A DNA stretch of 64,000 nucleotides from Halorhabdus rudnickae (GTDB lineage: Archaea > Halobacteriota > Halobacteria > Halobacteriales > Haloarculaceae). A program made the translations under genes and the position numbers. The notes under the pieces were generated by a model that saw only the letters and a program-made list of their open reading frames with translations, did no database searches and was not told where the DNA came from. Shown piece by piece: positions 1-64,000 of the stretch; positions within the stretch are counted from its first letter, which is position 1, and the number at the start of each line of letters is the position of its first letter. The DNA lies in the NCBI RefSeq assembly GCF_900880625.1, contig NZ_CAAHFB010000001.1, forward strand, positions 1,612,001-1,676,000, written 5' to 3'.

Positions 1-1
1 G

Positions 2-703
2 GCCGGGACATCACTCGCCGAGGCTCTCGATCGATCGTTCGACCCCGTCCGGTACGTCGTGAGTACGCGCCTGGATGAGCCCCCCTCAACCGATCGACTG
101 GACGCGATCCTGGAAAGTTACCCTGACGTGACATGCAAGCTAGATCCCACTGTCGAGTGGTCCCCGGAGCTGATCGAGGCAGTCGCCGAGCGCGACGCCG
201 TCCGGACCCTCGACTTGAAAGGCCAGTACGCCCACGCCGATGTCCACCAGCCGGCGAACCCATCCCTCTACGAACGGCTCGTGAGGACCTTTCCGGGGGT
301 GATCATCGAGGACCCGGCCGTCACCGAAGCGACCCGTCCCTTGCTGGCCGATCAGGTCGACCGCCTCGCCTGGGACGTCCCCGTGGAGGGCGTCGAATCG
401 CTGGGTGTGTTGCCGTTCGAACCCCACTGGATCAACGTCAAGCCCTCCCGGATCGGAACGATCGAGGACCTCTGTGGCGTCGTCTCCTACTGCGAGGAGC
501 ACGGGATCGGGATGTACGGCGGTGGCCAGTTCGAACTCGACGTAGGACGCGAACAGATACAAGCGCTGGCGTCGCTTTGCTACCCCGACGCCCCAAACGA
601 CGTTGCGCCGAAGGGCTTCAACGACCCGGAGGTCGATCCCGGTCTCCCGGCGAGTCCACTCCAGCCTCCCGCAGCCGAGCCCGGATTCGGAGCGAGCGAG
701 TGA
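2..703 (+). CDS. Enolase-superfamily (mandelate racemase/OSBS-like) protein, C-terminal part
   Basis: The frame is open from base 2, so this is the C-terminal portion of a gene entering from the left edge; the GTG at 59 is internal because the reading continues upstream in frame. About 234 residues are visible. The segments CKLDPTVEWSPELIEAV, LDLKGQYAHAD, IIEDPAVTE, HWINVKPSRIGTIEDL and GMYGGGQFELDVGR follow the C-terminal barrel of enolase-like proteins: metal-ligand Asp/Glu strands, a KPSR strand and a final Gly-rich strand. Haloarchaea carry a protein of this type usually annotated only as enolase-like; the substrate is unknown. It ends in a Pro-rich tail. It converges on tsr3. Family assignment is fairly sure; function is not. 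Confidence 0.7.
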   Translation, partial: AGTSLAEALDRSFDPVRYVVSTRLDEPPSTDRLDAILESYPDVTCKLDPTVEWSPELIEAVAERDAVRTLDLKGQYAHADVHQPANPSLYERLVRTFPGVIIEDPAVTEATRPLLADQVDRLAWDVPVEGVESLGVLPFEPHWINVKPSRIGTIEDLCGVVSYCEEHGIGMYGGGQFELDVGREQIQALASLCYPDAPNDVAPKGFNDPEVDPGLPASPLQPPAAEPGFGASE

Positions 704-758
704 TTCCGCTGACGCCGGGATTGTGTCTCGTCTCCTCGTGATCACAAGGCTGGGTCTT

Positions 759-1259
759 TCAATCAGATTCGTCCGCGAGATAATCGTCCTGTACCGCGAC
801 GACGGCCGCCGAGTCCTTACAGGCCGCGTAGCGTTCGAGCGGTTCGGCGTTGAGCTCCAGAAAAGTATGGCCCCAGGTGAACTTCGAGAGGATCTCCTCG
901 GCCTGCTCGCGCTCGCCGAGGATGACAAGCGCGCCCGCGAAGGCCTCGACGGTCGACAGCTGGAAGGGAGTCCCGTAATTGACGGGGTTTCCCGCCACGA
1001 GGAACGGCAGCGAGCGCTGGACGCCCGGCAGGTCGAAGGCCTCCGTCTCGGCGGTCTCCCACGAGCAGTCCAGGGCGACCAGCCGGTCGTGGTCGGCGTC
1101 GGCCGGTGAGAGCGCTTGCTCGGCGAAAGGGTTGAGGACGATCCCCGGTGGGACGGACCGGGGCGAGCGGTGTAGTCTCGCCAGGTCGAAGCGGGCAAGC
1201 TTCCGGGCCGTGCACTTTTCGGGGTCGTCGTCGCCCTCGTAGCGGACGTGTAGCTCCAC
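759..1259 (-). CDS. tsr3: Tsr3-type rRNA aminocarboxypropyltransferase (DUF367)
   Basis: A 166-residue protein matching the archaeal Tsr3/DUF367 family. Tsr3 transfers the aminocarboxypropyl group of S-adenosylmethionine to a modified uridine of small-subunit rRNA in the P-site loop. Visible family landmarks are an N-terminal [18 protein letters not shown], the block [31 protein letters not shown], the substrate-loop block [30 protein letters not shown] (read in two halves), and [18 protein letters not shown]. The ATG at 1259 gives the usual length; longer upstream readings have no family similarity. It is divergent from the redoxin-like gene at 1336, the two sharing a 76-bp promoter region. 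Confidence 0.85.
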
Positions 1260-1335
1260 GGAGAAGCATTTTCACGACGAGACAAAAGCAATACGGAGAG
1301 GCACGCTTAACACGGATGGGTCGCAACCAACGGAT

Positions 1336-2775
1336 ATGCTTCAGGTGGGCGAAAACGCGCTGACCTTCGAGTTGCCCGCCGTCCTCGAGGGGGACATCCA
1401 AACTCTCTCCCTCGAGGAGTACCTCGGCGAGCAGATCATCATCCTCGCGTTCTACCCGGGTGATTTCAACCCGGCCTGCGGCGAGGACAGCGGCCTCGAC
1501 GAACTCGACCTCTTTACGATGCAACCCGACGTGACGGTAATCGGTATCGCTCCCGATACGGTCTACAGCCACCGCCGGTTTGCGGACGCCTACGACCTGG
1601 CGATCCCGCTCGCTGCGGACACCACCGGGGAGGTCGCGGCGGCCTACGAGGTCGATCACGAGGACGAGTACGGCCAGGCTATCCCCCAGCGGGCGGTGTT
1701 CGTCGTCGATCTGGACGGTGTGATCCAGTACGCCTGGTCGACGCCGGACCCGTTGAAGGTACCCGACAGCGAAGCGATTCAGCGGGCAGTCGGGGATATC
1801 GGCGGCGATGCGACGGCCGTCTCGCGGTACCGCGTCGGCCACGCCCACTACGTCGAGGGGCGACGCGGATTCACCAGCGCGATGAACGCCTTCCAGGAAC
1901 ACGAGTGGATGGTCGCCCGATCGGACTTCCAGCGCGCCCGCGAGGAGTTCACCACCGCAGTCGAGGGGTTCGCCACGGCGGGGCGGTTCGTCGGCCACGC
2001 CGAACTCGCCGATCACTTCGAGCGCGCTCGGCTGAAGGCCAACGCGCTCTGGCAGGCCGCCGACTGGCTCGCTGACGCGGCTGACGCCTTCTCTAGTGGC
2101 GACGGTGAGGAGGGCAACGCCTATCGCAGGGACGCTCAATCCCCCTTAGAGTCGGCCCGTGATCTGGCCGAACCGCTGGAGCCCGACGACATCACCGTCG
2201 ACGGCGAGGTGTCGATCGACGCCGAGGCGCTGGCCGGAGAGGAGACCGCCTCCGCCATGGAAGCGATCCGGGCGGAGTTCGACGAAGGGGACGCGGCCGG
2301 CGGTGTGGAACTGGAACTCGGGGAAGTATCCCTGAACGACGACGAGAACGACCTCCCCAGTCACGACGGACCCGATACCGATGCGGCAAAACGGATCCGC
2401 GAGTACGCCGGCGTCGGGATGGATATCGGCGATCCCGACGGAGCCGGGGACGACCAGATCGCCGACGCGCTGGCAGATGCCGACGACGGACCCGTACCAG
2501 ACGATGCGGACGCCCGCTCGGAATCGTCTCACGGCGGAAACAAAGCCGGGGCAGACGAGACGGACCCCCGCTCGTCCGCCGACGAAGCGGTATCGGATCG
2601 AGAGCAGGAGACGGCCACCGACTCTTCATCGACGCCGCAGCCGAACAACGGGGTCGACGGACCCGATGACGGATCGCCGGAAGAGGAATCCGGAGGCGGT
2701 GCGGACGTGACCGAAGCAGAGATCGAAGAGATTGCCGAGGAACTGCAGTCCCAGGCCGGCGACGGGTCCGAATAG
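1336..2775 (+). CDS. Redoxin (AhpC/TSA-like) domain protein with long acidic C-terminal extension
   Basis: A 479-residue protein. Residues 1 to about 155 form a peroxiredoxin/BCP-like thioredoxin fold (VGENALTFELPAVL, ILAFYPGDFNPACGEDSG, VTVIGIAPDTVYSHRRFADAY, RAVFVVDLDGVIQYAW). The candidate peroxidatic cysteine is Cys48; the family motif PxxxTxxC reads P41-G-D-F-N-P-A-C48, so the conserved Thr is Asn. Residues about 160-260 look helical (YRVGHAHYVEGRRGFTSAM, ARSDFQRAREEFTTAVEGF) and resemble a TPR-like or four-helix domain. The last 200 residues are very acidic and low in complexity, probably disordered, ending in a short helix (VTEAEIEEIAEELQSQ). Typical BCPs have about 155 residues. Cytosolic; antioxidant activity is plausible, but the Asn and the extension argue for a divergent or structural role. 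Confidence 0.75.
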   Translation: MLQVGENALTFELPAVLEGDIQTLSLEEYLGEQIIILAFYPGDFNPACGEDSGLDELDLFTMQPDVTVIGIAPDTVYSHRRFADAYDLAIPLAADTTGEVAAAYEVDHEDEYGQAIPQRAVFVVDLDGVIQYAWSTPDPLKVPDSEAIQRAVGDIGGDATAVSRYRVGHAHYVEGRRGFTSAMNAFQEHEWMVARSDFQRAREEFTTAVEGFATAGRFVGHAELADHFERARLKANALWQAADWLADAADAFSSGDGEEGNAYRRDAQSPLESARDLAEPLEPDDITVDGEVSIDAEALAGEETASAMEAIRAEFDEGDAAGGVELELGEVSLNDDENDLPSHDGPDTDAAKRIREYAGVGMDIGDPDGAGDDQIADALADADDGPVPDDADARSESSHGGNKAGADETDPRSSADEAVSDREQETATDSSSTPQPNNGVDGPDDGSPEEESGGGADVTEAEIEEIAEELQSQAGDGSE

Positions 2776-2840
2776 AGCAGGGCTTCGCTCGACGGGTGCT
2801 GAGTCGCGGGATCCTTGTGTCCGGGTACCGTGGATCGACT

Positions 2841-3179
2841 ATGGCCCCGGAAGAGCGGATGGATCGCGTGCGGACGTACTATCGAGCGCTGGACGAGCAC
2901 GACTACGACTGCCTGGCGTCGCTGCTCTCTCCCACCTTCGTCCAGCGCCGGCCGGATCGAACGCTGCAGGGGCGCGACCAGTTTGTCCGGTTCATGCGCG
3001 AGGAGCGACCCGACCCCGATACCAGCCATCCGATCGACGCGATCTACTGTAGTGGCGACGGTGAACTCGCCGCCCGTGGCCGGCTCCTCCACGACGACGG
3101 CGAGGAGATCACTGCCTTCGTGGACGTCTTCGAACTCGGCGACGACGGAATCGAATCAGTGCGGACGTACACCCGGTAA
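2841..3179 (+). CDS. NTF2-like/SnoaL-fold small protein
   Basis: The start chosen is the ATG at 2841 (MAPEERMDRVRTYYRALDEH), giving 112 residues; an upstream ATG at 2796 adds a non-conserved leader. The pattern of an N-terminal helix RVRTYYRALDEHDYDCLASLL, then FVQRRPDRTLQGRDQFVRFMR, and later strands GELAARGRLLHDDGEEITAFVDVFEL, is that of the nuclear transport factor 2/SnoaL fold with a cone-shaped pocket. Haloarchaeal members of this fold are mostly uncharacterised; catalysis cannot be predicted. The gene ends 4 bp before the stop of the convergent membrane protein gene. Confidence 0.7.
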   Translation: MAPEERMDRVRTYYRALDEHDYDCLASLLSPTFVQRRPDRTLQGRDQFVRFMREERPDPDTSHPIDAIYCSGDGELAARGRLLHDDGEEITAFVDVFELGDDGIESVRTYTR

Positions 3180-3183
3180 TCAA

Positions 3184-3600
3184 TTAGTCCCCGTCACGTG
3201 GCCGGGTTTTGACAACTCGTTCGAGCGCGCCACGAAGCCATCGGCCTGTCTCCAGCATCCCCCAGTGGAACGCGACCATGTAGCTGACCACGAGGATGGC
3301 GGCCCGTGCGGGGAGATACAGCCACGACCAGCCCGGGACGAACACCCACCCGAAGGCAGCCGGCAGGAGGAACACTGTCACGCCCAGGAATGCGAGCGCA
3401 CTGCTGAGGGACGGTCGCCGATCACGGAGTTCCATCACAGCGAGGGCGACTGCCACCACCACGGCTCCCGCCACCCCGGCATCGAGGGCCAGGCTTATCG
3501 ACGCCCAGATCACGAGAAGTTTGCCGTATCCCGCCGTCTCGGCGGCGAGAAACCGGGTGATCGCGCCCGCCGTCTTCGACGCGTTCTGAAGCGACGGCAC
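3184..3600 (-). CDS. Small integral membrane protein of unknown function
   Basis: A 138-residue protein with about four hydrophobic segments: KLLVIWASISLALDAGVAG, VVAVALAVMEL, LAFLGVTVFLLPAAFGWVF and PARAAILVVSYMVAFHW. It has short basic cytosolic ends (RPRDGD at the C terminus). No catalytic or binding motif is visible and I recognise no named family. The ATG at 3600 is the only reasonable start. It lies convergent to the NTF2-like gene, with only 4 bp between the stop codons. Confidence 0.6.
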   Translation of the reverse strand: MPSLQNASKTAGAITRFLAAETAGYGKLLVIWASISLALDAGVAGAVVVAVALAVMELRDRRPSLSSALAFLGVTVFLLPAAFGWVFVPGWSWLYLPARAAILVVSYMVAFHWGMLETGRWLRGALERVVKTRPRDGD

Positions 3601-3668
3601 TACTACATTGTTTTCGGGTGATACTAATAGGTGTTCGGATATTGATGGTCCGCTTTCGGGCCGTCCCT

Positions 3669-3779
3669 TCAGTGGCCCTCGTCGTGCGGATTCAGCGTCT
3701 TGCCGTACTGTTCGAGGTGCTTGGTGTACGCGATAAATTGCGGCGCGTCCGAGTCGAGAAACCCTTGTGTACGGTCGTC
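3669..3779 (-). pseudogene. Gene-tail remnant A (C-terminal fragment of an unidentified protein)
   Basis: A minus-strand reading ending at 3669 gives FLDSDAPQFIAYTKHLEQY followed by GKTLNPHDEGH and a stop. It matches the tail of remnant B at 4893 (PRFIEHLEHAVQY, then NSHEQGH and stop), so both derive from the same kind of gene. Upstream the frame turns into Arg/Thr-rich nonsense, so only about 35 codons survive. I do not recognise the parent protein. The rest of 3601-3999 holds no gene I can support; a TATA-like atgatataag lies near 3919-3928. Confidence 0.45.
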
Positions 3780-3999
3780 GTGGTGAGGGTATGCCCGGCG
3801 ACGACGGCGTTGCGTCCGTCGAGACGTAGACGGGGTGAGCTGCCGGGATCGACGTTCCGCAGATGGTCCCTTCCGGCCGTGAATCTGTCGTTTGATACGG
3901 TCAGATCCACTTCCCTTCCAAATGATATAAGAGTCACGAGCGAGATGTGCCGACAGACCACTCAAATCGAACGGCAGTGAGGTGGTTACAGGGGATACC

Positions 4000-4821
4000 A
4001 TGACCGAAAACACCCGAGAGAATGGAGACGACGAGGCACAAGCTGGTGGGGGAGACGGAACCGTCGATTCCGCACCAAGCGAGGGACAGGCAGAGACACA
4101 GCCATCCGGTGAACAGGGGCAGTCGGAAGCACCCCGCCGTGAGGGAACGTCGGTGGACAGTCAGCAACAGGGCGGCGGCCAACAGCCTCCACAGGGTCGA
4201 CAGCAACGGGGTAGCGGCCAACAGCCTCCACAGGGTCGACAGCAACGGGGTAGCGGCCACCAGTCTACCGCAGGCGGGCAGCCAGCCGGCAACTATCAGC
4301 CCAGTACCGGGACGAGTCTCGATTCGAACGTCGCGGCAGCACTGTCGTATGCCTTGATATGGCTGTCAGGCCTGGCGTTTCTTGTTATCGAAGAAGAAGA
4401 CGACTTTGTCCGCTTTCACGCCGCCCAGAGTATCGTTGTCTTCGGCGGGCTGACGGTCGGTTACTTCGTTTTCTCGATGGTTTTCGTGTCGCTTCTGTTC
4501 TCGTCCGGAGCGTTCGGGCTGTTTCAGCTGATGCGGCTCCTCTGGCTCGGGGTCGTCGTGCTCTGGCTCGGATTGATGTACATGGCCTACGACGGTCGGT
4601 GGTTCCGTGTGCCGGTCGCCGCAGACATCGCCGATAACATCATCTCGGACCAGGGTCCCAGCGGCCAGCCGCGACAACCGCGTGGCCAGCACGTGGCGGG
4701 CCATCAGCAAGCCGCCGGTAACCAATCAGCCACCGATCAGCCCGCCTCACGTGGCCAGCAATCCGGACAGCGGACACAGGCCGGCGAACACGACCAGCAG
4801 CGACCGACACAGAACCAGTAA
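4000..4821 (+). CDS. Tic20-like/DUF4870-type membrane protein with Gln-rich tails
   Basis: The ATG at 4000 (MTENTRENGDDEAQ) is preferred over the in-frame GTG at 3982; it gives 273 residues. Residues about 1-105 are a low-complexity Gln/Gly/Ser segment. A central domain (about 107-205) has three hydrophobic helices: VAAALSYALIWLSGLAFLVI, SIVVFGGLTVGYFVFSMVF and MRLLWLGVVVLWLGLMYMAY. The acidic EEEDDFVRFHAAQS loop between helices 1 and 2 is typical of the Tic20-like/DUF4870 group, small membrane proteins of unclear function. A second Gln-rich tail follows. It sits alone, flanked by pseudogene debris on both sides. The tails contain a perfect 39-bp tandem repeat (separate entry). Confidence 0.7.
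   Translation: MTENTRENGDDEAQAGGGDGTVDSAPSEGQAETQPSGEQGQSEAPRREGTSVDSQQQGGGQQPPQGRQQRGSGQQPPQGRQQRGSGHQSTAGGQPAGNYQPSTGTSLDSNVAAALSYALIWLSGLAFLVIEEEDDFVRFHAAQSIVVFGGLTVGYFVFSMVFVSLLFSSGAFGLFQLMRLLWLGVVVLWLGLMYMAYDGRWFRVPVAADIADNIISDQGPSGQPRQPRGQHVAGHQQAAGNQSATDQPASRGQQSGQRTQAGEHDQQRPTQNQ
4175..4252 (+). repeat. Perfect 39-bp tandem repeat (2 copies) inside coding sequence
   Basis: Two identical 39-bp units, 4175-4213 and 4214-4252, are followed by a partial third copy (gcggccac). The unit keeps the reading frame and encodes a 13-residue block containing QQPPQGRQQRGSG. This is a recent in-frame duplication in the disordered N-terminal tail of the Tic20-like protein and is likely to vary in copy number between strains. 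Confidence 0.9.
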
Positions 4822-4892
4822 CCCGCTCGTAGCCGTCGTTTTTCGTGTGATGACCGTTCGGAACCGCGACAACCGCACCCGAGTTCGTTTCC

Positions 4893-5100
4893 TCAATGCC
4901 CTTGTTCGTGGGAGTTCATCATCGTCTCATACTGTACGGCGTGCTCGAGATGCTCGATGAACCGCGGCGTGTCTGGGTCGAAGGGCCGCTGAAGAGCCTC
5001 GAAGACCTTCTTCTTGTCCCAGAACTGCAGGCCGCCGATCGCGGAACGGCCCTCCAGATCGTAATAGTCCAGATTGTTTTCGTCAGATTCCGGGCGTCCA
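4893..5100 (-). pseudogene. Gene-tail remnant B (C-terminal fragment of an unidentified protein)
   Basis: A minus-strand frame with good haloarchaeal character reads SDENNLDYYDLEGRSAIGG, LQFWDKKKVFEALQRPFD, PDTPRFIEHLEHAVQY and ends NSHEQGH at 4893. Around 5100 the reading jumps to another frame (YSSVIVRTKAG), showing a frameshift. No complete gene can be built. Its last 25 residues match remnant A at 3669. The parent family is not recognised. It abuts the nitrite/sulfite reductase debris on the same strand, so the two may once have been neighbours. Confidence 0.5.
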
Positions 5101-5159
5101 GCCCGGCTTTGGTCCGGACGATGACCGACGAATAGTTGTCGCTGGACCCGACCGTGCCT

Positions 5160-5559
5160 ACCCTCAGATCCGCACAGTAGCCGGTGAAATCCGCAGACTC
5201 GTCACAGCCCTGGATCACGTCAACCCGACTTCGTCGACGGTCTCCCAAATCTCGTTCTATTCCTCACCCCCGTATTGGGCGGGTGCGGTGGCGGACTCCA
5301 TCGCCACCTCGCCGATCACCTGGGCTTGCTCGGGCGTGAGGTACCCGCCTGACACCTTTGTCCGCTTCATGAAGAAGTCGTCGTGCTCGCCGTGGGCGTA
5401 CAGCCCAACCCACTTCAAGAGTTCCTACTCGCCGCCACCCACCCGGTCCTCGATCTAGTCGAAAGAGAGGCCACCCCTCGCGTACACCTGGACGCCCTCG
5501 ATGACGCCCAGCGGGTGTTTCGCCTGTTTCCACTGTTCGACCGTATTCAGGGCGAACAT
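5160..5559 (-). pseudogene. Degraded ferredoxin-nitrite/sulfite reductase (nirA-type), N-terminal part
   Basis: Starting from a former ATG at 5559 the minus strand reads FALNTVEQWKQAKHPLGVIE, VYARGGLSFD-stop, IEDRVGGGE-stop, ELLKWVGLYAHGEHDDFFMK, RTKVSGGYLTPEQAQVIGEV and PAQYGGEE-stop. This is the N-terminal ferredoxin-like half-domain of haloarchaeal assimilatory nitrite/sulfite reductase. At least three in-frame stops are present. An internal deletion then fuses NEIWETVDEVGLT to VIQGCDESADFTGYC, the degenerate start of the siroheme/iron-sulfur region, where intact enzymes have a QGCGDSARN-like block. The siroheme ligands are gone. It cannot encode a working enzyme. Confidence 0.75.
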
Positions 5560-5800
5560 CTCGCGTGTGAGCCACGAGATCGATAGACGAGCGGTGCGTG
5601 TTCCAAGCGACAGTAAGGACTACGAACGGAGCGAACGGCGGTGCCGTGGGCAGTGAGTCTACCGGCGTTCATCCGACTGTCACGTGGTACTGGAACCACA
5701 CGGATAATCGTGATTGACACGGCGGTACGTGTCAGCACTCGTGGGTAGGGGCGAGGCGTGCCGACAGCTACGACGCAGGAAGGACAGTTCGAAGCGGTGT

Positions 5801-6934
5801 TCACTCGCCGAGAGTCAGTTGATCGACGACATCCTCGGGATCGAAGCGCTTGAGGTGGTCGTAGCCCTGGCCGGTGCCCAGAAAGAGGATCGGCTTGCCC
5901 GTCACGTGGGCGATCGAGATCGCCGCACCACCCTGGGGATCGGTATCGGCCTTCGTGAGGATCGTCCCGTCGATCTCGGCAGCGTCGTCGAACTCCGTCG
6001 CGCGGGTGACGGCGTCCTGGCCGGCGACGGCCTCGTCGACGAACAGCGTCATGTCCGGGTCGACGACGCGATCGATCTTCGAAAGTTGATCCATCAACCC
6101 CTCGCTGGTGTGGAGTCGTCCGGCCGTATCGCCCAGCACGACGTCCACGTCGTGGGCCTCGGCATATTCGACGGCGTCATAGAGGACGGCCGCCGGATCT
6201 CCGCCCTGTTCGTGAGAGATGTAAGGGACGGAAAGCACTTCGGCGTGCTCGCCGAGTTGCTCGTTTGCCCCCGCCCGATAGGTATCACCGTTGGCCAGCA
6301 CCGAGGAGTAGCCCCGGTCCTCGAGGTAGCGGGCGAGTTTCGCGATTGTGGTCGTCTTCCCGACGCCGTTGACGCCCGTGAAGACGATCACGACTGGTTT
6401 CTCATCATCGGCGATTCGCGCTTCGAAGTCGAACTGCCCGACGCTGATGACCTCGTACAGTGCCTCCCGGAGGGCGTCCTGAGCCAGGCTGCCTGTACTC
6501 TCCAGTCGGCGGCGCGTCTCCCCGACCAGGTTCGCCTCGACACCCTCGAGAATCTCGCCGGCGACGCTCATCTCGACGTCGCTGCTCAACAGCGTAAGTT
6601 CGAGTTCGTCGAGGTGTTCCTGAAGGTCGTCCTCGTCGATGACCGTCTTGCCGGTGGCAAACAGCTTCGCCCGCTCGGCGATGCCACGGTCGTCTTCCCT
6701 GGCGTCCTCGTCAGAGCCGTCTTGGGACGGAGCTACCTCAGCACCATCGTCGGGCTCCGTTTCGGATTGCTCTTGGGTTGATGACTGATCGTCCGTCTCT
6801 GATTCGGCAGGTACATCGTCGACGGGTTCCGAGCTGTCGCTCTCTTCTTCCTCGTCCGCCTCGGGCTCGGTCTCGACGTCTTCCTCGACGTCGTCGCTGA
6901 ACTTCCCGAGTTTCTCGCGCAATCCGTCGAACAT
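5801..6934 (-). CDS. ftsY: Signal recognition particle receptor FtsY
   Basis: A 377-residue protein. Residues 1 to about 85 form the acidic A domain (FDGLREKLGKFSDDVEEDVE, then Asp/Glu/Ser/Gln-rich). The NG GTPase domain follows: VIVFTGVNGVGKTTTIAKLA (P-loop), the I-box around ANGDTYRAGANEQL, DVVLGDTAGRLHTSEGLM (G3), ILTKADTDPQGGAAISIAH (G4) and FLGTGQGYDHLKRFDPED (closing loop). It docks ribosome-SRP complexes at the membrane translocon. In G3 the usual valine before DTAGR is glycine (VLGDTAGR). It is the last gene of the ribosomal operon, starting 3 bp after the pfdA stop, the conserved archaeal order. Confidence 0.95.
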   Translation of the reverse strand: MFDGLREKLGKFSDDVEEDVETEPEADEEEESDSSEPVDDVPAESETDDQSSTQEQSETEPDDGAEVAPSQDGSDEDAREDDRGIAERAKLFATGKTVIDEDDLQEHLDELELTLLSSDVEMSVAGEILEGVEANLVGETRRRLESTGSLAQDALREALYEVISVGQFDFEARIADDEKPVVIVFTGVNGVGKTTTIAKLARYLEDRGYSSVLANGDTYRAGANEQLGEHAEVLSVPYISHEQGGDPAAVLYDAVEYAEAHDVDVVLGDTAGRLHTSEGLMDQLSKIDRVVDPDMTLFVDEAVAGQDAVTRATEFDDAAEIDGTILTKADTDPQGGAAISIAHVTGKPILFLGTGQGYDHLKRFDPEDVVDQLTLGE

Positions 6935-6937
6935 CGC

Positions 6938-7408
6938 CTACTCGTCGTCGCCTTCCTGCTGTTGCATCTGCTGCATCTGCTGTTGCATCTGTTGCTGTTG
7001 CATCTGCTGGGCGCGCTGCTCGAGGTCTTCGCTCTCGGATTCGAGTTCCGCGATCTCCTCGTTGATCTCCTCGATGCGGTCGTCGATCGTATCCTGCTTG
7101 GATTCGAGGGTCTCGACGGCATCATCCTGATCCAGTTCGGCCGCGTAATCCGCGCCGAATCCGACGATGATCTCGTCGATGTCCTGCACTTCGGCGCGGA
7201 CGTAGGCATCCCCGCCCAGCGGGACCTGAACGGTCTCGCCGCTCTCGATGGCCTCGATAGCCTCCATGGCCTCGTCGATCTCAGTCTGCTCTGCGCGTAG
7301 CGACTGGATCTCTTCTTCGAGGGCTTCTTGCTCCTCTTCGATGGCCTCGATTGCCTGTGCCAGTTCCTGTAGTTGCTGCTGGCCGCCGCCTCCGCCACCG
7401 AGGCTCAT
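6938..7408 (-). CDS. pfdA: Prefoldin subunit alpha
   Basis: A 156-residue protein with the prefoldin-alpha plan: N-terminal coiled coil (QELAQAIEAIEEEQEALEEE), a beta-hairpin segment (GETVQVPLGGDAYVRAEVQD, IIVGFGADYAAELD) and a C-terminal coiled coil. It ends in a Gln/Met repeat (MQQQQMQQQMQQMQQQ) before EGDDE. Prefoldin is an ATP-independent holdase that passes unfolded proteins to the thermosome, which is also encoded here (16540). The start overlaps the rpl18a stop by 4 nt (ATGA), implying translational coupling. The Gln-rich tail is longer than in many homologues. Confidence 0.95.
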   Translation of the reverse strand: MSLGGGGGGQQQLQELAQAIEAIEEEQEALEEEIQSLRAEQTEIDEAMEAIEAIESGETVQVPLGGDAYVRAEVQDIDEIIVGFGADYAAELDQDDAVETLESKQDTIDDRIEEINEEIAELESESEDLEQRAQQMQQQQMQQQMQQMQQQEGDDE

Positions 7409-7578
7409 GCGTCGACCCCCTCGATGTCGACCTGCGTGCGCTTCAGCCCGTGTCGGGAGCCGAACTCCGCGAGGATGTGCTCTTCGGCGACGTTCTCGTT
7501 CTCGGCCTCGATCTGCTTCTCGAAGGACTGCCAGCCGTCGCGGGCCTGGAAGGACCCGGTGACTGTGAATTCACTCAT
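7405..7578 (-). CDS. rpl18a: Large-subunit ribosomal protein L18Ae (LX)
   Basis: A 57-residue protein beginning MSEFTVTGSFQARDGWQSFE and containing AEEHILAEFGSRHGLKRTQV, the signature of archaeal ribosomal protein LX/L18Ae. The longer reading upstream to 7899 translates the hairpin-rich insert and is not real; the ATG at 7578 gives the normal family length. It is followed with a 4-nt overlap by pfdA. In relatives eif6 directly precedes this gene; here 321 bp of repeats separate them, so this gene probably needs its own promoter or read-through. Confidence 0.93.
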   Translation of the reverse strand: MSEFTVTGSFQARDGWQSFEKQIEAENENVAEEHILAEFGSRHGLKRTQVDIEGVDA

Positions 7579-7899
7579 ATCCGGGAATGCGGTGGTCGAC
7601 GGGGAAGTATCTTCCCATCCACCTTTTCCTGTGGGGTCGCTGAAGCGACCTCCCTTGCAAAAACGTGGGCGAAAAACATCCGGACCCTCCCTTCGGTCGG
7701 GTCCGGTGACTCGCCTCGCTGCTCGCGGCTGCACCGCTCTCTTGTTCCGAGGTCTCACTGCGTTCGCCCTCGCTGCTCGCGGCTGCACCGCTCGCCTTTT
7801 CGAGATCTTCCCTCGGTCGATCTCGCTGCTCGCGACACTCGGCGTCCGCTCAACGGCGATTGCTGAACCGTTACCGACACCCTCGCAAAATGCGGGCAC
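7579..7899. repeat. Hairpin-rich repeat mosaic inserted in the ribosomal operon
   Basis: This non-coding gap holds a perfect 26-bp direct repeat (7714-7739 and 7768-7793; cctcgctgctcgcggctgca then ccgctc) with a shortened third copy at 7822-7834. It also has three perfect hairpin stems: gtcgct/agcgac (7636-7649), ggaccc/gggtcc around tcccttcggtc (7682-7704) and cgagat/atctcg around a similar loop (7801-7825). It reads as an accumulation of short mobile-like haloarchaeal palindromes. No gene is supported here; a TATA-like stretch near 7606-7612 could serve rpl18a. Confidence 0.7.
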
Positions 7900-8565
7900 T
7901 CAGTCGATATAGCCGAGCGCGCTCTCGATACGGCCGAGTTCCGGGCCGGTGGTGTTCTGACCGACAACGTAGCCGTTCTCGTTGGCGACCAGCCCCGAGC
8001 CGATCAGGGGGCCGCCGTAATTGATCGTCCCCACGTCAGCGGGCACGTCCAGAACGTCCTCCAGCCGGTCGAGTTCGTCGTCGGTCGCCTGTGGGTGTGC
8101 GAGGACGCCCCGATTCGTGGCGACCGCCGCCGTACCGACAGTCTGGACACCGGCCAGGTCGCCACGTTCGACCGGGACCTCCAGGGCGTCTTTGACTGCC
8201 TGGACGGCCTCCCGGGAGAGGTCGGGATGGACGTACGCCCCGCTGTCGTTGGCGAGGACGACGTTCCCGGCGGCGTTGATCCGCCCCGGGAGTTCCACAA
8301 CGGGACGGTCAATCGCCTCAGCGAGTCGGTCGCGTTCCCGTTCTGAGATGCGACTCGTGACGAGCAGACCGTTGTCGTTGCCGGTCGCGAGCGCGCCGAC
8401 GGTGCTCGCGCCGCCGATCGTCGTCTCGACCGTCGGGACGGCGAGTTCCTCACCGAAAGCCGCTTTCAGATCGGATTCGGCGTCCGGCCGCAGGAGTAGG
8501 TACTCGTCGGTGGCACGCGCGTAGACGCCGACATACGTCGAACCGGCGAAGGCCGCGCGGAGCAA
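7900..8565 (-). CDS. eif6: Translation initiation factor aIF6
   Basis: A 221-residue protein with the five-fold alpha/beta propeller repeats of aIF6: [80 protein letters not shown] and [20 protein letters not shown]. aIF6 binds the large subunit and prevents premature subunit joining. The start codon is TTG at 8565, 2 bp downstream of the rpl31e stop. Operon position between rpl31e and rpl18a is the usual archaeal order. Confidence 0.95.
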
Positions 8566-8567
8566 AG

Positions 8568-8846
8568 TTACTCGGCGGGCTCTGCTTCGACGACGCTCTC
8601 GCCTTCCTCGTCGAAGCGGGCGGCCCGGATACGGACCTTACTCGGTGGGTTCGAGCGACCCTGCGACCAGATCTCCTCGTTGACCGAGGGGTCCAGCCGG
8701 ACAGCGTCCTCGGCGACCGAGAAGTGCTGGGCGAGGTGGCTGCGGATGATCGACATCGCCCTGTCGGCGCGTTCGCCTTTCGGCTCCGCACTGACGTCAC
8801 GAAGCGGGACGGTCAGGACCCGCTCCTCGAACTCGTCGGCACTCAT
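8568..8846 (-). CDS. rpl31e: Large-subunit ribosomal protein L31e
   Basis: A 92-residue protein, [20 protein letters not shown] followed by [20 protein letters not shown] and [20 protein letters not shown], typical of L31e, which lines the exit-tunnel rim of the large subunit. The ATG at 8846 overlaps the rpl39e stop codon (ATGA) by 4 nt. The acidic tail [13 protein letters not shown] is a halophile trait. Confidence 0.95.
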
Positions 8847-8995
8847 TCGTCGGTGTCGCTCCGCCGCCAGTGACGCCGCTTGGGGTTGCGTTGGACGTCC
8901 TGGTCGGTCTTCATGATGACCCACGCCGGGACCCGGCTGTTCTGGCGCTCTAGTTTCGCCAGCCGCTTCTTCTTGCCCTTGGATTTTTTGCCCAT
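8843..8995 (-). CDS. rpl39e: Large-subunit ribosomal protein L39e
   Basis: A 50-residue basic protein starting [20 protein letters not shown] and ending [11 protein letters not shown]39e lines the peptide exit tunnel. It is the first gene of the operon. The longer reading to 9340 translates the nuoD remnant and is spurious; the ATG at 8995 gives exactly the family length. Confidence 0.95.
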
Positions 8996-9088
8996 GGTGT
9001 CGATCCGTTCGCCGCCGCGGTTTATATGACTGTTCTTTTCGGTGGCATCGAGGCCCGACGTACAGTCGCGAAGGTTCCGATCGGCCCG

Positions 9089-9378
9089 TGGCCAGTCAGC
9101 CAGCAGGTCGAGACACTGCTCGACGATCGCTGCCGACTCCTCGATGTCCTGTAGCCGAACGTGGACGCGCGAGAAGTTGTCGCCATCGTCTTCGGTGACA
9201 AGCAACCAGTCGAGTTCGTCGTAGAGCCATAGGGATCGTCTCGCCGGAGGTCGTACTCGATACCGGAGCCACGGGCGACCGGCCCAGTCACACCGTAGGC
9301 CTTCGCCACCTCCGGCGACAACGGTCCAGTGTCGAGACACTGGAGCTGGAAACGCTCGTTGTGCGTCAGTAAGTCCGA
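9089..9378 (-). pseudogene. NADH dehydrogenase-like complex subunit D (nuoD) fragment with frameshift
   Basis: The minus strand reads [40 protein letters not shown] and [11 protein letters not shown], then after loss of one base near 9230 continues in the next frame as [40 protein letters not shown] and LLADWP. This is an internal piece of the 49-kDa/NuoD subunit (the GSGxxxDLRR motif and the QC-D helix). An in-frame TAA lies just upstream of 9378, and similarity stops at 9089. So about 95 codons of a roughly 400-550-codon gene remain. It sits right upstream of rpl39e and may overlap that operon's promoter. Confidence 0.85.
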
Positions 9379-9552
9379 GCTGAGATTAGCTACTTATCTA
9401 ACCGTTGATGGGATCTCAAGAGCATATATTAAATCGCCACACCAGAGCGCTGCGTTCGCCTCGGGAAGTGAGAATCGGTCCTGCTAAAGCGCACTGCTGA
9501 CGACAACCGTCGACGCTGGCGATTATCGGACGACTGCGCGCCGAAAGGGGCT

Positions 9553-9601
9553 AGTCCGGACCTCCTTCAGCCGCCCCCGACGTCGACATCAGTAAAGAGG
9601 A
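9553..9601 (-). pseudogene. hisA fragment (degenerate partial copy)
   Basis: Bases 9553-9601 match hisA 10870-10919 over about 50 nt with roughly eight mismatches and one gap, sharing cgacgtcgac and gtaaagagga. On the minus strand the copy reads LFTDVDVGGG and then a stop, against LFTDVDVEGRLEGVRTGP in hisA. Weaker similarity seems to extend to about 9503-9625. The rest of 9379-9693 shows no gene. Confidence 0.65.
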
Positions 9602-9693
9602 CCCCAGCCACGCGCAAGTCAGCGGTGACCCGGCACCGGCAGGATCACATCTCGGAGGACAGCAACACGGACCGACCGGTGAACGAGGGACTC

Positions 9694-9773
9694 ATACTGC
9701 CGGCTGTACGTTCGTACAGCTATTCGACACCACCGTAGTGGCGCATTCCGTGAGTTCGGTACAGCCGGCATAT
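9694..9773. repeat. 80-bp nested palindromic element, copy 1
   Basis: Outer arms atactgccggctgta (9694-9708) and tacagccggca-tat (9760-9773, one base lost) enclose a region with an inner ccac/gtgg hairpin near 9730-9741. Length and plan equal those of the copy at 31085-31164. Its right end supplies part of the stop codon of the adjacent minus-strand MFS gene. It could act as a transcription terminator or be a non-autonomous mobile (REP/MITE-like) element. Confidence 0.75.
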
Positions 9774-10696
9774 CACTCACCACCTCCGTCCCGGAACGAG
9801 ATCGACCGCCGAGCGGCGAGAATCGTCGGCAATACGCCGACCGCCAGGGCCAGCGGGATCCACATCGCTGGCCTGATTCCCTGTGCTTCGGCAACGAATC
9901 TCATTACCATGGGGACCAGTGCGAAACTGATCGACGAGGAGACCGCGGCGATGGCGTTGACAGGGGCACTGTACTCCGGGGCGGCGTCGGTCCCGAACGC
10001 GACCAACAGGGGGTAGACGCCCGAGACGAGCATCCCCAGACAGAACACCGCTGGGAACGTCGCCAGCCCGGAGACGACGAAAAACGAGATGAAAAACGTG
10101 GGCAACAGAAGGAGCTCTATCCCGACGAGCAACACACTGTAGTCGTAGCGCTCGACGATGGCTGTCGCCACGAACCGACCGGGGACGTACGCGATCGTGA
10201 ACGCCGACAACAGCAGGTTCGCGTCCGACTGAACGAGACCCGCAGCCTCGATCCCGAACGTCGGCAGCCAGAGGAACAGATCCCCCTCCAGGCCAGTGTG
10301 AAAGAACATCGCTAGCGCCATCGCGGCGATCTCTTTGGTCCCCAGGAGCGCCACCAGCGCCTCGCGATCGAGGATCGCTTCCCGACCCTCCTCGAAGGGG
10401 AGGTCCAACCGCCAGACGAACGCGACCACCGGGACGGGCGCGGCGGCCAGCCCGAAGTAAGCCAACCGCCAGTCGCCCAGCGCGATCGCGGCGGTCATCA
10501 CCAGCGGGCCGGCGGCCGAGCCAACCGCCCACGCCAGATCGTACATCCCGAACGCCCGACCCCGAGAATCGGGGTAGAGGTGGCTGAGCATCGGGCGATC
10601 AAGCCCACGGATGATCCCGTCCCCCAGGCCGCGAACGACCAGAACAGCGAGGAATGAAAGGAACGTCGGGGCGAGTTCAGTCCACCGATCGCTCAC
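9773..10696 (-). CDS. Major facilitator superfamily transporter, short at the N terminus
   Basis: A 307-residue hydrophobic protein with about nine helices; MFS carriers usually have twelve in roughly 400 residues. It opens at LAPTFLSFLAVLVVRGLGDG and continues with PDSRGRAFGMYDLAWAVGSA, which lies in the first six-helix half, so around 80 residues and the first two or three helices are missing. The C-terminal half looks complete (SYSVTL-type helices and a cytosolic end RDGGGE). The ATG overlaps the hisA stop by 4 nt, so translation may be coupled, but no frame upstream supplies the missing helices. It may be a truncated, inactive or half-carrier. A hisA remnant and a palindromic element lie beyond its 3' end. 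Confidence 0.7.
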   Translation of the reverse strand: MSDRWTELAPTFLSFLAVLVVRGLGDGIIRGLDRPMLSHLYPDSRGRAFGMYDLAWAVGSAAGPLVMTAAIALGDWRLAYFGLAAAPVPVVAFVWRLDLPFEEGREAILDREALVALLGTKEIAAMALAMFFHTGLEGDLFLWLPTFGIEAAGLVQSDANLLLSAFTIAYVPGRFVATAIVERYDYSVLLVGIELLLLPTFFISFFVVSGLATFPAVFCLGMLVSGVYPLLVAFGTDAAPEYSAPVNAIAAVSSSISFALVPMVMRFVAEAQGIRPAMWIPLALAVGVLPTILAARRSISFRDGGGE

Positions 10697-11415
10697 TGGA
10701 CGGCTTCGATCGCCTCGCCCAGCGTGAACGCCCCCTCGTAGAGCGCACTCCCGACGACGACGGCTGCCGCGCCTGCGTCTTGGAGGGCGCGAACGTCCTC
10801 GATCGAGGCAACGCCGCCACTGGCGATGACCGGAATATCAACCGCCTCGACGACGCGCTCGACGGGACCGGTCCGGACGCCCTCCAGCCGTCCCTCGACG
10901 TCGACGTCGGTAAAGAGGATGCCGGCGGCACCGAGGTCGGCGTATCTAGCCGCTGCCTCGGCGGGGTCGAGACCGGTCCCTTCGGTCCACCCCGAGACGA
11001 CGACCTCGCCGTCGCTGGCGTCGAGGCTAACGAGGACGCTCCCTGAATGGGTCTCGCTGATCTCGGCGACGATCTCGGGGCGTTCGACAGCGGCAGTCCC
11101 GAGGATGACCCGGTCGACGCCGGCATCGAGGAGGTCCCGGGCATCCTCGGCCGTGCGGATGCCGCCGCCCAGTTGCACGTCGACGTCGACGGCCCCGAGT
11201 ATCGCCTCGATGGCGTCAGCGTTCGCGCGTTCGCCCTCGAAAGCCCCGTCGAGATCGACGAGATGCAGGGTCTGGGCGCCAGCCGCGACCCAGCGCCCGG
11301 CCGCGTCGACGGGATCGCCGTAGGTCTTGCCCGTGCCGCGCTCGCCGCCCACCAACTGAACGACCTGACCGTCCTGCATGTCGACGGCCGGGATCACCTC
11401 GAATTCCGGGAACAT
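10693..11415 (-). CDS. hisA: Phosphoribosylformimino-AICAR phosphate isomerase HisA
   Basis: A 240-residue (beta/alpha)8 barrel enzyme catalysing the Amadori isomerisation of ProFAR to PRFAR in histidine synthesis. Landmarks are FEVIPAVDMQDGQVVQLVGG (catalytic Asp in strand 1), LHLVDLDGAFEG, QLGGGIRTAEDARDLLDAGV, VILGTAAVERPEI, LFTDVDVEGRLEG (second catalytic Asp), IPVIASGGVASIEDVRAL and VVVGSALYEGAFTLGEAI. The ATG at 11415 gives the family length; the 25-residue upstream reading is not conserved. It stands apart from hisG (55574), as usual for dispersed haloarchaeal his genes. Confidence 0.95.
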   Translation of the reverse strand: MFPEFEVIPAVDMQDGQVVQLVGGERGTGKTYGDPVDAAGRWVAAGAQTLHLVDLDGAFEGERANADAIEAILGAVDVDVQLGGGIRTAEDARDLLDAGVDRVILGTAAVERPEIVAEISETHSGSVLVSLDASDGEVVVSGWTEGTGLDPAEAAARYADLGAAGILFTDVDVEGRLEGVRTGPVERVVEAVDIPVIASGGVASIEDVRALQDAGAAAVVVGSALYEGAFTLGEAIEAVQ

Positions 11416-11744
11416 ATCACGATCCCGGGCGCCCGACGCGTAAAGAATATCGGTCGTCGAACGATCGAGATGCCGGGAGACACACAACAAAGGGCAGAAG
11501 TGTCTTCACTCGTAGCGGTCGCTGTCTGTCATCTGCCGTGGCCGGCAACGAGTGTCGAATCGGCCGGGAAAATACCAAGACAACGAACCACCGCGTCATC
11601 GACGCCCAGAACCGACGCACTGTCGAGGGTGCGTAACTTGCCGGCGACGTGAGAACGACTGCGGGCGCAAACGAGGAACAGACGGCGAACGTCCGTCAGA
11701 TCCGGGAGGCGGTCGAACGGCTGAACCGCGAGGAGTAAACGGGA
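11416..11744. other. Intergenic region without a supported gene
   Basis: Upstream of hisA. The only candidate is a plus-strand frame from a GTG at 11649 to TAA at 11738, reading ANEEQTANVRQIREAVERLN then REE. Its helical, haloarchaeal-like composition suggests either a very small gene or the tail of a lost one. I see no RNA gene or strong repeat. Confidence 0.3.
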
Positions 11745-12770
11745 TCAGGAGGCCGCCGACTCAGGTCGGCCCAGTGACAGCGACGGATACCACCCGGCCA
11801 GCGCGGGAAGGTATACCCCGAGAACGCGATCCAGAAGGATCGCCGAGGCAGCGACCTCGCCCGGCACCCCGAGCGCGACGAAGACGACCGTCGCCGTCGC
11901 CTCCGTGATCCCGATGCCGCCAGGCGTCACCGGGAGGAGCGTGACGCTGTATGCCGCCACGAGGTACAGCGGGAGGGCAATCGCCGGTTCGACGCTCGCG
12001 CCGAAGGCACCAAACAGCAGCCAGACCCGGACCCCGGAAGCAAGGACGTGTTTGATCGCCCACCCGGCCGCGTACCGGACCCAGACGCGCGCCAGGACGA
12101 GCAGTTCCCGGAACGTCGCGGTCGACTCCGCCGTGAACCCGACCAGCCCCTCCATCCGGTCGGCCACGGCGTCCCCGACGACTGGCAGGCGGGCGAACAG
12201 CCGCCGGAGAACGGCCAGCAGGCGGTCGAAAGCCGTGAGGTTGGCCCCACCGAACAGGACGGCCAGACCCGCGAGGAGGTACAGCCCGATCGAAAGCGCG
12301 AGCAGGAGAGCGATCCCGACGGACAGTCGGGGGAGTGCGACCGCCAGGCCGACCGCCGCGACCAGGGCATAACAGAGCGCGAACATGGCCGTGTGGAGAG
12401 CGGCGACAGCCGTCGCGTCCGGGAGAGTCATGCCGGTGAAGCTTCGGATGACGAACGGCGCGGCGACCCGCCCGGAGAGCCGCGAAGGGAGCAACTGGTT
12501 GACGAAATTGACGACGAGATCGACGCGTGCGGCGTCACGGAACCGGGTGGGACCGAGACGGTCGATCAGGACGTAGTAAGTGTCGAAGCGACCCAGCAGT
12601 CCGACGACGGTTACACCCAACAGCGCGAGGACAGTCGCAGGATCGAGACGCCCAAGCAGCGACCACACGGCCCCGAGGTCGATCTGCGTGAGCAACCAGT
12701 ACAGCGCGCCAATGGCGACGGCGTACTGCACCAGCGTGATCGCGATCGCTCTGGGCGAACGTCGAGCCAC
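11745..12770 (-). CDS. Lysylphosphatidylglycerol synthase TM-region (UPF0104) family flippase-like protein
   Basis: A 341-residue protein with about eight membrane helices. LLPSRLSGRVAAPFVIRSFT and LLPVTPGGIGITEATATVVF are the two Gly/Pro-rich signatures of the LPG_synthase_TM/UPF0104 family. In bacteria this domain flips aminoacylated lipids; stand-alone archaeal members are thought to act in lipid-linked substrate transport. The likely start is GTG 12770 (VARRSPRAIAITLVQYAVAI), one base after the stop of the deacetylase gene; a longer reading overlaps that gene and lacks hydrophobic character. It is the last gene of a four-gene envelope operon (14655 to 11745). Confidence 0.8.
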   Translation of the reverse strand: MARRSPRAIAITLVQYAVAIGALYWLLTQIDLGAVWSLLGRLDPATVLALLGVTVVGLLGRFDTYYVLIDRLGPTRFRDAARVDLVVNFVNQLLPSRLSGRVAAPFVIRSFTGMTLPDATAVAALHTAMFALCYALVAAVGLAVALPRLSVGIALLLALSIGLYLLAGLAVLFGGANLTAFDRLLAVLRRLFARLPVVGDAVADRMEGLVGFTAESTATFRELLVLARVWVRYAAGWAIKHVLASGVRVWLLFGAFGASVEPAIALPLYLVAAYSVTLLPVTPGGIGITEATATVVFVALGVPGEVAASAILLDRVLGVYLPALAGWYPSLSLGRPESAAS

Positions 12771-12771
12771 G

Positions 12772-13632
12772 CTATCGCGCCTCGTTGTCCGCTGCCGTCG
12801 TCGGTGCGGTTCTCGCGTCGGTCGCTTCGAGGATCCGCCGCAGGCTCGTGAACGCGTAGGGCTGAGCGAGGATCCGTTCGAGTGCCCGACGCATCCAGGC
12901 ACCTGTTCGGAACGTGACCCGGCGGGGTACCCCCTCGACAGCAGGCAGATCGACGAACTCCCAGGGGTGGACGTACAGGACAGGCGCGATGCCGCGGCGG
13001 GCGAGCAGTCTCATGCCGAGAATCGTATAGCGGACGCCGAACAGCCGGAGCCAGAAGCCGGTCAGCGGGAGCCGCAGGCCGGGCATCACGCTCGTGGGTA
13101 TCGCCGTGACCCCGTCTGGCGCCGTCGGATCGACGTGAGTCGCCGGGGCCGGATGCTGCAGGCGATACTCGCCGCCGTAGAACCCCGGAATCCGCCGGCT
13201 GGCAACGACGCTCGCGTCGTAGGTGTAGCCGACCGCGGAAAGCGCATGGAAGTGCTCGGGACCGAAGTCGAACGCGGGCGCGCGAAATCCCTCGACGGTT
13301 GTGCCGGTCGTCGTCTCCAGCCGTTCCTTCGAGCGACGGAGTTCCGCGTACCGTTCGGCGGGTTCCAGATCGGTCAGGAGTCGGTGCGTGTGAGTGTGCG
13401 AGCCGATCTCGTGATCGGCGGCAAGCGAACGGACGGCCTCGGGATAGGTGTCGGCGATCTCGGAAACAACGAAACAGGTCGCCGTGGCGTTTGCTGCTTG
13501 CAGGGCGTCCCGGAGGAACGCCAGCCCGTCCAGGCCGATCCCCTCGCGATCGGTCGATCCGGAAGCGGCCCGGTAGGCCGGCGTCTGGGAGAACAGCTCG
13601 ACGTCGATCGTCAGGGCCGCGTACTCACTCAT
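12772..13632 (-). CDS. Polysaccharide deacetylase (NodB homology) family protein
   Basis: A 286-residue protein from ATG 13632. NodB-type landmarks: ALTIDVELFSQTPAY (strand 1 Asp, with DVE where many have DDG), TATCFVVSEIADTYPEAV, HEIGSHTHTHRLLTDL (the metal-binding HxxxH region) and VEGFRAPAFDFGPEHF. Such enzymes remove N-acetyl groups from glycans, or, as in the PuuE-like group, hydrolyse other amides. The protein lacks an obvious signal peptide, so it probably acts on lipid-linked sugars on the cytosolic face. The start overlaps the DUF2304 gene by 8 nt. Confidence 0.85.
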   Translation of the reverse strand: MSEYAALTIDVELFSQTPAYRAASGSTDREGIGLDGLAFLRDALQAANATATCFVVSEIADTYPEAVRSLAADHEIGSHTHTHRLLTDLEPAERYAELRRSKERLETTTGTTVEGFRAPAFDFGPEHFHALSAVGYTYDASVVASRRIPGFYGGEYRLQHPAPATHVDPTAPDGVTAIPTSVMPGLRLPLTGFWLRLFGVRYTILGMRLLARRGIAPVLYVHPWEFVDLPAVEGVPRRVTFRTGAWMRRALERILAQPYAFTSLRRILEATDARTAPTTAADNEAR

Positions 13633-13978
13633 CGGAGCGGTCCCGGAGTTCGGCCTCCAGTAGGCTGACCTGTTCGTTGAGCCGCGAGACACGGTCGTAG
13701 AGCCGGCCGATTCGGTTCAGCAGGTAGATGACGAGGACGAACAGCGTCAGGTTCGAGATGACCAGGATCGCCCGGGCCTTGAGTTCGAGCCCGAGGACGG
13801 TCGCGATCACCTCGAAAACGTTGGGGAACGCGGCGACGAACAACAGCCCGGCACCGACCGCGAGGGAGGCGACGAACAGGGCCATCGCCTCCCGGCCGCG
13901 CTGGACCAGGTAGTACCCGTTGGCGAGAAAGAGCACGCCCACGAGCCCGGCCACGAGATTGACGACGGAGTATGCCAT
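13625..13978 (-). CDS. DUF2304 small membrane protein
   Basis: A 117-residue protein with three hydrophobic segments (VVNLVAGLVGVLFLANGYYL, ALFVASLAVGAGLLFVAAFP, AILVISNLTLFVLVIYLLNR). A C-terminal amphipathic coiled coil follows (LYDRVSRLNEQVSLLEAELR), the hallmark of DUF2304. These proteins typically sit next to Dpm1-like glycosyltransferases, as here (2 bp from the GT2 stop), and probably scaffold or membrane-anchor the transferase. Confidence 0.8.
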   Translation of the reverse strand: MAYSVVNLVAGLVGVLFLANGYYLVQRGREAMALFVASLAVGAGLLFVAAFPNVFEVIATVLGLELKARAILVISNLTLFVLVIYLLNRIGRLYDRVSRLNEQVSLLEAELRDRSDE

Positions 13979-13980
13979 AG

Positions 13981-14655
13981 TTAGCGAAAGAGCAGTACCC
14001 GGAGGACGACGTCGGCCATCCGGAAGGGGTAGCGGACGAACGTATCCAACGTGAACTGTGATTCGCCGGTCTCGCGGGTCGGCATCGCCACCGACACCTC
14101 GACGATACGCTGGTCGCGACGTGCGGCATCGAGGGTCTGTTCGACCGCCCAGTGGTCGTCCGAACGATGCAGGATGTCGGCGAGGGCGTCGACGCGGTAG
14201 ACCCGAAAGCCGCTGGTCACGTCGGTCACGTCGACGCCGCCCAGAACGTTGACCACGCCCGTGAAAAAACGGATCCCGGCACGGCGCACCAGCGAGTACT
14301 CCGCGAGGCTCCCGTTGCGATAGCGGCTGGCGATCACCATGTCGGCCTCGTCGGCCGCCTCCAGCAGCCGCGGGATCGCTCCGGGGTCGTGTTGACCGTC
14401 GGCATCGATCTGGAGGACGAAGTCGTAGTCGTGGTCGATCGCGTACTGGTAGCCGGTTCGGACCGCGCCGCCGACGCCGGTGTTGAAGACGTGTTCGATC
14501 ACCGTCGCGCCGTGCTCGCGGGCGAGGTCGGCGGTGCCGTCGCTGGAGCCGTCGTCGACGACGACGATCTCCTCGACGTGCTCGCGCGTGCCTTCGATCA
14601 CCGGGCCGATCGTGTCGGCCTCGTTGTACGCGGGCAGGACGGCAACGGTTCGCAC
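13981..14655 (-). CDS. Family 2 glycosyltransferase, dolichyl-phosphate sugar synthase-like
   Basis: A 224-residue GT-A enzyme. RTVAVLPAYNEADTIGPVIE starts the Rossmann-like nucleotide site, VVVDDGSSDGTADLAREHGA follows, and FVLQIDADGQHDPGAIPRLL carries the DxD metal motif. SGFRVYRVDALADI is the acceptor region. No C-terminal membrane helices, so it is a soluble Dpm1-like enzyme that loads a sugar onto a polyprenyl phosphate; DUF2304 next door may provide membrane contact. The GTG at 14655 is chosen because the conserved strand begins immediately after; the longer frame would overlap the divergent promoter. Confidence 0.85.
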   Translation of the reverse strand: MRTVAVLPAYNEADTIGPVIEGTREHVEEIVVVDDGSSDGTADLAREHGATVIEHVFNTGVGGAVRTGYQYAIDHDYDFVLQIDADGQHDPGAIPRLLEAADEADMVIASRYRNGSLAEYSLVRRAGIRFFTGVVNVLGGVDVTDVTSGFRVYRVDALADILHRSDDHWAVEQTLDAARRDQRIVEVSVAMPTRETGESQFTLDTFVRYPFRMADVVLRVLLFR

Positions 14656-14783
14656 TACTACCGAGGCGGCCGGGAAGTCACTTAGAGGTGACGTTCCCGC
14701 GGGAAGCGTCGGACAGTGACTGCCCTCCAGCGGCCGCACGCGCATGGAAGGGACTTAATGGACCCGGCCCGTCCCCTCCAGCG

Positions 14784-16328
14784 ATGACACGGACCGTCGT
14801 CCTCGGGCTTGACGGTGCCAGCTGGCGGCTGCTGGACCCGTGGCTGGAATCGGGCGAGTTACCGAACTTCGCCGCCTTCCGCGAGGAGAGCGCCTGGGCC
14901 GAGACCGAGAGTTGTCTGCCGCCCGTGACCTTCCCCAACTGGAAGTGCTACTCGTCGGGAAAGAACCCTGGAAAGTTCGGCGTCTACTGGTTCGAGCGCG
15001 TCGACCTCGCCGAGGGGACCATCGAGGTGACCAACGGCGGGGACTTCCTGACCGCGGAGCTGTGGGACTATCTCAACGACGACGGGCAGCGCGCGGGCGT
15101 AGTGAACATGCCGACGATGTACCCGCCCCGGGAGATCGACGGCCCGATCGTCTGTGGCGGCCCGGACGCCGTCGAGGGGGAGTACCGCTCGATCGAGGAA
15201 GGATACACGACGCCCGCGGAACTGGCAGCCGAACTCGAGGAGCGCTTCGACTATCAGGTCCATCCCGAACCGCTGCTCTCGAGCAACGACGAGCGTGGGG
15301 CCGAGGTCGATGCCATCCTCGACCTGCTGGAGACGCGCCTGGAGGTCGCCGTGACGCTGCTGGAGGAGCAGGATCTCGAGTTCGTCCACGTTACCCTGTT
15401 CTACCTGAACGTCCTCCAGCACTTCTTCTGGAACGACGAGCCGACCGTGCGGGCCTACCGACTCATCGACGAGTGGATCGGTCGGCTCCGGGAGCGTCCG
15501 GACACCAATCTCGTGATCATGTCCGATCACGGCTGTGGCCCGACGACGACGGAGTTCTACATCAACGAGTGGCTGGCCGAGAACGGCTATCAGGCCCGCA
15601 CGGCGAGCGTCGACAACGTCTTCCAGAAGGTCGGCCTCGACCGCGAGAACGTCCTTGCGATCGCCAAACGGCTGGGGATGGTCGACCTGCTCGCGGCGGT
15701 GGTCCCCGAGGGGATCCAGCAACTGGTTCCCCAGCGGGCCGGACTCAAGCGCGGGCGGAAACTGGAGGCGATCGATCTCCCGAACACGAAGGCCGTCGCC
15801 AGCGCCCAGGGGCCGATCTATCTCAATCCCGAGTTCGATGGCGAAACAGTCCGCGAGGAGCTAATCGAGGACCTGCGAGCGGTCGAAGACGAGGACGGCC
15901 CCCTGTTCGATGGTGTCTATCCCGGCGACGACGTCTACAGCGGCCCCTACGCCGACGAGGGTCCGGATGTCGTTCTCGATCAGCGCGATGGCGTCCACGT
16001 CAACGACGGGGTCGGCGGCGGCGCGGTCCGGGCGGCGCCCGACCGCTGGGCGGCCGAGAACACCCGCAACGGGATCTTCCTCGCTGGCGGTCCCGATTTC
16101 CGGGCGGACGGCGAACTCGAGCAGGTGAGCATCCTCGACATCGCCCCCACCGTCCTGCTCGCTCACGGCTGTGCGATCCCGTCCGACATCGACGGCGAGG
16201 CGTTGGGAATCGTCGCTGGCGACCCGGACCCGGAGACGCGCGATCCCCTCTCGTCCGGACGATCGGCGGGCGAGCGCGACACCGACGGCGTCGAAGATCG
16301 GCTGAAACAGCTCGGGTACATGGAATAA
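14784..16328 (+). CDS. Alkaline phosphatase-superfamily type I phosphodiesterase/nucleotide pyrophosphatase-like protein
   Basis: A 514-residue protein from ATG 14784. VVLGLDGASWRLLDPWLESG holds the first metal-binding Asp, followed by CLPPVTFPNWKCYSSGKNPG, where a Thr serves as the usual nucleophile (PVTFPNW). YLNVLQHFFWND and NLVIMSDHGCGPTTTEFYIN (DHG metal motif), and ILDIAPTVLLAHGCAIPSDI complete the phosphodiesterase plan. Predicted substrates are phosphodiester or phosphosugar compounds; no signal peptide is seen. It is divergent from the GT2-DUF2304-deacetylase-flippase operon, so a role in editing lipid-linked or surface glycans is a reasonable inference. Confidence 0.85.
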   Translation: MTRTVVLGLDGASWRLLDPWLESGELPNFAAFREESAWAETESCLPPVTFPNWKCYSSGKNPGKFGVYWFERVDLAEGTIEVTNGGDFLTAELWDYLNDDGQRAGVVNMPTMYPPREIDGPIVCGGPDAVEGEYRSIEEGYTTPAELAAELEERFDYQVHPEPLLSSNDERGAEVDAILDLLETRLEVAVTLLEEQDLEFVHVTLFYLNVLQHFFWNDEPTVRAYRLIDEWIGRLRERPDTNLVIMSDHGCGPTTTEFYINEWLAENGYQARTASVDNVFQKVGLDRENVLAIAKRLGMVDLLAAVVPEGIQQLVPQRAGLKRGRKLEAIDLPNTKAVASAQGPIYLNPEFDGETVREELIEDLRAVEDEDGPLFDGVYPGDDVYSGPYADEGPDVVLDQRDGVHVNDGVGGGAVRAAPDRWAAENTRNGIFLAGGPDFRADGELEQVSILDIAPTVLLAHGCAIPSDIDGEALGIVAGDPDPETRDPLSSGRSAGERDTDGVEDRLKQLGYME

Positions 16329-16502
16329 CTGCCGATCCAGGGACGAATAGCTATATAAATACCCGCGGCGTCGGCCGTTGAAAGCTCCCACCCGTCGTGT
16401 GGTAATTCTTCACACTACCGGACGATACCGACCGTTGTCGTGGAGTTTCGGGGCGCACTCCCCGGTTGTCGAGGGGAACCGATCGCCGACGGAAACCCGT
16501 AC

Positions 16503-16511
16503 ACTTATATA
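16503..16511 (+). promoter_or_regulatory. TATA box of the thermosome gene
   Basis: The sequence acttatata is centred about 32 bp before the thermosome ATG, the right spacing for an archaeal promoter with a very short leader. A second TATA-like stretch, tatataaata, lies at about 16350-16360; it is too far for the same start and could drive a long leader or an unannotated transcript. Confidence 0.6.
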
Positions 16512-16539
16512 GAACCACAGACAAACATTCTACCGACTT

Positions 16540-18201
16540 ATGAGCCAGCGCATGCAGGGACAGCCGATGATCGTACTCGGCGATGAGTCCGAGCGGATGA
16601 AAGACGAGGACGCCCAGAGCCACAATATCTCGGCGGCCCGCGCGGTCGCTCAGTCGGTCCGTTCGACCCTCGGGCCGAAGGGCATGGACAAGATGCTCGT
16701 CTCCTCGATCGGTGACGTGACCATCACGAACGACGGCGTCACCATCCTACAGGAGATGGATATCGAGAACCCGACGGCCGAGATGATCATCGAAGTCGCC
16801 GAGGCCCAGGAGGACGAAGCCGGCGACGGCACCACGACAGCCGTCGCCATCGCGGGAGAACTCCTCGCGAACGCCGAGGACCTCTTAGAGCAGGACATCC
16901 ACCCGACAGCGATCATTCGCGGGTTCGACATGGCCGTCAAGCAGGCCCGCGAGGAGATCGACGACATCGCCGAGCGCGTCGAGCCGGACGACGAGGAGAT
17001 CCTCAAGTCCGTCGCCGAGACGAGCATGACGGGCAAAGGGGCCGAACTCAATCTCGACCTGCTCTCGGATCTGGTCGTGGGTGCCGTCCAGGCCGTCTCC
17101 GTCGAGGGCGAAGACGGCTCGACGGTCGTCGACCTAGAGTTTATCGACATCGAGTCCAAGCCGGGCCGGCCCGCCGCCGACTCGACGCTCGTCCACGGCG
17201 CCGTCATCGACGAAGATCCGACCCACGAGGACATGCCGACGGACGTCGAGGGCGCCGAGATCCTCCTGACCGACACCGCGCTGGAGCTTGACGAGACCGA
17301 GGCCGACGCACAGCTTAGCGTCGACGACCCGAGTCAGCTCCAGGAGTTCATCGAGCAGGAAGAAGAGCAGCTCCGGGAAATGGTCCAGCAGATCGCGGAC
17401 TCGGGCGCAGACGTGGTCTTCTGCCAGAAGGGCATCGACGAGATGGTCGAGCACCTCCTCGCCCGTGAGGGTATCCTCGCCGTCGAGCGGGCCAAGAAGT
17501 CCGACATCGAGTTCCTCCGTGAAGTCACCGACGCACGGATCGTCTCCGATCTGGACTCGCTGAGCGACGCCGATCTGGGGATCGGCGACATCGCCCGCGA
17601 CGAAGACGAGGAGTGGTTCACCGTCGAGAGCGACGGACACGGCGTGACGCTACTCGTCCGCGGGTCGACCGAACACGTCAGCGACGAACTCGAACGCGGG
17701 ATCAACGACGCCTTGGACGTCGTCGCCGCGACAGTCAGCGACGGGCGCGTCCTCGCTGGTGGCGGTGCGATCGAGGTCGAACTCGCTTCCCGTCTACGGG
17801 ATTACGCCGACAGCGTGGAAGGCCGCGAACAGCTGGCAGTCGAAGCCTTCGCAGACGCGTTCGAACTCGTCCCGCGAGTACTCTCGGAGAACGCCGGTCT
17901 CGATCCGATCGACACGCTTGTCGAACTGCGGTCGGCCCATGAGAACGGCGAGCAGCGCGCCGGACTGAACGTCTTCACCGGTGACGTCCTCGATACCTAC
18001 GAAGAGGGCGTCGTCGAACCGGCCCACGCCAAGACCCAGGCGATCTCCAGCGCCGCGGAGGCCGCCAACCTGGTCCTGAAGATCGACGACATCATCCAGG
18101 CCTCCGGTCTGGGCGGGGGCAGCGGCGACGACGGCCCCGATCTGGGCGGTGCCGGCGGTGCCCCTGGCGGTATGGGCGGCGGCATGGGCGGCATGATGTA
18201 A
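16540..18201 (+). CDS. ths: Thermosome subunit (group II chaperonin)
   Basis: A 553-residue protein. ATP-binding motifs are [40 protein letters not shown] and [20 protein letters not shown] (the catalytic GDGTT). The apical domain includes [20 protein letters not shown], and the closing equatorial segment [20 protein letters not shown] precedes [13 protein letters not shown]. The tail is Gly/Met-rich ([11 protein letters not shown]), which projects into the folding chamber. It assembles as a double-ring chaperone, receiving clients from prefoldin (pfdA at 6938). The start at 16540 gives normal length. Which paralogue (1, 2 or 3) this is cannot be told from one sequence. Confidence 0.97.
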
Positions 18202-18342
18202 CGACGGCCGACACGACACCACCCTACTCGCCGTCCGATCGCTGTACCGATTCGATCGATTTTTGAAGGATTGTCTTATCCACTACGTCCGGCCGCTCCG
18301 GCGGCCGACAAGAATAGGGCGGTCGCTTTCGAGGCCGAGGAC

Positions 18343-18788
18343 ATGCGCGTCAGCGTCATCGGCGGGAGCACAGTCACTGACGGACTGTACGACCAGGCCC
18401 AGGCAGTGGTCAACTGGTGGCCGAACGCGATCACGAGGTCGTCTGTGGCGGTCGCACGGGCGTCATGGAAGCGGTCTGTCGCGGAGCGCGCGAGACGGGC
18501 GGCCACACGATCGGGATCTTTCCGGGATCGGACCGCGGGGCGGCGAACCAGTACGTCGAGACGGCGATCGCAACGGGACTGGGTAACGCCCGCAACGCCC
18601 TGGTCGTGGGCAACGGCGACGCCGCGATCGCGATCGACGGCTCGACGGGCACGCTCTCGGAGATAGCGCTGGCACTTGACGCCGGGAAGCCGGTGGCAGG
18701 CATCGACACGTACGATGTTGCAGGTGTCAAACCCGTCGAGTCTCCGGAGGCAGCCGTCGAATACGTCGAGACGATGGTACGAGACTGA
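18343..18788 (+). pseudogene. TIGR00725-family (LOG/Rossmann nucleotide-binding) gene with a single-base frameshift
   Basis: From ATG 18343 the frame reads MRVSVIGGSTVTDGLYDQAQ, then the reading shifts near 18408. The continuation in another frame, GQLVAERDHEVVCGGRTGVM, EAVCRGARETGGHTIGIFPG and IDGSTGTLSEIALALDAGKP, is an excellent fit to the same family. The 446-bp length is one short of a multiple of three. So one base has been lost, in the cell or in the sequence. The protein would be about 148 residues: a small Rossmann protein with the GG-TG and PGG/ST-T-E-like motifs of lysine-decarboxylase-like/LOG proteins. If the shift is real, the gene is dead. Confidence 0.85.
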
Positions 18789-18821
18789 ATGCCCGGGCCG
18801 GCCTGTTGATTGCTCCGACGA

Positions 18822-19190
18822 TCACTCGCCAGTCGCAACGAGCGCGAAGATCCACAGCAGGACGAACGGGTACGTGAACAATTGGATTGCGGCGAGATCA
18901 CTCCAAGCGGGCGGGCCAAGAAGGCCCACGCCGGCACCCAGTAGGCCACCGCCCGCCGCGATCGGACCGTAGGTCCCACTGCTCGCCGGACTCTCGACAG
19001 TCGAGAGGAAGAACAGCCCGGCGACGAAGAAGACTGCCAGCGTGAAGACGACCTCGGTGACAGGCGTGCCGCCATCCGTGATCGCTCGCCAGGTGCCGAC
19101 GACGAACCCGCCGAACAGCATCAGGGTGACCAGTAAGCCACCGTTGACGGCGATCCGCCGCAGATCGAAGCCGAACCGGTCCGTTGCCAT
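18822..19190 (-). CDS. Four-helix membrane protein of unknown function
   Basis: Start ATG 19190 (MATDRFGFDLRRIAVNGG) gives 122 residues with four hydrophobic segments: GGLLVTLMLFGGFVVGTW, VVFTLAVFFVAGLFFLSTV, IAAGGGLLGAGVGLLG and LFTYPFVLLWIFALVATGE. No family was recognised. It converges on the TIGR00725 remnant and is transcribed in the same direction as, and downstream of, the ligase-like gene at 19230, with a 39-bp spacing. Confidence 0.65.
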   Translation of the reverse strand: MATDRFGFDLRRIAVNGGLLVTLMLFGGFVVGTWRAITDGGTPVTEVVFTLAVFFVAGLFFLSTVESPASSGTYGPIAAGGGLLGAGVGLLGPPAWSDLAAIQLFTYPFVLLWIFALVATGE

Positions 19191-19229
19191 ATGAGCACTA
19201 CCAGCCAGCGAAGGCAAGTGCGTTTCCCC

Positions 19230-20747
19230 TCACGCCAGCCAGTCGACGAACGTCCCTTCGAGTAGCGTCTCACGTTGTTCGCGAATGTACTGCGATTGCA
19301 TCCCCCAGATCGCTTCACCGAGTGGGACCCCCTCACGGACCTGGCGCCTGACCAAGTCGTGTTTGAACCGGGCGGGCGTCATCCGTCGGTCGAGGCGTTC
19401 ACGGAGAGGCCTGATGTACCGGCGGGCTTGGGCCGTCGAGAGACCGCGCAACTCCAGGCCGTCCCGGGCGTGCTCGAAGAGATCGCCATAGATCTCGTCG
19501 ATCGCTGTGGTCTCGCCACGTCCCGTGATCCAGGTCATCTCGGCTTGAAGACCGTCGTGCCCGGCGGCATAGAAGTTCTCGCGGGCCTGTTCCCATTCGA
19601 GGTTCCGGACCGGATGTTCTCTGCGGGGCAGACTTTCCAGTAGCCCGGCGAAGACAGCCTCGAAAGCCACGGCGTCCCGGATCGTCGGCTGGCCGGGCAG
19701 CGGTCGGAACTCGATGCGGGCGTTGGCCGAAGAGCGGGTCGCGCCATCGAAGACCGGCCGGATCCACCGCCAGTAGCTGCCGTGTTTGTGCCGGACGTGC
19801 GCGAAGCGATCGTCGAAGCGCCCGCCCGTTTCGACTTCCATCGGGACGATCAGCGGATCGGCGACGATCCGGTCGATGGCTTGCTCGACGGACTCGAAAT
19901 CGCGGGGGAAGCGGACTTTGGGTTCGGCGTCGCTCCCCTCGGGCGGGTTCAGAACGGACTCGAAGACGCCGATCCGGTGTTCCATGTGGGCGTCGGCGAC
20001 GATCTCCCGGTCGTGGGCGTCGTCGTAACACTCCGGCGGGAAGAAAGGAGAATTGACTCCGAGTGCGAGCAGTGGTCCGGCGACCCGGAGGGCGTACCGG
20101 AAGTACTCCGGGAGATCAGGGGCGTGGGGCACCTGGTAGTGGGGCTGAATGGACGTGATCAAGCTCTCGGGCATGACGGTGTCGGCTTGGACGGAAACGT
20201 GCGGGGCATCGAGCCGGAATCCGGCGGGGTACCCGGTGTTGGCCATCGCGTGGTATCGGACGCTGTCGGTCATGTTCGTCCCGATACGGATCCCATCCTG
20301 CTCGACGGAGTCACAGAGATACTCGATGGCCGTCTCGCCGTTAGGTGGGACCGTCCACATGCCGTCGCTGATCAACCGGATGTCTTCGGACCCCGTCCGC
20401 TCGATGGCCGGCGCGAGGTTGGCCTGGAGTTCACGCTCCTGGGCTTCGAGGCCGTAGTCGTTCAGTGGCTGTGGACTGGTCTGCATCTCGGCGTTGTGCA
20501 GGCCTAGTTCCTTCTCGAAGCCGATACGTTCGAGCAACTGCCTGGGAACGCGCCGGAGGTCGTCGGTCCGGTCGTCGGCCGCATACAGTTCGAACTCCAG
20601 GCCGACGATCGCCTGACTGTTGTCGAACGTCCCGTCCCGGACCTCCGCTTTGAGGCCCTCGGCCTCTTCCTCGGCTCGCGCCAGAAACGCCTCACGATCG
20701 ACCGACAGCGCCTCACGGAGCGCCGTGGCGAGTTCTGAGGCTGACAT
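19230..20747 (-). CDS. Glutamate-cysteine ligase-like (GCS2 superfamily) protein
   Basis: A 505-residue protein. QAIVGLEFELYAADDRTDDL provides the strand with metal-binding Glu residues (GxExE). LGLHNAEMQTSPQPLNDYGL resembles the ELxxxE region of carboxylate-amine ligases, and RIEFRPLPGQPTIRDAVAFE matches the late E-R/S motif. The rest is helical. The GCS2 superfamily couples ATP hydrolysis to amide formation between glutamate and an amine; haloarchaea use gamma-glutamylcysteine as main thiol, so thiol synthesis is possible, but this protein is not the canonical GshA and the true substrates are unknown. It is divergent from the lipoprotein gene at 20927. Confidence 0.7.
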   Translation of the reverse strand: MSASELATALREALSVDREAFLARAEEEAEGLKAEVRDGTFDNSQAIVGLEFELYAADDRTDDLRRVPRQLLERIGFEKELGLHNAEMQTSPQPLNDYGLEAQERELQANLAPAIERTGSEDIRLISDGMWTVPPNGETAIEYLCDSVEQDGIRIGTNMTDSVRYHAMANTGYPAGFRLDAPHVSVQADTVMPESLITSIQPHYQVPHAPDLPEYFRYALRVAGPLLALGVNSPFFPPECYDDAHDREIVADAHMEHRIGVFESVLNPPEGSDAEPKVRFPRDFESVEQAIDRIVADPLIVPMEVETGGRFDDRFAHVRHKHGSYWRWIRPVFDGATRSSANARIEFRPLPGQPTIRDAVAFEAVFAGLLESLPRREHPVRNLEWEQARENFYAAGHDGLQAEMTWITGRGETTAIDEIYGDLFEHARDGLELRGLSTAQARRYIRPLRERLDRRMTPARFKHDLVRRQVREGVPLGEAIWGMQSQYIREQRETLLEGTFVDWLA

Positions 20748-20890
20748 ACCTCGCGCTTGCGTATCAGGTGCCTTGAACGTGATGGGTCAGCCAGTGAGCG
20801 CGCGAATGATCGCGTCGGTCCCTCGATGGATCCCCAGACGACATTGTGGTAGGAGAGATCGGTGTTTTTAGCACGTTTAGTACATAAAGA

Positions 20891-20917
20891 AAAATTATAT
20901 TACCCTGGGAGGGGTAA
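20891..20917 (+). promoter_or_regulatory. TATA box and operator-like inverted repeat upstream of the IMPase-type lipoprotein
   Basis: The AT-rich stretch aaaattatat (20891-20900) is a likely TATA box 27-36 bp before the ATG at 20927. Immediately downstream, ttaccc/gggtaa (20900-20905 and 20912-20917, six-base spacer) forms an inverted repeat across the expected transcription start, as a repressor site would. Confidence 0.5.
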
Positions 20918-20926
20918 ACTCGGGCG

Positions 20927-21895
20927 ATGGTGCGGTCACTTAACCGGAGATCGTATATTAAAGGGATCATGGCAAGCGGGGCAGCCACCGGGCTCGCCGG
21001 CTGTTCTTCGGGCCAAGAGACTACCGAATCCCTCCAGACGAACCACCAGGACACCGACACAGTCACCGAAACCCAAACGACACCAATGGCAAGCACTACC
21101 GACTACACTCCAGTCGTCGAACAGGCAGCAGTCACCGGCAGCGCCGTTGCGGCCAATCTCTTCCGCCGAGATATCGAAGTCGAATACAAGGACGACACGA
21201 AGGCCAATGTCGTAACGAAAGCCGATCGTGGCGCACAGGCGGCGATCATGGACACGCTTGAGCGACTCCAGCCCGATGGGACGATCGTCGGTGAGGAAGG
21301 TGACGCGGCGAAAGACGTACCTGACTCGGGACTGTCGTTCGTCGTCGATCCGCTCGACGGCTCGTATAATTTCACTCGAGGAAACCGCCTCTGGTGTGCC
21401 AGTGTCGCTGCAGTCGAAGACGGCGATCCGGTTGCAGCCGCCTCCGTCGCCCCGGCACTGGATGACGCCTACGTCGGAAGTCCCGAAGGCGTCCGCCGGA
21501 ACGGCGAGCCCGTCAGTGTGAGCGACCGTACCGACCCGAAGGGGTTCATGGTTGCTCCCACGTACTTCTGGGGCTTTGACAGTCGTGGACAGTTCGCCGC
21601 CGCGGCGCGTGCCGTCGTCGAGCGGTTCAGTGACCTTCGGCGGGTTGGCTCGACACAGCTCGCACTCGCACTCGTCGCTGCCGGCGAGATCGAAGCTGCG
21701 ATCACGAATCTCGAAACGAACCCGTGGGACACGATCGCCGGTGCGGCGATGGTCGAATGGGCCGGTGGCACAGTAACAGACCTGAACGGCAAGTCCTGGG
21801 GACCGGACAGTACGGGTCTGGTTGCCTCGAACGGTGGCGCACACGATCTCGTCCTCGAAGCGACCCAGGAGATCGAAGCCGCGAAACAGAGCTAG
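20927..21895 (+). CDS. Tat-exported lipoprotein of the inositol monophosphatase/FBPase family
   Basis: A 322-residue protein. Residues 1-25 are a Tat signal with lipobox: NRRSYIKGIMASGAATGLAGC, written here in parts as twin Arg 7-8 and lipobox LAGC. A Thr/Gln-rich linker follows to about residue 65. The rest is an IMPase fold with all three metal motifs: GTIVGEEGD (GEE), VVDPLDGSYNFTRGN (DPLDGxxN) and NPWDTIAGAAMVEWAGGTVT (WDxAAG). It should be a Mg-dependent phosphatase acting outside the membrane, lipid-anchored by its Cys. Family members are nearly always cytosolic, so this location is unusual. Possible substrates are extracellular sugar or inositol phosphates and PAP-like nucleotides. Confidence 0.85.
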   Translation: MVRSLNRRSYIKGIMASGAATGLAGCSSGQETTESLQTNHQDTDTVTETQTTPMASTTDYTPVVEQAAVTGSAVAANLFRRDIEVEYKDDTKANVVTKADRGAQAAIMDTLERLQPDGTIVGEEGDAAKDVPDSGLSFVVDPLDGSYNFTRGNRLWCASVAAVEDGDPVAAASVAPALDDAYVGSPEGVRRNGEPVSVSDRTDPKGFMVAPTYFWGFDSRGQFAAAARAVVERFSDLRRVGSTQLALALVAAGEIEAAITNLETNPWDTIAGAAMVEWAGGTVTDLNGKSWGPDSTGLVASNGGAHDLVLEATQEIEAAKQS

Positions 21896-21904
21896 GCCCT
21901 CTTT

Positions 21905-21925
21905 TTAAGTATTACTGCTACTTAA
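21905..21925 (+). terminator. Candidate hairpin terminator after the IMPase-type lipoprotein
   Basis: Arms ttaagta (21905-21911) and tacttaa (21919-21925) with a seven-base loop lie 10 bp after the stop and next to a run of T residues (21902-21906). Archaeal termination is mainly U-tract driven, so the T run may matter more than the hairpin. The rest of 21926-22111 shows nothing I can name. Confidence 0.35.
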
Positions 21926-22111
21926 CTTCGATCGAGTGAGGATTAGCGCCGATGCGTTTCTATCAGCACAGTCCACATGAGGACAGCGTCGGCCACACAG
22001 ACACGCCGACCATTGTACACTGTGAGAGTGTCCAGACGTTTGTCTGAAGCCGTTGCAGCGATCACAACACACCGCGACCTTTAGGAACGTCGGCCGCCGA
22101 GTATTGCCATC

Positions 22112-22867
22112 GTGCGCGTCGAAGAGAGTTTCATCCCGGTCAGGGGCGTCGGCGAGCAGACCGAGCGGTCGCTGTGGGAACACGGAATCACCCACTGGGA
22201 CGACTTCTACCCCGACGCCGTCGGCCCCACGACCGCCGAGCGCATCCAGGCGTTCATCGAGGACGCCCGCCGACATCTGGACGACCGCAACACCGAGTAC
22301 TTCGGCCGACAGTTCCCAAGCGAGGCCCAGTGGCGACTGTACGAGTCCTTCCAGGACGGCGCAGCCTTCTTCGATATCGAGACGACAGGCCTCGATAAGC
22401 GCCAGGACGCGGTGACGACGGTCAGCGTCCGCCAGGGTGGCGAGACGAAGACGTTCGTCCGGGATCGCGATCTCACCGCCGAGCGCCTCCAGGAGACCTT
22501 CACCGACGCCAACCTGCTGATCTCGTTCAACGGCAAGCGTTTCGACGTACCTTTCCTCGAGCACTCTTTCGACCTCGGAGGCGTCCTCAAACGCCCGCAT
22601 CTCGATCTGATGTATCCGTGCCGACGACTGGACCTGACGGGCGGGCTGAAACAGATCGAGAAAGACGTAGGGATCGAACGAGATCGCCCAGACCTCTCTG
22701 GAAAAGACGCCGTCAGGCTGTGGTACGAGTATCAGCGTGGGGACGAGACAGCGCTTGACACGCTCATCTCGTACAATCGCGAGGACGTCGACCACCTGGA
22801 GACAGTCGCCAACCGGGTCGTCACCCGGCTCCACGAGCGGACGGTGCCCGACGACTGTGACCTGTGA
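22112..22867 (+). CDS. RNase H-like (YprB/DEDD) exonuclease-fold protein
   Basis: A 251-residue protein from GTG 22112. An N-terminal helix-hairpin-helix-like segment (VRGVGEQTERSLWEHGITHW) precedes a DEDD nuclease core: GAAFFDIETTGLDKRQDAVT (D-x-E), NLLISFNGKRFDVPFLEHSF (Asp in motif II) and ISYNREDVDHLETVANRVVT (YNxxDV, motif III). This is the RNase_H_2 group widespread in archaea, probably a DNA or RNA exonuclease in repair. Its stop directly abuts the stop of the convergent rhomboid gene. Confidence 0.85.
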   Translation: MRVEESFIPVRGVGEQTERSLWEHGITHWDDFYPDAVGPTTAERIQAFIEDARRHLDDRNTEYFGRQFPSEAQWRLYESFQDGAAFFDIETTGLDKRQDAVTTVSVRQGGETKTFVRDRDLTAERLQETFTDANLLISFNGKRFDVPFLEHSFDLGGVLKRPHLDLMYPCRRLDLTGGLKQIEKDVGIERDRPDLSGKDAVRLWYEYQRGDETALDTLISYNREDVDHLETVANRVVTRLHERTVPDDCDL

Positions 22868-23482
22868 TCAAAAGCGTCGTCGTTCCGTACTGGTTGCGGA
22901 CGCATTAGACACACTGGATCGAAGGACGTGCGCTCGACCGGCGAGCAGACCGAGCACCAGCCCGGTAAAGTGTGCGATCAGTGCCACACGTCGACCCCGT
23001 GTCAGCCAGGTGATAGCGAGGGCAACGCCGATCATGACGAGGGTCGCCACCCGTGGATCGACGGCGATCCGGCTGGCGACGGCGTCAGTGAGGCGGTTGG
23101 CCGCAAGCAAATACCCCAGCAGGCCGAATATCGCGCCACTGGCCCCCAGCACTGAGACGGCATCACCCATGAGCCACCCCACGGTCACCTCCATCGTCCC
23201 GGCGGCGGCCCCGACGACGAGGAAGAACAGGTAGAACCGCAGGGTCGACGTGCGCCGTTCGAGGACGAGACCGATCACGAACAGGCCGATGGCGTTCGTC
23301 GCGAGATGCAGCGGGCCGCCATGGGCAAGGACGCTCGAAAGCAGCGTCCAGGGCCGATCGGACAGCGGCCAGGCGAGTGCGAGTTCGAGCGGTGTCCCCA
23401 GTACGGCTGCCAGTACCTGCAACAGGAAGACCACGATCAGCACGCCGATCAACGTCGTGGTCGGATTCGTGGCCCTGTCCAT
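22868..23482 (-). CDS. Rhomboid-family intramembrane serine protease
   Basis: A 204-residue protein with six membrane helices. Helix 2 carries LSSVLAHGGPLHLATNAIGL (the H-xxxN region), helix 4 has SVLGASGAIFGLLGYLLAAN with the catalytic Ser in GASG, and helix 6 has RVALIAHFTGLVLGLLAGR with the catalytic His. It cleaves membrane-anchored substrates inside the bilayer. In haloarchaea a rhomboid influences S-layer glycoprotein glycosylation, a possible but unproven role here. Start ATG 23482. Confidence 0.9.
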   Translation of the reverse strand: MDRATNPTTTLIGVLIVVFLLQVLAAVLGTPLELALAWPLSDRPWTLLSSVLAHGGPLHLATNAIGLFVIGLVLERRTSTLRFYLFFLVVGAAAGTMEVTVGWLMGDAVSVLGASGAIFGLLGYLLAANRLTDAVASRIAVDPRVATLVMIGVALAITWLTRGRRVALIAHFTGLVLGLLAGRAHVLRSSVSNASATSTERRRF

Positions 23483-23548
23483 ATCCGAGCGTAGGGCCGA
23501 ACGGTCAAGAATCAGTCGGCCGGACCGACGCCTGGGAGGAACGGCGTC

Positions 23549-23731
23549 CTACTCTTCGCCGCCGTCGGCACGCAGCCGATCCACTCCCTTTCGCCGCAAC
23601 TGCTCGACGATACCGGAGCAGGCGTCACACTCCGCACAGGTGGCCGTCGAGCAGGAAAGCATCGAGCCACAGCGGGGACACTGCAGATCACCGGCAGGGT
23701 CGAACTCGTACTCGCAGGTCGGGCACTTCAT
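23549..23731 (-). CDS. Small two-zinc-ribbon protein coupled to feoB
   Basis: A 60-residue protein from ATG 23731, starting MKCPTCEYEFDPAGDLQCPR. Two CxxC pairs (CPTC, CPRC) form a zinc or iron ribbon and a second Cys cluster (CSTATCAECDACSG) follows. The ATG overlaps the feoB stop by 4 nt, so the two are co-translated. Bacterial feo operons often end in a small cysteine-rich protein (FeoC or FeoB-associated); this may be the haloarchaeal counterpart, sensing or passing Fe(II), but that is inference. Confidence 0.75.
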   Translation of the reverse strand: MKCPTCEYEFDPAGDLQCPRCGSMLSCSTATCAECDACSGIVEQLRRKGVDRLRADGGEE

Positions 23732-25638
23732 AGGCCGAGCACCCCGAAGGCGGCCGCCAACACGCCACCGACGCTGAAGGCCGTCACCCAGGAACCGACC
23801 CACATCAACAGGGCACTTTTTGCGTCCTGTTCTTTGAAAATCATCACCATCGCGAGGATGCAGGGGACGAACAGCGTGATCACGACCAGCCCCACGAAGA
23901 CCTGGGCGCTCGACAGCGCCATGTCAGTCATGCCAGCGGCGGCGAAGTCCCGGCGGATCAACCCGAGGACGAGAATCTGCCCGAAGTCCGCGGGCATCCC
24001 GACCAGCGACGTCAGCGGTCGCAGACCGTTCTGGATGGCTGCCAGCCCACCGACGTAATCGAGTGCCGAAATGACGACGGCAGTCGCACCGAACAGCGGG
24101 ATCGCTTCACGGAGGAACATCTTCGCGCGGTTGTACGTCTTCCGGAGGATATTCCCCGGTCGAGGGGCACGCATCCGTGGCAATTCGGCTACCAGCGACT
24201 GGCTCTGGCCGGGGAGCGTTCGATCGAGGAAGAGGCCGACGACCCCGAGCACCGCGAGGAGGACGCCGAGGTAGCCAAACCAGTAGATCAGTCCGAGCCC
24301 CGCCATCAATCCCATGATGACGCCCAGTTGGGCCGAACACGGCACCGCCAGTCCGAGCAGCGCCGTCGAGATGGTCCGCTCGCGTTTCGAGCCGACCATC
24401 CGGGTGGTGATGACGGCCATCGTCACACAGCCGACGCCGACAATCATCGGAACGACGGCACGACCGTTCAGGCCGATTCGGTTGAGGCCGCGGTCGGTCA
24501 ACACGGCCAGCCGCGGGAGGACGCCGGAGTCCTCTAAGATGCTGATCGCGAAGTAAAACGCGATCACCAGCGGCAAGAGCGTGCCAATGACGTACTGGAC
24601 AGTGACCGTCAGCAGGCCGAGATTGTCGTTGATCAAGAGGAACTCGAGGGGCTCGATCCAGGCAGAATCAGGCAGCAGGCCGGAGACGAACGACTCGACG
24701 GCGGGGATGTAGTAGACGCCCAGAATCTCCCCTTCGAGGGTGTCGACGAGCCGCTGGGCGACCAGATCGCCGATGAAATAATAGATCAGCCCAAGCATCG
24801 CCAGGGCGATCGGCGTCCCGGTCAGGGGGTTGATCATAAGGTCACTGAGTCGCTCGGCGATCGAATCGTCAGTCCGGGTTACTTGCTGGACAGAATCAGC
24901 GATCGACTGGACGCGCGAGCGGCGTTGCCCGTAGATCTCGTCACGGAGCCCCGACTCGACCAGCGCCGGCGAGCCGCCGTCGGCCATGACGCCGCCGACA
25001 TCCATCTCCGTGGGGAGCTCCTCGTCGCCCTCAACCAGTAGCGTCTTCTCCGGACGGTCGGCCTCGAGTTCTGCGGGGAGTTCGTCGTAGTACTCGTCGA
25101 TGGCCGTCGAGTCGGGCGCGCTTGCGTCGGAGATTCGGTCCCGGAGTTCGTCAAAGCCCTCGCCGTCGATCGCCACTGTCGGAACGACGGGAACGCCCAG
25201 GGCTTCCTCAAGGGCGTCGACATCGATATCGATGCCGTCGGCCTCGGCTTCGTCCATCATGTTCAGCGCGACGACCGTCGGGACGCCCATGTCCAGTAGC
25301 TGCAGCGTCAAGAAGAGATCGCGGTCGAGGTGGGTCGCATCGACGACGTTCACCACGGCGTCGGCTTCGAGGACGATGTCGCGGGTGACCCGCTCTTCCT
25401 CGGAGAACGAGGAGATACCGTAGACGCCGGGCGTGTCCGTCAGCTTGTAGTCGCCGAACTCAGCGATCGTGGTGTCGACGGTCGTGCCGGGATAGTTCGA
25501 GACGTCGACGTACTGCTCGGCGAGCTCGCCGAAGACGACACTCTTGCCCACGTTCGGGCAGCCGACGAGCGCGAGCGTCGCCTCGGCGTCGATCGCCTCG
25601 GGATCACATCCGGCGTCGTGACACCCCTCCATTGTCAC
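23728..25638 (-). CDS. feoB: Ferrous iron transporter FeoB
   Basis: A 636-residue protein. The N-terminal G domain has LALVGCPNVGKSVVFGELAE (G1), NYPGTTVDTT (G2), LTDTPGVYGISSFSEEERVT (G3) and VVALNMMDEAEADG (G4). The membrane part contains two Gate-like domains and a FeoB C-terminal core with repeated GxxxxCSAQLG and MVGVGCVTMAVITTRMVG motifs, where the conserved Cys lies near helix starts. It imports Fe(II) with GTP hydrolysis. An extra Cys/His motif at the N terminus (CHDAGCD) may bind iron. It overlaps feoA by 4 nt upstream and a zinc ribbon downstream. Confidence 0.95.
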   Translation of the reverse strand: MTMEGCHDAGCDPEAIDAEATLALVGCPNVGKSVVFGELAEQYVDVSNYPGTTVDTTIAEFGDYKLTDTPGVYGISSFSEEERVTRDIVLEADAVVNVVDATHLDRDLFLTLQLLDMGVPTVVALNMMDEAEADGIDIDVDALEEALGVPVVPTVAIDGEGFDELRDRISDASAPDSTAIDEYYDELPAELEADRPEKTLLVEGDEELPTEMDVGGVMADGGSPALVESGLRDEIYGQRRSRVQSIADSVQQVTRTDDSIAERLSDLMINPLTGTPIALAMLGLIYYFIGDLVAQRLVDTLEGEILGVYYIPAVESFVSGLLPDSAWIEPLEFLLINDNLGLLTVTVQYVIGTLLPLVIAFYFAISILEDSGVLPRLAVLTDRGLNRIGLNGRAVVPMIVGVGCVTMAVITTRMVGSKRERTISTALLGLAVPCSAQLGVIMGLMAGLGLIYWFGYLGVLLAVLGVVGLFLDRTLPGQSQSLVAELPRMRAPRPGNILRKTYNRAKMFLREAIPLFGATAVVISALDYVGGLAAIQNGLRPLTSLVGMPADFGQILVLGLIRRDFAAAGMTDMALSSAQVFVGLVVITLFVPCILAMVMIFKEQDAKSALLMWVGSWVTAFSVGGVLAAAFGVLGL

Positions 25639-25874
25639 TCACCGACCTCCGTGGTCGGCCGTTCGATCTCGATGTCCCCAGCGAGATCCGAGCCGAGTGC
25701 GAGATCCGTGCCGTTGCGTCGGACAATGACCGGCCCCTTGCGAATATGATGGCGACACTCCACGGTGCCGTCCAGAAAGCCCAGCCGTAACAGCCGCGCC
25801 CGGGTGTCCCCGTCCGGGACGTCGACCAACCTGACGGACTCGCCCGCCCCGACATCGGCCAGTACTTCGCTCAT
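25635..25874 (-). CDS. feoA: FeoA SH3-like protein
   Basis: A 79-residue protein with the FeoA SH3-like barrel pattern: GESVRLVDVPDGDTRARLLR, LGFLDGTVECRHHIRKGPV and GTDLALGSDLAGDIEIE. It stimulates FeoB. It is the first gene of the feoA-feoB-zinc ribbon operon; an iron-box-like palindrome sits directly in front of the ATG at 25874. Confidence 0.92.
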   Translation of the reverse strand: MSEVLADVGAGESVRLVDVPDGDTRARLLRLGFLDGTVECRHHIRKGPVIVRRNGTDLALGSDLAGDIEIERPTTEVGE

Positions 25875-25889
25875 TTAGTCTCACCTAAG
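25874..25889 (-). promoter_or_regulatory. Degenerate iron-box palindrome before feoA
   Basis: TTTAGTCTCACCTAAG abuts the feoA start. It matches the two half-sites TTTAG and CCTAA of the perfect palindromes at 37839 and 45981. An AT-rich gcttatt at about 25894-25900 can serve as TATA box, which would place the site over the transcription start. A DtxR-family (SirR/Idr-like) iron repressor is the likely binder, by analogy. Confidence 0.6.
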
Positions 25890-26037
25890 TAGGAATAAGC
25901 TAGGTTTCCCAAAAAGAGAGGGTGGGTGTTCCCGCTTCCTGAAAACAGATGTGGACAAACGTGATGGTTTAGGCCGGCCTATCTTCTCGCGACGGTCGAT
26001 CGCTGGACGTTTCGGCGTCGCGTCCGGATGAGGATCC

Positions 26038-26466
26038 GTGACAGCCGATCAGGGAACCTACACGTTACTGCTCGCTCTCGAGGAGCAGGCGACGATCACC
26101 TTTGGCGCGGCGGGCGAGCGCAGCCTCACGGCGGGCGCATATGCCTACACCGGGAGTGCGTTCGGGACGGGCGGGTTCGCCCGGATCGACCGCCACCGTG
26201 AACTCGCAGCCGGCGAACGGGACGCCCGCCACTGGCACGTCGATTACCTGCTTGGCCATCCCGACACGCAGTTCACTGACGTGATAAAGACCGTCGGCGA
26301 AGACGTCGAGTGTCCGGTCGCTCGGGCGATCGCCGACGAGACGACGCCGATCGCCGGGATCGGAGCCTCGGACTGTGACTGCGATACACACCTCGCGTAC
26401 GCACCCGAAGTCGAGGACCTTCGGTTGACGGTCGATCGCGCTCACGAGCGGGCCCAGGGTGACTGA
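26038..26466 (+). CDS. DUF123 (GIY-YIG-like) domain protein
   Basis: A 142-residue protein from GTG 26038. The pattern GTYTLLLALEEQATITFGAA, SLTAGAYAYTGSAFGTGGFA, RHWHVDYLLGHPDTQ, CPVARAIADETTPIAGIGAS and CDTHLAY is DUF123, a GIY-YIG-like fold with conserved Y-x-G, a RHWHVDYL block and late Cys and His residues. It is found stand-alone or fused to endonuclease III in archaea, suggesting a nucleic-acid role, still undefined. Confidence 0.8.
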   Translation: MTADQGTYTLLLALEEQATITFGAAGERSLTAGAYAYTGSAFGTGGFARIDRHRELAAGERDARHWHVDYLLGHPDTQFTDVIKTVGEDVECPVARAIADETTPIAGIGASDCDCDTHLAYAPEVEDLRLTVDRAHERAQGD

Positions 26467-26532
26467 CCGGCGCCGCTCGATGGGAGAAACCGAACCACAA
26501 CGCACACACTGACGGCGGTCCCAATCACGTCC

Positions 26533-27168
26533 ATGACAGACTGGGACGTCTATCTCGTCACGCAAAGCTCGTTGTCGGGCGATCGCTCGACCACCGAGGT
26601 CGTCGAGCGGGCGATCGACGGCGGGATCGACGTGGTTCAGCTCCGGGAGAAAGACGTCAGCGCCCGCGAGCGCTACGAGATGGGCCTGGAGATCCGTGAC
26701 ATCACCCGCGAGGCGGACGTGCCACTGATCGTCAACGATCGGGTTGACCTGGCGCTGGCTCTCGACGCCGACGGCGTCCACCTCGGGGACGAGGACCTGC
26801 CGGTCCCGGTCGCCCGCGAATTGCTCGGCGAAGACGCGATCATCGGTCGGTCCGTGTCGTTCGTCGGGGATGCACAGGCAGCCGTCGAAGCCGGTGTGGA
26901 CTACCTGGGCGTCGGCGCGATCTACGCCACGGGTTCGAAAGACGACATCGACGACAAGGAGTACGCCATCGGGACCGACCGACTGGCCGACATCGTCGCG
27001 GCCGTCGACATTCCGGTCGTCGGGATCGGCGGTGTCACGAGCGAGAACGCCGCCGAAGTGATCCAGGCTGGTGCGGACGGCGTGGCCGTCATCACCGAGA
27101 TCACGGACGCCGCCGATCCGGAAGTCGCGGCCCGAGAGCTTGGCACCGTCGTTGCGGACGGGCGGTGA
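26533..27168 (+). CDS. thiE: Thiamine-phosphate synthase ThiE
   Basis: A 211-residue TIM barrel. VYLVTQSSLSGDRSTTEVVE, GIDVVQLREKDVSARERYEM, VPLIVNDRVDLALALDADGV, HLGDEDLPVPVAREL, YLGVGAIYATGSKDDIDD and IPVVGIGGVTSENAAEVIQA are ThiE signatures. It joins HMP-pyrophosphate and thiazole phosphate to give thiamine phosphate. No TPP riboswitch is visible in the 66 bp upstream. Confidence 0.95.
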   Translation: MTDWDVYLVTQSSLSGDRSTTEVVERAIDGGIDVVQLREKDVSARERYEMGLEIRDITREADVPLIVNDRVDLALALDADGVHLGDEDLPVPVARELLGEDAIIGRSVSFVGDAQAAVEAGVDYLGVGAIYATGSKDDIDDKEYAIGTDRLADIVAAVDIPVVGIGGVTSENAAEVIQAGADGVAVITEITDAADPEVAARELGTVVADGR

Positions 27169-27297
27169 CGGGCCTGATCACCCTGAGGAGGTGCGGCGGT
27201 CCTCGCGTCCGTCCCCGCTAGAAAGACCACCTCGGGACGGTCCTGTCTGCGATCGCTTGCCGCACGAATTAAGTACACACCAGCTGTCAGTATTCCC

Positions 27298-29304
27298 ATG
27301 CGAACGCCACGGCAGATCCTGACGCTCGCCGTCGGGCTTGGGATCTGCGTGTGGGTGCTCGACGCCGCGTTCGACGCCGTCTTCTTCTACACCGGGACGC
27401 CGTTTCTCGCACTGCTCGTGACCGACGTGCCTGCCCACGAGCTGTACATCCGGTCGCTCATCATGGTCGTGTTCGTCGTCTTCGGGTTCGTCACGGCCAG
27501 ACAGGCCAGGCAGATGCGGGAACGCGAACGCGAAGCGACGCTGTTCAAGCGACAGGTCGACGAGGCCACCGATAGCGTCTACGTCATCGATCCGGAGACG
27601 GGACGGATCAGAGACGTCAATGAAACCGCCTGTCAGACCCTCGGGTACGATCGCTCGACGCTGCTGGGGATGTCAATCGCGGAGTTCAATCCCGAGTTCG
27701 AGAATCCGGCCGATTTCCAGGGGTTTCTGGAGTCACCGGAAAAGGAGACCCTGGAGTACTACGAGACGGCACACGTCCGTGCCGACGGGACCACGATCCC
27801 GGTCGAGATCTCCGCCTCGGAGGTCACGGTCCGAGGTGAGTCCTCCCGGATCGCGATCGCTCGCGACATCTCCGAGCGCAAGGCACGCGAGGAGCGGATC
27901 ACCCACTACAAGCAGGCCGTCGAGAGTTCCCGGGACCTGCTGACTGCTGTCGACGCTGACTTCCGGTTCCTGTTCGCCAACGAGGCCTACCGGACGTTTC
28001 ACGGTATTGAACAGGAGACGCTCCAGGGGGAAACGCTCGATAGCGTCCTGGAATCCGAGGCGTTCGAACGGATCGAACCGGCGCTTCGTGACGCGCTTTC
28101 GGGCGAACGGGTACAGTTCGAGATGACCCGCGCCCACGCCGAGCACGGCGAGCGCGTGCTCGCCGTCCGGTATTGGCCGTTGCGCGACGCCGACGGGGAG
28201 ATCCACGGCGTCGGCGCCTCGTTGCGCGACATCACCAAACGCAAGGAGATGATCGAACAACTCCGGCAAAGTCGAGAGCGCTACGAGTCGCTGTTCGACA
28301 GTATCCGCGACGCCATCCTGGTTGTCGACATCGACCGACACATCGTCGACTGCAACCTGGCATTTACCGACCTCTTTGGCTACACACTCGACGAGATCGA
28401 AGGCGAATCTGTGAGCGTCGTCTTCGAGAGTGATGCGGCGTTCGAGGCGATGGAGGAATCCCTCGGCCAGCACATCGAGGATCCAACGTTCGTCCAGACG
28501 GTCCGGTATCAAAAGCAATCCGGACAGATCTTCCCGGGCGAAACGAGCGTGTTCTACCTGCGCGATAGCGACGATGAGATCACCGGATTCATCGGCCTCG
28601 TCAGAGACGTCTCGGATCGGCAGGCACGAATAACACAGCTCCGGACGATCGATCGCGTCCTCCGGCACAACCTCAACAATGCCCTGACGGTCATCTTGGG
28701 AACCGCCGAGGCGATCGCAAGGAGAGAAATCGACGACCCGGTGGCGTCAGCCGAGCGAATCGTCCGGACGGGAGAGCAACTCCAGGAAACTGCCACAAAG
28801 GAGCGGGAGATCACCACGTTCCTATCCGAATCACGACGGACAGTCGAACGTGACGCGGTCGTGATCGTCGAGAACATCGTCGCCGACATCCGGGAGCGCT
28901 ATCCCGAGGCCGATCTGACGGTCGACCTGCCCGACGCACAGCCGATCGTCGCCGTCGAGTACGTCGCCCGGGCGATCGAGGAACTGCTCGACAACGCCGC
29001 GACCCACTCCGACCGTGAGGTACCGTCGATACAGGTTTCACTCGAAGCGACAGACGACGTCGTCGAGATCAGGGTGGCGGACGACGGCCCTGGAATTCCC
29101 GAAATGGAGCGACGGGTCTTGACTGGCGAGCAGGACATCGAGCCGCTGTATCACGGCCGGGGCATCGGCCTGTGGCTGGTACACCTAGTCGTCCAGTACT
29201 CCGACGGAACGCTCGCCTTCGACGAGAACGACCCCCGCGGTAGCGTCGTGACCATCCGACTCCCGGCAAGCGAGGGATCGACCGACGAGCGGACGGCCGA
29301 GTGA
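27298..29304 (+). CDS. Membrane PAS-domain sensor histidine kinase
   Basis: A 668-residue protein. Two or three N-terminal helices (ILTLAVGLGICVWVLDAAFD; LYIRSLIMVVFVVFGFVTAR) precede three PAS domains at about 82-190, 200-312 and 325-435 (for example VIDPETGRIRDVNETACQTL, VVDIDRHIVDCNLAFTDLFG). The kinase part has an H-box RTIDRVLRHNLNNALTVILG with His in RHN, an N-box EELLDNAATHSDRE, and G-box residues in VADDGPGIPEMERRV and YHGRGIGLWLVHLVVQ. No response regulator gene is adjacent, common for haloarchaeal orphan kinases. The signal is unknown. Confidence 0.9.
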   Translation: MRTPRQILTLAVGLGICVWVLDAAFDAVFFYTGTPFLALLVTDVPAHELYIRSLIMVVFVVFGFVTARQARQMREREREATLFKRQVDEATDSVYVIDPETGRIRDVNETACQTLGYDRSTLLGMSIAEFNPEFENPADFQGFLESPEKETLEYYETAHVRADGTTIPVEISASEVTVRGESSRIAIARDISERKAREERITHYKQAVESSRDLLTAVDADFRFLFANEAYRTFHGIEQETLQGETLDSVLESEAFERIEPALRDALSGERVQFEMTRAHAEHGERVLAVRYWPLRDADGEIHGVGASLRDITKRKEMIEQLRQSRERYESLFDSIRDAILVVDIDRHIVDCNLAFTDLFGYTLDEIEGESVSVVFESDAAFEAMEESLGQHIEDPTFVQTVRYQKQSGQIFPGETSVFYLRDSDDEITGFIGLVRDVSDRQARITQLRTIDRVLRHNLNNALTVILGTAEAIARREIDDPVASAERIVRTGEQLQETATKEREITTFLSESRRTVERDAVVIVENIVADIRERYPEADLTVDLPDAQPIVAVEYVARAIEELLDNAATHSDREVPSIQVSLEATDDVVEIRVADDGPGIPEMERRVLTGEQDIEPLYHGRGIGLWLVHLVVQYSDGTLAFDENDPRGSVVTIRLPASEGSTDERTAE

Positions 29305-29404
29305 ACGTGCGTCCCGCGGCTACCCTGTGCGGTCGACGGCGAGTTGCGTCACGCGCCAAGGATCGCACGGTGCTTTCTTGGCCTTGTAGCGGATTGCTCA
29401 CAGC

Positions 29405-31039
29405 ATGAAAACCTGGCAGCGCCGTACCGTCGGATATGCGTTCATTCTGGCGGTTGTCATCCTCGTGTTCACCGTCTTCTATCAACGCGGGATGGCCGTC
29501 TACGAGGGGGAGTCCCACACTTTCTTGCGGTCGCTGCAGATTGTCGTCGAGACGTTCACGACGACCGGGTACGGGTCGGACTCGCCCTGGAGTTCGCCCG
29601 TGATGAACGCGTTCGTCATCTTCATGGACCTCTCCGGGGTGATCCTCCTCATCACGGCGCTGCCGGTGCTTGCGTTCCCGCTGCTCGAAGAGCTGCTGGA
29701 GACAACTGTTCCCGAACGTGCTCGCGAGGGGGTCGCCGGTCACGTCATCATCTGTACGTACACCACGCGCGCCGAGGCGTTGATCGAAGAACTGAGCTCT
29801 TGGGACGTACCGTATCTCATCCTCGAACCTGACCGCGAGCAGGCGATCGCTCTCTCCGAAGACGGCTATCGTGTCGTTCACGCGGACCCGGAGACGGCTG
29901 CGGGGCTGGCGGCGGCGAACCTGCCGTCGGCGCGAGCGTTAGTCGCGGACGTCTCCGACGAGGTGGACGCCAGCATCGTGCTGGCGGCTGGCGAAGTCGC
30001 TGACGACGTGCCCGTTATCAGCGTCCTCGAAGAGCCAGACAGCCGGCCGTATCACCGCCTGGCGGGCGCCGACGAGGTACTTTCGCCGCGGCCGTTACTC
30101 GGGGAGAGCCTGGCCGCGAAGGTGACGACCACGCTCGACGCCGACCTCGGTGACGCCATCGAGATCGGCCAGGATTTCGAGATCGTCGAACTGCCCCTCC
30201 AGCGGGGCAGCCCACTGGTCGGATCGTCGCTGGCCGACAGTGGGATCCGAGAAGATGCCGGTGGGAACGTGATCGGTGCATGGTTCGGGGGAGAGTTCCA
30301 GACGCCACCGGATCCCGAGGCGACGCTGACCAACGGGACTGTGTTGCTCGTCGCCGGGCACGAACGCGACATCGACCGGCTGCGGGAACTCACACGCGCA
30401 GACATCCGCCGGTTCGAGGACGGCGAGACGATCGTGGTCGGGTACGGCGAAGTCGGCCAGACCATCGCCGACGCACTCGAAGTCGCTGGGCTGCCCTATA
30501 CGGTCGTCGACCGGGAGAAGATGGACGCCGTCGACGTGACTGGCGACGCCAAGAACCCCGAGACCTTACAGAAAGCAGAGATCGACGACGCTCGGTCGGT
30601 CATTCTCGCGCTCCCCGACGACACGACGACCGAGTTCGCGACGCTCGTCATCCGGGATCTGAGTCCGGACACCGAAATCGTCGCCCGCGTCGAGGAACCA
30701 CAGAACGTCCAGAAGATGTATCGCGCCGGTGCCGACTACGTCCTGGCGCTGGCGACCATCAGCGGTCGAATGATCGCCTCGGCCATCCTCGAAGACGAGG
30801 AGGTCCTCGCCCTGGAGGGCCAGATCCAGGTCATCCGGACGCCGGCACCGGGCCTGGTCGGCAAACGCATCGGAGAAGCCGACGTCCGTTCGGCGACGGG
30901 CTGTACCGTCGTCGGGGTCAAGCGTGCCGGGGAAGTGGTGACCGAGGTCGGGCCGGACGTCCGCGTCGAGGCGGGTGATTCGGTCGTCATCGCCGGGACT
31001 GACGATGGGATCGCCGCCTTCCACGACCGCTTCGGGTGA
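29405..31039 (+). CDS. Potassium channel protein with two RCK (TrkA-N/TrkA-C) modules
   Basis: A 544-residue protein. Two helices (VGYAFILAVVILVFTVFYQR; MDLSGVILLITALPVLAFPL) flank a pore loop with the selectivity filter TTTGYG (IVVETFTTTGYGSDSPWSS). Two tandem RCK units follow: GHVIICTYTTRAEALIEELS and ETIVVGYGEVGQTIADALEV open the two Rossmann domains, each with a TrkA-C domain behind (QDFEIVELPLQRGSPLVGSS; EGQIQVIRTPAPGLVGKRIG). The second has the canonical GxGxxG (GYGEVG); the first is degenerate. It resembles MthK-type ligand-gated K+ channels but with two RCK units per chain. K+ balance is central in salt-in halophiles. Confidence 0.88.
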   Translation: MKTWQRRTVGYAFILAVVILVFTVFYQRGMAVYEGESHTFLRSLQIVVETFTTTGYGSDSPWSSPVMNAFVIFMDLSGVILLITALPVLAFPLLEELLETTVPERAREGVAGHVIICTYTTRAEALIEELSSWDVPYLILEPDREQAIALSEDGYRVVHADPETAAGLAAANLPSARALVADVSDEVDASIVLAAGEVADDVPVISVLEEPDSRPYHRLAGADEVLSPRPLLGESLAAKVTTTLDADLGDAIEIGQDFEIVELPLQRGSPLVGSSLADSGIREDAGGNVIGAWFGGEFQTPPDPEATLTNGTVLLVAGHERDIDRLRELTRADIRRFEDGETIVVGYGEVGQTIADALEVAGLPYTVVDREKMDAVDVTGDAKNPETLQKAEIDDARSVILALPDDTTTEFATLVIRDLSPDTEIVARVEEPQNVQKMYRAGADYVLALATISGRMIASAILEDEEVLALEGQIQVIRTPAPGLVGKRIGEADVRSATGCTVVGVKRAGEVVTEVGPDVRVEAGDSVVIAGTDDGIAAFHDRFG

Positions 31040-31084
31040 CGTACCTCGCCGATGTCCGTGCCGTGCCGGGACGAGCCCATGTTC

Positions 31085-31164
31085 ATACTGTCGGCTGTAA
31101 GTCTCTCAAGAATTTCGCCACCCCGTGGTGGCGAATATCTTGTCTCAGTTACAGCCGACAGTAT
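31085..31164. repeat. 80-bp nested palindromic element, copy 2
   Basis: Perfect 16-bp outer arms, atactgtcggctgtaa (31085-31100) and ttacagccgacagtat (31149-31164), enclose a perfect 9-bp inner hairpin ttcgccacc/ggtggcgaa (31114-31122 and 31127-31135). The whole is 80 bp, like the copy at 9694. It lies between two convergent genes and its right end forms part of the stop codon of the P-type ATPase. Confidence 0.85.
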
Positions 31165-33551
31165 CAGTCCGCCCCGGTTTCGGTGTCTGGAGCGACCCGG
31201 GACAGTCGCATCGCGTTGCCGGTGACGCCGAGGCTCATCCCCATATCACCGACGACGACCGCGATCGCGACGCTGACGTATCCAAGCGGGACGCCGACCG
31301 CAAGGAGGGCTTTCACACCGAGACTGGTCCAGATGTTCTGTCTGATCACGCCGTTGGCAGCGTTCGACAGCGAGTAGAGGTAGGGCAACTTCCGGATGTC
31401 GTCACCCAGCAAAGCGATATCCGCCGTCTCCAGTGCGGTGTCCGTCCCTGCCGCGCCCATTGCGACGCTCACGTCGGCCGTCGCCAGGGCGGGCGCGTCG
31501 TTGATGCCGTCGCCGACCATCGCGACGTCGCCATACGTCTCCTGTAACCCCTGGACGGCATCGACCTTGTCTTCGGGCAGGAGTTCCGCGCGGTACTCAC
31601 TGAGCCCGACTGTATCGGCGATCGCCCGAGCGGTTCCCTCGTTGTCGCCGGTCAGCATCACCACCTTCTCGACGCCGAGGTCGGACAGTCGTTCGACCGC
31701 CCGACGAGCACCCGGCCGGACCTCGTCGGCGATGGCCACCAGCCCCCAGACTTCCCTTTCGGTGCCGACGACGACGATCGTCTTGCCCTCCGCTTCGAGG
31801 GCGGCGACACGCTCTTGGACCGATCCCTCGGGCGGCCGCTCCTGGAGGCTGCCGCCGTCAGTCTGGGGCTGGCCGTCAGCACCGCTGAATCCGAGGTTGG
31901 AGAGATCGAGACCCAGCTCGTCGAAGAGAGCCGGCGTGCCAGCGTAGGCGGTTTCGCCCGCGACCTCGGCGCGAACGCCCTTGCCGGTCAGACTCTCGAA
32001 GTCGGTCGGCTCGGGCGGGTCGCCAACTCCGTCGCTATCTGCACGCTCCAGGATCGCCGTCGCGATGGGGTGCTCGCTCCGGCGCTCCAGGGCGGCCGCC
32101 CGCCGGAGTACCTCGCCTTCGTCGCGCCCTCCGACCGGGACAATATCGGTCACTGAAAGTTCGCCTTTGGTGAGCGTCCCCGTCTTGTCCAGGGCGACAG
32201 CGTCGACTGCGCCCATCGCTTCGAGGTGGTTGCCACCCTTGATCAGCACGCCGTTTTTGGCGGCGCTGGTGATCCCCGAAACGACCGATACGGGCGTCGA
32301 AATGACGAACGCACAGGGGCAGGCGATCACCAGCAGCGTCAGCCCGCGGACGAACCACGTCCGCCAGTCGCCGGGCAAAACGATCTCGAAGCCCGCGACC
32401 CCGACGGTCACACTGCCAGCGATCAACAGAGGTGGGATGGCTGCGGTCAGGATCGCCAGCACGACGACTGCGGGCGTGTAATACCCCGCGAATCGGTCGA
32501 CGAACTGCTCGCTTTCGGTGCGGTTCGTCTCGGCGTCTTGGACCAGTTCGATGATCCGGGCCAGCGTCGAGTCGCCCGCCGTGGAGGTGACTTCGACCTC
32601 CAAGTAGCCCTCGGCAGCGATCGAACCGGCGAAGACATCCTCGCCCTCGTGCTTCTCGACGGGCATACTCTCGCCGGTGATCGGCGACTCGTCGACCGCG
32701 CTCTCGCCTTCGATCACAACGCCGTCCAGCGGGATTTTCTCCCCCGGTCGGACCAGCACGGTCTCGCCGATCGCGACGTCCTCGGCGGGGACGGTCACCT
32801 CCTCGCCGTTCCGTCGAACCGTGGCCTCGTCGGGGGACAGTTCCATCAGCTCCCGCAGAGAATCCCGCGCCCGGTCCATCGCGTAGTCCTCTAAGAGTTC
32901 GGCGATGGAGAACAGGACCGCAAGCGTCGCGGCCTCGACGACGTAGCCGATTCCAGTCGCCGCGATGATGGCCACGCCCATCAGCAGGTCGATGTCCAGA
33001 CTCCGATTGCGCGCGGAGTAGTAGCCGCTCCGGACGACCGGCGCGCCGCTGACGACGATCGCCACGAGAAAGAGGACATCCGCGACGGCGATAGGGTACT
33101 CCAGGATCGTCGCCACCTCGACGTTTCCCCCAGTGACGACGAACTCGACGGCGAGTCCCAGCGTCACAAAGACCGCGCCGATCCAGGTCTTGATCGCCCG
33201 CTGGCTCGTCCAGACCTCGGTCGGCGGCGCAACGTCCGGCCCGCCCGTTTCGTCGTTGCTCTCTTCGGATGTACCGTCGAGGACTTCATAGCCCGCGCCC
33301 TCGATGGCAGCGACCACAGCGTTTTCGCTCGTTCGCTCAGAATCGAACGTGACCGTCGCGGTGCCCTTGGTGGGCGAGAGGGACACCTCCGTGATTCCGT
33401 CGACGCGTTCGAGACTCCCGTCGACCTTCTTCGCACACGACGGACAATCCATCTCGGGGACAGCCAGTCGTGCCGTGACTGTCTCGCCGTCCTGTCTTTG
33501 CCTGTCTCTGGAATGCTGATCAGACTGACCCGACGTCCCATCGTCGCTCAT
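31164..33551 (-). CDS. Heavy-metal P1B-type ATPase, Zn2+/Cd2+/Pb2+ exporter-like
   Basis: A 795-residue protein. An N-terminal HMA domain has VPEMDCPSCAKKVDGSLERV (Cys36, Cys39). About eight membrane helices include VIACPCAFVISTPVSVVSGI (CPC with the STPV context of ZntA/CadA, not the SPxx of CopA). The A domain has PITGESMPVEKHEGE, the P domain DKTGTLTKGELSVTD, the N domain SEHPIATAILERA, and the hinge MVGDGINDAPALATADVSVA. The last helix GDMGMSLGVTGNAMRL carries the Asp typical of Zn/Cd pumps. A Gly/Gln-rich insert (GFSGADGQPQTDGGSLQERP) interrupts the N domain. A perfect palindrome 37 bp upstream is a likely metalloregulator site. Confidence 0.92.
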   Translation of the reverse strand: MSDDGTSGQSDQHSRDRQRQDGETVTARLAVPEMDCPSCAKKVDGSLERVDGITEVSLSPTKGTATVTFDSERTSENAVVAAIEGAGYEVLDGTSEESNDETGGPDVAPPTEVWTSQRAIKTWIGAVFVTLGLAVEFVVTGGNVEVATILEYPIAVADVLFLVAIVVSGAPVVRSGYYSARNRSLDIDLLMGVAIIAATGIGYVVEAATLAVLFSIAELLEDYAMDRARDSLRELMELSPDEATVRRNGEEVTVPAEDVAIGETVLVRPGEKIPLDGVVIEGESAVDESPITGESMPVEKHEGEDVFAGSIAAEGYLEVEVTSTAGDSTLARIIELVQDAETNRTESEQFVDRFAGYYTPAVVVLAILTAAIPPLLIAGSVTVGVAGFEIVLPGDWRTWFVRGLTLLVIACPCAFVISTPVSVVSGITSAAKNGVLIKGGNHLEAMGAVDAVALDKTGTLTKGELSVTDIVPVGGRDEGEVLRRAAALERRSEHPIATAILERADSDGVGDPPEPTDFESLTGKGVRAEVAGETAYAGTPALFDELGLDLSNLGFSGADGQPQTDGGSLQERPPEGSVQERVAALEAEGKTIVVVGTEREVWGLVAIADEVRPGARRAVERLSDLGVEKVVMLTGDNEGTARAIADTVGLSEYRAELLPEDKVDAVQGLQETYGDVAMVGDGINDAPALATADVSVAMGAAGTDTALETADIALLGDDIRKLPYLYSLSNAANGVIRQNIWTSLGVKALLAVGVPLGYVSVAIAVVVGDMGMSLGVTGNAMRLSRVAPDTETGAD

Positions 33552-33588
33552 TACCTCATCGTAGGGGAGACAGTTCGATAAGCCTTAG

Positions 33589-33602
33589 TTGGAATATTCC
33601 AA
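33589..33602. promoter_or_regulatory. Perfect 14-bp palindrome upstream of the metal ATPase
   Basis: TTGGAATATTCCAA is a perfect palindrome ending 37 bp before the ATPase ATG at 33551. An AT-rich cttatc near 33579-33587 may be the TATA element. An ArsR- or MerR-like metal repressor site is plausible. Plus- and minus-strand readings in 33603-33826 (74 and 68 codons) have no recognisable features, so I support no gene there. Confidence 0.55.
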
Positions 33603-33826
33603 GAGGCCTGCTCATTCGTTGCACAGCATCCCAGAGATCGGATCGGTGCAAACAGGTGTGCAAGATACGCTCCGTGTGTGCACCACCCCCCGCGAAGGCT
33701 CCGCGGAACCTGTCTGGATCGAAATACCCGATACAGAGAGTGAGTTCAACCGTACTCTTCACCGTGTCCGCGGGTACGTGAGGGTTCTTCGCCTACAGAA
33801 CGCTCAACCCTGATCGAAGAGAGTGA

Positions 33827-34705
33827 TTACGGGGAGATCTCGATAGCGAGCGTCGATTTGGCGGTCGGGTCCCCCAGCATACTCGGCCGTGGGATACTCT
33901 GTGCGATATTGAGTCGAAACGTATTGTCCGCTGGGATAACTTCGACACCTCGATACCGAACAACGTGAGCAGTCACATTGTCGAGATCCCATCGGTAGCG
34001 GTTTCCGACGGGCTCTACATCTTCGCCGCCATGCCAGGCAGTCGTTTGCTCTTTGTACAGCGCATAGAGGAGACCTGCCCGTGTCAACCGATCGTGACGC
34101 TCGGGGGAACGACGGTTCAAGAGAGTATCAACCAGTCTAAAATCTCCTTTCACATCGTCTTTCGGATGCCAACGGGATCGCCCTGTGAACATCCCACGCC
34201 TGATGAGATCGCGGACCACAGAGGAGTTGTCCAGTTGGGTACGTTCGACCGGGAGGTTTTCGGCGAGAACGGCCGGAGGGACGAGAATACCTCCCTGGAT
34301 ATTATTCCCCTTACCAGTAAAGTACATGATGAGTCCCACTTCTTCAGATCCGCTGACAGATAGCCAGTGTCGGTGTAGTGGTTGTCCGTCAGCACCCGAC
34401 TCGTCCTTTTTTATCGTGACCCCGATGACGTCAAAGAGAAGGTTATCGCCAGAAGCGCGCCCACGGTATTGAACGCCGATGAGCTGTGTGAGATCCATCG
34501 TCGACAGACGATCTCCGAACTGAAAGTCCGCTGCCCAGAGTGCGCCAGGATCAGGAGTGTGCGAGACCTGCCGTGTTGCAGTCCGCTTAACCGACGATCG
34601 ATGTATTGGATTGTCACTCGCATAACCCAGAAGTCCGAAACCGGTAGCTCCAATTGCACCTGATGCCGCGAGTAACTGTCGACGAGTGATACCGCTAGAG
34701 GGCAT
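33827..34705 (-). CDS. Tat-exported protein of unknown function
   Basis: A 292-residue protein starting MPSSGITRRQLLAASGAIGA: a twin-Arg motif TRRQLL followed by a Gly/Ala-rich hydrophobic stretch, and ending GYASD without a lipobox Cys. The mature part is mixed alpha/beta (WAADFQFGDRLSTMDLTQLI, GDNLLFDVIGVTIKKDESGA, SVSGSEEVGLIMYFTGKGNN) and less acidic than neighbours. I recognise no domain. Base composition is more AT-rich than average, and an IS lies immediately upstream, so recent acquisition is possible. Confidence 0.7.
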   Translation of the reverse strand: MPSSGITRRQLLAASGAIGATGFGLLGYASDNPIHRSSVKRTATRQVSHTPDPGALWAADFQFGDRLSTMDLTQLIGVQYRGRASGDNLLFDVIGVTIKKDESGADGQPLHRHWLSVSGSEEVGLIMYFTGKGNNIQGGILVPPAVLAENLPVERTQLDNSSVVRDLIRRGMFTGRSRWHPKDDVKGDFRLVDTLLNRRSPERHDRLTRAGLLYALYKEQTTAWHGGEDVEPVGNRYRWDLDNVTAHVVRYRGVEVIPADNTFRLNIAQSIPRPSMLGDPTAKSTLAIEISP

Positions 34706-34753
34706 TCGTATCAGATAATTGTTTTTACGTATAAATGTTTCCTGTGATAGTGA

Positions 34754-35449
34754 GGCGGTGTTTAGTTAAGCGTAAAAAGTGAGGCGTGGCGTTTTCAAAG
34801 TGATCATGCCCGAAAACGCACGCCTCAGCGGTAGTATCGACCAGATCGACTTAGAGTTTGTGGAGCGAGAAGCGACACCGCGATTTTTGATGAAGCTCAG
34901 TATTCAACTGCATCTGGCTGGACTATCGCTTTCAAATACTGTTTCTATTCTTGAGGTATTTGGTGTCCAACGCGCTCGGTCAACCGTGCATAATTGGGTT
35001 CACAAAGCCGATCTACAGCCTGAAACTGGACGAAGCCCGGATCAGATTGCGGTTGACGAAACCGTGATCCGACTCGATGACGAGCGATATTGGCTGTACG
35101 CTGCCGTCGATCCTGAAACAAACGAATTACCCCATACAAAGCTTGATCCGACGACAAATTCGGTCATCGCTCACGCATTCTTTCATGAGCTACGTGAGAA
35201 ACACGACGTTGACGACGCGGTGTTTCTCATCGATGGGTCGCATTCGTTGAAAGACGCCTGCAACCGACACGGTCTCGATTTCAGATACGAAAGACGTGGA
35301 AATCGGAACAGCGTCGAACGTGTCTTTCGTGAGGTGAAACGCCGTACCTCTTCGTTCTCAAACTGTTTTAGCCACGCCGCTGCAGAAACAGCCGACGATT
35401 GGCTCAGATCCTTCGCATTTGCATGGAACCAGCTTATCTGAACACTACC
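34754..35449 (+). mobile_element. IS6-family insertion sequence (ISH15-like), complete
   Basis: Terminal inverted repeats of about 18 bp: left GGCGGTGTTTAGTTAAGC (34754-34771); right end (35432-35449), whose reverse complement is GGTAGTGTTCAGATAAGC. Four of 18 positions differ, so one end has drifted. The transposase stop codon lies inside the right repeat, as usual for these elements. Flanking 8-bp sequences do not form a clear target-site duplication, suggesting an old insertion or a rearranged flank. Confidence 0.8.
34806..35441 (+). CDS. IS6-family DDE transposase
   Basis: A 211-residue transposase from ATG 34806 (the GTG at 34779 is in frame but non-conserved). It has an N-terminal helix-turn-helix region (LSIQLHLAGLSLSNTVSILE, STVHNWVHKADLQ) and the DDE core: IAVDETVIRLDDERYWLYAA (Asp84), VDDAVFLIDGSHSLKDACNR (Asp143) and NRNSVERVFREVKRRTSSFS (probable Glu176). 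The length is normal for haloarchaeal IS6 members and the frame is intact, so it could be active. Confidence 0.9.
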   Translation: MPENARLSGSIDQIDLEFVEREATPRFLMKLSIQLHLAGLSLSNTVSILEVFGVQRARSTVHNWVHKADLQPETGRSPDQIAVDETVIRLDDERYWLYAAVDPETNELPHTKLDPTTNSVIAHAFFHELREKHDVDDAVFLIDGSHSLKDACNRHGLDFRYERRGNRNSVERVFREVKRRTSSFSNCFSHAAAETADDWLRSFAFAWNQLI

Positions 35450-35497
35450 GGTGAAACATGGCATAAGTATAAGTCATCAGAACCATAATGAAAGAAC

Positions 35498-35722
35498 ATG
35501 AGTGAGTCTGGCAAAAAATCCGACGCCCACATCGGCGAGACAACCAACTGGCCGGAACTGGCCGCCGGGTTGTACGATCGGTTGACTGGCCGCGGGGCAG
35601 AGATCGTCTACGAGTTCAAGGACATGGACGTGGCCGTTCCGAGCAAAGTCGGGGAAGACGCCGATCACGCTCACTGGCACGTCGATGGAACCGTTCGAAT
35701 CACGACCGACGAGAGGGACTGA
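35498..35722 (+). CDS. Small haloarchaeal protein of unknown function (74 aa)
   Basis: A soluble acidic protein beginning MSESGKKSDAHIGETTNWPE and containing LAAGLYDRLTGRGAEIVYEF and HAHWHVDGTVRITTDERD. It has a helix plus a few strands and no catalytic motif. Such small proteins are conserved among haloarchaea without a function. The next gene starts 2 bp after its stop, so they are co-transcribed. Confidence 0.65.
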   Translation: MSESGKKSDAHIGETTNWPELAAGLYDRLTGRGAEIVYEFKDMDVAVPSKVGEDADHAHWHVDGTVRITTDERD

Positions 35723-35724
35723 AC

Positions 35725-36102
35725 GTGGCAGCGAGCGACGACCTGGTCGCAACCATCGAAGGTCTCGCTCGCAGCAGGCCGGCTCTCAGCGTCACAGCTA
35801 ACCTCTCGGTACGCATCGATAACGTCGACCTCGCGATCAGTACGGTCGAAGATCGCATCCGCGTACAGGTGCCCTCTGTCAGCGCGGGGGTTCGTCTGCT
35901 ACGAGGCCAGCGGGAGCACCTCCCACGGCTCTCGCGGGTGCTTTCGGAGGCCGCGCTGACCGCCGAGATACGGGTCGGGAGTGCGGTGGTCGCCCTCGCC
36001 GGGGCGGACGCAACGCCCGGTCGGCTAGGGCGAGTCCTGTCGCTGGAGCCACTCGAAGTACGCCCCCAGGCGCTGGTTGCCGCAGTGGTGCGCTTTCGAT
36101 AA
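35725..36102 (+). CDS. Unknown protein, co-transcribed with the preceding small gene
   Basis: A 125-residue protein from GTG 35725, two bases after the preceding stop. It is rich in Val, Leu, Ala and Arg (SVRIDNVDLAISTVEDRIRV, SVSAGVRLLRGQREHLPRLS, GSAVVALAGADATPGRLGRV) and less acidic than most haloarchaeal proteins. No domain recognised; it lacks clear membrane segments and may bind its small partner. Confidence 0.55.
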   Translation: MAASDDLVATIEGLARSRPALSVTANLSVRIDNVDLAISTVEDRIRVQVPSVSAGVRLLRGQREHLPRLSRVLSEAALTAEIRVGSAVVALAGADATPGRLGRVLSLEPLEVRPQALVAAVVRFR

Positions 36103-36236
36103 GACGGGGGCGCGTTCGGCCCGGTCTCAATCGGGCACTGACAGCTGAGAGTGGATACTCGGGAGTCCCTGCCTTGTGCAGTCTTTGGGCGGCACGTCAA
36201 ACCGGCCGGCCAATGGAGACTACGGGCATCTGGGTC

Positions 36237-36989
36237 TCACGGTCGACCGGTGTGTGACGTGTCCGGACGCGTCTCGTCGGTAACGTATCCCTTCGCGAGT
36301 TGCTCCTCGGCACGTCGCAGCCGGTAGGTCAGCGTCGACCGGGGCACGTCGAGGTGCTCGGCCAACTCGCCGCCGTCGACCTCCCGCGGATTCTCGTAGT
36401 ACCCGTGTTCGACGGCGGCCCGGAGCGCGGCCTCCTGTTCAGCCGAGAGCGTCGTCGATTCGTGGTCGACATCCCCGCCCGGTTCGGCCGTCGCCCCCGT
36501 GCGGAGCATCTCCATTTCGGCGCAGTCCCCGACGGCAGTCTCCAGTGCGTCGAAAAAAGCCGCCACGTTGCCGGTCCCCGAATGGATGATCCGCCAGGTG
36601 TAATGGCGGCCCTCGTGACGCGTGTCGAACAACAGTCCGTCGCCGAGGTGATCCAGCGCAAGATGTGGCACGGAGACACAGACGGGTGAGCGCTCCCAGT
36701 ACGAATAGAGGACGAGCGTGTCGTCGTCGCGGTCGAGGACGTCAGTCGTCTGGGTCGCCCCGCAGTCGTCGGTCGCCAGGCAGTCGGCGTAGTAATCCGT
36801 CGATTTGAAGGCCGTCTCGATGGCCGCGAGCGCGTCGGCCGACCCGCTGGCATGATCGACCCGCCAAAGTCGCTCGTCGGTAGCGTGTAGCGACAGCGAC
36901 CGGATCCGCGCGCCGGGGTGCTCGGCGAGGGTATCCGCGACGGCATTACACCCTGGATCGTACTCCAGGGCGAAGACGAGTTCGCGCAT
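36237..36989 (-). CDS. Bacterio-opsin activator (Bat)-type HTH_10 transcription regulator
   Basis: A 250-residue protein. The C-terminal HTH_10 domain reads LSAEQEAALRAAVEHGYYEN, PREVDGGELAEHLDVPRSTL and TYRLRRAEEQLAKGY, the signature of Bat-like regulators. The N-terminal part (residues 1 to about 170; ELVFALEYDPGCNAVADTLA, LVLYSYWERSPVCVSVPHLA) is a sensory domain of the type common in haloarchaea. It is followed at a distance by the GT2 gene on the same strand; targets unknown. Confidence 0.85.
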   Translation of the reverse strand: MRELVFALEYDPGCNAVADTLAEHPGARIRSLSLHATDERLWRVDHASGSADALAAIETAFKSTDYYADCLATDDCGATQTTDVLDRDDDTLVLYSYWERSPVCVSVPHLALDHLGDGLLFDTRHEGRHYTWRIIHSGTGNVAAFFDALETAVGDCAEMEMLRTGATAEPGGDVDHESTTLSAEQEAALRAAVEHGYYENPREVDGGELAEHLDVPRSTLTYRLRRAEEQLAKGYVTDETRPDTSHTGRP

Positions 36990-37069
36990 GAGCAGTCGTT
37001 ACCGCCCGGCGAATAAACGCTCTCGGGCGGAGATCGGCAACGCTGTCCGTTGCCATTCAATGCTCGCCG

Positions 37070-37807
37070 TCACTCCGCCACGCCGTCGAGGCCGGACCGG
37101 TCGGTCGCTGTGTGCCGTCCGAGGTGCTCTGCAAGCGCGACTTTGCCGATCGACTTTGCGATTGCCGCCCCGCCCGAGAGCGGATCAAGCGTGGTCTCCC
37201 CGACGCGTTCGCGGTACGCGATCGGAATCTCCGTGACTCGGTACCCGCGAATCAGCGGTCGAAGGAGGAGTTCGGCCGACAATCCAGTGTTCTCGGTCCA
37301 CTCGATCGCGTCGATTACTTCACGGCGGTACGCGCGCATGCCCGTGGTCGTGTCGTGGACCCGCTCGCCGACAAGAGCACTCGCGAGCCACGCGAAGACG
37401 TGGTTCCCCAGGCGATTGAACCGCGGCATCGTCTCGGCCCCCGTCGAGAGCCGGTCGCCGCTGACGACGTCGTAGCCGTCGTTGATCGCGGCCAGGAAGT
37501 CCGGCAGTTGCTCCATCGGATAGGTGTCGTCGCAGTCTGTCGTGACGATCACTGGCCGATCCGGCGTCGTGATCGCCTCGTGGACGGCCACGCCGTAGCC
37601 CTGGGGCTCCCGTTCGATCACACGCGCGCCGTGCTCGCGGGCAATCTCGGCCGTCCCGTCGCTCGAACTGTCGACGCAGACGACTTCGGCCTCGCCGTCA
37701 GTCACCCGCTCAATATCATCCAGGACGGTCCCGATCGCCTCCCGCTCGTTGTACGTCCCCATCACGACGCTGACGTCCCCGAACGTGTACGCGCTGTCGT
37801 CGCCCAT
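37070..37807 (-). CDS. Family 2 glycosyltransferase, dolichyl-phosphate hexose synthase-like
   Basis: A 245-residue GT-A protein: DVSVVMGTYNEREAIGTVLD, VVCVDSSSDGTAEIAREHGA, RPVIVTTDCDDTYPMEQLPD (DxD variant DCD) and RVHDTTTGMRAYRREVIDAI, the acceptor loop. No membrane helices. It resembles archaeal enzymes that charge dolichyl phosphate for N-glycosylation. An intact palindrome of the iron-box type lies 31 bp before its ATG (37807), so it may be iron-controlled independently of, or along with, the upstream iron operon. Confidence 0.85.
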   Translation of the reverse strand: MGDDSAYTFGDVSVVMGTYNEREAIGTVLDDIERVTDGEAEVVCVDSSSDGTAEIAREHGARVIEREPQGYGVAVHEAITTPDRPVIVTTDCDDTYPMEQLPDFLAAINDGYDVVSGDRLSTGAETMPRFNRLGNHVFAWLASALVGERVHDTTTGMRAYRREVIDAIEWTENTGLSAELLLRPLIRGYRVTEIPIAYRERVGETTLDPLSGGAAIAKSIGKVALAEHLGRHTATDRSGLDGVAE

Positions 37808-37838
37808 TATCCCCCCGTTCGTCCGTGGCTACTTGGGT

Positions 37839-37854
37839 TTTAGGTTTGCCTAAA
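37839..37854. promoter_or_regulatory. Iron-box palindrome between GMC oxidoreductase and GT2 genes
   Basis: TTTAGGTTTGCCTAAA differs from the site before the Fe(III) transporter (TTTAGGTTAGCCTAAA) at one central base. It overlaps the TAG stop of the GMC gene (37850-37852) and sits 31 bp upstream of the GT2 start. Occurrence by chance is unlikely given the 6-bp perfect arms, but no clear TATA box flanks it. Confidence 0.6.
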
Positions 37855-39487
37855 GCGCAGTTTCGATATGCTCGGCCGTCCGCAACGCCAGGGCAGCGAT
37901 CGAAAGCGTCGGGTTCATCGCGCCACCGGTCGAGAAGACGCTGCTGCCGGCGACCCAGAGGTTTGGGAGGTCGTGAGTCCGCCCCTGGGCGTTCACCACG
38001 CTCTCCCCTGGGTCGGTCCCCATCTGGGTCGTCCCCATGTGGTGAGCGGCCGGGCCAGTGTTCTCGGGACCGACCTGCCAGGTGATCTCCGCGCCGACTT
38101 CGTCGAGAATCGCCGCCTGGATCTCGTTGGCCCGCTGGATCGTGCGTCGGGTTCGCTCGTCTAGACTCCAGTGGATCTCCGGGACGGGATTGCCGTGGTC
38201 GTCGGTGCGGGAGGGATCGAGAGTCACGCGGTTCTCCCGGCGCGGGGTCTGCTCGACCAGCGCACCCACGGTGAGGTGGTTGCCGTACGCGTCGGCGACG
38301 CGATCCCGCAGTTCGTCGCCCCATCCGCCGTCGGTAAGCGCCGCCTCGACTGGCGAGGGGCCGGCGTAGTTGAGGAATTCGAGTTTGATCGCGCCAAAAT
38401 CGTCGTTCGCACCCTCGGCTGCGGGAATTCCCTGCGCGGTCCCCGCCGCTGGCTCGTCGTAGAACTGGTGGGACTCGGTGGTGTTGAACCCGACGTGATG
38501 CTGGCGGGTCGGGCGGTCGACCACGCCGCCCGTCCCGGCAAAGAGGTGCTCGGTGAAGTACCGGCCCACGAGCCCACTGCTGTTGGCCAGGCCGTCAGGA
38601 TACTGCGACGACTCCGAGAGCAAGAGCAGCCGCGGCGTCTCGACCCCGCCGGCCGCGAGGACGAACTGCCGTGCCTCCTGGCGGTGGGTCTGGCCCTCGG
38701 GGGTCGCGTAGACGGCCGCCGTGACGCGCTCGCCCGCGTCGTCGTGTTCGAGACGCTGGACCGGTGCCCGATCGATCACTCGCGCTCCAGCCGCCTCGGC
38801 TTTGTCGACGTGACTCGTGGCGTCGTACTTCGCGCCCGAGGGACAGACCGGCTGGCACGTGCCGTACCCGACACAGGCACTGCGATCGTCGTAGGGTTCG
38901 GAATTACGGGCGTTGGGCACCGAGTGGGTCGTGATCCCCAGCGACTCGCAGGCGTCCGCGAAGATCGAGTCGCTGTATGAGGGTTCGAACGCCGCCAGCG
39001 GATGGGGTCGCTCACGTGGCGGCGCGAAGGGGTTGTCACTGGCGCCAGCGACGCCCAGCGCCGCCTCCGCCTCCGCGTAGTACGGCCGGAGATCGTCGTA
39101 GTCGATCGGCCAGTCGGCCCCGACGCCATCCTGGGACTCGACTGCGAAATCGCGCTCGTGGAGGCGCATCACCATCCCCTGCCAGTGCAACGTCGATCCA
39201 CCGACACCTTTCACGCGGGTGTGATTGAGCGGATAGCCGCGATCGCCACTCGATGTGAAGGCGTCGCGATCGCCGCCCATCTCCCAGACGTCGGGTCGGC
39301 CGTGAGCCGGCCGCAGGGCGTCCTCCATCCGCTCGATCCGTCGCTCGCGGTCGAACCGCGGGCCGGCTTCCAGCACGACCACCGCGTGGCCTGTGGAAGC
39401 CAACCGATTGGCGATCAGCGCGCCGGCTGGACCGGCACCGACGACGCAGACGTCCGCGCGGTCGCCGGGCGTGCGATCGACGCTCAC
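37850..39487 (-). CDS. GMC-family FAD oxidoreductase (gluconate/sugar dehydrogenase large subunit-like)
   Basis: A 545-residue protein from GTG 39487, overlapping the subunit-3 stop by 4 nt. DVCVVGAGPAGALIANRLAS is the FAD Rossmann motif (GxGxxG), VVLEAGPRF follows, and VKGVGGSTLHWQGMVMRLHE is the GMC signature. CVGYGTCQPVCPSGAKYDAT is a Cys-rich loop seen in gluconate and sorbitol dehydrogenases. HHMGTTQMGTDPGESVVNAQ and NLWVAGSSVFSTGGAMNPTL contain the catalytic His/Asn region. It has no signal peptide; in bacterial relatives it is exported by piggybacking on the Tat signal of subunit 3, encoded just upstream here. Substrate unknown: an aldose, aldonate or polyol. Confidence 0.88.
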   Translation of the reverse strand: MSVDRTPGDRADVCVVGAGPAGALIANRLASTGHAVVVLEAGPRFDRERRIERMEDALRPAHGRPDVWEMGGDRDAFTSSGDRGYPLNHTRVKGVGGSTLHWQGMVMRLHERDFAVESQDGVGADWPIDYDDLRPYYAEAEAALGVAGASDNPFAPPRERPHPLAAFEPSYSDSIFADACESLGITTHSVPNARNSEPYDDRSACVGYGTCQPVCPSGAKYDATSHVDKAEAAGARVIDRAPVQRLEHDDAGERVTAAVYATPEGQTHRQEARQFVLAAGGVETPRLLLLSESSQYPDGLANSSGLVGRYFTEHLFAGTGGVVDRPTRQHHVGFNTTESHQFYDEPAAGTAQGIPAAEGANDDFGAIKLEFLNYAGPSPVEAALTDGGWGDELRDRVADAYGNHLTVGALVEQTPRRENRVTLDPSRTDDHGNPVPEIHWSLDERTRRTIQRANEIQAAILDEVGAEITWQVGPENTGPAAHHMGTTQMGTDPGESVVNAQGRTHDLPNLWVAGSSVFSTGGAMNPTLSIAALALRTAEHIETAL

Positions 39488-40029
39488 GACTGGGGCCCCC
39501 GCTGGTAGCTCGCAAGCCCGCCCGGGTGGCCCGGCGGGTTCTCGATCCCGACCAATTCGGCGCCGGTCGGCGAGGCGTACAGCGCCAACAACAGATCGTT
39601 TATCACGTAGTAGCGAAGGCGTTCGACGTCGCCGCCGGTCGGATCGGAAGCGGCCTCGTCGGCCCCCATCCGCCGGAGCGCCCCATCGCGGTCGCCGACC
39701 GACAGCGCCCTGAACTCGCTGTCGAACCACGCCCGGCAGTACTCGTCGAGATAGGCCACGCTGTCGGCGATCCCGGCAGCGTGTTCGGGGCGATCGGCCA
39801 CCCGTCCCGCGGCGTAGCGCTCGACGAACGGCTGGATCGCCGTTACGTCCACGGGATAGAGCACCTCGGCGACGGCAGCCAGCGTTTCCCGATCGTGGTC
39901 AGTGAGGGGATCGTCGTGGTCGTCGCTCTGGCCGCCACTGTCAGCCGAAGGTGCGACACAGCCGGCCAGCGACGCCCCGACGGCCGACAGCGCTGCGATC
40001 GCGTCGCGTCTGGTGAGTTCGTGGCTCAT
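39484..40029 (-). CDS. Gluconate 2-dehydrogenase subunit 3-like Tat lipoprotein
   Basis: A 181-residue protein. The N terminus SHELTRRDAIAALSAVGASL has a twin-Arg motif, and SLAGC is a lipobox (Cys at about residue 24). After a Ser/Asp linker, DHDRETLAAVAEVLYPVDVT, AYLDEYCRAWFDSEFRALSV and VINDLLLALYASPTGAELVG, then GHPGGLASYQRG match gluconate 2-dehydrogenase subunit 3. This subunit binds and exports the GMC flavoprotein encoded next. It starts with a 4-nt overlap with the glycosyltransferase gene. Confidence 0.88.
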   Translation of the reverse strand: MSHELTRRDAIAALSAVGASLAGCVAPSADSGGQSDDHDDPLTDHDRETLAAVAEVLYPVDVTAIQPFVERYAAGRVADRPEHAAGIADSVAYLDEYCRAWFDSEFRALSVGDRDGALRRMGADEAASDPTGGDVERLRYYVINDLLLALYASPTGAELVGIENPPGHPGGLASYQRGPQS

Positions 40030-42047
40030 GGGTTCTCTCTCGGTGCGGTTGTCGCTCGCAGTGCAGTCCGGACGAAAATCCCATCGGGTGATTCCGACGG
40101 TAGGTACGTCGCTGCGCCCCCGCAGGCCCGGGCATCGAGACAGTACTCGACGCTGGGGGTCAGCGCACGTACCTGCCCACCCCTCATTTCGACTGGAACC
40201 GATAGTCGGTACTCGAATCCGGAGACGCCGTCGTCGGCGAAGACCGTCACGTCGACGGCTCCCCCGTCGACAGCCGGTGGATCGCCGCCGGTCAGTTCGA
40301 GCGGACCAGCAATCCGGACTGTCCCGTCGCTGATCACGACACGGAACTGCAGATCGTCGGCGGTACCGCTCGCGACGTAGTGGGCTGCCCCGGCGTCGGT
40401 CTCGACGGTGACGGTCGCGCTCGTGACCCGCTCGGGAAGTCCGACGGTCGCGTTCAGCGCAATTGATTCCCCCGTCCGTTCGCGGACGCGCTGCAGTCGG
40501 GCGGCTTCGGGAGAACCGCCGAGTGGATCCCAGACCCCGCGATAGCCAAAGCGATAGAGATCCCGGTCGGGGAACGCGTCGGCGATGGCGAACGGTCGGT
40601 CGTCCATAGCATAGACCGTCCGGCCGTCGTAACTCGGATCGTTCCGCAGCACCTGGAAGGGATGGTTGAGCCAGGGGCCGTAGGGTGTCGGCGTCAAGAC
40701 GACGGCGTTAGCGGGCGGTTCGGGTTCGAGCGGCGCGTAGGTCCGCTCGTAGGTGTCGGTCACGCCCGCGTTGCGCTCGACGGGAGCACCGGCCCGGTCG
40801 GCCGTGAGTCCGCCGAGGACGAGCGTACTTGCGAGGGCGACCGCAGCCAGTCCAGCCAGTGCAGTCCGGCGGTCGAGCCGATCGTCGAACGCGTTTCGCA
40901 GGGTGTCGAAGCCAGCAAGCGCGGCGACCGCGGCGAACGCAGCAGTCGGGACCAACAGATCGAAGTGGTAGTACGGACCCAGTGCGGCGATCAGGCCGTC
41001 GCCGGCCACGTCGAGGTCGCCGAGCAAGTTGTAGTTGCCCCAGAAGTAGAGGTTCCCGACGGGGACCGAGACGGCGAGACCGGCGAGGACGGCAACCCGC
41101 GGTGACCACTGTCGGCGGGCGGCGATGACCAGTCCCGTGAGCGCGAGGGCCCCACCGAGAATTCCGCCGGCAATCCAGCGGTCGACGAACGCGGCGAGGA
41201 CGTTCCAGTTGGCCGCCAGTGCCAGTTCAGGCGTGTACGCGACGGAGTGATCCAGGATTTGTCGGTGGCCGAACCCGAGACCGTCCAGCGGGGCGAAGGC
41301 TTCGTAGGGAAAGGTCAGGGGTGAGCCAGTGACGAGGGCGTTGTAGCCAAGCGTCAGCCCGACGCCGGCAAGCCCGAGCGCCGCGGTCGAGGCCTGTCGA
41401 GGCAGCGCAGTCCGCCAGTTTCGGGTGAGCGTCCAGAATGCGTGGGCGACGAACGGCACGGCGAACAGGACGGCAGTGTACGGTCGGGCGAAGAACGCGA
41501 GGCCGATCGCCGCGCCCGCCGCCGCTGCCCACCGCCAGTCGTCCGTTCGGTCGGCTCGCAAGTAGCCGTACGCGAACCCGAGGTTCAGCAGCGTCGTCGG
41601 TGCGTACGGGAGGAAGGTCGCCGTATCGAGGACAAACAAGGGTGAAGCCAGCACGAAGACGGCCGCAAGCAAGCCGGTTCGACGATCGAAGACCTCGCTC
41701 GTGACGCCCGCGACGCCCGCGAGAATTCCGGCCGCGATGGCGGGCAGCGCCAGCCGGTAGCCACCGAAGAGTTCCCCGAGGGCGAACATCGCCGCAGTGA
41801 CTGGGTTGTATTTGGGATAGAGTCTATCGCCCCCCTCGACGAAGAACCACGGCCGGAAGACGCCCTCGACGGGCGGCTGAAGGTGAACTTTCCCGTCCAG
41901 AAGCATCGCGGCCTGCTGGAGGTAGACTCCCTCGTCGTGATTCAGCGAGTGGTACGGAAAGAGTTCCGTCGAGACGAGCCAGATCGTGAGTGCGCCGACA
42001 AACGCGATCGCGAGCGTGACGATTCGAAAACGGCGTCGATCCATCAC
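40026..42047 (-). CDS. GT-C (family 39/ArnT-like) membrane glycosyltransferase
   Basis: A 673-residue protein with about 10-12 helices in the first 430 residues and a soluble C-terminal part of beta character. The first extracellular loop HSLNHDEGVYLQQAAMLLDG carries the DE motif of GT-C enzymes, which use polyprenyl-phosphate sugars. YPKYNPVTAAMFALGELFGG and LPYAPTTLLNLGFAYGYLRA fit dolichyl-phosphate-mannose-type transferases. The extracellular C-terminal domain (ITSAT-like strands, VDVTVFADDGVSGFEYRLSV) may bind the acceptor. The start overlaps the stop of the iron ABC ATPase by 4 nt, tying it to iron uptake. Confidence 0.8.
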   Translation of the reverse strand: MMDRRRFRIVTLAIAFVGALTIWLVSTELFPYHSLNHDEGVYLQQAAMLLDGKVHLQPPVEGVFRPWFFVEGGDRLYPKYNPVTAAMFALGELFGGYRLALPAIAAGILAGVAGVTSEVFDRRTGLLAAVFVLASPLFVLDTATFLPYAPTTLLNLGFAYGYLRADRTDDWRWAAAAGAAIGLAFFARPYTAVLFAVPFVAHAFWTLTRNWRTALPRQASTAALGLAGVGLTLGYNALVTGSPLTFPYEAFAPLDGLGFGHRQILDHSVAYTPELALAANWNVLAAFVDRWIAGGILGGALALTGLVIAARRQWSPRVAVLAGLAVSVPVGNLYFWGNYNLLGDLDVAGDGLIAALGPYYHFDLLVPTAAFAAVAALAGFDTLRNAFDDRLDRRTALAGLAAVALASTLVLGGLTADRAGAPVERNAGVTDTYERTYAPLEPEPPANAVVLTPTPYGPWLNHPFQVLRNDPSYDGRTVYAMDDRPFAIADAFPDRDLYRFGYRGVWDPLGGSPEAARLQRVRERTGESIALNATVGLPERVTSATVTVETDAGAAHYVASGTADDLQFRVVISDGTVRIAGPLELTGGDPPAVDGGAVDVTVFADDGVSGFEYRLSVPVEMRGGQVRALTPSVEYCLDARACGGAATYLPSESPDGIFVRTALRATTAPRENP

Positions 42048-43183
42048 TCGGTAGGGAACCAGGCGAGGGCGTGGTCGGTCGCCAGGCGGACCCGCACGCG
42101 CTTGTCGATCCCGAGTTCCTCGGCGTGGTTGTGCTCACAATGCAGGACAGCCCCCGAATCGAGTTCGACAGTATAGACGAACGAGGGGCCGGTATACTGC
42201 CGGTTGACGATTCGACCGTTGGTACCCGCGGGATCGGCCGGCACGGCCCGGATGTCGTCCGGCCGGACGAGCACGTCGATCTCGGCTCCCTCGTACTCGG
42301 TGTCGAGTCCCTCGATGCGACCGGCATCGAGACAGCCAAGCGGCGTCTCGACACAGCCCTCGGCGAAAGTCCCCGAGACGAACCCGGCCTGGCCGAGGAA
42401 CTCGGCGACAAAGCGAGACTCTGGTTGCTGGAAGACGACTTCCGGGCGGCCGATCTGTTCGACCCGACCGTCGTCGATGACGGCCACACGATCGCTAATC
42501 GAGAGGGCCTCCTCCTGGTCGTGGGTGACCGAGACGGCAGTCACGCCGGTCTCCTTGATGATGCGGCGGACCTCCCGGCGCATCTCCTCGCGGAGCCCGA
42601 CGTCGAGATTCGAGAATGGCTCGTCCAGCAAGAGCACGTCGGGTTCGGGCGCGAGCGAGCGGGCGAGAGCGACCCGCTGGCGCTGGCCCCCGGAGAGATC
42701 CTCCGGGCTGGCCTCGCGGTAGTCGGCGAGCCCGACCAGTTCCAGCAGTTTGTCGACGCGCTCGTCGATCGCGTCCTGCGTGCGATCCTGGAGCCCGAAG
42801 GCGACGTTCTCCCCGACAGTGAGGTGTGGGAAGAGAGCGAACTCCTGGAAGACCAGGCCGACGTCGCGGTTCTCCGGCTTGACGAACGTGCCTTCGCCCG
42901 CGACGGTCTCGCCGGCGACCCGGATCGCCCCGGCGTCGGGTTCGTCCAGACCCGCGAGCAGGCGTAGCGTCGTCGTCTTCCCACAACCCGAGGGGCCAAG
43001 CAGCGTCAGCAGTTCGCCGTCACGGACCGACAGCGAGAGGTCGGCGACGGCCGTCTCAGTCCCGAACTGCCGGGTGACGCCATCCAGTTCCAGGATCGCC
43101 TCGCGGTTCTCGTCGGTCGATTCGTCTCTGTCGGTCGCCTGAGGTTGTGCCTCCACGCGGGTCGACGGTTGTGAGGCGGTCAC
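42044..43183 (-). CDS. Fe(III) ABC transporter ATP-binding protein (FbpC-like)
   Basis: A 379-residue protein with Walker A LLGPSGCGKTTTLRLLAGLD, Q-loop LVFQEFALFPHLTVGENVAF, signature LSGGQRQRVALARSLAPEPD, Walker B VLLLDEPFSNLDVGL and H-loop VSVTHDQEEALSISDRVAV. A C-terminal TOBE domain (about 260-379) is present (DVLVRPDDIRAVPADPAGTN). The domain length fits the FbpC/PotA group. The 4-nt overlaps with permease and glycosyltransferase genes place it mid-operon. Confidence 0.88.
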   Translation of the reverse strand: MTASQPSTRVEAQPQATDRDESTDENREAILELDGVTRQFGTETAVADLSLSVRDGELLTLLGPSGCGKTTTLRLLAGLDEPDAGAIRVAGETVAGEGTFVKPENRDVGLVFQEFALFPHLTVGENVAFGLQDRTQDAIDERVDKLLELVGLADYREASPEDLSGGQRQRVALARSLAPEPDVLLLDEPFSNLDVGLREEMRREVRRIIKETGVTAVSVTHDQEEALSISDRVAVIDDGRVEQIGRPEVVFQQPESRFVAEFLGQAGFVSGTFAEGCVETPLGCLDAGRIEGLDTEYEGAEIDVLVRPDDIRAVPADPAGTNGRIVNRQYTGPSFVYTVELDSGAVLHCEHNHAEELGIDKRVRVRLATDHALAWFPTE

Positions 43184-44817
43184 GTGTTCGATCCCTCCTG
43201 TGAGAGGATGACGGCCATCGAGAATCCGGAAATGACGATCAACGCAAGCGCGGGAACGGCGGCCCGGCCGTAGAGACCGGCCTCCCGGACGCGCCAGATG
43301 TAGGTTACGAGAGTATGGTCGAAGGTGAACGGCCGCATCATCTGTGTTACCGGTAGTTCCTTCATCGTCGTCAAAAAGACCAGGGCTGCGCCGGTCGCGA
43401 TCCCTGGCGCGATCAGCGGCAGCGTCACCGCCCGGAAGGCACCGAGTCGGGTCCGGCCCAGCGTCCGGGCAGCTTCGATCAATCGGCGATCAACCTGCAT
43501 CGTCGAGGCCCGGATCGCCCCGATGGCCTGCGGGACGAACCGGACGACGTAGGCGAAGATGAGCAGTGGGAGCGTCCTGTATACTAGCTCCGTCATCGAC
43601 TTTGGGAGGCCGTGGAGACTCGCCAGCAACAGGGCGATCGCCAGGACGACTCCCGGCGTCGCGTACCCGACGTACGAGAGTCGATCGGCCAGCGCGGCCA
43701 GCCGGGACCGCCCGCGTGCCGCCGCGACCGCGATCGGCAGGGCGACCAAAAGCGACGCCCCGGCGGCCAGCAATGCCAGGTACACCGAGTTCCAACCGTA
43801 GGTCCAGGAGAAGGCCATCCCGCCCGCGGTGTAACCGCCCGCGTTACTCGAGAGCCACAGTCCGAAGACGATCACCGGGAGGGCGACCGCCAGCCCCGCG
43901 ACGACGGCGGGAAAGAGCGCGGCGACGTACCGCCAGTTCCCGAGTTCGATGACCGCGCCGCCACTGCTCCCTCGGCTCTGATAGGCACCCTCGTCGTCGG
44001 CCCCGATCTGCGATTCGAGATAGAGGATCGCCGCGGTCACGCCGAGCAACTGGATCGACAGCAGGGCGGCCCACGGTCGCATGTGATTGTTGTATCGCGC
44101 GTAGATCGCCTGGGTGAACACCTCGACGCCCATGAAGTTCGGCGTCCCGAAGTCCGCGAGCGCATACAGCGTGACCAGCAACGCCCCGGCGGCGATTCCG
44201 GGTGCGATCTGTGGCAGCGTCACCCGTCGGAAAGACTCGAGTCGTCCGGCGTCGAGCGTCCGGGCGGCCTCGAGCAGCGAGGTATCCAGCGACAACAGCG
44301 ACGCCCGCGTCGTCAATAGGACGTAGGGGTAGGTGTACAGCGTCAAGACGAGTGCCGCGCCGGCAAACCCGCTGATCTCGGGAATCTGTTCGATCTCGAT
44401 CGGTGCGAGGACACCGGTCAGAATCCCGCCGGTACCGAAGGCCGAGAGGACCGCAAGCGCCCCGAGATAGCTCGGGATCGCCAGGGGAAGCGCCGCCAAG
44501 ACCGTGAACAGCCGCGCGAACGGCAGGTCGGTCCGGGCGGTCAACAGTGCGATCGGGACGCCGACGAGCACGCTCGCCACCGTGACGACGGCGACGAGCG
44601 CGACGCTGCGGATCAGGATCTCGATCGTCCGGGGATCGACCGTGAGTGCGAACGCGCGCGGACCGAGGTCGAACACCTCGACGAACAGCCACCCCAGGGG
44701 CGCGACCAGCGCGACGGCGACGGCGATCGCGAGCAGCGTCAGCCCCGAGGGGCGGCCCGAACCGGCGGCTCCCGGAAGGCGCGCGCCCAGTCCGTGGGTC
44801 CCGCTCTCGCGGCTCAT
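43180..44817 (-). CDS. Fe(III) ABC transporter permease, two fused permease domains (FbpB-like)
   Basis: A 545-residue protein with twelve predicted helices in two repeated permease domains. Each half has the EAA loop that contacts the ATPase: LLEAARTLDAGRLESFRRVT and LIEAARTLGRTRLGAFRAVT, both followed by LP-IAPGIA. This fused architecture is typical for FbpB/SfuB ferric-iron permeases. It overlaps the binding-protein gene by 4 nt. Confidence 0.9.
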   Translation of the reverse strand: MSRESGTHGLGARLPGAAGSGRPSGLTLLAIAVAVALVAPLGWLFVEVFDLGPRAFALTVDPRTIEILIRSVALVAVVTVASVLVGVPIALLTARTDLPFARLFTVLAALPLAIPSYLGALAVLSAFGTGGILTGVLAPIEIEQIPEISGFAGAALVLTLYTYPYVLLTTRASLLSLDTSLLEAARTLDAGRLESFRRVTLPQIAPGIAAGALLVTLYALADFGTPNFMGVEVFTQAIYARYNNHMRPWAALLSIQLLGVTAAILYLESQIGADDEGAYQSRGSSGGAVIELGNWRYVAALFPAVVAGLAVALPVIVFGLWLSSNAGGYTAGGMAFSWTYGWNSVYLALLAAGASLLVALPIAVAAARGRSRLAALADRLSYVGYATPGVVLAIALLLASLHGLPKSMTELVYRTLPLLIFAYVVRFVPQAIGAIRASTMQVDRRLIEAARTLGRTRLGAFRAVTLPLIAPGIATGAALVFLTTMKELPVTQMMRPFTFDHTLVTYIWRVREAGLYGRAAVPALALIVISGFSMAVILSQEGSNT

Positions 44818-45974
44818 CCCGAGACGCCGGCCTCGGACATCAACTCGAGGGTCGGCTCGAGGTCGGCCAGGTCGGCCAGGTCGATGTCCGGCGGGTTCAG
44901 TTCGTCGACGGTGGGCAGGCCGCCGACCGGCTCGACGCCGGTGATCATCGGGTAGGCGAAACTGACGGTCGCGAAGAACTCCTGGGCTTCCGCCGAGAGC
45001 AGGTGACGGACGAAGTCAGTGATCAACTCGTCCTTTTCGGTCCCCTCGATCTGGAGGACACCGGCGACGTTGACCAGCCCGCCCGCGTCACCGCTCGTGA
45101 AGGCCAGATCGAGCGGGGCGTCGGGATGCTGGGTCTTGACGCGCATCGCGTAGTAGTGATTGGCGAATCCGGCGGTCAACTCGCCGTCGGCGACCGCCTC
45201 CGTGACGAGGTACTCGTTTGGGTACCGTTCGGTTCCCGCCTCGCGCATCGACGTCAGCCACTCCCGGGTCGCGTCTGCACCCTGTTGCAACCGCATCGCG
45301 GTCACGAAGGACTTGAACGCGCCGTAGGTCGGTGCCCACCCCATCGCCCCCTGTAAGGCGTCGGTCCCGGGGAACTGCGCGACTTTCCCGGGAATCTCGC
45401 TCTCGTCGATGGCGTTCGTATTGTACGGGACGCTCCGGGCGCGGCCGGTGACACCGACCCACGACCTGTCCGCGCCCTGGAAGTCCGCCGGGACGGGCTC
45501 GAGTGCCTCCTCGGCCAGCGGCTCGTAGGCGTCGTTCTCGGAGACGTAGCCCAGCGATGCGGCATCGATCGACCAGAAGAGATCCGCCTGGCTGGCTCCG
45601 GACTCGACCTCCTCGACGATCTGCTGGGCAAGCGATGCCGAGGGCGAGGGACTGCTGAACACCGAAAAATTCGGATAGATGTCCTCGAGCATCGTAATGA
45701 ATTTTTGATAGATGCCGCCCTCGCCGCCCCCGATATAGAGGTTCAACGTCCCCGAGAGATCCGGCAACTCTTCGATCGAAGTACCGCCGGGTGCCGGCCG
45801 GCCCTCGGCCAGCGCGCCCGATCCGCGGAACTGTGCGAGCGACGGGATCGAGATCTCCCCGCTGCTATCTGTCGTCTCGCCGCCGAGGGAACCCATACAG
45901 CCCGCCAGACCGGCCAGCGTCCCTGCACTGACCGCCCCCAGAAACCGCCGTCGACTCGTCGATCGCTCGGTCAT
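44814..45974 (-). CDS. Fe(III) ABC transporter substrate-binding Tat lipoprotein (FbpA-like)
   Basis: A 386-residue protein. The N terminus TERSTSRRRFLGAVSAGTLA then GLAGC gives a Tat signal with lipobox (Cys about 26). The mature part matches ferric-iron binding proteins: TLNLYIGGGEGGIYQKFITM, ADLFWSIDAASLGYVSENDA, RARSVPYNTNAIDESEIPGK and FAYPMITGVEPVGGLPTVDE. YNTN and late Tyr residues are probable Fe ligands. First gene of a six-gene overlapping operon; a TATA box and a perfect iron-box palindrome lie directly upstream. Confidence 0.9.
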   Translation of the reverse strand: MTERSTSRRRFLGAVSAGTLAGLAGCMGSLGGETTDSSGEISIPSLAQFRGSGALAEGRPAPGGTSIEELPDLSGTLNLYIGGGEGGIYQKFITMLEDIYPNFSVFSSPSPSASLAQQIVEEVESGASQADLFWSIDAASLGYVSENDAYEPLAEEALEPVPADFQGADRSWVGVTGRARSVPYNTNAIDESEIPGKVAQFPGTDALQGAMGWAPTYGAFKSFVTAMRLQQGADATREWLTSMREAGTERYPNEYLVTEAVADGELTAGFANHYYAMRVKTQHPDAPLDLAFTSGDAGGLVNVAGVLQIEGTEKDELITDFVRHLLSAEAQEFFATVSFAYPMITGVEPVGGLPTVDELNPPDIDLADLADLEPTLELMSEAGVSG

Positions 45975-45980
45975 TCTGGT

Positions 45981-46007
45981 TTTAGGTTAGCCTAAATCCA
46001 TATAAAC
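45981..46007 (-). promoter_or_regulatory. Promoter and perfect iron-box palindrome of the Fe(III) uptake operon
   Basis: TTTAGGTTAGCCTAAA (45981-45996) is a palindrome with 6-bp perfect arms, ending 6 bp before the ATG at 45974. On the same strand a TATA box (ggtttatatgg, about 46000-46007) lies about 26-33 bp upstream of the ATG. Transcription should start within a few bases of the ATG (leaderless), so a repressor on the palindrome would block initiation. A DtxR/SirR/Idr-type iron regulator is the likely binder. Confidence 0.75.
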
Positions 46008-46161
46008 CTCATGGATCGGGTTCGGACTGGCAACGAACGAAGGCGTCGGGTGATCCGTGTCCCAGGGTGGTGCCAGCGGTGGCGGGACCGCGGCCTGGGC
46101 GACGGGGCGACCGATCGGGCCGGGGACAAACCACTTAGTGACGCCAGCCGTAGGGGGGAGT

Positions 46162-46458
46162 ATGACAGACCGACCGCAATCGGGCGAGATCTTCGGCGTG
46201 CCGTACAACTTCGAACGACCGAGCATGAAGCGCCTGCTATCTTCGTACTGGCAGCCCGGGGAGAGTATGCTGGTCGAGAAACCCTTCGGCATCGGCTACA
46301 CGCTCAACATGGCGAACTGGCGGTCGTGGGTAGTCCTTGGCGTCGCCGGCGCGCTCCTCTGGCAACAGCAGTCCGGTGAGGACGAGGACGGCGACGGAGG
46401 TATCGACCGAACCGACGGGTCCGACGACGACGGCCCGGTTGAGGTCATGGTCGAGTAG
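46162..46458 (+). CDS. DUF5808 domain protein
   Basis: Start ATG 46162 gives 98 residues. The conserved block SGEIFGVPYNFERPSMKRLL, SSYWQPGESMLVEKPFGIGY, then TLNMANWRSWVVLGVAGALL is DUF5808, a short haloarchaeal and bacterial domain with one C-terminal membrane helix. An acidic tail follows. Function unknown. The long upstream reading to 46057 is not conserved. Confidence 0.75.
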   Translation: MTDRPQSGEIFGVPYNFERPSMKRLLSSYWQPGESMLVEKPFGIGYTLNMANWRSWVVLGVAGALLWQQQSGEDEDGDGGIDRTDGSDDDGPVEVMVE

Positions 46459-46507
46459 CCTGCGATCACACCGACGCATCTTTTGAGGGGGCGTGCGAGG
46501 TCCGCCC

Positions 46508-47080
46508 ATGATCCAGTTTGTAACCGGCAACGAGGGAAAGGTCCGCGAGGCCCGGACGGCCTTGGACACTCGTGTCGAGCAGTTCACCTACGACTACGCC
46601 GAAATCCAGAGCGACGACCTGGCCGCGATCGCCGCCCACGGCGCTCGGGAGGCATACCGCGAGGTCGGTGGCGCCGTCATGGTCGAAGATTCCGGGCTGT
46701 TCGTCGGCGCGCTCGATGGATTCCCCGGACCCTATTCGGCGTACGTCGAGGACACACTCGGGATCGAGCGTGTCTGGCGACTGGTCGAACCCGAAGACGA
46801 TCACAGCGCCGCGTTCCGGTCGCTGATCGGGTACTGTGACGGATCCGAATTAGCCGGGGCACCGACGGTCCGCGACGGTGACCCACCGGTGGCGATCTTC
46901 GAGGGGCGCGTGGCGGGGGAAATCGTCCCGCCTCGCGGTGACGGTGGTTTCGGATACGATCCGATCTTCGAGTACGACGACCGCACCTTCGGGGAGATGG
47001 ATCCCAACGAGAAAAACGAGTACTCACACCGCGGGCGAGCCATGGACGCTTTCGCCGCGTGGGACGGTGCCGATCGCTGA
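46508..47080 (+). CDS. rdgB: XTP/dITP diphosphatase (Ham1/RdgB family)
   Basis: A 190-residue protein from ATG 46508. MIQFVTGNEGKVREARTALD is the SxNxxK-like opening (TGNEGK), AVMVEDSGLFVGALDGFPGP the substrate/metal strand, FEGRVAGEIVPPRGDGGFGY the second motif, and EMDPNEKNEYSHRGRAMDAF the SHR end. It cleans the nucleotide pool of deaminated purines. It converges on ahcY with 14 bp between the stops. Confidence 0.95.
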   Translation: MIQFVTGNEGKVREARTALDTRVEQFTYDYAEIQSDDLAAIAAHGAREAYREVGGAVMVEDSGLFVGALDGFPGPYSAYVEDTLGIERVWRLVEPEDDHSAAFRSLIGYCDGSELAGAPTVRDGDPPVAIFEGRVAGEIVPPRGDGGFGYDPIFEYDDRTFGEMDPNEKNEYSHRGRAMDAFAAWDGADR

Positions 47081-47094
47081 AAAGGACCGCCCCG

Positions 47095-48372
47095 TCAGGT
47101 TCCGTGCTGCCAGGAGTCCAGGTACTCGCGTTGCTCGTCGGTCAGTTCGTCGAACTCGACGCCCTCGGCAGCGAGTTTGACTTCGGCGACCTCCCGGTCG
47201 AGGGCGTCGGGGACATTGTGGACGCCAGCGTCGTAGTCATCGCCGTTTTCGACCATCTCTCTGGCTGAAACGGCCTGGATGGCGAAGCTCTGGTCCATGA
47301 CCTCGACGGGATGGCCCTCGGCGACCGGGGAAGCAAGGTTGACCAGACGCCCCTCCGCAAGGACGTTCAACTGGCGGCCGTCCGGCATGACGTACCCGCG
47401 GACGCCGTCACGCGCATCAACGATCTCCTCGGCCATGTCTCGAAGGTGTTCGAGGTTGATCTCGACGTCGAAGTGACCGGCGTTGGCCAGTACGGCACCG
47501 TCATCCATCTTCTCGAAGTCTTCCCGGGTGATCACGTCGCGGTTGCCCGTCGTCGTCACGAACAGGTCGCCCTCCGCGGCGGCCTCGGCCATCGGCATGA
47601 CCCGAAAGCCCTCCATGTGGGCTTCCAGGGCCTTCCGGGGCTCGATCTCGGTGACGATCACGTCCGCGTTCATTCCCCGGGCCTTCGTCGCGATCCCCTT
47701 GCCACACTGGCCGTACCCGCCGACGACGACCGTCTTGCCGGCGATCGAGAGATTCGTCGTCAACTCGATCGAGACCAGACTGGCCTCGCCCGTGCCGTGG
47801 ACGTTGTCGAACAGCCGCTTCATCGGTGTGTCGTTGACCGCGAACATCGGGTACTCCAGGGCGCCGTCGTCGTCCATCGACCGCAGGCGATGGACACCCG
47901 TGGTCGTCTCCTCGCACCCGCCGATGATCGAGTCGATGAGTTCGGGATACTCCTCGTGGACGCGGAAGACCAGATCCGCGCCGTCGTCGATGGTGATCGT
48001 CGGGTCGTGTTCGAGGACCGCGTCGATGGCACCGTAATAGCCCTCGTCGTCGACGCCGCGCTCGGCGTAGGAGGTGATCGATTCGTGGGCGTCCAGGGCG
48101 ACGCTGACGTCGTCGTGCGTCGAAAGCGGGTTACAACCAGTGATGGCGACCTCCGCCCCGGCGGCGGCGATCGTCTCGGCAAGGGCCGCCGTTGTGGCCT
48201 CGACGTGCATCGCCATCCCGACGGTTTCACCCGCGAGGGGCTGGTTGGCCTCGAACTCCTCGCGGAGCGAAGCCAGGATCGGCATGTGTTCGCGTGCCCA
48301 GTCGATCTTCCGGCGACCCGACGCCTCCTTCGCGGCGGGATCGTCGACCCGCTCGCTGATCGGTTGACTCAT
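47095..48372 (-). CDS. ahcY: Adenosylhomocysteinase
   Basis: A 425-residue protein from ATG 48372 (the upstream 26-residue reading is not conserved). Landmarks: VGMAMHVEATTAALAETIAA, GAEVAITGCNPLSTHDDVSV, DDGADLVFRVHEEYPELIDS, GGCEETTTGVHRLRSMDDDG, FAVNDTPMKRLFDNVHGTGE and the NAD site VVVGGYGQCGKGIATKARGM. It hydrolyses S-adenosylhomocysteine to adenosine and homocysteine, completing the methylation cycle. A probable SAH/MTA deaminase is encoded one gene further upstream (49724). Confidence 0.96.
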   Translation of the reverse strand: MSQPISERVDDPAAKEASGRRKIDWAREHMPILASLREEFEANQPLAGETVGMAMHVEATTAALAETIAAAGAEVAITGCNPLSTHDDVSVALDAHESITSYAERGVDDEGYYGAIDAVLEHDPTITIDDGADLVFRVHEEYPELIDSIIGGCEETTTGVHRLRSMDDDGALEYPMFAVNDTPMKRLFDNVHGTGEASLVSIELTTNLSIAGKTVVVGGYGQCGKGIATKARGMNADVIVTEIEPRKALEAHMEGFRVMPMAEAAAEGDLFVTTTGNRDVITREDFEKMDDGAVLANAGHFDVEINLEHLRDMAEEIVDARDGVRGYVMPDGRQLNVLAEGRLVNLASPVAEGHPVEVMDQSFAIQAVSAREMVENGDDYDAGVHNVPDALDREVAEVKLAAEGVEFDELTDEQREYLDSWQHGT

Positions 48373-48462
48373 GTCCGGATCATCGGCGCACGTCGGGAAA
48401 ACGCTACCGAAGCGTTCGTCCGATCGGGCAGTCAGGTACTCCCGAAGCACTGTACGGAAGCG

Positions 48463-49569
48463 TCAATTCGGCGGGCCAGCGTGGTCCAGCGGCCCGCGCT
48501 CACCGTCAGCGTCCGTTTCGTCGTCGGCCTCATCGTCGGCTTCGGACACTCCGTCGTCAGCTTCTTCACCGTCGTCCGTTTCGTCGTCAGATCCATCGTC
48601 GGCTTCGGACGCCTCGTCGGCCTCGTCGTTCGCTTGCTCAACATCGTCTCCGTTGGTATCGTCGTCACCGGGCCCGGCGTGGTCCGGCGGCCCGCGCTCC
48701 ACCCCTTCATTGTCATCATCGTCCCCGTCCGGCTCGTCATGTTTGCGGTCGCGATCCGGTTCTTCGTCCGTGGAACCAGGATTCTCATTCAGGTCACGGT
48801 CCGTGTCTTGATCCGGATCTCTGACCTGGGTCCGGTCACGGTCCGTGTCTTGATCCGGATCCTCGTCCTGGTCTCGAACACGATCCGTGTCCCGGTCACC
48901 AGCCTGGAAGGGACCGCGGTCATCGTCGTCAGTCTCGTTGCCGTCCGGTCCCGCGTGTTCGGGCGGACCACGCTCGTTCTCGTCATCCACAGTCTCGTTC
49001 TCGCCGCCGTCAGTTACGTTCTCATCGGGACCGGCGTCGGCCGGCGGACCGGCGTGATCGGGTCGGTTGTTGGCACCGGGGTTGTTCTCGGTGACGAACT
49101 CCGAGACAGACGGTCCGATCCCGTTGTCACTCGATGCGAGCAGTCGATGGGCGAACGCCTGCACTTGCTGTCCGAACACTTCGTCGCCGCCATCGCTTTC
49201 GAAGATGGTCGTCGTCGAGGCGGTCCGGTTGTCAACCGTGGCGGTCACACTGACACGGACGTCCTCACTCGGAGCCGAAAGCGTGACTGTGCCGTTGGCG
49301 TCGGTCTCGTAGGTGCCGCCGATGGTGACAGTCCCGGTCTCCTCATCTGACTCATTACTATCACTGTCCTCGAGAACCCCAAGAACCGACACGTCGACGG
49401 AAGCGTTGGGCGCGGCAGTACCGTTGTCCGTCACGTTGATCGTGACGTCCGCGTCGTTGCCCGCCTGTGTCACCGAGACCGCGAGGCCGTCCTCGGCAGC
49501 CAACGCCGGGGCTGCCGTCGAGACGACCAGGAGTGCGACCACGGCGACTGCGATCAGTTTCTGATTCAT
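48463..49569 (-). CDS. Secreted, very acidic repeat protein
   Basis: A 368-residue protein from ATG 49569 with a Sec signal peptide (MNQKLIAVAVVALLVVSTAA, cut after PALA). Residues about 25-130 look like a beta-sandwich/carboxypeptidase-regulatory-like domain (DADVTINVTDNGTAAPNASV, GTYETDANGTVTLSAPSEDV) with several N-x-S/T glycosylation sites. The rest is highly acidic with a repeated motif HAGP: RPDHAGPP, GPPEHAGP, GPPDHAGP and a final GPLDHAGPPN, separated by Asp/Glu/Thr runs. Two near-identical DPDQDTDRD blocks also occur. It may be a calcium-binding or cell-surface protein. No anchor is seen. Confidence 0.75.
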   Translation of the reverse strand: MNQKLIAVAVVALLVVSTAAPALAAEDGLAVSVTQAGNDADVTINVTDNGTAAPNASVDVSVLGVLEDSDSNESDEETGTVTIGGTYETDANGTVTLSAPSEDVRVSVTATVDNRTASTTTIFESDGGDEVFGQQVQAFAHRLLASSDNGIGPSVSEFVTENNPGANNRPDHAGPPADAGPDENVTDGGENETVDDENERGPPEHAGPDGNETDDDDRGPFQAGDRDTDRVRDQDEDPDQDTDRDRTQVRDPDQDTDRDLNENPGSTDEEPDRDRKHDEPDGDDDDNEGVERGPPDHAGPGDDDTNGDDVEQANDEADEASEADDGSDDETDDGEEADDGVSEADDEADDETDADGERGPLDHAGPPN

Positions 49570-49723
49570 TGCACTCGTTGGTGGACTCTGTGGGGGCATA
49601 TACACCGATAGCCGTTCACCCCGTTCACGTCAGTTCAAGAATCAAGGAAACGATCGGAGAGGCGCCCGTACTGTTTATAATCGTTTTTTGGAGTTTTATT
49701 AGAGTCTATCTCATTCGCATAAA

Positions 49724-51013
49724 TCACGTAGCGCGATCGACGAGAGCGTGGGCACGCTCCCGGGCCTTCCGACGCGTTCGGGCCTCGTCGAAGACCGTGA
49801 CCTCGCGGTCGCGCATCAACACGTTGCCGTCGGCGACGGTGTGACGGACATCCGATCCTCGGGCCACGTACGCCAGATGGGAAACGAGGTCGTGAGCGGG
49901 CGTGAGGTGCGGGGCCTCGAGGTCGAGGATAGCGAGATCCGCGTTCGCGCCGGCCTCGATCCGGCCGGAATCGAATCCGAGCAACTCCGCGCCGTTGGCG
50001 GTCGCCATCTCGACGACTGTCGGCGCGTCGACGGCGCTGGCGTCGTCGGCGGCAAGTTTGCCGAGCATGGCTGCGTCGCGCATCTCGTCGAACATGTCGA
50101 GGTCGTTGTTCGAGGCCGCGCCGTCGGTGCCGATGCCGACGGTAACGCCGGCGTCGAGCATGTCCTGGACCGGTGCCATGCCGCTGGCCAACTTCATGTT
50201 CGAAGCCGGGCAGTGAGCGACGCCGGTGTCGGTCTCGACCAGCAATTCGATCTCGCTGTCGTCGACGTGGACGCCGTGGGCGATGTAGGTGTCTCCCGCA
50301 AGCAGTCCGATATCTTCCGCGTAGGCCAGCGGACGCATCCCCTGTTCGTCGACGATCGGCCCCACCTCGTCGGGTGTCTCGTTGGCGTGGAGGTGGGTCG
50401 CAAGCCCCGCCTCGTTGGCCTGCGGGACGAACTCTTGAAGGTACGCCTCGCCGACGGTGGTCAGCGAATGTGGCTGGAAGGCCGTCTGAATGCGCCCGTC
50501 TGCCGCGCCGTCCAGTTCTCTGGCCACCTCGATACTCCTTTCAAGTTCCGCCCGGGCCGCTTTGTCGTCTTTGCCAACAGTCACGGCAGTGTAGCCGAGG
50601 CGGGCCCGAACGCCGGCCTGTTCGATCGCATCAGCGATCTCTTTAACCTCGAAGTACATGTCCGACAACGCCGTCGTCCCGGACTTGATCATCTCGATCA
50701 GCCCCAGTTCCGCACCGATGCGAATATCTTCGGCGGTGAGTTCGGCCTCGACCGGCCAGATGTCCTCTCTGAGCCAGGCGTCGAGGGGCTTGTCATCAGC
50801 CAGGCCCCGGAGCAACGTCATCGCGACGTGCGTGTGGGCGTTGACGAGGCCGGGAATGACCAACCCGCCCGACGCGTCGAGTTCGTCGTCGGCCGAACCG
50901 ACATCGCCGACCGCTTTTATTTCGCCGTCGGCTTGGTCGATCAGTACGTCGGCGCGTTCGACAGTCAGATCCGGGCGCAATACCTCGCCACCGGAGACCA
51001 GCAGCGTGCTCAT
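49724..51013 (-). CDS. Amidohydrolase: SAH/MTA/5'-deoxyadenosine deaminase-like (DadD/MtaD family)
   Basis: A 429-residue protein from ATG 51013. Metal motif NAHTHVAMTLLRGLADDKPL, DMYFEVKEIADAIEQAGVRA, the region LATHLHANETPDEV (His and Glu), IAHGVHVDDSEIELLVETD (His) and GIGTDGAASNNDLDMFDEMR (Asp) match the 5-methylthioadenosine/S-adenosylhomocysteine deaminases. It would convert SAH, MTA or 5'-deoxyadenosine to inosine derivatives, fitting the nearby ahcY. Members of the family differ in preferred substrate, so the exact one is uncertain. Confidence 0.88.
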   Translation of the reverse strand: MSTLLVSGGEVLRPDLTVERADVLIDQADGEIKAVGDVGSADDELDASGGLVIPGLVNAHTHVAMTLLRGLADDKPLDAWLREDIWPVEAELTAEDIRIGAELGLIEMIKSGTTALSDMYFEVKEIADAIEQAGVRARLGYTAVTVGKDDKAARAELERSIEVARELDGAADGRIQTAFQPHSLTTVGEAYLQEFVPQANEAGLATHLHANETPDEVGPIVDEQGMRPLAYAEDIGLLAGDTYIAHGVHVDDSEIELLVETDTGVAHCPASNMKLASGMAPVQDMLDAGVTVGIGTDGAASNNDLDMFDEMRDAAMLGKLAADDASAVDAPTVVEMATANGAELLGFDSGRIEAGANADLAILDLEAPHLTPAHDLVSHLAYVARGSDVRHTVADGNVLMRDREVTVFDEARTRRKARERAHALVDRAT

Positions 51014-51546
51014 ACCGTACGTTTCACGTGTCCGGCCTAAGTCGGTGACGGGTTCGGCCCACTTCGCCAGCACTTTGACGACGAGATGGTGAAGAGAAAG
51101 CGACGAGCGCCCGACGGCTCGTGGCGTCGTTTCACGACCGACGGATCGTCCTCGCAGTCACTGTTGCGACGGTGATGCTGTTTGGCTTCCAGGCGCTGAC
51201 CGCATTTCTCGCACGTACCTCCACCATGTGAAGGGACTCTCGACGGGCACTGCGGGGGCGGTCCTCAGCGGCCTGTTCGTCGTCGGCGCTCTCTCCCAGG
51301 CCGGAGGGGGCCTCGTCGCCGACCGTCTCGGACAGTCCCGTCCTCTGGCGGCGATCGCGTGCGTCAGCGTGCCGCCGCTGGTCGCCCTGCCGCATCTCGA
51401 CGGACAGGCCCCACTGGCAGTCGTCGGCTCGCTGACGGGCATCCGGATGAGCGTCGGCCCCCTCATCAACGCCTACATCGTCGGGACACTGCCCGACGAT
51501 GTCGAGGGAGCAGCCTGGGGATTGCTCCGGATCGGTTTCTTTACGA

Positions 51547-51601
<55 letters not shown>

Positions 51602-51676
51602 ATTCAACCGCCGTCGATGGCACAGACGGGGTTCCAACGCAATCTTTAAGCCGTCCGACAGCGATAGTATGCATAG

Positions 51677-53380
<1,704 letters not shown>

Positions 53381-53545
53381 ATCGGGTCGCTGGGCTCGAC
53401 AGTAGTTTGCGTCCTCGCGACGATAGAACGGTTCGACGAAGCGTTCTATCTGTTGGCGGCCCGATGGTACTTGCGGCAGTTATCTTCTTGACGTTGCCCG
53501 CCCGCGCCCGGCCAAGCGATGCGCGCTGACGCCTCGATCTCCCCC

Positions 53546-53704
53546 TCAATCCTCCCGTCCCTTCAGCCACTGATCCAGACACTCCCGGATCGCCGCCTCG
53601 CGGTTGTCACGGTGGTCCCGGAAGGCCTTCGCATCGAGGGCCTCGAGGGTCTCCTCGTCGAACGCGACGGTCACCTCCTCCAGATCCGCAAGGACGTCGT
53701 TCAT
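53546..53704 (-). CDS. Small ribbon-helix-helix-like protein
   Basis: A 52-residue protein, MNDVLADLEEVTVAFDEETL followed by EALDAKAFRDHRDNREAAIR and ECLDQWLKGRED. The short strand VTVAFDEE, helix and second helix REAAIRECLDQWL fit the MetJ/Arc/CopG ribbon-helix-helix fold used by DNA-binding regulators and antitoxins. Haloarchaeal proteins of this shape are common. It starts at ATG 53704, upstream of a gene-poor edge; no toxin gene is adjacent, so an orphan regulator is more likely. Confidence 0.75.
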   Translation of the reverse strand: MNDVLADLEEVTVAFDEETLEALDAKAFRDHRDNREAAIRECLDQWLKGRED

Positions 53705-53788
53705 TGTCCGTAACCGGGGGACGGCACCGACTAATAGGTTCGTCAGCCAGTCGTCCGACGCCGGGGTGTGATTCGAATTCGCAATCGT

Positions 53789-55420
53789 TCACGTCCGGAT
53801 CTCGAAACGCGACCCCGTCTCGACGTCGGCGAGTTCGATCTCCCACTCGTGGGCCGCGACGATCTGCTCGACGATCGCGAGACCGAACCCGGTCCCGTTC
53901 TCGGCCGTACTGTATCCCGACTCGAAGACCTGCTGGCGTTCCTCATCAGGAATGCCACGTCCGTCGTCTTCGATGAAGAAGCCGTTCTCACCGTCGAGCG
54001 GCCCGACCGTGACGCTCACGTCTTTGCCACCGTGCTCGACTGCATTCCGGAAGAGGTTCTCGAAGAGCCGCTGGATGCGCTCCGGATCGCCGAGGATGTC
54101 ACGGTCGTCGTCGACAACCAGTGCCGCGTCGGCGGTCTCGACCATCTCCCAGGCGTCGCGTGCGATCACTTCGAGGCTAATGCGTTCGCGTTCCTCGATA
54201 GGCTGTCCCTGGCGGGCCAGCTGAAGGACATCCTCGATGAGGGCCTCGATGCGGTCGAGCGCCTCACTCGCGGTTTCGAGGTGTTCATTGTCGGCGGCCT
54301 CGTCTCGGGCGAGTTCGAGTCGCGCCTGGGCGACGTTCAGCGGATTCCGGAGATCGTGAGAGAGCATGCTGGCGAACGAATCCAGCCGGTCGTTCTGGCG
54401 CTCAAGTTCATTGCGGTACTGCTCTCGGTGGGTCTCGTCGGTGAAAACGAGTGCCCGTCCGAGCGAGGCCTGGGAGGCCGAGAACCGCTGCTCAGTCACG
54501 CGGTAGTAGCGCGTCTTGCCGTCCCGATGGGCCGTCACGAGTGGATCGTCCGCTTCGAGTTTTTCCGCACACCGGGGGGCGATCGACGCGAACACTTCCC
54601 CGATAACCGACCGGTCGGACAGTGCCGGGACGAGACGCCCCGCCGCGCGATTGAAGTCCCGGATTCGGTCGCTGTCGTCGAGAACGATCACCGGATCGTC
54701 TCGGTCGCCGGCCAGCCGGATCGTCCGAAAACGCTCGAAATAGACGAACGTCAATCCGACGGCGAAGGCCGCGACGCCGATCGGTTCGTAGGTAATCTCG
54801 ATCAGGTCGGGGACGACCATCCCGAAGACGTCGAAAGAGATTGGCAACGCCGTGAGAGCGAGCAACACCACCAGCGGACGGGTGTCGTGGCTCACCTGAC
54901 GAAAGCGCTCATAGAGCATGAAGTACCCGACCGTCGCAAGGGCGTAACTCCCGGCCATGACCGCCCAGTGCAAGGTAGTACTCTCGATGGCGACGTGGGC
55001 AAACGGTGTCGAAACGACCTCGCTGGTGAAGTACAGCCCGTGGAAGCCGTTCGTGAGCTTCACGGCGACGATGGCGAGAAAGACGACGACTGCGGTCCAT
55101 CGGATCGTCGGATCACGGTGCAACGACCGACCGGTGTAGGCCGAACAGAAGTACAGCCATCCGCCGATCGTGCTCAGGCCGACGACGAGACCGATCTGGT
55201 AGAGTACAACGGCCAGTTGTTCGTTCGCCGTCGCCAGGTAGCCGACAGTAGCCAGCGCCCACCCGCCGCTGGTGAGCAGGAGTGCAACCAGCCCACGCCG
55301 GGTGTCGCCCTCGGCGATCCGGTTGACCCGGACCGCACTGACGAACGTGGCGACAGCCGAGATCCCGAAGATCGCCAGATACCAGAGTCGATCACCCAGT
55401 ACCGGAACTCCGTCGATCAT
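53789..55420 (-). CDS. Histidine kinase with N-terminal 7TM sensor and PAS domain
   Basis: A 543-residue protein. Seven helices occupy about residues 5-220 (DRLWYLAIFGISAVATFVSA, GLVALLLTSGGWALATVGYL and others), the histidine kinase 7TM region. A PAS domain follows (VIVLDDSDRIRDFNRAAGRL, RYYRVTEQRFSASQASLGRA). HisKA has FASMLSHDLRNPLNVAQARL (His in SHD). The ATPase domain shows RLFENLFRNAVEHGGKDVSV (N-box), FIEDDGRGIPDEERQQVFES (G1) and NGTGFGLAIVEQIVAAHEWE (G2). The partner regulator is not nearby. The plus-strand frame opposite is a shadow. Confidence 0.92.
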   Translation of the reverse strand: MIDGVPVLGDRLWYLAIFGISAVATFVSAVRVNRIAEGDTRRGLVALLLTSGGWALATVGYLATANEQLAVVLYQIGLVVGLSTIGGWLYFCSAYTGRSLHRDPTIRWTAVVVFLAIVAVKLTNGFHGLYFTSEVVSTPFAHVAIESTTLHWAVMAGSYALATVGYFMLYERFRQVSHDTRPLVVLLALTALPISFDVFGMVVPDLIEITYEPIGVAAFAVGLTFVYFERFRTIRLAGDRDDPVIVLDDSDRIRDFNRAAGRLVPALSDRSVIGEVFASIAPRCAEKLEADDPLVTAHRDGKTRYYRVTEQRFSASQASLGRALVFTDETHREQYRNELERQNDRLDSFASMLSHDLRNPLNVAQARLELARDEAADNEHLETASEALDRIEALIEDVLQLARQGQPIEERERISLEVIARDAWEMVETADAALVVDDDRDILGDPERIQRLFENLFRNAVEHGGKDVSVTVGPLDGENGFFIEDDGRGIPDEERQQVFESGYSTAENGTGFGLAIVEQIVAAHEWEIELADVETGSRFEIRT

Positions 55421-55573
55421 CGGTGACTCGACTCACCTGTCCAGTCCATAGGATATGTTCCGTATCCAACGTAATGAATGCATCTGCCGGGGGAGTATCG
55501 GTCTGTCCCCGAGCCGTGTCGAAATCTCGAAGCGTGCCGAAAGACAATTGCGGCTCTCGCCCGGAAGGAGGGT

Positions 55574-56422
55574 ATGCGCATTGCCTTGCCCAACAAGGGC
55601 CGGCTACACGACCCGAGCGTCGACGTCTTAGAGCGCGCCGGGCTCCACCTCGTCGACGGCGCTGATCGCCAGCTCTACGCACAGACCGTCGACGAGGACG
55701 TGACCGTGCTATACGCTCGCGCCGCCGACATTCCCGAGTACGTCTCGGACGGCGCTGCAGACATCGGTATCACGGGATTCGATCAGATACAGGAGGCCGG
55801 CCGCGAGAATCTCGTCGATCTGCTCGACCTCGAATTCGGCGAGTGCAAGCTCGTGCTGGCGGCCCCCGAGGACGGCGACGTCGACGCGCCGGGGGATCTC
55901 GTAGGCGGCACCATCGCCACGGAGTTCCCGAATGTGACCCGGGCCTATCTCGACGAGGCGGGGATCGACGCCGAGATCACGGAGGTTTCGGGCGCGACGG
56001 AACTCACGCCGCACGTCGACATCGCCGACGGCATCGTCGACATCACCTCCACGGGGACGACCCTGCGGATGAACCGCCTCGAAGTGATCGACGACGTCCT
56101 CGAGAGCTCCGTCCGACTCGTCGCCCGCGAGGACGTCGCCGACGACCCGAAGATCAAGCAGATCCGGATGGCACTCGAATCGGTGCTGACCGCCGAGGAC
56201 AAGCGCTACCTCATGATGAACGTCCCCGAGTCCCGCATCGAAGACGTCAAAGACGTCATGCCGGGGATGGGCGGCCCGACGGTGATGGACATCGCCGGGA
56301 CTGAGGACGTGGCCGTCCACGCCGTCGTCGAGGAAGGGTCGGTCTTCGAGACCATCAACCGGGTGAAGGAACTCGGCGCCAGGGACATCCTCGTCACCGA
56401 GATCGAACGGCTCGTCGAGTGA
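55574..56422 (+). CDS. hisG: ATP phosphoribosyltransferase HisG
   Basis: A 282-residue protein from ATG 55574: [60 protein letters not shown], the PRPP site [20 protein letters not shown], and a C-terminal regulatory ACT-like domain ([40 protein letters not shown]). It is the long, HisZ-independent form that catalyses the first step of histidine synthesis and is feedback inhibited by histidine. Confidence 0.95.
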
Positions 56423-56446
56423 GTTGCCGGTCGTCTTCCGGCCGTC

Positions 56447-57358
56447 TCAGGCCTCGACTTTCTTGTAGTCGACGTACTCGCCGCCCCGAAAGTCCTCTAA
56501 GAGGTTGATCGCCGCCGTCGTGCCCTCGCCGACGGAGACGTTAACCTGCCGCTGGCCACCGGTCAGGTCGCCCGCCGCATAGACACGATCGACGCCCGTG
56601 TACTGCTCGCCGTCGACGTCGAGATAATCGCCGTCCCGCGGAATCCCGAGCATGTCCCCGATGTCAGTGCCGCCGGCCGCACCGAGCGCGACGAAGACGC
56701 CCTTGACCTCGATGACGTCCCCCGATTTCAATTCGACGCCCTCGACGACGCTATCCCCGACGATCCGATCGGCCGGTTCCTCGATGATCTCGATGCCCTG
56801 CTCGGCCAGCCGCTCGATCAATGCCTCGTCCATCTCCAGCTCCGTACCGTTGGTCAGCACCCGTACGTCGTCGGTGTAATCCAGCAGCATCTCGGCCTCC
56901 TTGGCGGCGTAGTTCCCGGCCCCGACGACCGCGACCGGCGCGTCCTGATAGAAGAAGGCGTCACACTCGACGCAGTAGGAGACGCCGCCGCCCTCGAACT
57001 CGTCGACGTCCTTGATCGCCGGGCTCTCGTAGGACGCCCCGGTCGCGAGGATGATCCCGCGAACCTCGTACTCCTTGCGTTCGGTTTCGATCACGTAGCC
57101 GTCGCCATCCTCGCCGACCCGGACGACCTCCTCTTGGACGATCTCCGCGCCGAACTTCGTCGCCTGCTGTTGGCCCGCCTCGACGAGTTCCGGGCCGCTG
57201 GCGCCCTCCGGGAAGCCATAGACGTTTTCCATCCAGTCGACATCCCTGGTCGTCCCGTCGCCCTTGTCGAAGACGAGCGTCTCCTGATCTGCGCGTGCGG
57301 TGTAGACGGCGGCGGCCAGTCCGGCTGGCCCGCCACCGATGATTGCGACATCAGACAT
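56447..57358 (-). CDS. trxB: Thioredoxin reductase-like FAD/NAD(P)H disulfide oxidoreductase
   Basis: A 303-residue protein from ATG 57358. VAIIGGGPAGLAAAVYTARA binds FAD; GGVSYCVECDAFFYQDAPVA holds the redox CVEC pair; APVAVVGAGNYAAKEAEMLL binds NAD(P)H; DRVYAAGDLTGGQRQVNVSV is the FAD-ribityl motif. It reduces thioredoxin or a similar thiol protein such as the haloarchaeal gamma-glutamylcysteine system. It converges on hisG. Its short leader contains an operator-like AT-rich repeat. Confidence 0.9.
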   Translation of the reverse strand: MSDVAIIGGGPAGLAAAVYTARADQETLVFDKGDGTTRDVDWMENVYGFPEGASGPELVEAGQQQATKFGAEIVQEEVVRVGEDGDGYVIETERKEYEVRGIILATGASYESPAIKDVDEFEGGGVSYCVECDAFFYQDAPVAVVGAGNYAAKEAEMLLDYTDDVRVLTNGTELEMDEALIERLAEQGIEIIEEPADRIVGDSVVEGVELKSGDVIEVKGVFVALGAAGGTDIGDMLGIPRDGDYLDVDGEQYTGVDRVYAAGDLTGGQRQVNVSVGEGTTAAINLLEDFRGGEYVDYKKVEA

Positions 57359-57390
57359 TGTGTACATACTATACAATACTGTGGAATATA
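57359..57390 (-). promoter_or_regulatory. Promoter of trxB with operator-like AT-rich repeat
   Basis: On the minus strand a TATA box tttatatt (about 57382-57390) is followed by cagtattgtatagtatgtac up to the ATG. The stretch contains imperfect inverted and direct repeats of gtat/atac. The position over the transcription start fits a repressor site, perhaps redox-linked. A further small repeat gtac-agaaca-gtac lies at about 57452-57465. Confidence 0.45.
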
Positions 57391-57548
57391 AACGACTCGA
57401 TCCACGCGAGTATATCCCGAACGTGGCACGAAATAGCGCACCCTAACATGGTACAGAACAGTACATCACCCGGACGGATGCGGCCCGCCAGTAGTGAACG
57501 ATATTCGAAATACAATCCGCTCGCAGAAAGCAGGCGAAGGACGGGTTC

Positions 57549-58175
57549 CTACCCGACGGAGAAGAACTGGAAGAGATCATCGCGTTCGGCGTCGTGGAGG
57601 TGCGTCCGGACGGCTTCGTTCATCGCGTTGATCGACCCACGTTTGGCGGTGATCGGCGCGATGGTGTCCTGCCACTGTTTCCATGGTGGATGCAGGCCCA
57701 GACGATCACACAGTTCGTTCAGTCGCTCGTCGCGGTCGTCGACCTTGTCCATCTTGTTGACCGCGACGACCGGCGGGATCCCGACGTCCCGGAGGAAGTG
57801 AAACAGTTCGACGTCGTGGGGGATCTCGTCGGAACCGGAATGGCGATCGATAATGTCGATGACGCTCTTGCCGTCGACGACGAGCACGCCGACCAGAATC
57901 TGCTCGGCGTATTCCTCGACGTACCGGACGACGTCGGTCTTGATCTCCTCGCGGGCCTCGTCGGGAACGCCTTCCATGTAGCCAAAGCCCGGCAGATCCG
58001 TCAGGACGAAATCCTGGCCCGTCCAATCGTAGTGGTTGGGTTCGCGAGTCACGCCCGGTCGCTGTCCGGTGTCGAAGGTATGGCCGGTCAACTCCCGCAT
58101 GAGCGTGGACTTGCCTACGTTGGATCGCCCGAGGAGGACGACCTCAGCGTCGCGGTCCGGCCGCGTCTCGAACAT
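57549..58175 (-). CDS. engB: GTP-binding protein EngB (YsxC family)
   Basis: A 208-residue protein: [20 protein letters not shown] (G1), [16 protein letters not shown] (G2), [20 protein letters not shown] (G3, DLPGFGY is the EngB hallmark), [20 protein letters not shown] (G4) and [20 protein letters not shown] (G5). EngB assists large-subunit assembly. It is divergent from the small membrane protein at 58258. Confidence 0.92.
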
Positions 58176-58257
58176 AGCCGGTCTAGGGCTCGCGAGCGGA
58201 AAGGAGCCGCGATCCCTCGGCAGAACTCCGTTGGGCGTGACGGGTCAGCCACCGGGC

Positions 58258-58524
58258 ATGAACGTCGGTCGCGCCGTGGGAGTGGCGCTGCTCGCACTAG
58301 TCGACGCGACGGCCGCCGGATTGCTCGCAGGGTTCGCTACGCTGTGGCTCGTTCCGTTTCTGTGGGCGAGCGACGCGGTGCTGGTCGCCACGATCGTCTT
58401 CGGTGTAGTCACCGGAACCGTACTCGCGATCGCGCTGACGCTAGCCCACCGCGGCGAGCAGCCGTTCCCCGCGACGCGTCTGGCCCTCGGCGTCCTGGAT
58501 CGATTGCCGCGTTGGTGGCCGTGA
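58258..58524 (+). CDS. Small two-to-three-helix membrane protein
   Basis: An 88-residue protein from ATG 58258 with hydrophobic segments VALLALVDATAAGLLAGFAT, LWLVPFLWASDAVLVATIVF and VVTGTVLAIALTLAHR, ending in a basic tail (LDRLPRWWP). No family was recognised. The longer reading upstream to 58036 runs over engB and is not real. The 58525-58790 gap after it shows no gene I can support. Confidence 0.6.
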   Translation: MNVGRAVGVALLALVDATAAGLLAGFATLWLVPFLWASDAVLVATIVFGVVTGTVLAIALTLAHRGEQPFPATRLALGVLDRLPRWWP

Positions 58525-58790
58525 GAGTGAGCATCGTCGACTGTCGAGGAGCGTTTGGGACTTCAGCGTCTCGCCCCGCGATCGGACAGACGGTTGGCGC
58601 GCATTTCGAAGTGGCCCACAGTGCCCGGTGTGAACTCGATACGGATTGGTTCCGACATTTCGAACCAACGTGCAGGTCGAACTACTCACACGAATCAAGG
58701 ATGATTTTTCACTAGCATCTCGAAGGTTTAGGACTACCAAATATCAAAATGTAAATACCATTCTCCAGAATGGAAGACTGGTTGTTCAGA

Positions 58791-60236
58791 ATGTCTGAAC
58801 AGAATTGGTCCCGCGAAGCGAGTCGACGCACGGTCCTCAAGACAACTGCGGCTTCGATCGCCGGGCTCTCCGGCGTGGGGAGTTCATTGGTATCCCTCGG
58901 CCGGGGTGCCGAGGGGTCGAATCCGCAACCAGTTACCGATCCCGAACCTGCACCTGCGCCCTCGATTTACATCGCATCGGACCTGCAGGAGTTCAACTGG
59001 CCAATCCTCCTCGGGAACGAGCGAGATTCGATGGCCGACGCACTCACCGGCTACGTTGACGATGCCACAGTTAGCCGGGAACAGAAACGGACTGCCCGTG
59101 AATCTCTAAAAGACATCTGGTCAGAAGTTGAGATCAAATCTAAGACCAAGCCCTGGCATGTGATCCAGAAACAACGTGAAAAAGAGGGACGGGACAAACC
59201 GAAAACACACGACAGCGACCTACGAGGAGGGCAAGGCCACAAGAAGAGACAGAAGTCCCAGAAAGGAGGCAACGCCAAGCCCCAAATTCGGCGTGATGAT
59301 AAAACGACAGTGTACAAATTAAAAGGAGACAAACAGAAGGCAAAGACGGTGTTGGATGATGCCGAACGAACAGTCCGTCAAACCGGAAATATCTCTGTAG
59401 CTACAAGCCAGGACGCAGAATCTCTGGCAAGCCTATCAAGCGTGATCGAGTCCGGTGCGACTTCATCTGGTGAAAACGAAGAAGGTTCCGAAAACATATC
59501 GCCTCAATGGAAGGGGGGTGACGGTGACGGGAACTATGACGGCCACAACTATCTATCACGTTGGGCGGGGAAGAATATGAATATTGACGATGAATTATCA
59601 GAGACACTATCAAATAATGCCCCAAAGCCGGATGACTGGCCATACGATTTCCCACCGGGAACGATTCCCCAGAAATTCGATGGAACGCCCACGGGCGAAG
59701 ATTTGGCGCAGTCATATGCACATGCCTGGAACCCGTTAACAAAGATCGGTCATGCTGATCATTTCTTAGACGAGCGAATGAACAATGCGGTAGACCACGC
59801 CGAAGAGAGTACCGAACGGTATCAAGAAGTCGGCTATGCTATGCACTTTCTCCAAGATCTCGGAAACCCATTACACACTAATATGTTCGAAGAGCAATTA
59901 CGTAATAGGTGGGTTCACTTTAAATATGAACGAAAAGTTGCGGACTATCTCGAAGACGGACACATAATGACGAGAAATATTGAGAATATAGAACAGTATA
60001 ATCCTGTACCAGATCCTCTCCCATGGGAAGGTTCGAAGTGGGGAGAACATGGACACCAATTAGCGACATTCTCTGCAAATTATGCATCTGATTTCCTCAC
60101 CATTATTATAGAACATGAAGGCGAGGATCCACTGGCAAACAGTAATGCGTTAGTGACTGATACACAAAAAGTCCTCGAGAAAACGACGAAGTACTCCATG
60201 GGGCTGATTGGAGAGATCCACCCTCGATACGAGTGA
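58791..60236 (+). CDS. Tat-exported zinc phospholipase C/S1-P1 nuclease-fold protein
   Basis: A 481-residue protein from ATG 58791. Residues 1-40 are a Tat signal (SREASRRTVLKTTAASIAGL, twin Arg 12-13), without lipobox. A Lys/Gln-rich middle (about 115-190) is unusual for a halophile. The C-terminal domain (about 245-420) carries the His/Asp pattern of zinc-dependent phospholipase C and nuclease P1: HNYLSRWAG (His252), YAHAWNPLTKIGHADHFLDE (His311, 321, 324), YAMHFLQDLGNPLHTNMFEE (His352, Asp356, His362) and a later His376. Predicted to hydrolyse phosphodiester bonds outside the cell. AT-rich codon use differs from neighbours. Four lipoprotein genes follow at once. Confidence 0.8.
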   Translation: MSEQNWSREASRRTVLKTTAASIAGLSGVGSSLVSLGRGAEGSNPQPVTDPEPAPAPSIYIASDLQEFNWPILLGNERDSMADALTGYVDDATVSREQKRTARESLKDIWSEVEIKSKTKPWHVIQKQREKEGRDKPKTHDSDLRGGQGHKKRQKSQKGGNAKPQIRRDDKTTVYKLKGDKQKAKTVLDDAERTVRQTGNISVATSQDAESLASLSSVIESGATSSGENEEGSENISPQWKGGDGDGNYDGHNYLSRWAGKNMNIDDELSETLSNNAPKPDDWPYDFPPGTIPQKFDGTPTGEDLAQSYAHAWNPLTKIGHADHFLDERMNNAVDHAEESTERYQEVGYAMHFLQDLGNPLHTNMFEEQLRNRWVHFKYERKVADYLEDGHIMTRNIENIEQYNPVPDPLPWEGSKWGEHGHQLATFSANYASDFLTIIIEHEGEDPLANSNALVTDTQKVLEKTTKYSMGLIGEIHPRYE

Positions 60237-60256
60237 CTATTCAGGTCGTGGATACT

Positions 60257-60718
60257 ATGAGCACAATTGGATGGAAGGGATTGGTAATCACCGCCATGAT
60301 CTGTAGTGTGATCGCCCTCAGTGGGTGCTCGGGAGTCCAAATGGAATACGATACGTCACCAGAACCACAGGAGGAACTGGCAGGCTATAATCTCACTATC
60401 GGCGAACCGACGACTGGCGTGGCCTTCGACGGGATGTTTATCCAAAGCCAGTCCCATATGGGAGGTTCAGCATATCTCGAGCTTCGAGAGCACCCGGAAG
60501 CCCTCACGTCAGTCAGAACGATCCGGATCCAGGAAAATGACACACAGATGCATGAAGAATATGGACAGAAAGAACCTATGAACGCGGACAGGGGCTATAG
60601 CTTCGAACTGGAAACCCCAATCTATCCTGATACGAACAAATATCGGTATCGGGTAGAAGCCTTGAACGAATCGGACGCCGTCATCGATGCGGTCAACGTC
60701 ACGATCGTGGACACCTAG
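60257..60718 (+). CDS. Small lipoprotein, paralogue 1
   Basis: A 153-residue protein from ATG 60257, 20 bp after the phospholipase-like gene. The signal peptide ends in a lipobox (VIALSGC). The mature part, GVQMEYDTSPEPQEELAGYN, LTIGEPTTGVAFDGMFIQSQ, PIYPDTNKYRYRVEALNESD and AVIDAVNVTIVDT, looks like a single beta-sandwich domain. It shares long identical stretches with paralogue 2, including at DNA level. No family recognised. Confidence 0.75.
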   Translation: MSTIGWKGLVITAMICSVIALSGCSGVQMEYDTSPEPQEELAGYNLTIGEPTTGVAFDGMFIQSQSHMGGSAYLELREHPEALTSVRTIRIQENDTQMHEEYGQKEPMNADRGYSFELETPIYPDTNKYRYRVEALNESDAVIDAVNVTIVDT

Positions 60719-60737
60719 GGCCAGCGTAGTGGACTGA

Positions 60738-61345
60738 ATTTATCGAGAACAATTATTGATCGTCCAAGGACCATATGATGGCAACTCATTATAGAACACT
60801 CCTGGTCTCGACGTTGCTCTGTGTCGTGCTCATCACCAGTGGCTGCTCGGGAGTCCAAATGGAATACGATACGTCACCAGAACCACAGGAGGAACTGTCA
60901 GGCTATAATCTCACCATCGGCGAACCGACGACCGGCGGGGCCTTCGATGGCATGTATATCAAAAGCCAGTCCGCGGAGGGAGGGACAGCAAGTCTCGAGT
61001 TGCGAAAGCGCCCGGAAAGCCTCACGTCCCTCAGATTGATCCGGACTCAGCAAAATGACACACAGATGCACGACACGTTGTGGACCATGGAAGTGAACGA
61101 GGATTCGGACTATAGCTTCGGTCTAACAACCCCTATCTACCCCGATACGCACAAATACCGATACCGAATCGAGGCCCTCAACGAATCGGACGCTGTCATC
61201 GATGCAGTCAACGTCACGATTGTGGATATCTAGCGCCAGCATAGTGTACCGGATTTATCGAGAACAATTATTGATCGGCTAAGGACCATATGATGGCAAC
61301 TCATTATAGAACACTCCTGGTCTCGACGTTGCTCTGTGTCGTTCT
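60738..61345 (+). repeat. Tandem duplication spanning lipoprotein 5' regions
   Basis: The stretch 60738-60830 (leader and signal peptide of paralogue 2) recurs at 61253-61345 before the truncated third copy with only a few changes, including the identical start atgatggcaactcattatag. A second block, from tgctcgggagtcc to ggaggaact, is shared between paralogues 1 (about 60326-60379) and 2 (about 60844-60897). The array grew by local duplication. Confidence 0.85.
60775..61233 (+). CDS. Small lipoprotein, paralogue 2
   Basis: A 152-residue protein (MMATHYRTLLVSTLLCVVLI; lipobox ITSGC). The mature half is nearly the same as paralogue 1: SGVQMEYDTSPEPQEELSGY, TIGEPTTGGAFDGMYIKSQS and the same C terminus ALNESDAVIDAVNVTIVDI. 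Divergence is concentrated in the middle (residues about 70-115), as if that surface were under different selection. Confidence 0.75.
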   Translation: MMATHYRTLLVSTLLCVVLITSGCSGVQMEYDTSPEPQEELSGYNLTIGEPTTGGAFDGMYIKSQSAEGGTASLELRKRPESLTSLRLIRTQQNDTQMHDTLWTMEVNEDSDYSFGLTTPIYPDTHKYRYRIEALNESDAVIDAVNVTIVDI

Positions 61346-61469
61346 CTTCACCAGCGGGTGCGTGGGACTCTCCGCAAACGACGGCCCACCGAGTCAATAC
61401 AACGTCACCTTCGATAAGCCAACGACAGGGGCCGTCTTTTCGGATCTCTCGCTATACAGGAACACATGA
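61290..61469 (+). CDS. Truncated lipoprotein, paralogue 3
   Basis: A 59-residue frame (MMATHYRTLLVSTLLCVVLF, lipobox FTSGC) that repeats the signal peptide of paralogue 2 and then diverges (PPSQYNVTFDKPTTGAVFSD), with PTTG still matching the family, and stops after LYRNT. It looks like a chimeric, truncated member: probably a pseudogene, but it could still yield a short lipopeptide. Confidence 0.5.
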   Translation: MMATHYRTLLVSTLLCVVLFTSGCVGLSANDGPPSQYNVTFDKPTTGAVFSDLSLYRNT

Positions 61470-61587
61470 ATGACAATCCAATAGATCATGTTGAAGAGTA
61501 AACAAAACAATCATTATCGTGGGCCGAAATGTTTTCGGCAGATCTAATAGCCGAATTGACATAATATACGTGACACCACTGGTAAAG

Positions 61588-62049
61588 ATGGACAATAAAG
61601 TATGGTTGATCGTCTCTATTTGTCTTGCAGTAACAGTGCTGGGCGGCTGTCTGGAAGCCAATGAGTCACCTCCGACGAGAATACATACAATAGACGAAAA
61701 TCCCACTCCAAAGGCGGCTTCAGCCTCGTTTACGGCCCCGTTGACAGGGGATGTTTTCTCTACGGTGGGATACGTGTCTACCACGGCAAATGATCTTCAC
61801 TATAAGATTCCCCGTCTCGATAATCGGAAAATAGACCGAATCTATGTGGAAACTATACCCACTTCCGGTAGTGATACATCCGAAACAGGGTACGACGGAA
61901 AGAGTACAATATATGAGGGGTATGCCATTGTCACGCTCGAATTTCCGCTAGATGAAGACTGTACTACAAACCAATACCGTATCATTGCAGAAAACGAAAC
62001 GAGAGGCGTCATAGACGGTATCAACGCTACGGTTGAGAGAGTGCAATGA
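61588..62049 (+). CDS. Small lipoprotein, distant member 4
   Basis: A 153-residue protein from ATG 61588 with lipobox VLGGC. The mature part keeps a related outline: SFTAPLTGDVFSTVG where the others have PTTGVAFDG, DRIYVETIP where they have VRTIRIQ, and a closing YRIIAENETRGVIDGINATV against YRVEALNESDAVIDAVNVTI. So it is a divergent relative of the two upstream genes. It is the last gene of the AT-rich island. Confidence 0.7.
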   Translation: MDNKVWLIVSICLAVTVLGGCLEANESPPTRIHTIDENPTPKAASASFTAPLTGDVFSTVGYVSTTANDLHYKIPRLDNRKIDRIYVETIPTSGSDTSETGYDGKSTIYEGYAIVTLEFPLDEDCTTNQYRIIAENETRGVIDGINATVERVQ

Positions 62050-62159
62050 GTGAGCAATGGATAGACTCCCGTACCGGAGGACTCACTAGATATCTTGAAG
62101 TAGATATGGAACTTGAGTTCGTAACAACGTTTTTGGTGGGCCATTGAATACGCCCCTGT

Positions 62160-62378
62160 ATGGTCCCCGAATCAGACTCCGAACGCGGCTGTCCAAAGTG
62201 TGGGCACGAAGAGACCGATGTCGGCGAGATCTCGACGACTGGCGGCGGCCTGAGCAAGATGTTCGATATCCAGACGAACAGCTTCAAGGTCGTCTCCTGT
62301 ACCAACTGTGGCTATTCGGAACTGTACCGGGACACGACCTCCGGAGCGAGCGACATCGTGGACGTGTTCCTGGGGTAA
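62160..62378 (+). CDS. Zinc-ribbon protein (72 aa)
   Basis: Starts MVPESDSERGCPKCGHEETD; CPKCG and CTNCGYSELY form a four-Cys zinc ribbon around DVGEISTTGGGLSKMFDIQT. It resembles small predicted nucleic-acid-binding ribbons found across archaea. The stop overlaps the next ATG (TAATG), so the two genes are coupled. Confidence 0.8.
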   Translation: MVPESDSERGCPKCGHEETDVGEISTTGGGLSKMFDIQTNSFKVVSCTNCGYSELYRDTTSGASDIVDVFLG

Positions 62379-62539
62379 TGGTTGCCAGCGTGATCGCCGT
62401 CCTATTGGTGGTCATGATCGGGCTTGCCCTACCGCTGGCCCTCTATCGGTTCGTCCGCGCCGAACACGACAAGCGGGAGACGATGACTCGCGACGATGCC
62501 GAACGGGCCGCGCGACGGGACACCCACGAGAAGCGGTAA
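62378..62539 (+). CDS. Single-helix small membrane protein
   Basis: A 53-residue protein from ATG 62378: one hydrophobic helix (MVASVIAVLLVVMIGLALPL) followed by a highly charged cytosolic tail (VRAEHDKRETMTRDDAERAA). Coupled by a 1-nt overlap to the zinc ribbon. Function unknown. Confidence 0.6.
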   Translation: MVASVIAVLLVVMIGLALPLALYRFVRAEHDKRETMTRDDAERAARRDTHEKR

Positions 62540-62646
62540 GTTCGCCGCCAGCGCGGGTCTCTGTCCACGAATCACGACACGACATCGGCTGACGTTGCAG
62601 GCCACCCAACCACAGGTATTTGGGCGTACCGACCGACGAGCCGGGT

Positions 62647-63930
62647 GTGCGACTCGTTCAGGTGTCGATCCCGGCGGGCAAACGCGACGCGATCGAGGAC
62701 GCCCTGGACGCCGAAGATGTCGACTACATCCTGACTGACGAGACCAGCGGCCGGGAGTTTACGGCCGTCGCGTACATCCCACTGCCGACCAACGCCGTCG
62801 AACCGGTGCTCGAACGGCTCCGCGAGGCCGGCATCGACGAGCAGGCCTACACCGTCGTAGTTGAGGCCAATACCGTCATTTCACGGCGGTTCGAGGAACT
62901 CCAGGATCGCTATGCCGAGGAAAAGAGCGAGGAACGCATCGCCCGCGAGGAACTCACCTCGAAGGCCGCCGACCTCGCCCCGGCGACCTGGAGCTATGCT
63001 GTCCTGACGGTCGTCTCCGCGGTGATCGCCACTGCCGGACTGCTGTTGGACTCGCCGGCGGTCATCGTCGGCTCGATGGTGATCGCACCGCTGATCGGCC
63101 CCGCGATGGCTGCAAGCGTCGGGACAGTCGTCGACGACGACGATCTCTTCCGGCGGGGCGTGGGGCTGCAGATCGCGGGGCTCGGACTGGCAGTACTTAG
63201 CGCCGCCGTCTTTGCCTTCCTGGTGCGAAACCTGTTTCTCGTCCCACCTGGGCTCGACGTCACGTCGATCCCGGCCGTCCGAGAGCGTCTCCTGCCGGAC
63301 TTCCTCTCGCTGGTGGTCGCGCTCGGGGCCGGTGTCGCGGGTGTGGTCAGTCTCTCGACAGGCGTCTCGACGGCGCTGGTCGGCGTCATGATCGCCGTCG
63401 CGTTGATCCCGCCCGCGGCGACGGTCGGGATCGGCATCGCCTGGGGGTTGCCGACAGTCAGCCTCGGATCGGGCGTGTTGACGCTGGTGAACGTCCTCTC
63501 GATCAACCTCGCCGCGCTAGCGGTGCTTTGGTACCTGGGCTACCGGCCGACCCACTGGTTCCGGGAAGACGACGCCCGTTCGCAGACACTCAAACGCGTG
63601 CTGGCGCTTGCCGCGGCCATCGCCGTCCTGTCGGTGTTTCTCGGCGGGGTCACCTACGACACCTACACGCGGGCGACCGTCGACGGCCAGATCGACGAGG
63701 CCGTCGCCAAAGTGGTTGCCGAGACACCGGGGACGACCGTACAGGACGTCTCGATCGAGCGATCAGGCGGACTGTTCTTCCAGCAACCGCGGCGGATCGT
63801 CGTCACGATCGGTATCCCGCCGGATAATGGCCCTCCCGATCTGGCCGACCGACTCGACGACCGTCTCGACGACGTTGTGGGGCGTGACGTCACAACGGAA
63901 CTCCGGTACGTAACGACTGAATCGGCCTGA
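62647..63930 (+). CDS. DUF389/TIGR00341 family membrane protein
   Basis: The GTG at 62647 (RLVQVSIPAGKRDAIEDALD) is the likely start, giving 427 residues; the frame runs 9 codons further upstream. An N-terminal ferredoxin-like domain (about 1-85) precedes five or six helices, including LLLDSPAVIVGSMVIAPLIG and PAMAASVGTVVDDDDLFRRG, the DUF389 signature. A soluble C-terminal domain closes the protein. The family is widespread in haloarchaea; transport or channel function is suspected but unproven. Confidence 0.85.
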   Translation: MRLVQVSIPAGKRDAIEDALDAEDVDYILTDETSGREFTAVAYIPLPTNAVEPVLERLREAGIDEQAYTVVVEANTVISRRFEELQDRYAEEKSEERIAREELTSKAADLAPATWSYAVLTVVSAVIATAGLLLDSPAVIVGSMVIAPLIGPAMAASVGTVVDDDDLFRRGVGLQIAGLGLAVLSAAVFAFLVRNLFLVPPGLDVTSIPAVRERLLPDFLSLVVALGAGVAGVVSLSTGVSTALVGVMIAVALIPPAATVGIGIAWGLPTVSLGSGVLTLVNVLSINLAALAVLWYLGYRPTHWFREDDARSQTLKRVLALAAAIAVLSVFLGGVTYDTYTRATVDGQIDEAVAKVVAETPGTTVQDVSIERSGGLFFQQPRRIVVTIGIPPDNGPPDLADRLDDRLDDVVGRDVTTELRYVTTESA

Positions 63931-63938
63931 ACGAGACT

Positions 63939-63952
63939 CAAACGTTCGTTTG
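63939..63952. promoter_or_regulatory. Short inverted repeat after the DUF389 gene, possible operator of the next gene
   Basis: caaacg-tt-cgtttg is a 6-bp inverted repeat with a 2-base spacer, in the 70 bp between the DUF389 stop and the window end. It resembles TetR-type operators. The gene it would control lies outside the window. Confidence 0.35.
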
Positions 63953-64000
63953 ACCTTGGGATAGGGGCTTTTAGTAGCGGGTCGAATCTGGTAGTGATGC

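Follow-up and report, generated by a model that had tools for sequence, protein, structure and literature searches.

When phosphatases of the inositol monophosphatase (IMPase) family are annotated by sequence alone, they are nearly always given a role in cytosolic metabolism. A gene of Halorhabdus rudnickae, located in the 64,000-nucleotide stretch of DNA analysed here (the window), raises the question of whether a member of this family could work on the outer face of the cell and, if so, what it might do there. The ATG-initiated open reading frame at 20927-21895 (+), for which both the coordinates and the translation were checked, encodes a product of 322 aa, in which MVRSLNRRSYIKGIMASGAATGLAGC is followed by a polar segment with many T, E, D and Q residues, ahead of an IMPase-family domain. 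All four elements named in the original prediction, that is, the twin-arginine signal, the LAGC lipobox, the polar linker and the IMPase domain, were found in the sequence and by Pfam (Table 1).

Table 1. Features of the IMPase-family gene and its surroundings, in window coordinates
Feature	Position	Strand	Basis
Gene for putative Tat lipoprotein of the IMPase family, 322 aa	20927..21895	+	sequence, Pfam, relatives
Predicted Tat signal peptide and lipobox	20927..21004	+	sequence; omega 0.07-0.19 in three species; pattern rule in PMC2945643
R7-R8 of the Tat signal	20945-20950	+	sequence
Lipobox LAGC	20993-21004 (Cys26, 21002-21004)	+	sequence
Linker, residues 27-55, polar, low-complexity, predicted disordered	21005..21091	+	AlphaFold pLDDT; variable among orthologues
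Internal Met54 (alternative start)	21086..21088	+	no TATA-like element upstream; Met missing in L167
Complete IMPase-fold catalytic domain	21092..21892	+	Pfam, AlphaFold model, Foldseek
V-T-x-x-D element, T97 to D100	21215..21226	+	alignment; fits D54 of the INPP1 metal pattern (PMC7948987)
Metal-ligand pair E123-E124	21293..21298	+	alignment to relatives
DPLDGS metal motif, Ser146 replacing the usual Thr	21347..21364	+	alignment to relatives
W267-D268 metal motif	21725..21730	+	alignment to relatives
TATA-like TTWT element, -32 from the ATG	20895..20898	+	haloarchaeal TATA motif (PMC4983044)
Divergent neighbour, faintly glutamate-cysteine-ligase-like, not proven as functional partner	19230..20747	-	adjoins the IMPase gene in 3 Halorhabdus

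The Inositol_P profile (PF00459) spans residues 63-316 (E = 5.2e-44; score 151 bits, cut-off 27 bits; positions 8-269 of the 271 in the profile). In the AlphaFold model (mean pLDDT 78.4, pTM 0.78), the first 55 residues are disordered (pLDDT <50), the complete domain starts at residue 56-61 and most positions from 56 onward are modelled with confidence. The top Foldseek matches of this model are SuhB/IMPase structures, the best being 8wdq (E = 8.6e-24, TM-score of 0.85 by target length). Assignment to a particular member of the family is another matter, given that none of the NCBIfam equivalog cut-offs was reached: the scores were 120 of the 275 bits set for HisN, 93 of 229 for CysQ and 80 of 264 for FBPase/IMPase, and the 78 bits obtained with the SuhB-type IMPase model (PRK10757) fall far below the 332 set for a functional myo-inositol-1-phosphatase. 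The same genome contains six strong IMPase-family genes, cytosolic paralogues among them.

The case for export starts at the N-terminus, which carries the twin-arginine motif NRRSYIK and the lipobox LAGC with Cys26. As in haloarchaeal Tat substrates, the arginines are accompanied by an uncharged core (NRRSYIKGIMASGAATGLAGC), and this arrangement is kept in three genomes. According to PMC2945643, Tat lipoproteins are frequent in haloarchaea and the TatLipo rule places the lipobox Cys 12-21 residues past the second Arg; here, the distance from Arg8 to Cys26 is 18 residues. A Tat signal combined with a lipobox is rarely produced by chance, as it appeared in 3 of 100,000 sequences made by shuffling the codons of residues 2-53. 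Both elements recur in two further Halorhabdus orthologues (G070, 92% identical, and G069, 89%), and the nearest named relative is Halorhabdus salina FL145 (89%). Among the three Halorhabdus genes, the pairwise omega over the 25 signal codons is 0.07-0.19, although the underlying counts are small (5-8 synonymous versus 2-3.5 nonsynonymous changes). Constraint is weaker in the linker (0.13-0.47), which also carries a single in-frame indel of one codon, and is tight in the catalytic domain (0.06-0.08). The substitution pattern over the signal codons matches that of a signal which is translated and under selection. Furthermore, TatC genes were found in every Halorhabdus searched. The anchoring outside the cell that had been claimed for this protein is thus backed by the Tat motif, the lipobox and selection on both, and we regard export and attachment to the membrane as its well-supported predicted localisation. 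Two other open reading frames of the window, at 40011 (-) and 45953 (-), also combine a Tat signal with a lipobox (TRRDAIAALSAVGASLAGCV and SRRRFLGAVSAGTLAGLAGCM, respectively) and are probably ordinary haloarchaeal lipoproteins.

Outside Halorhabdus, a single match that includes the N-terminus was found among 391 genomes of the class, namely, the 64% identical protein L167 (genome G355, family code f4). Its N-terminus, MVDSFNRRNYLKGVAGGVTSIGIATSASAQGEQ, contains a Tat signal (RRNYLK) and a signal-peptidase-I-like ASA-Q site, and neither a lipobox nor a Met near the position equivalent to Met54 was seen in it, suggesting that export was retained with a different mode of anchoring. The exported proteins of this group are sporadic, with four found, in 4 of the 391 genomes. 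The next relatives, ~51-58% identical over the domain, begin near residue 54 and have no signal. In quick trees of 121 and 136 rows, for which support was assessed by SH-aLRT without bootstraps, the exported proteins come out as a single clade (100%) that is nested in a cytosolic set (95-96%) and is subtended by a stem branch of ~0.5 changes per site; the phylogeny against cytosolic paralogues hence places the exported clade among cytosolic haloarchaeal IMPases.

The search for other Tat-IMPase fusions yielded, in addition to the orthologues and L167, a separate clade of ten members (L051-L059 and L069) from several haloarchaeal families. One of these is encoded in the H. rudnickae genome itself (G000:C6:137686-138774; L004/L051), with the signal RRRFLKMAGGGAALGTAGA containing RRRFLK, in which no lipobox was seen, and with only ~25% identity to the 20927 protein. 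The clade also includes genes carried on plasmids in Natronorubrum aibiense and Halostagnicola larsenii, whose annotation reads simply inositol monophosphatase, and is placed apart from the first clade with 99-100% support. Parsimony on these trees requires two changes of the Tat state and, from these sequences, it seems that exported IMPases arose at least twice in haloarchaea. The statement that IMPase/FBPase relatives are cytosolic, on which the original prediction drew, is therefore too strong in view of this second, independent Tat-IMPase clade and of the Golgi-resident gPAPP (PMC7948987). No Tat signal was seen in more than 100 other haloarchaeal IMPase-family genes read upstream, a set taken from the best-scoring matches, partly those with long open frames, and thus not a random sample. 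Loose matches to the Tat pattern upstream of L114, L125, L129 and L148 were rejected as chance-like, having no Tat-type hydrophobic core. The class-wide matches also include, in many haloarchaea, IMPase domains within open frames of 570-700 aa, which we take to be possible fusions of NADP phosphatase and NAD kinase.

Inferring export, lipidation, catalytic activity, substrate and scavenging role from sequence, we consider it probable that the gene encodes an exported, lipid-anchored, Mg2+-dependent phosphomonoesterase that was recruited from a cytosolic paralogue and may scavenge small phosphomonoesters. The Tat pathway exports folded proteins, so that the enzyme would fold in the cytoplasm, where it would probably also be loaded with metal, and would then be exported, cut before Cys26 and lipidated at this residue. 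The lipid would hold it on the outer face of the membrane, facing the brine, with the flexible linker of ~30 residues spacing it from the membrane. Such a protein probably originated through duplication of a cytosolic haloarchaeal IMPase gene and fusion of a Tat signal plus linker to its 5' end, in which case Met54 would approximate the ancestral start. Outside the cell, the enzyme might strip phosphate from sugar, glycerol or nucleotide phosphates, feeding the uptake of phosphate and/or sugar. Hydrolysis of extracellular phosphomonoesters for phosphate or carbon gain is the role that we favour, but tentatively, the substrate being guessed from the breadth of the family. The new substrate pool that was originally proposed would be implied provided that the protein is both exported and active, with no particular substrate singled out by the present findings.

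One of the substrates suggested earlier, inositol phosphates including those from phytate, now appears disfavoured. Profile searches with working positive controls found neither Ino1 (PF01658) nor beta-propeller phytase in seven Halorhabdus genomes, unlike in Haloferax volcanii, which gives an Ino1 match, and inositol phosphate metabolism is accordingly not a favoured role; on these two profiles, the phytate/inositol-phosphate pathway was set aside. In the alignment to 5zhh, the equivalent of the inositol-contacting human Glu213 is Asn261, which points in the same direction but is weak evidence, given that 51 of 54 cytosolic relatives also have Asn at this position and that certain archaeal family members likewise have no equivalent of Glu213.

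The gene neighbourhood offers little guidance. The divergent neighbour encodes a 505 aa product that is conserved in Halorhabdus, is faintly similar to glutamate-cysteine ligase (E = 0.009) and has no Pfam match. In each of the three Halorhabdus with the IMPase gene, the two genes are paired; the neighbour occurs without an adjacent IMPase gene in three other Halorhabdus and was not found at the L167 locus, so that the neighbourhood identifies no pathway and a functional link between the two genes was dropped. Neither the Halorhabdus loci nor that of L167 have a conserved phosphate, sugar, nucleotide, envelope, glycosylation or lipid neighbour. Next to the second Tat-IMPase gene of the H. rudnickae genome lies the gene for a short Tat-signal protein that matches the start of the GDPD family (L047:9255-9647 (-)) and seems truncated or frame-broken. 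A link between Tat-IMPases and glycerophosphodiesterases was also abandoned, as this fragment is truncated and none was present in two annotated loci and one list of open reading frames.

The main rival to phosphomonoester scavenging is a role in the cell envelope, whereby the enzyme would dephosphorylate lipid-head-group or glycan intermediates on the outer face of the membrane. A lipid anchor that retains the enzyme at the membrane instead of releasing it would suit such a role, and gPAPP sets a precedent for a family member in a secretory compartment (PMC7948987). We nevertheless consider it unlikely, because no conserved envelope, glycosylation or lipid neighbour was found, because the sporadic distribution of the clade is unlike that of housekeeping envelope enzymes, and because L167, from another family, seems to be released.

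A further question is whether the exported domain is still a catalyst. Alignment bears out the claim that the three metal-binding motifs are intact: T97 and D100 (VTKAD), E123-E124, D141 and D144 (DPLDGS) and W267-D268 are all kept, as is the AGG motif, so that D100, E123-E124, D141-D144 with Ser146, and D268 match the family pattern D...EE...DPxDG[T/S]...D (PMC7948987). Two positions that are nearly invariant in the cytosolic relatives are altered in the H. rudnickae protein, with Ser replacing Thr at 146 and Asn replacing Asp at 94 in the mobile loop, and activity or specificity could therefore differ. The exported clade as a whole has in common T146S, D94 replaced by N or A, an extra residue in the mobile loop and W138F (F in L167 too). 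Together with the long stem branch, these clade-specific changes would be compatible with a binding protein or sensor in which catalysis was lost or changed. We find this improbable, given that the direct metal ligands are all retained and that the domain is under the strong selection noted above. In class I FBPases, moreover, Ser is usual at the DGT position, which makes catalysis plausible despite T146S. A more specific scenario, possible but rather doubtful, is that, of at least two haloarchaeal moves of IMPases to the surface via Tat, one involved re-tuning of the active site, by the changes from DGT to DGS and from D94 to N/A, towards a phosphomonoester outside the cell that is served by no known family member.

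As to the start codon, a TTWT element precedes the upstream ATG of the three Halorhabdus genes at -32 (the 20927 gene), -30 and -30, and no TTWT/TATA-like element was found in the 60 bases that lead up to the internal Met. TTWT is the haloarchaeal TATA motif, and 72% of the protein-coding transcripts of Haloferax volcanii are leaderless (PMC4983044), so that the observed spacing fits a leaderless start at or near 20927. Retention of Met54 in the three Halorhabdus species might hint at dual products, one exported from the ATG at 20927 and the other cytosolic from Met54; this appears very improbable, as the promoter-like element is missing upstream of Met54, the Tat-bearing L167 does not have that Met and the same genome already encodes cytosolic paralogues. 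Least credible is a true start at Met54, the Met before STTDYTPVV that had been singled out as the potential flaw of the prediction: although it lies roughly where cytosolic relatives begin and is present in 3 of 3 Halorhabdus orthologues, such a start would leave an ordinary cytosolic IMPase behind a fortuitous upstream frame, whereas this frame is preserved in length and phase with purifying selection on the signal, the promoter-like element stands only before the upstream ATG, and L167, with its Tat signal and no such Met, removes the objection for practical purposes.

How does the exported lipoprotein compare with known systems? The IMPase family, its fold, the Tat-lipoprotein route and eukaryotic members outside the cytosol, such as gPAPP (PMC7948987), are already known. 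In the open-licence literature, outside of which most subscription papers fall, we found no report of Tat-exported IMPases, only unrelated co-occurrences. With the haloarchaeal TatLipo set, as described in the accessible part of PMC2945643, the 20927 protein has in common the RR motif, the LAGC lipobox, the core free of charged residues and the 18-residue spacing, and IMPase-family cargo was not found described in that part. If the proposed scavenging holds, haloarchaea might have an added route to phosphate from organic phosphorus in brines. More generally, a clade whose export is very probable, and whose origin is separate from that of the other exported clade, argues for checking localisation before function is assigned to such enzymes. 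The human gPAPP is anchored in the Golgi by a membrane helix. Like the 20927 protein, it is a metal-dependent family member placed outside the cytosol (PMC7948987), but it is eukaryotic and acts on PAP, whereas the 20927 protein is a predicted archaeal lipoprotein. The fold and metal pattern are also common to SuhB/bacterial IMPase and archaeal FBPase-IMPase (2p3n, 8wdq, 1lbv), which are, by contrast, cytosolic, 19-30% identical in structure alignments and different at the position of human Glu213, Asn261 in the 20927 protein. The second Tat-IMPase clade is likewise haloarchaeal, with the IMPase domain behind a Tat signal (RRRFLK/RRRTLK), and differs in its low identity, the lipobox not seen, another N-terminal spacing and a separate position in the tree. 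Closest are the cytosolic haloarchaeal IMPases (for example, L020, L023 and L002), among which the exported clade nests and which have the same fold and metal ligands, but which start at about residue 54 without a signal and have DGT rather than DGS and D rather than N/A at 94; together with these close relatives, the exported protein provides a small, testable model of how a cytosolic enzyme could become a surface enzyme by gain of a Tat signal.

Follow-up and report, generated by a model that had tools for sequence, protein, structure and literature searches.

A boxed gene set in Halobacteria that links FbpA-like uptake genes with a GT-C glycosyltransferase and a putative sugar dehydrogenase: a possible iron-starvation module

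The transporters closest to the locus described here are the FbpABC/HitABC systems, which it resembles in its binding protein, in a YY motif and in having a permease and an ATPase gene side by side. It differs from them in that the binding protein is an archaeal Tat lipoprotein, the permease is fused, the ATPase was not found in 28 of the 79 regions compared, and the transporter is tied to glycan and sugar-oxidase genes. A second point of comparison is the FAD dehydrogenase complexes acting on glucose in Burkholderia and on fructose in Gluconobacter, with which the locus shares a catalytic subunit with 3Fe-4S cysteines and a His/Asn pair, and probably also the small subunit with an RR signal. 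In contrast to those complexes, 82 of 83 loci showed no multihaem cytochrome gene within 5 kb, an iron box lies at the gene start, and the enzyme differs at two positions next to the catalytic histidine. In Collimonas, a GMC enzyme with a Tat-signal small subunit converts glucose to gluconic acid and drives mineral weathering, the gluconic acid and protons mobilising mineral nutrients; passages of that paper call its expression higher in medium without Fe and Mg, and others report rather similar expression across treatments (PMC12542777). The Collimonas system differs from ours in being bacterial and in having a cytochrome subunit, and the same passages name no glycosyltransferase partner (PMC12542777). 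Finally, the schizokinen genes of Hfx. volcanii are, in the parts of the proteome study considered, likewise connected with a haloarchaeal iron-starvation response (PMC11349517). They differ in that PF04183 (IucA/IucC) has no match in the genome analysed here and no such synthetase is found among the genes of the proposed module.

The window is a 64,000-nucleotide stretch of the Halorhabdus rudnickae genome. The original prediction described within it a row of six genes with five 4-nt overlaps; all six minus-strand ORFs were found, running from 45974 to 37850, and the overlaps, which read ATGA, GTGA, GTGA, ATGA and GTGA, lie exactly where it had put them. The six genes encode an FbpA-like Tat/lipobox binding protein matching SBP_bac_6/8 (SBP, 44814..45974), a fused two-domain ABC permease (PERM, 43180..44817), an ABC ATPase with a TOBE_2 domain match (42044..43183), a GT-C glycosyltransferase with PMT_2 and a C-terminal DUF7846 domain (40026..42047), a Gluconate_2-dh3 small subunit that in the window genome has an RR signal and a lipobox (G2D, 39484..40029), and a GMC dehydrogenase (37850..39487). 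The next gene after GMC, absent from that prediction, is GT2 (37070..37807, minus strand), a dolichyl-phosphate hexose transferase that scores 396.5 bits with NF041391, above the cut-off of 375, and has a box of its own. The nearest named relatives of the GT-C protein are those of Halorhabdus salina and H. amylolytica (79%).

Directly after GT2 lies a gene for an HTH_10 regulator with an HVO_2928_N domain (36237-36989 of the window), and such a regulator likewise follows GT2 in Halorhabdus amylolytica (L189). Elsewhere in the window we noted a low-GC patch with a weak IS240-like DDE transposase match below the Pfam cut-off (34779-35441), an OrfB_IS605/TnpB-like transposase gene (52054-53328), and two ORFs of 373 and 488 aa without a Pfam match (57594-60236), which border a low-GC stretch (58-62 kb).

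A putative operator, TTAGGCTAACCTAA, of the form TTTAGGN4CCTAAA, lies ahead of the operon (45982..45995, minus strand), just after a TTTATATGG stretch and with 7 nt between the end of the box and the ATG of SBP. It had been called a perfect palindrome, which is slightly overstated because one central pair is mismatched, the arms themselves being perfect. A second putative operator, TTAGGCAAACCTAA (37840..37853, minus strand), covers the stop codon of GMC and stands 32 nt ahead of GT2. The exact pattern TTAGGN4CCTAA, which we take to be the site of a DtxR-type protein, occurs at six places in the 3.36 Mb genome, two of them in the operon; as a control, the pattern read backwards occurs at two places in the same genome, and therefore one or two of the six boxes could be due to chance. 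Other boxes stand just before the genes of an RGP-like protein, a DUF5059 protein and a Peripla_BP_2 lipoprotein; the gene of a NirK-like multicopper protein has one at its start or close to it. The palindromic boxes at promoters are as expected of a DtxR regulon, and Fe_dep_repr_C has three matches in the window genome.

An exact box stands 14 nt upstream of the start of the RGP/GT75-like gene (PF03214; L147:320-1486, which is G000:C6 near 288277). The original prediction did not include this gene. It is outside the operon in the window genome, but in most of the relatives examined it immediately precedes the transporter. The boxed NirK-like multicopper protein, DUF5059 Tat lipoprotein and Peripla_BP_2 lipoprotein of the window genome were read in loci L142, L145 and L146.

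The 119 loci read (2.10 Mb) contain 271 exact boxes in all and no copy of the reversed control pattern, and 255 of the 271 fall at -300 to +60 of the start of a queried gene; these counts describe placement and not discovery, because the loci were chosen around the queried genes. Among testable homologues, a box stands at the gene start of RGP in 76 of 80, of G2D in 62 of 89, of SBP in 58 of 81, of GT2 in 36 of 81 and of PERM in 19 of 85, falling to 2 of 53 for the ATPase and 0 of 90 for GT-C. For GMC the figure is 11 of 83, and 11 of 12 where GMC stands first. Of 78 loci, 57 have an exact box in the 200 bp ahead of SBP, versus 1.9% of random stretches from the same loci. In 183 of 192 promoters a gap of 3 to 20 nt separates the end of the box from the first in-frame start, and a repressor on a box so near the start codon could block transcription.

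We also read 40 GMC-centred regions, chosen by hand. No SBP, PERM, GT-C or GT2 was found in 30 of them. In 28 of the 30 a box still precedes G2D or GMC, the exceptions being L161 and L162. Eight genomes have G2D still behind GT-C and GMC apart with its own box (split pairs L082/L159, L083/L160, L077/L167, L097/L168, L092/L171, L136/L172, L118/L173 and L095/L174). G2D and GMC are split in G304 too (L087/L161), without a GMC box.

Gene linkage was read from 80 regions around GT-C in 79 genomes, picked by hand among the matches listed, mostly one to a few per genus, and these are therefore not a random sample. SBP, PERM and GT-C occur jointly in 75 of the 79 regions; RGP is present in 78, GT2 in 72, G2D in 60, the ATPase in 51 and GMC in 43. 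Whenever GMC is in the region G2D is there with it, and 17 regions have G2D only and 19 neither. Depending on the region, the pair follows GT-C on its strand, lies convergent to GT2, or precedes RGP and the transporter. GT-C alone was found in the region of G183. In 57 named loci, Halobacterium salinarum among them and some probably the same species as the 79 genomes, SBP and PERM were present in 55 and RGP in 54. On a Salarchaeum plasmid, all eight genes stand in a row on one strand (RefSeq annotation). Taken together, the Halobacteria sampled carry these parts in several different arrangements. As a side observation, the RefSeq annotation of Halobaculum limi (L259:4226-5437) places a PQQ-binding-like beta-propeller gene between GMC and RGP, and L065, L136 and L137 hold a second GT-C copy (44-49% to the GT-C of the window) in the same cluster, after the ATPase.

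Conservation of the 4-nt overlaps, raised with the original prediction, held in Halorhabdus relatives (5 of 5 in L062 and L064, 4 of 5 in L063) and was partial across loci, where adjacent pairs keep the overlap in 18 of 65 cases for SBP/PERM, 10 of 43 for PERM/ATPase, 22 of 45 for ATPase/GT-C, 8 of 30 for GT-C/G2D and 62 of 71 for G2D/GMC. The linkage of the six genes itself is borne out by relatives, many of which have them joined or, when separated, boxed, and the last three genes proved linked to the transporter there. Shared boxes and linkage are both well supported.

GT-C matches were obtained in 306 of the 391 genomes of the class. GMC matches at E <= 0.001 were obtained in 378 of the 391, many of them weak FAD-domain matches. 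For the co-occurrence count, GMC was accepted only below E 1e-100, one weak GT-C match was treated as absent, and the lists were compared by eye. Without correction for ancestry, both genes are present in 294 genomes, neither in 82, GT-C only in 11 and GMC only in 4. This agreement in 376 of 391 genomes, uncorrected as it is, leads us to argue for a joint role of the two genes. DUF7846 occurs in 40 of 294 genomes of the phylum, all 40 in the same order as the window genome, and among 14 control genomes in Hfx. volcanii only.

The SBP matches 28 solved sequences at E <= 0.001, most of them named iron-binding (7w3w, E 1e-45), and NHYY (residues 272-275 in the window protein) is present in 83 of 83 aligned SBPs. 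We take its adjacent tyrosines to be the iron ligands. By sequence the protein resembles FbpA, in agreement with the predicted Fe(III) binding lipoprotein, and is an FbpA-like, putative Fe(III) binder.

Linkage, shared boxes, co-occurrence and conserved residues, both catalytic and like iron ligands, are what was observed. We propose that these genes form an iron-starvation module in which an extracellular sugar is built and oxidised to hold Fe(III) for FbpA-like uptake, a reading to which we give slightly less than an even chance. A DtxR-type repressor would sit on the boxes just before the start codons and be released at low iron. The RGP-like enzyme and GT2 would make an activated hexose and load it onto dolichyl phosphate, from which GT-C would transfer it to an acceptor outside the membrane, where the Tat-exported G2D-GMC pair would oxidise the sugar. 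The oxidised sugar would keep Fe(III) in solution close to the FbpA-like lipoprotein, and the lipoprotein would hand the iron to the permease. We infer the iron response, the order of the steps, the acceptor, the product and the iron binding of such a module.

The GMC protein matches the Burkholderia glucose dehydrogenase at E 3e-91 and fructose dehydrogenase at E 1e-79. Its Cys205/211/215 are kept in 84 of 84 homologues, and His482 and Asn525 each in 83 of 84, that of the window included. They align with Cys212/218/222 and His476/Asn519 of the Burkholderia glucose dehydrogenase, residues whose roles are described in the parts of the glucose dehydrogenase paper considered (PMC6719666), and by this alignment Cys205/211/215 would be the 3Fe-4S ligands. 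The Burkholderia residues Asn474/Asn475, beside the catalytic histidine, correspond to sugar-contacting residues of cellobiose dehydrogenase and are replaced here by Ala and mostly Tyr or Phe; because these two positions differ, gluconate should not be assumed. The FAD motif of GMC starts so near the N-terminus that it leaves no room for the usual signal. G2D is probably its escort, since RR lies near the start in 88 of 89 G2D homologues, as expected of a Tat escort, and this is consistent with the predicted role of subunit 3 as the Tat carrier of GMC. A lipobox pattern is present in only 23 of the 89, which counts against the module, and membrane anchoring is therefore not general. The best match of the G2D model (pLDDT 75.8) is 9jqa chain B, from fructose dehydrogenase, with a Z of 6.1 (next 3.7) and an rmsd of 4.0 over 101 residues; for a helical protein such a Z is modest. 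Neither the G2D profile against solved sequences nor the model in Foldseek at E <= 0.001 gave a match.

The usual acceptor subunit was not seen: 82 of 83 loci, some of them cut short by locus ends, lack any ORF with at least two CxxCH motifs within 5 kb. This absence and the invariance of the 3Fe-4S cysteines would both suit an extracellular ferric reduction, in which GMC oxidises a sugar and electrons pass from FAD through 3Fe-4S to Fe(III), so that iron is freed for uptake. Hfx. volcanii is reported to reduce Fe(III) in a 2026 paper whose main text mentions neither GMC nor gluconate (PMC13104607). However, the importer is FbpA-like, of the class that binds Fe(III), and an acceptor encoded elsewhere could serve, including single-haem cytochromes or genes past the locus ends. 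We consider ferric reduction unlikely and yet a live explanation.

The model of the GT-C protein (pLDDT 89.7) has Foldseek matches to AglB, OST, ArnT and ALG9, and D38 E39, an acidic pair near the first membrane helix and presumably the catalytic pair, is invariant in 36 GT-C sequences. Judged by its modelled fold and this acidic pair, the DUF7846 protein is a GT-C glycosyltransferase. The likeness of the model to AglB/OST, ArnT and PMT would also fit surface glycosylation, GT2 and GT-C modifying the binding protein or the S-layer in iron stress while GMC acts as an independent iron-responsive catabolic enzyme, and G2D-GMC is indeed often a separate unit. GMC nevertheless tracks GT-C across the class (376 of 391, ancestry uncorrected), and we think surface glycosylation improbable, although it too is live.

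Very doubtful, in our view, is that the genes have only a regulator in common, the box marking a general response to metals or redox state and the gene neighbourhood reflecting inheritance and not function: boxes also at the starts of the NirK-like copper protein and the DUF5059 protein in the window genome point that way, as do co-occurrence counts uncorrected for ancestry, but lineages keep the boxes and the partners in differing arrangements, and in the eight genomes with G2D and GMC in two boxed places both persist. Given the linkage, the boxes on separated genes and the co-occurrence, we reject the idea that the last three genes stand next to the transporter by chance.

The reading we favour is that the oxidised extracellular sugar is a ligand for Fe(III); ferric reduction and surface glycosylation are its live rivals. 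Counting against the module are the position of GMC outside 36 of the 79 regions, the 45 of 81 GT2 homologues without an exact box, a crude TATA-like string just ahead of the box in no more than 70 of 192 promoters, the two differing positions next to the catalytic histidine of GMC, the rather similar expression reported for the Collimonas enzyme, and the cost of an Fe-S enzyme under iron shortage. Also against it is the lack of any mention of GMC, gluconate or glycosyltransferase in the main text of the study on the proteome of iron-starved Hfx. volcanii (PMC11349517). In the parts of that study considered, HVO_1859 (UPF0104) is 11.6-fold up in iron starvation (PMC11349517), and papers in which HVO_1861 and HVO_1862 are named deal with other functions. 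A UPF0104-like membrane protein gene occurs in 19 of our 79 regions, just upstream of RGP in L075 and L122; it is not established as the counterpart of HVO_1859. A search of the open-licence literature for VNG0919-0924 led nowhere, and one for the module, likewise within the open-licence literature, gave no paper, an earlier mention being possible in iron-regulon work.

An IucA/IucC-type synthetase over the family cut-off is absent from 280 of 391 Halobacteria genomes, the window's included, a count that concerns the IucA/IucC class only. PF04183 is present in 37 of 93 genomes without GMC versus 74 of 298 with it, uncorrected for ancestry, and the complementarity between siderophore synthesis and GMC is weak.

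In its most specific form our proposal is of a sugar-based iron carrier, assembled via dolichyl phosphate and GT-C, turned by an FAD/3Fe-4S dehydrogenase that dispenses with the usual cytochrome subunit into a ligand of Fe(III), or else into a source of electrons for it, imported in the FbpA-like manner and governed by one kind of box; this combination we put forward tentatively, as possible but rather doubtful. Hfx. volcanii carries the DUF7846 family, which would make the module open to genetics. If the proposal is true, the boxed set would explain the iron acquisition of some Halobacteria, as an archaeal route beside siderophores.
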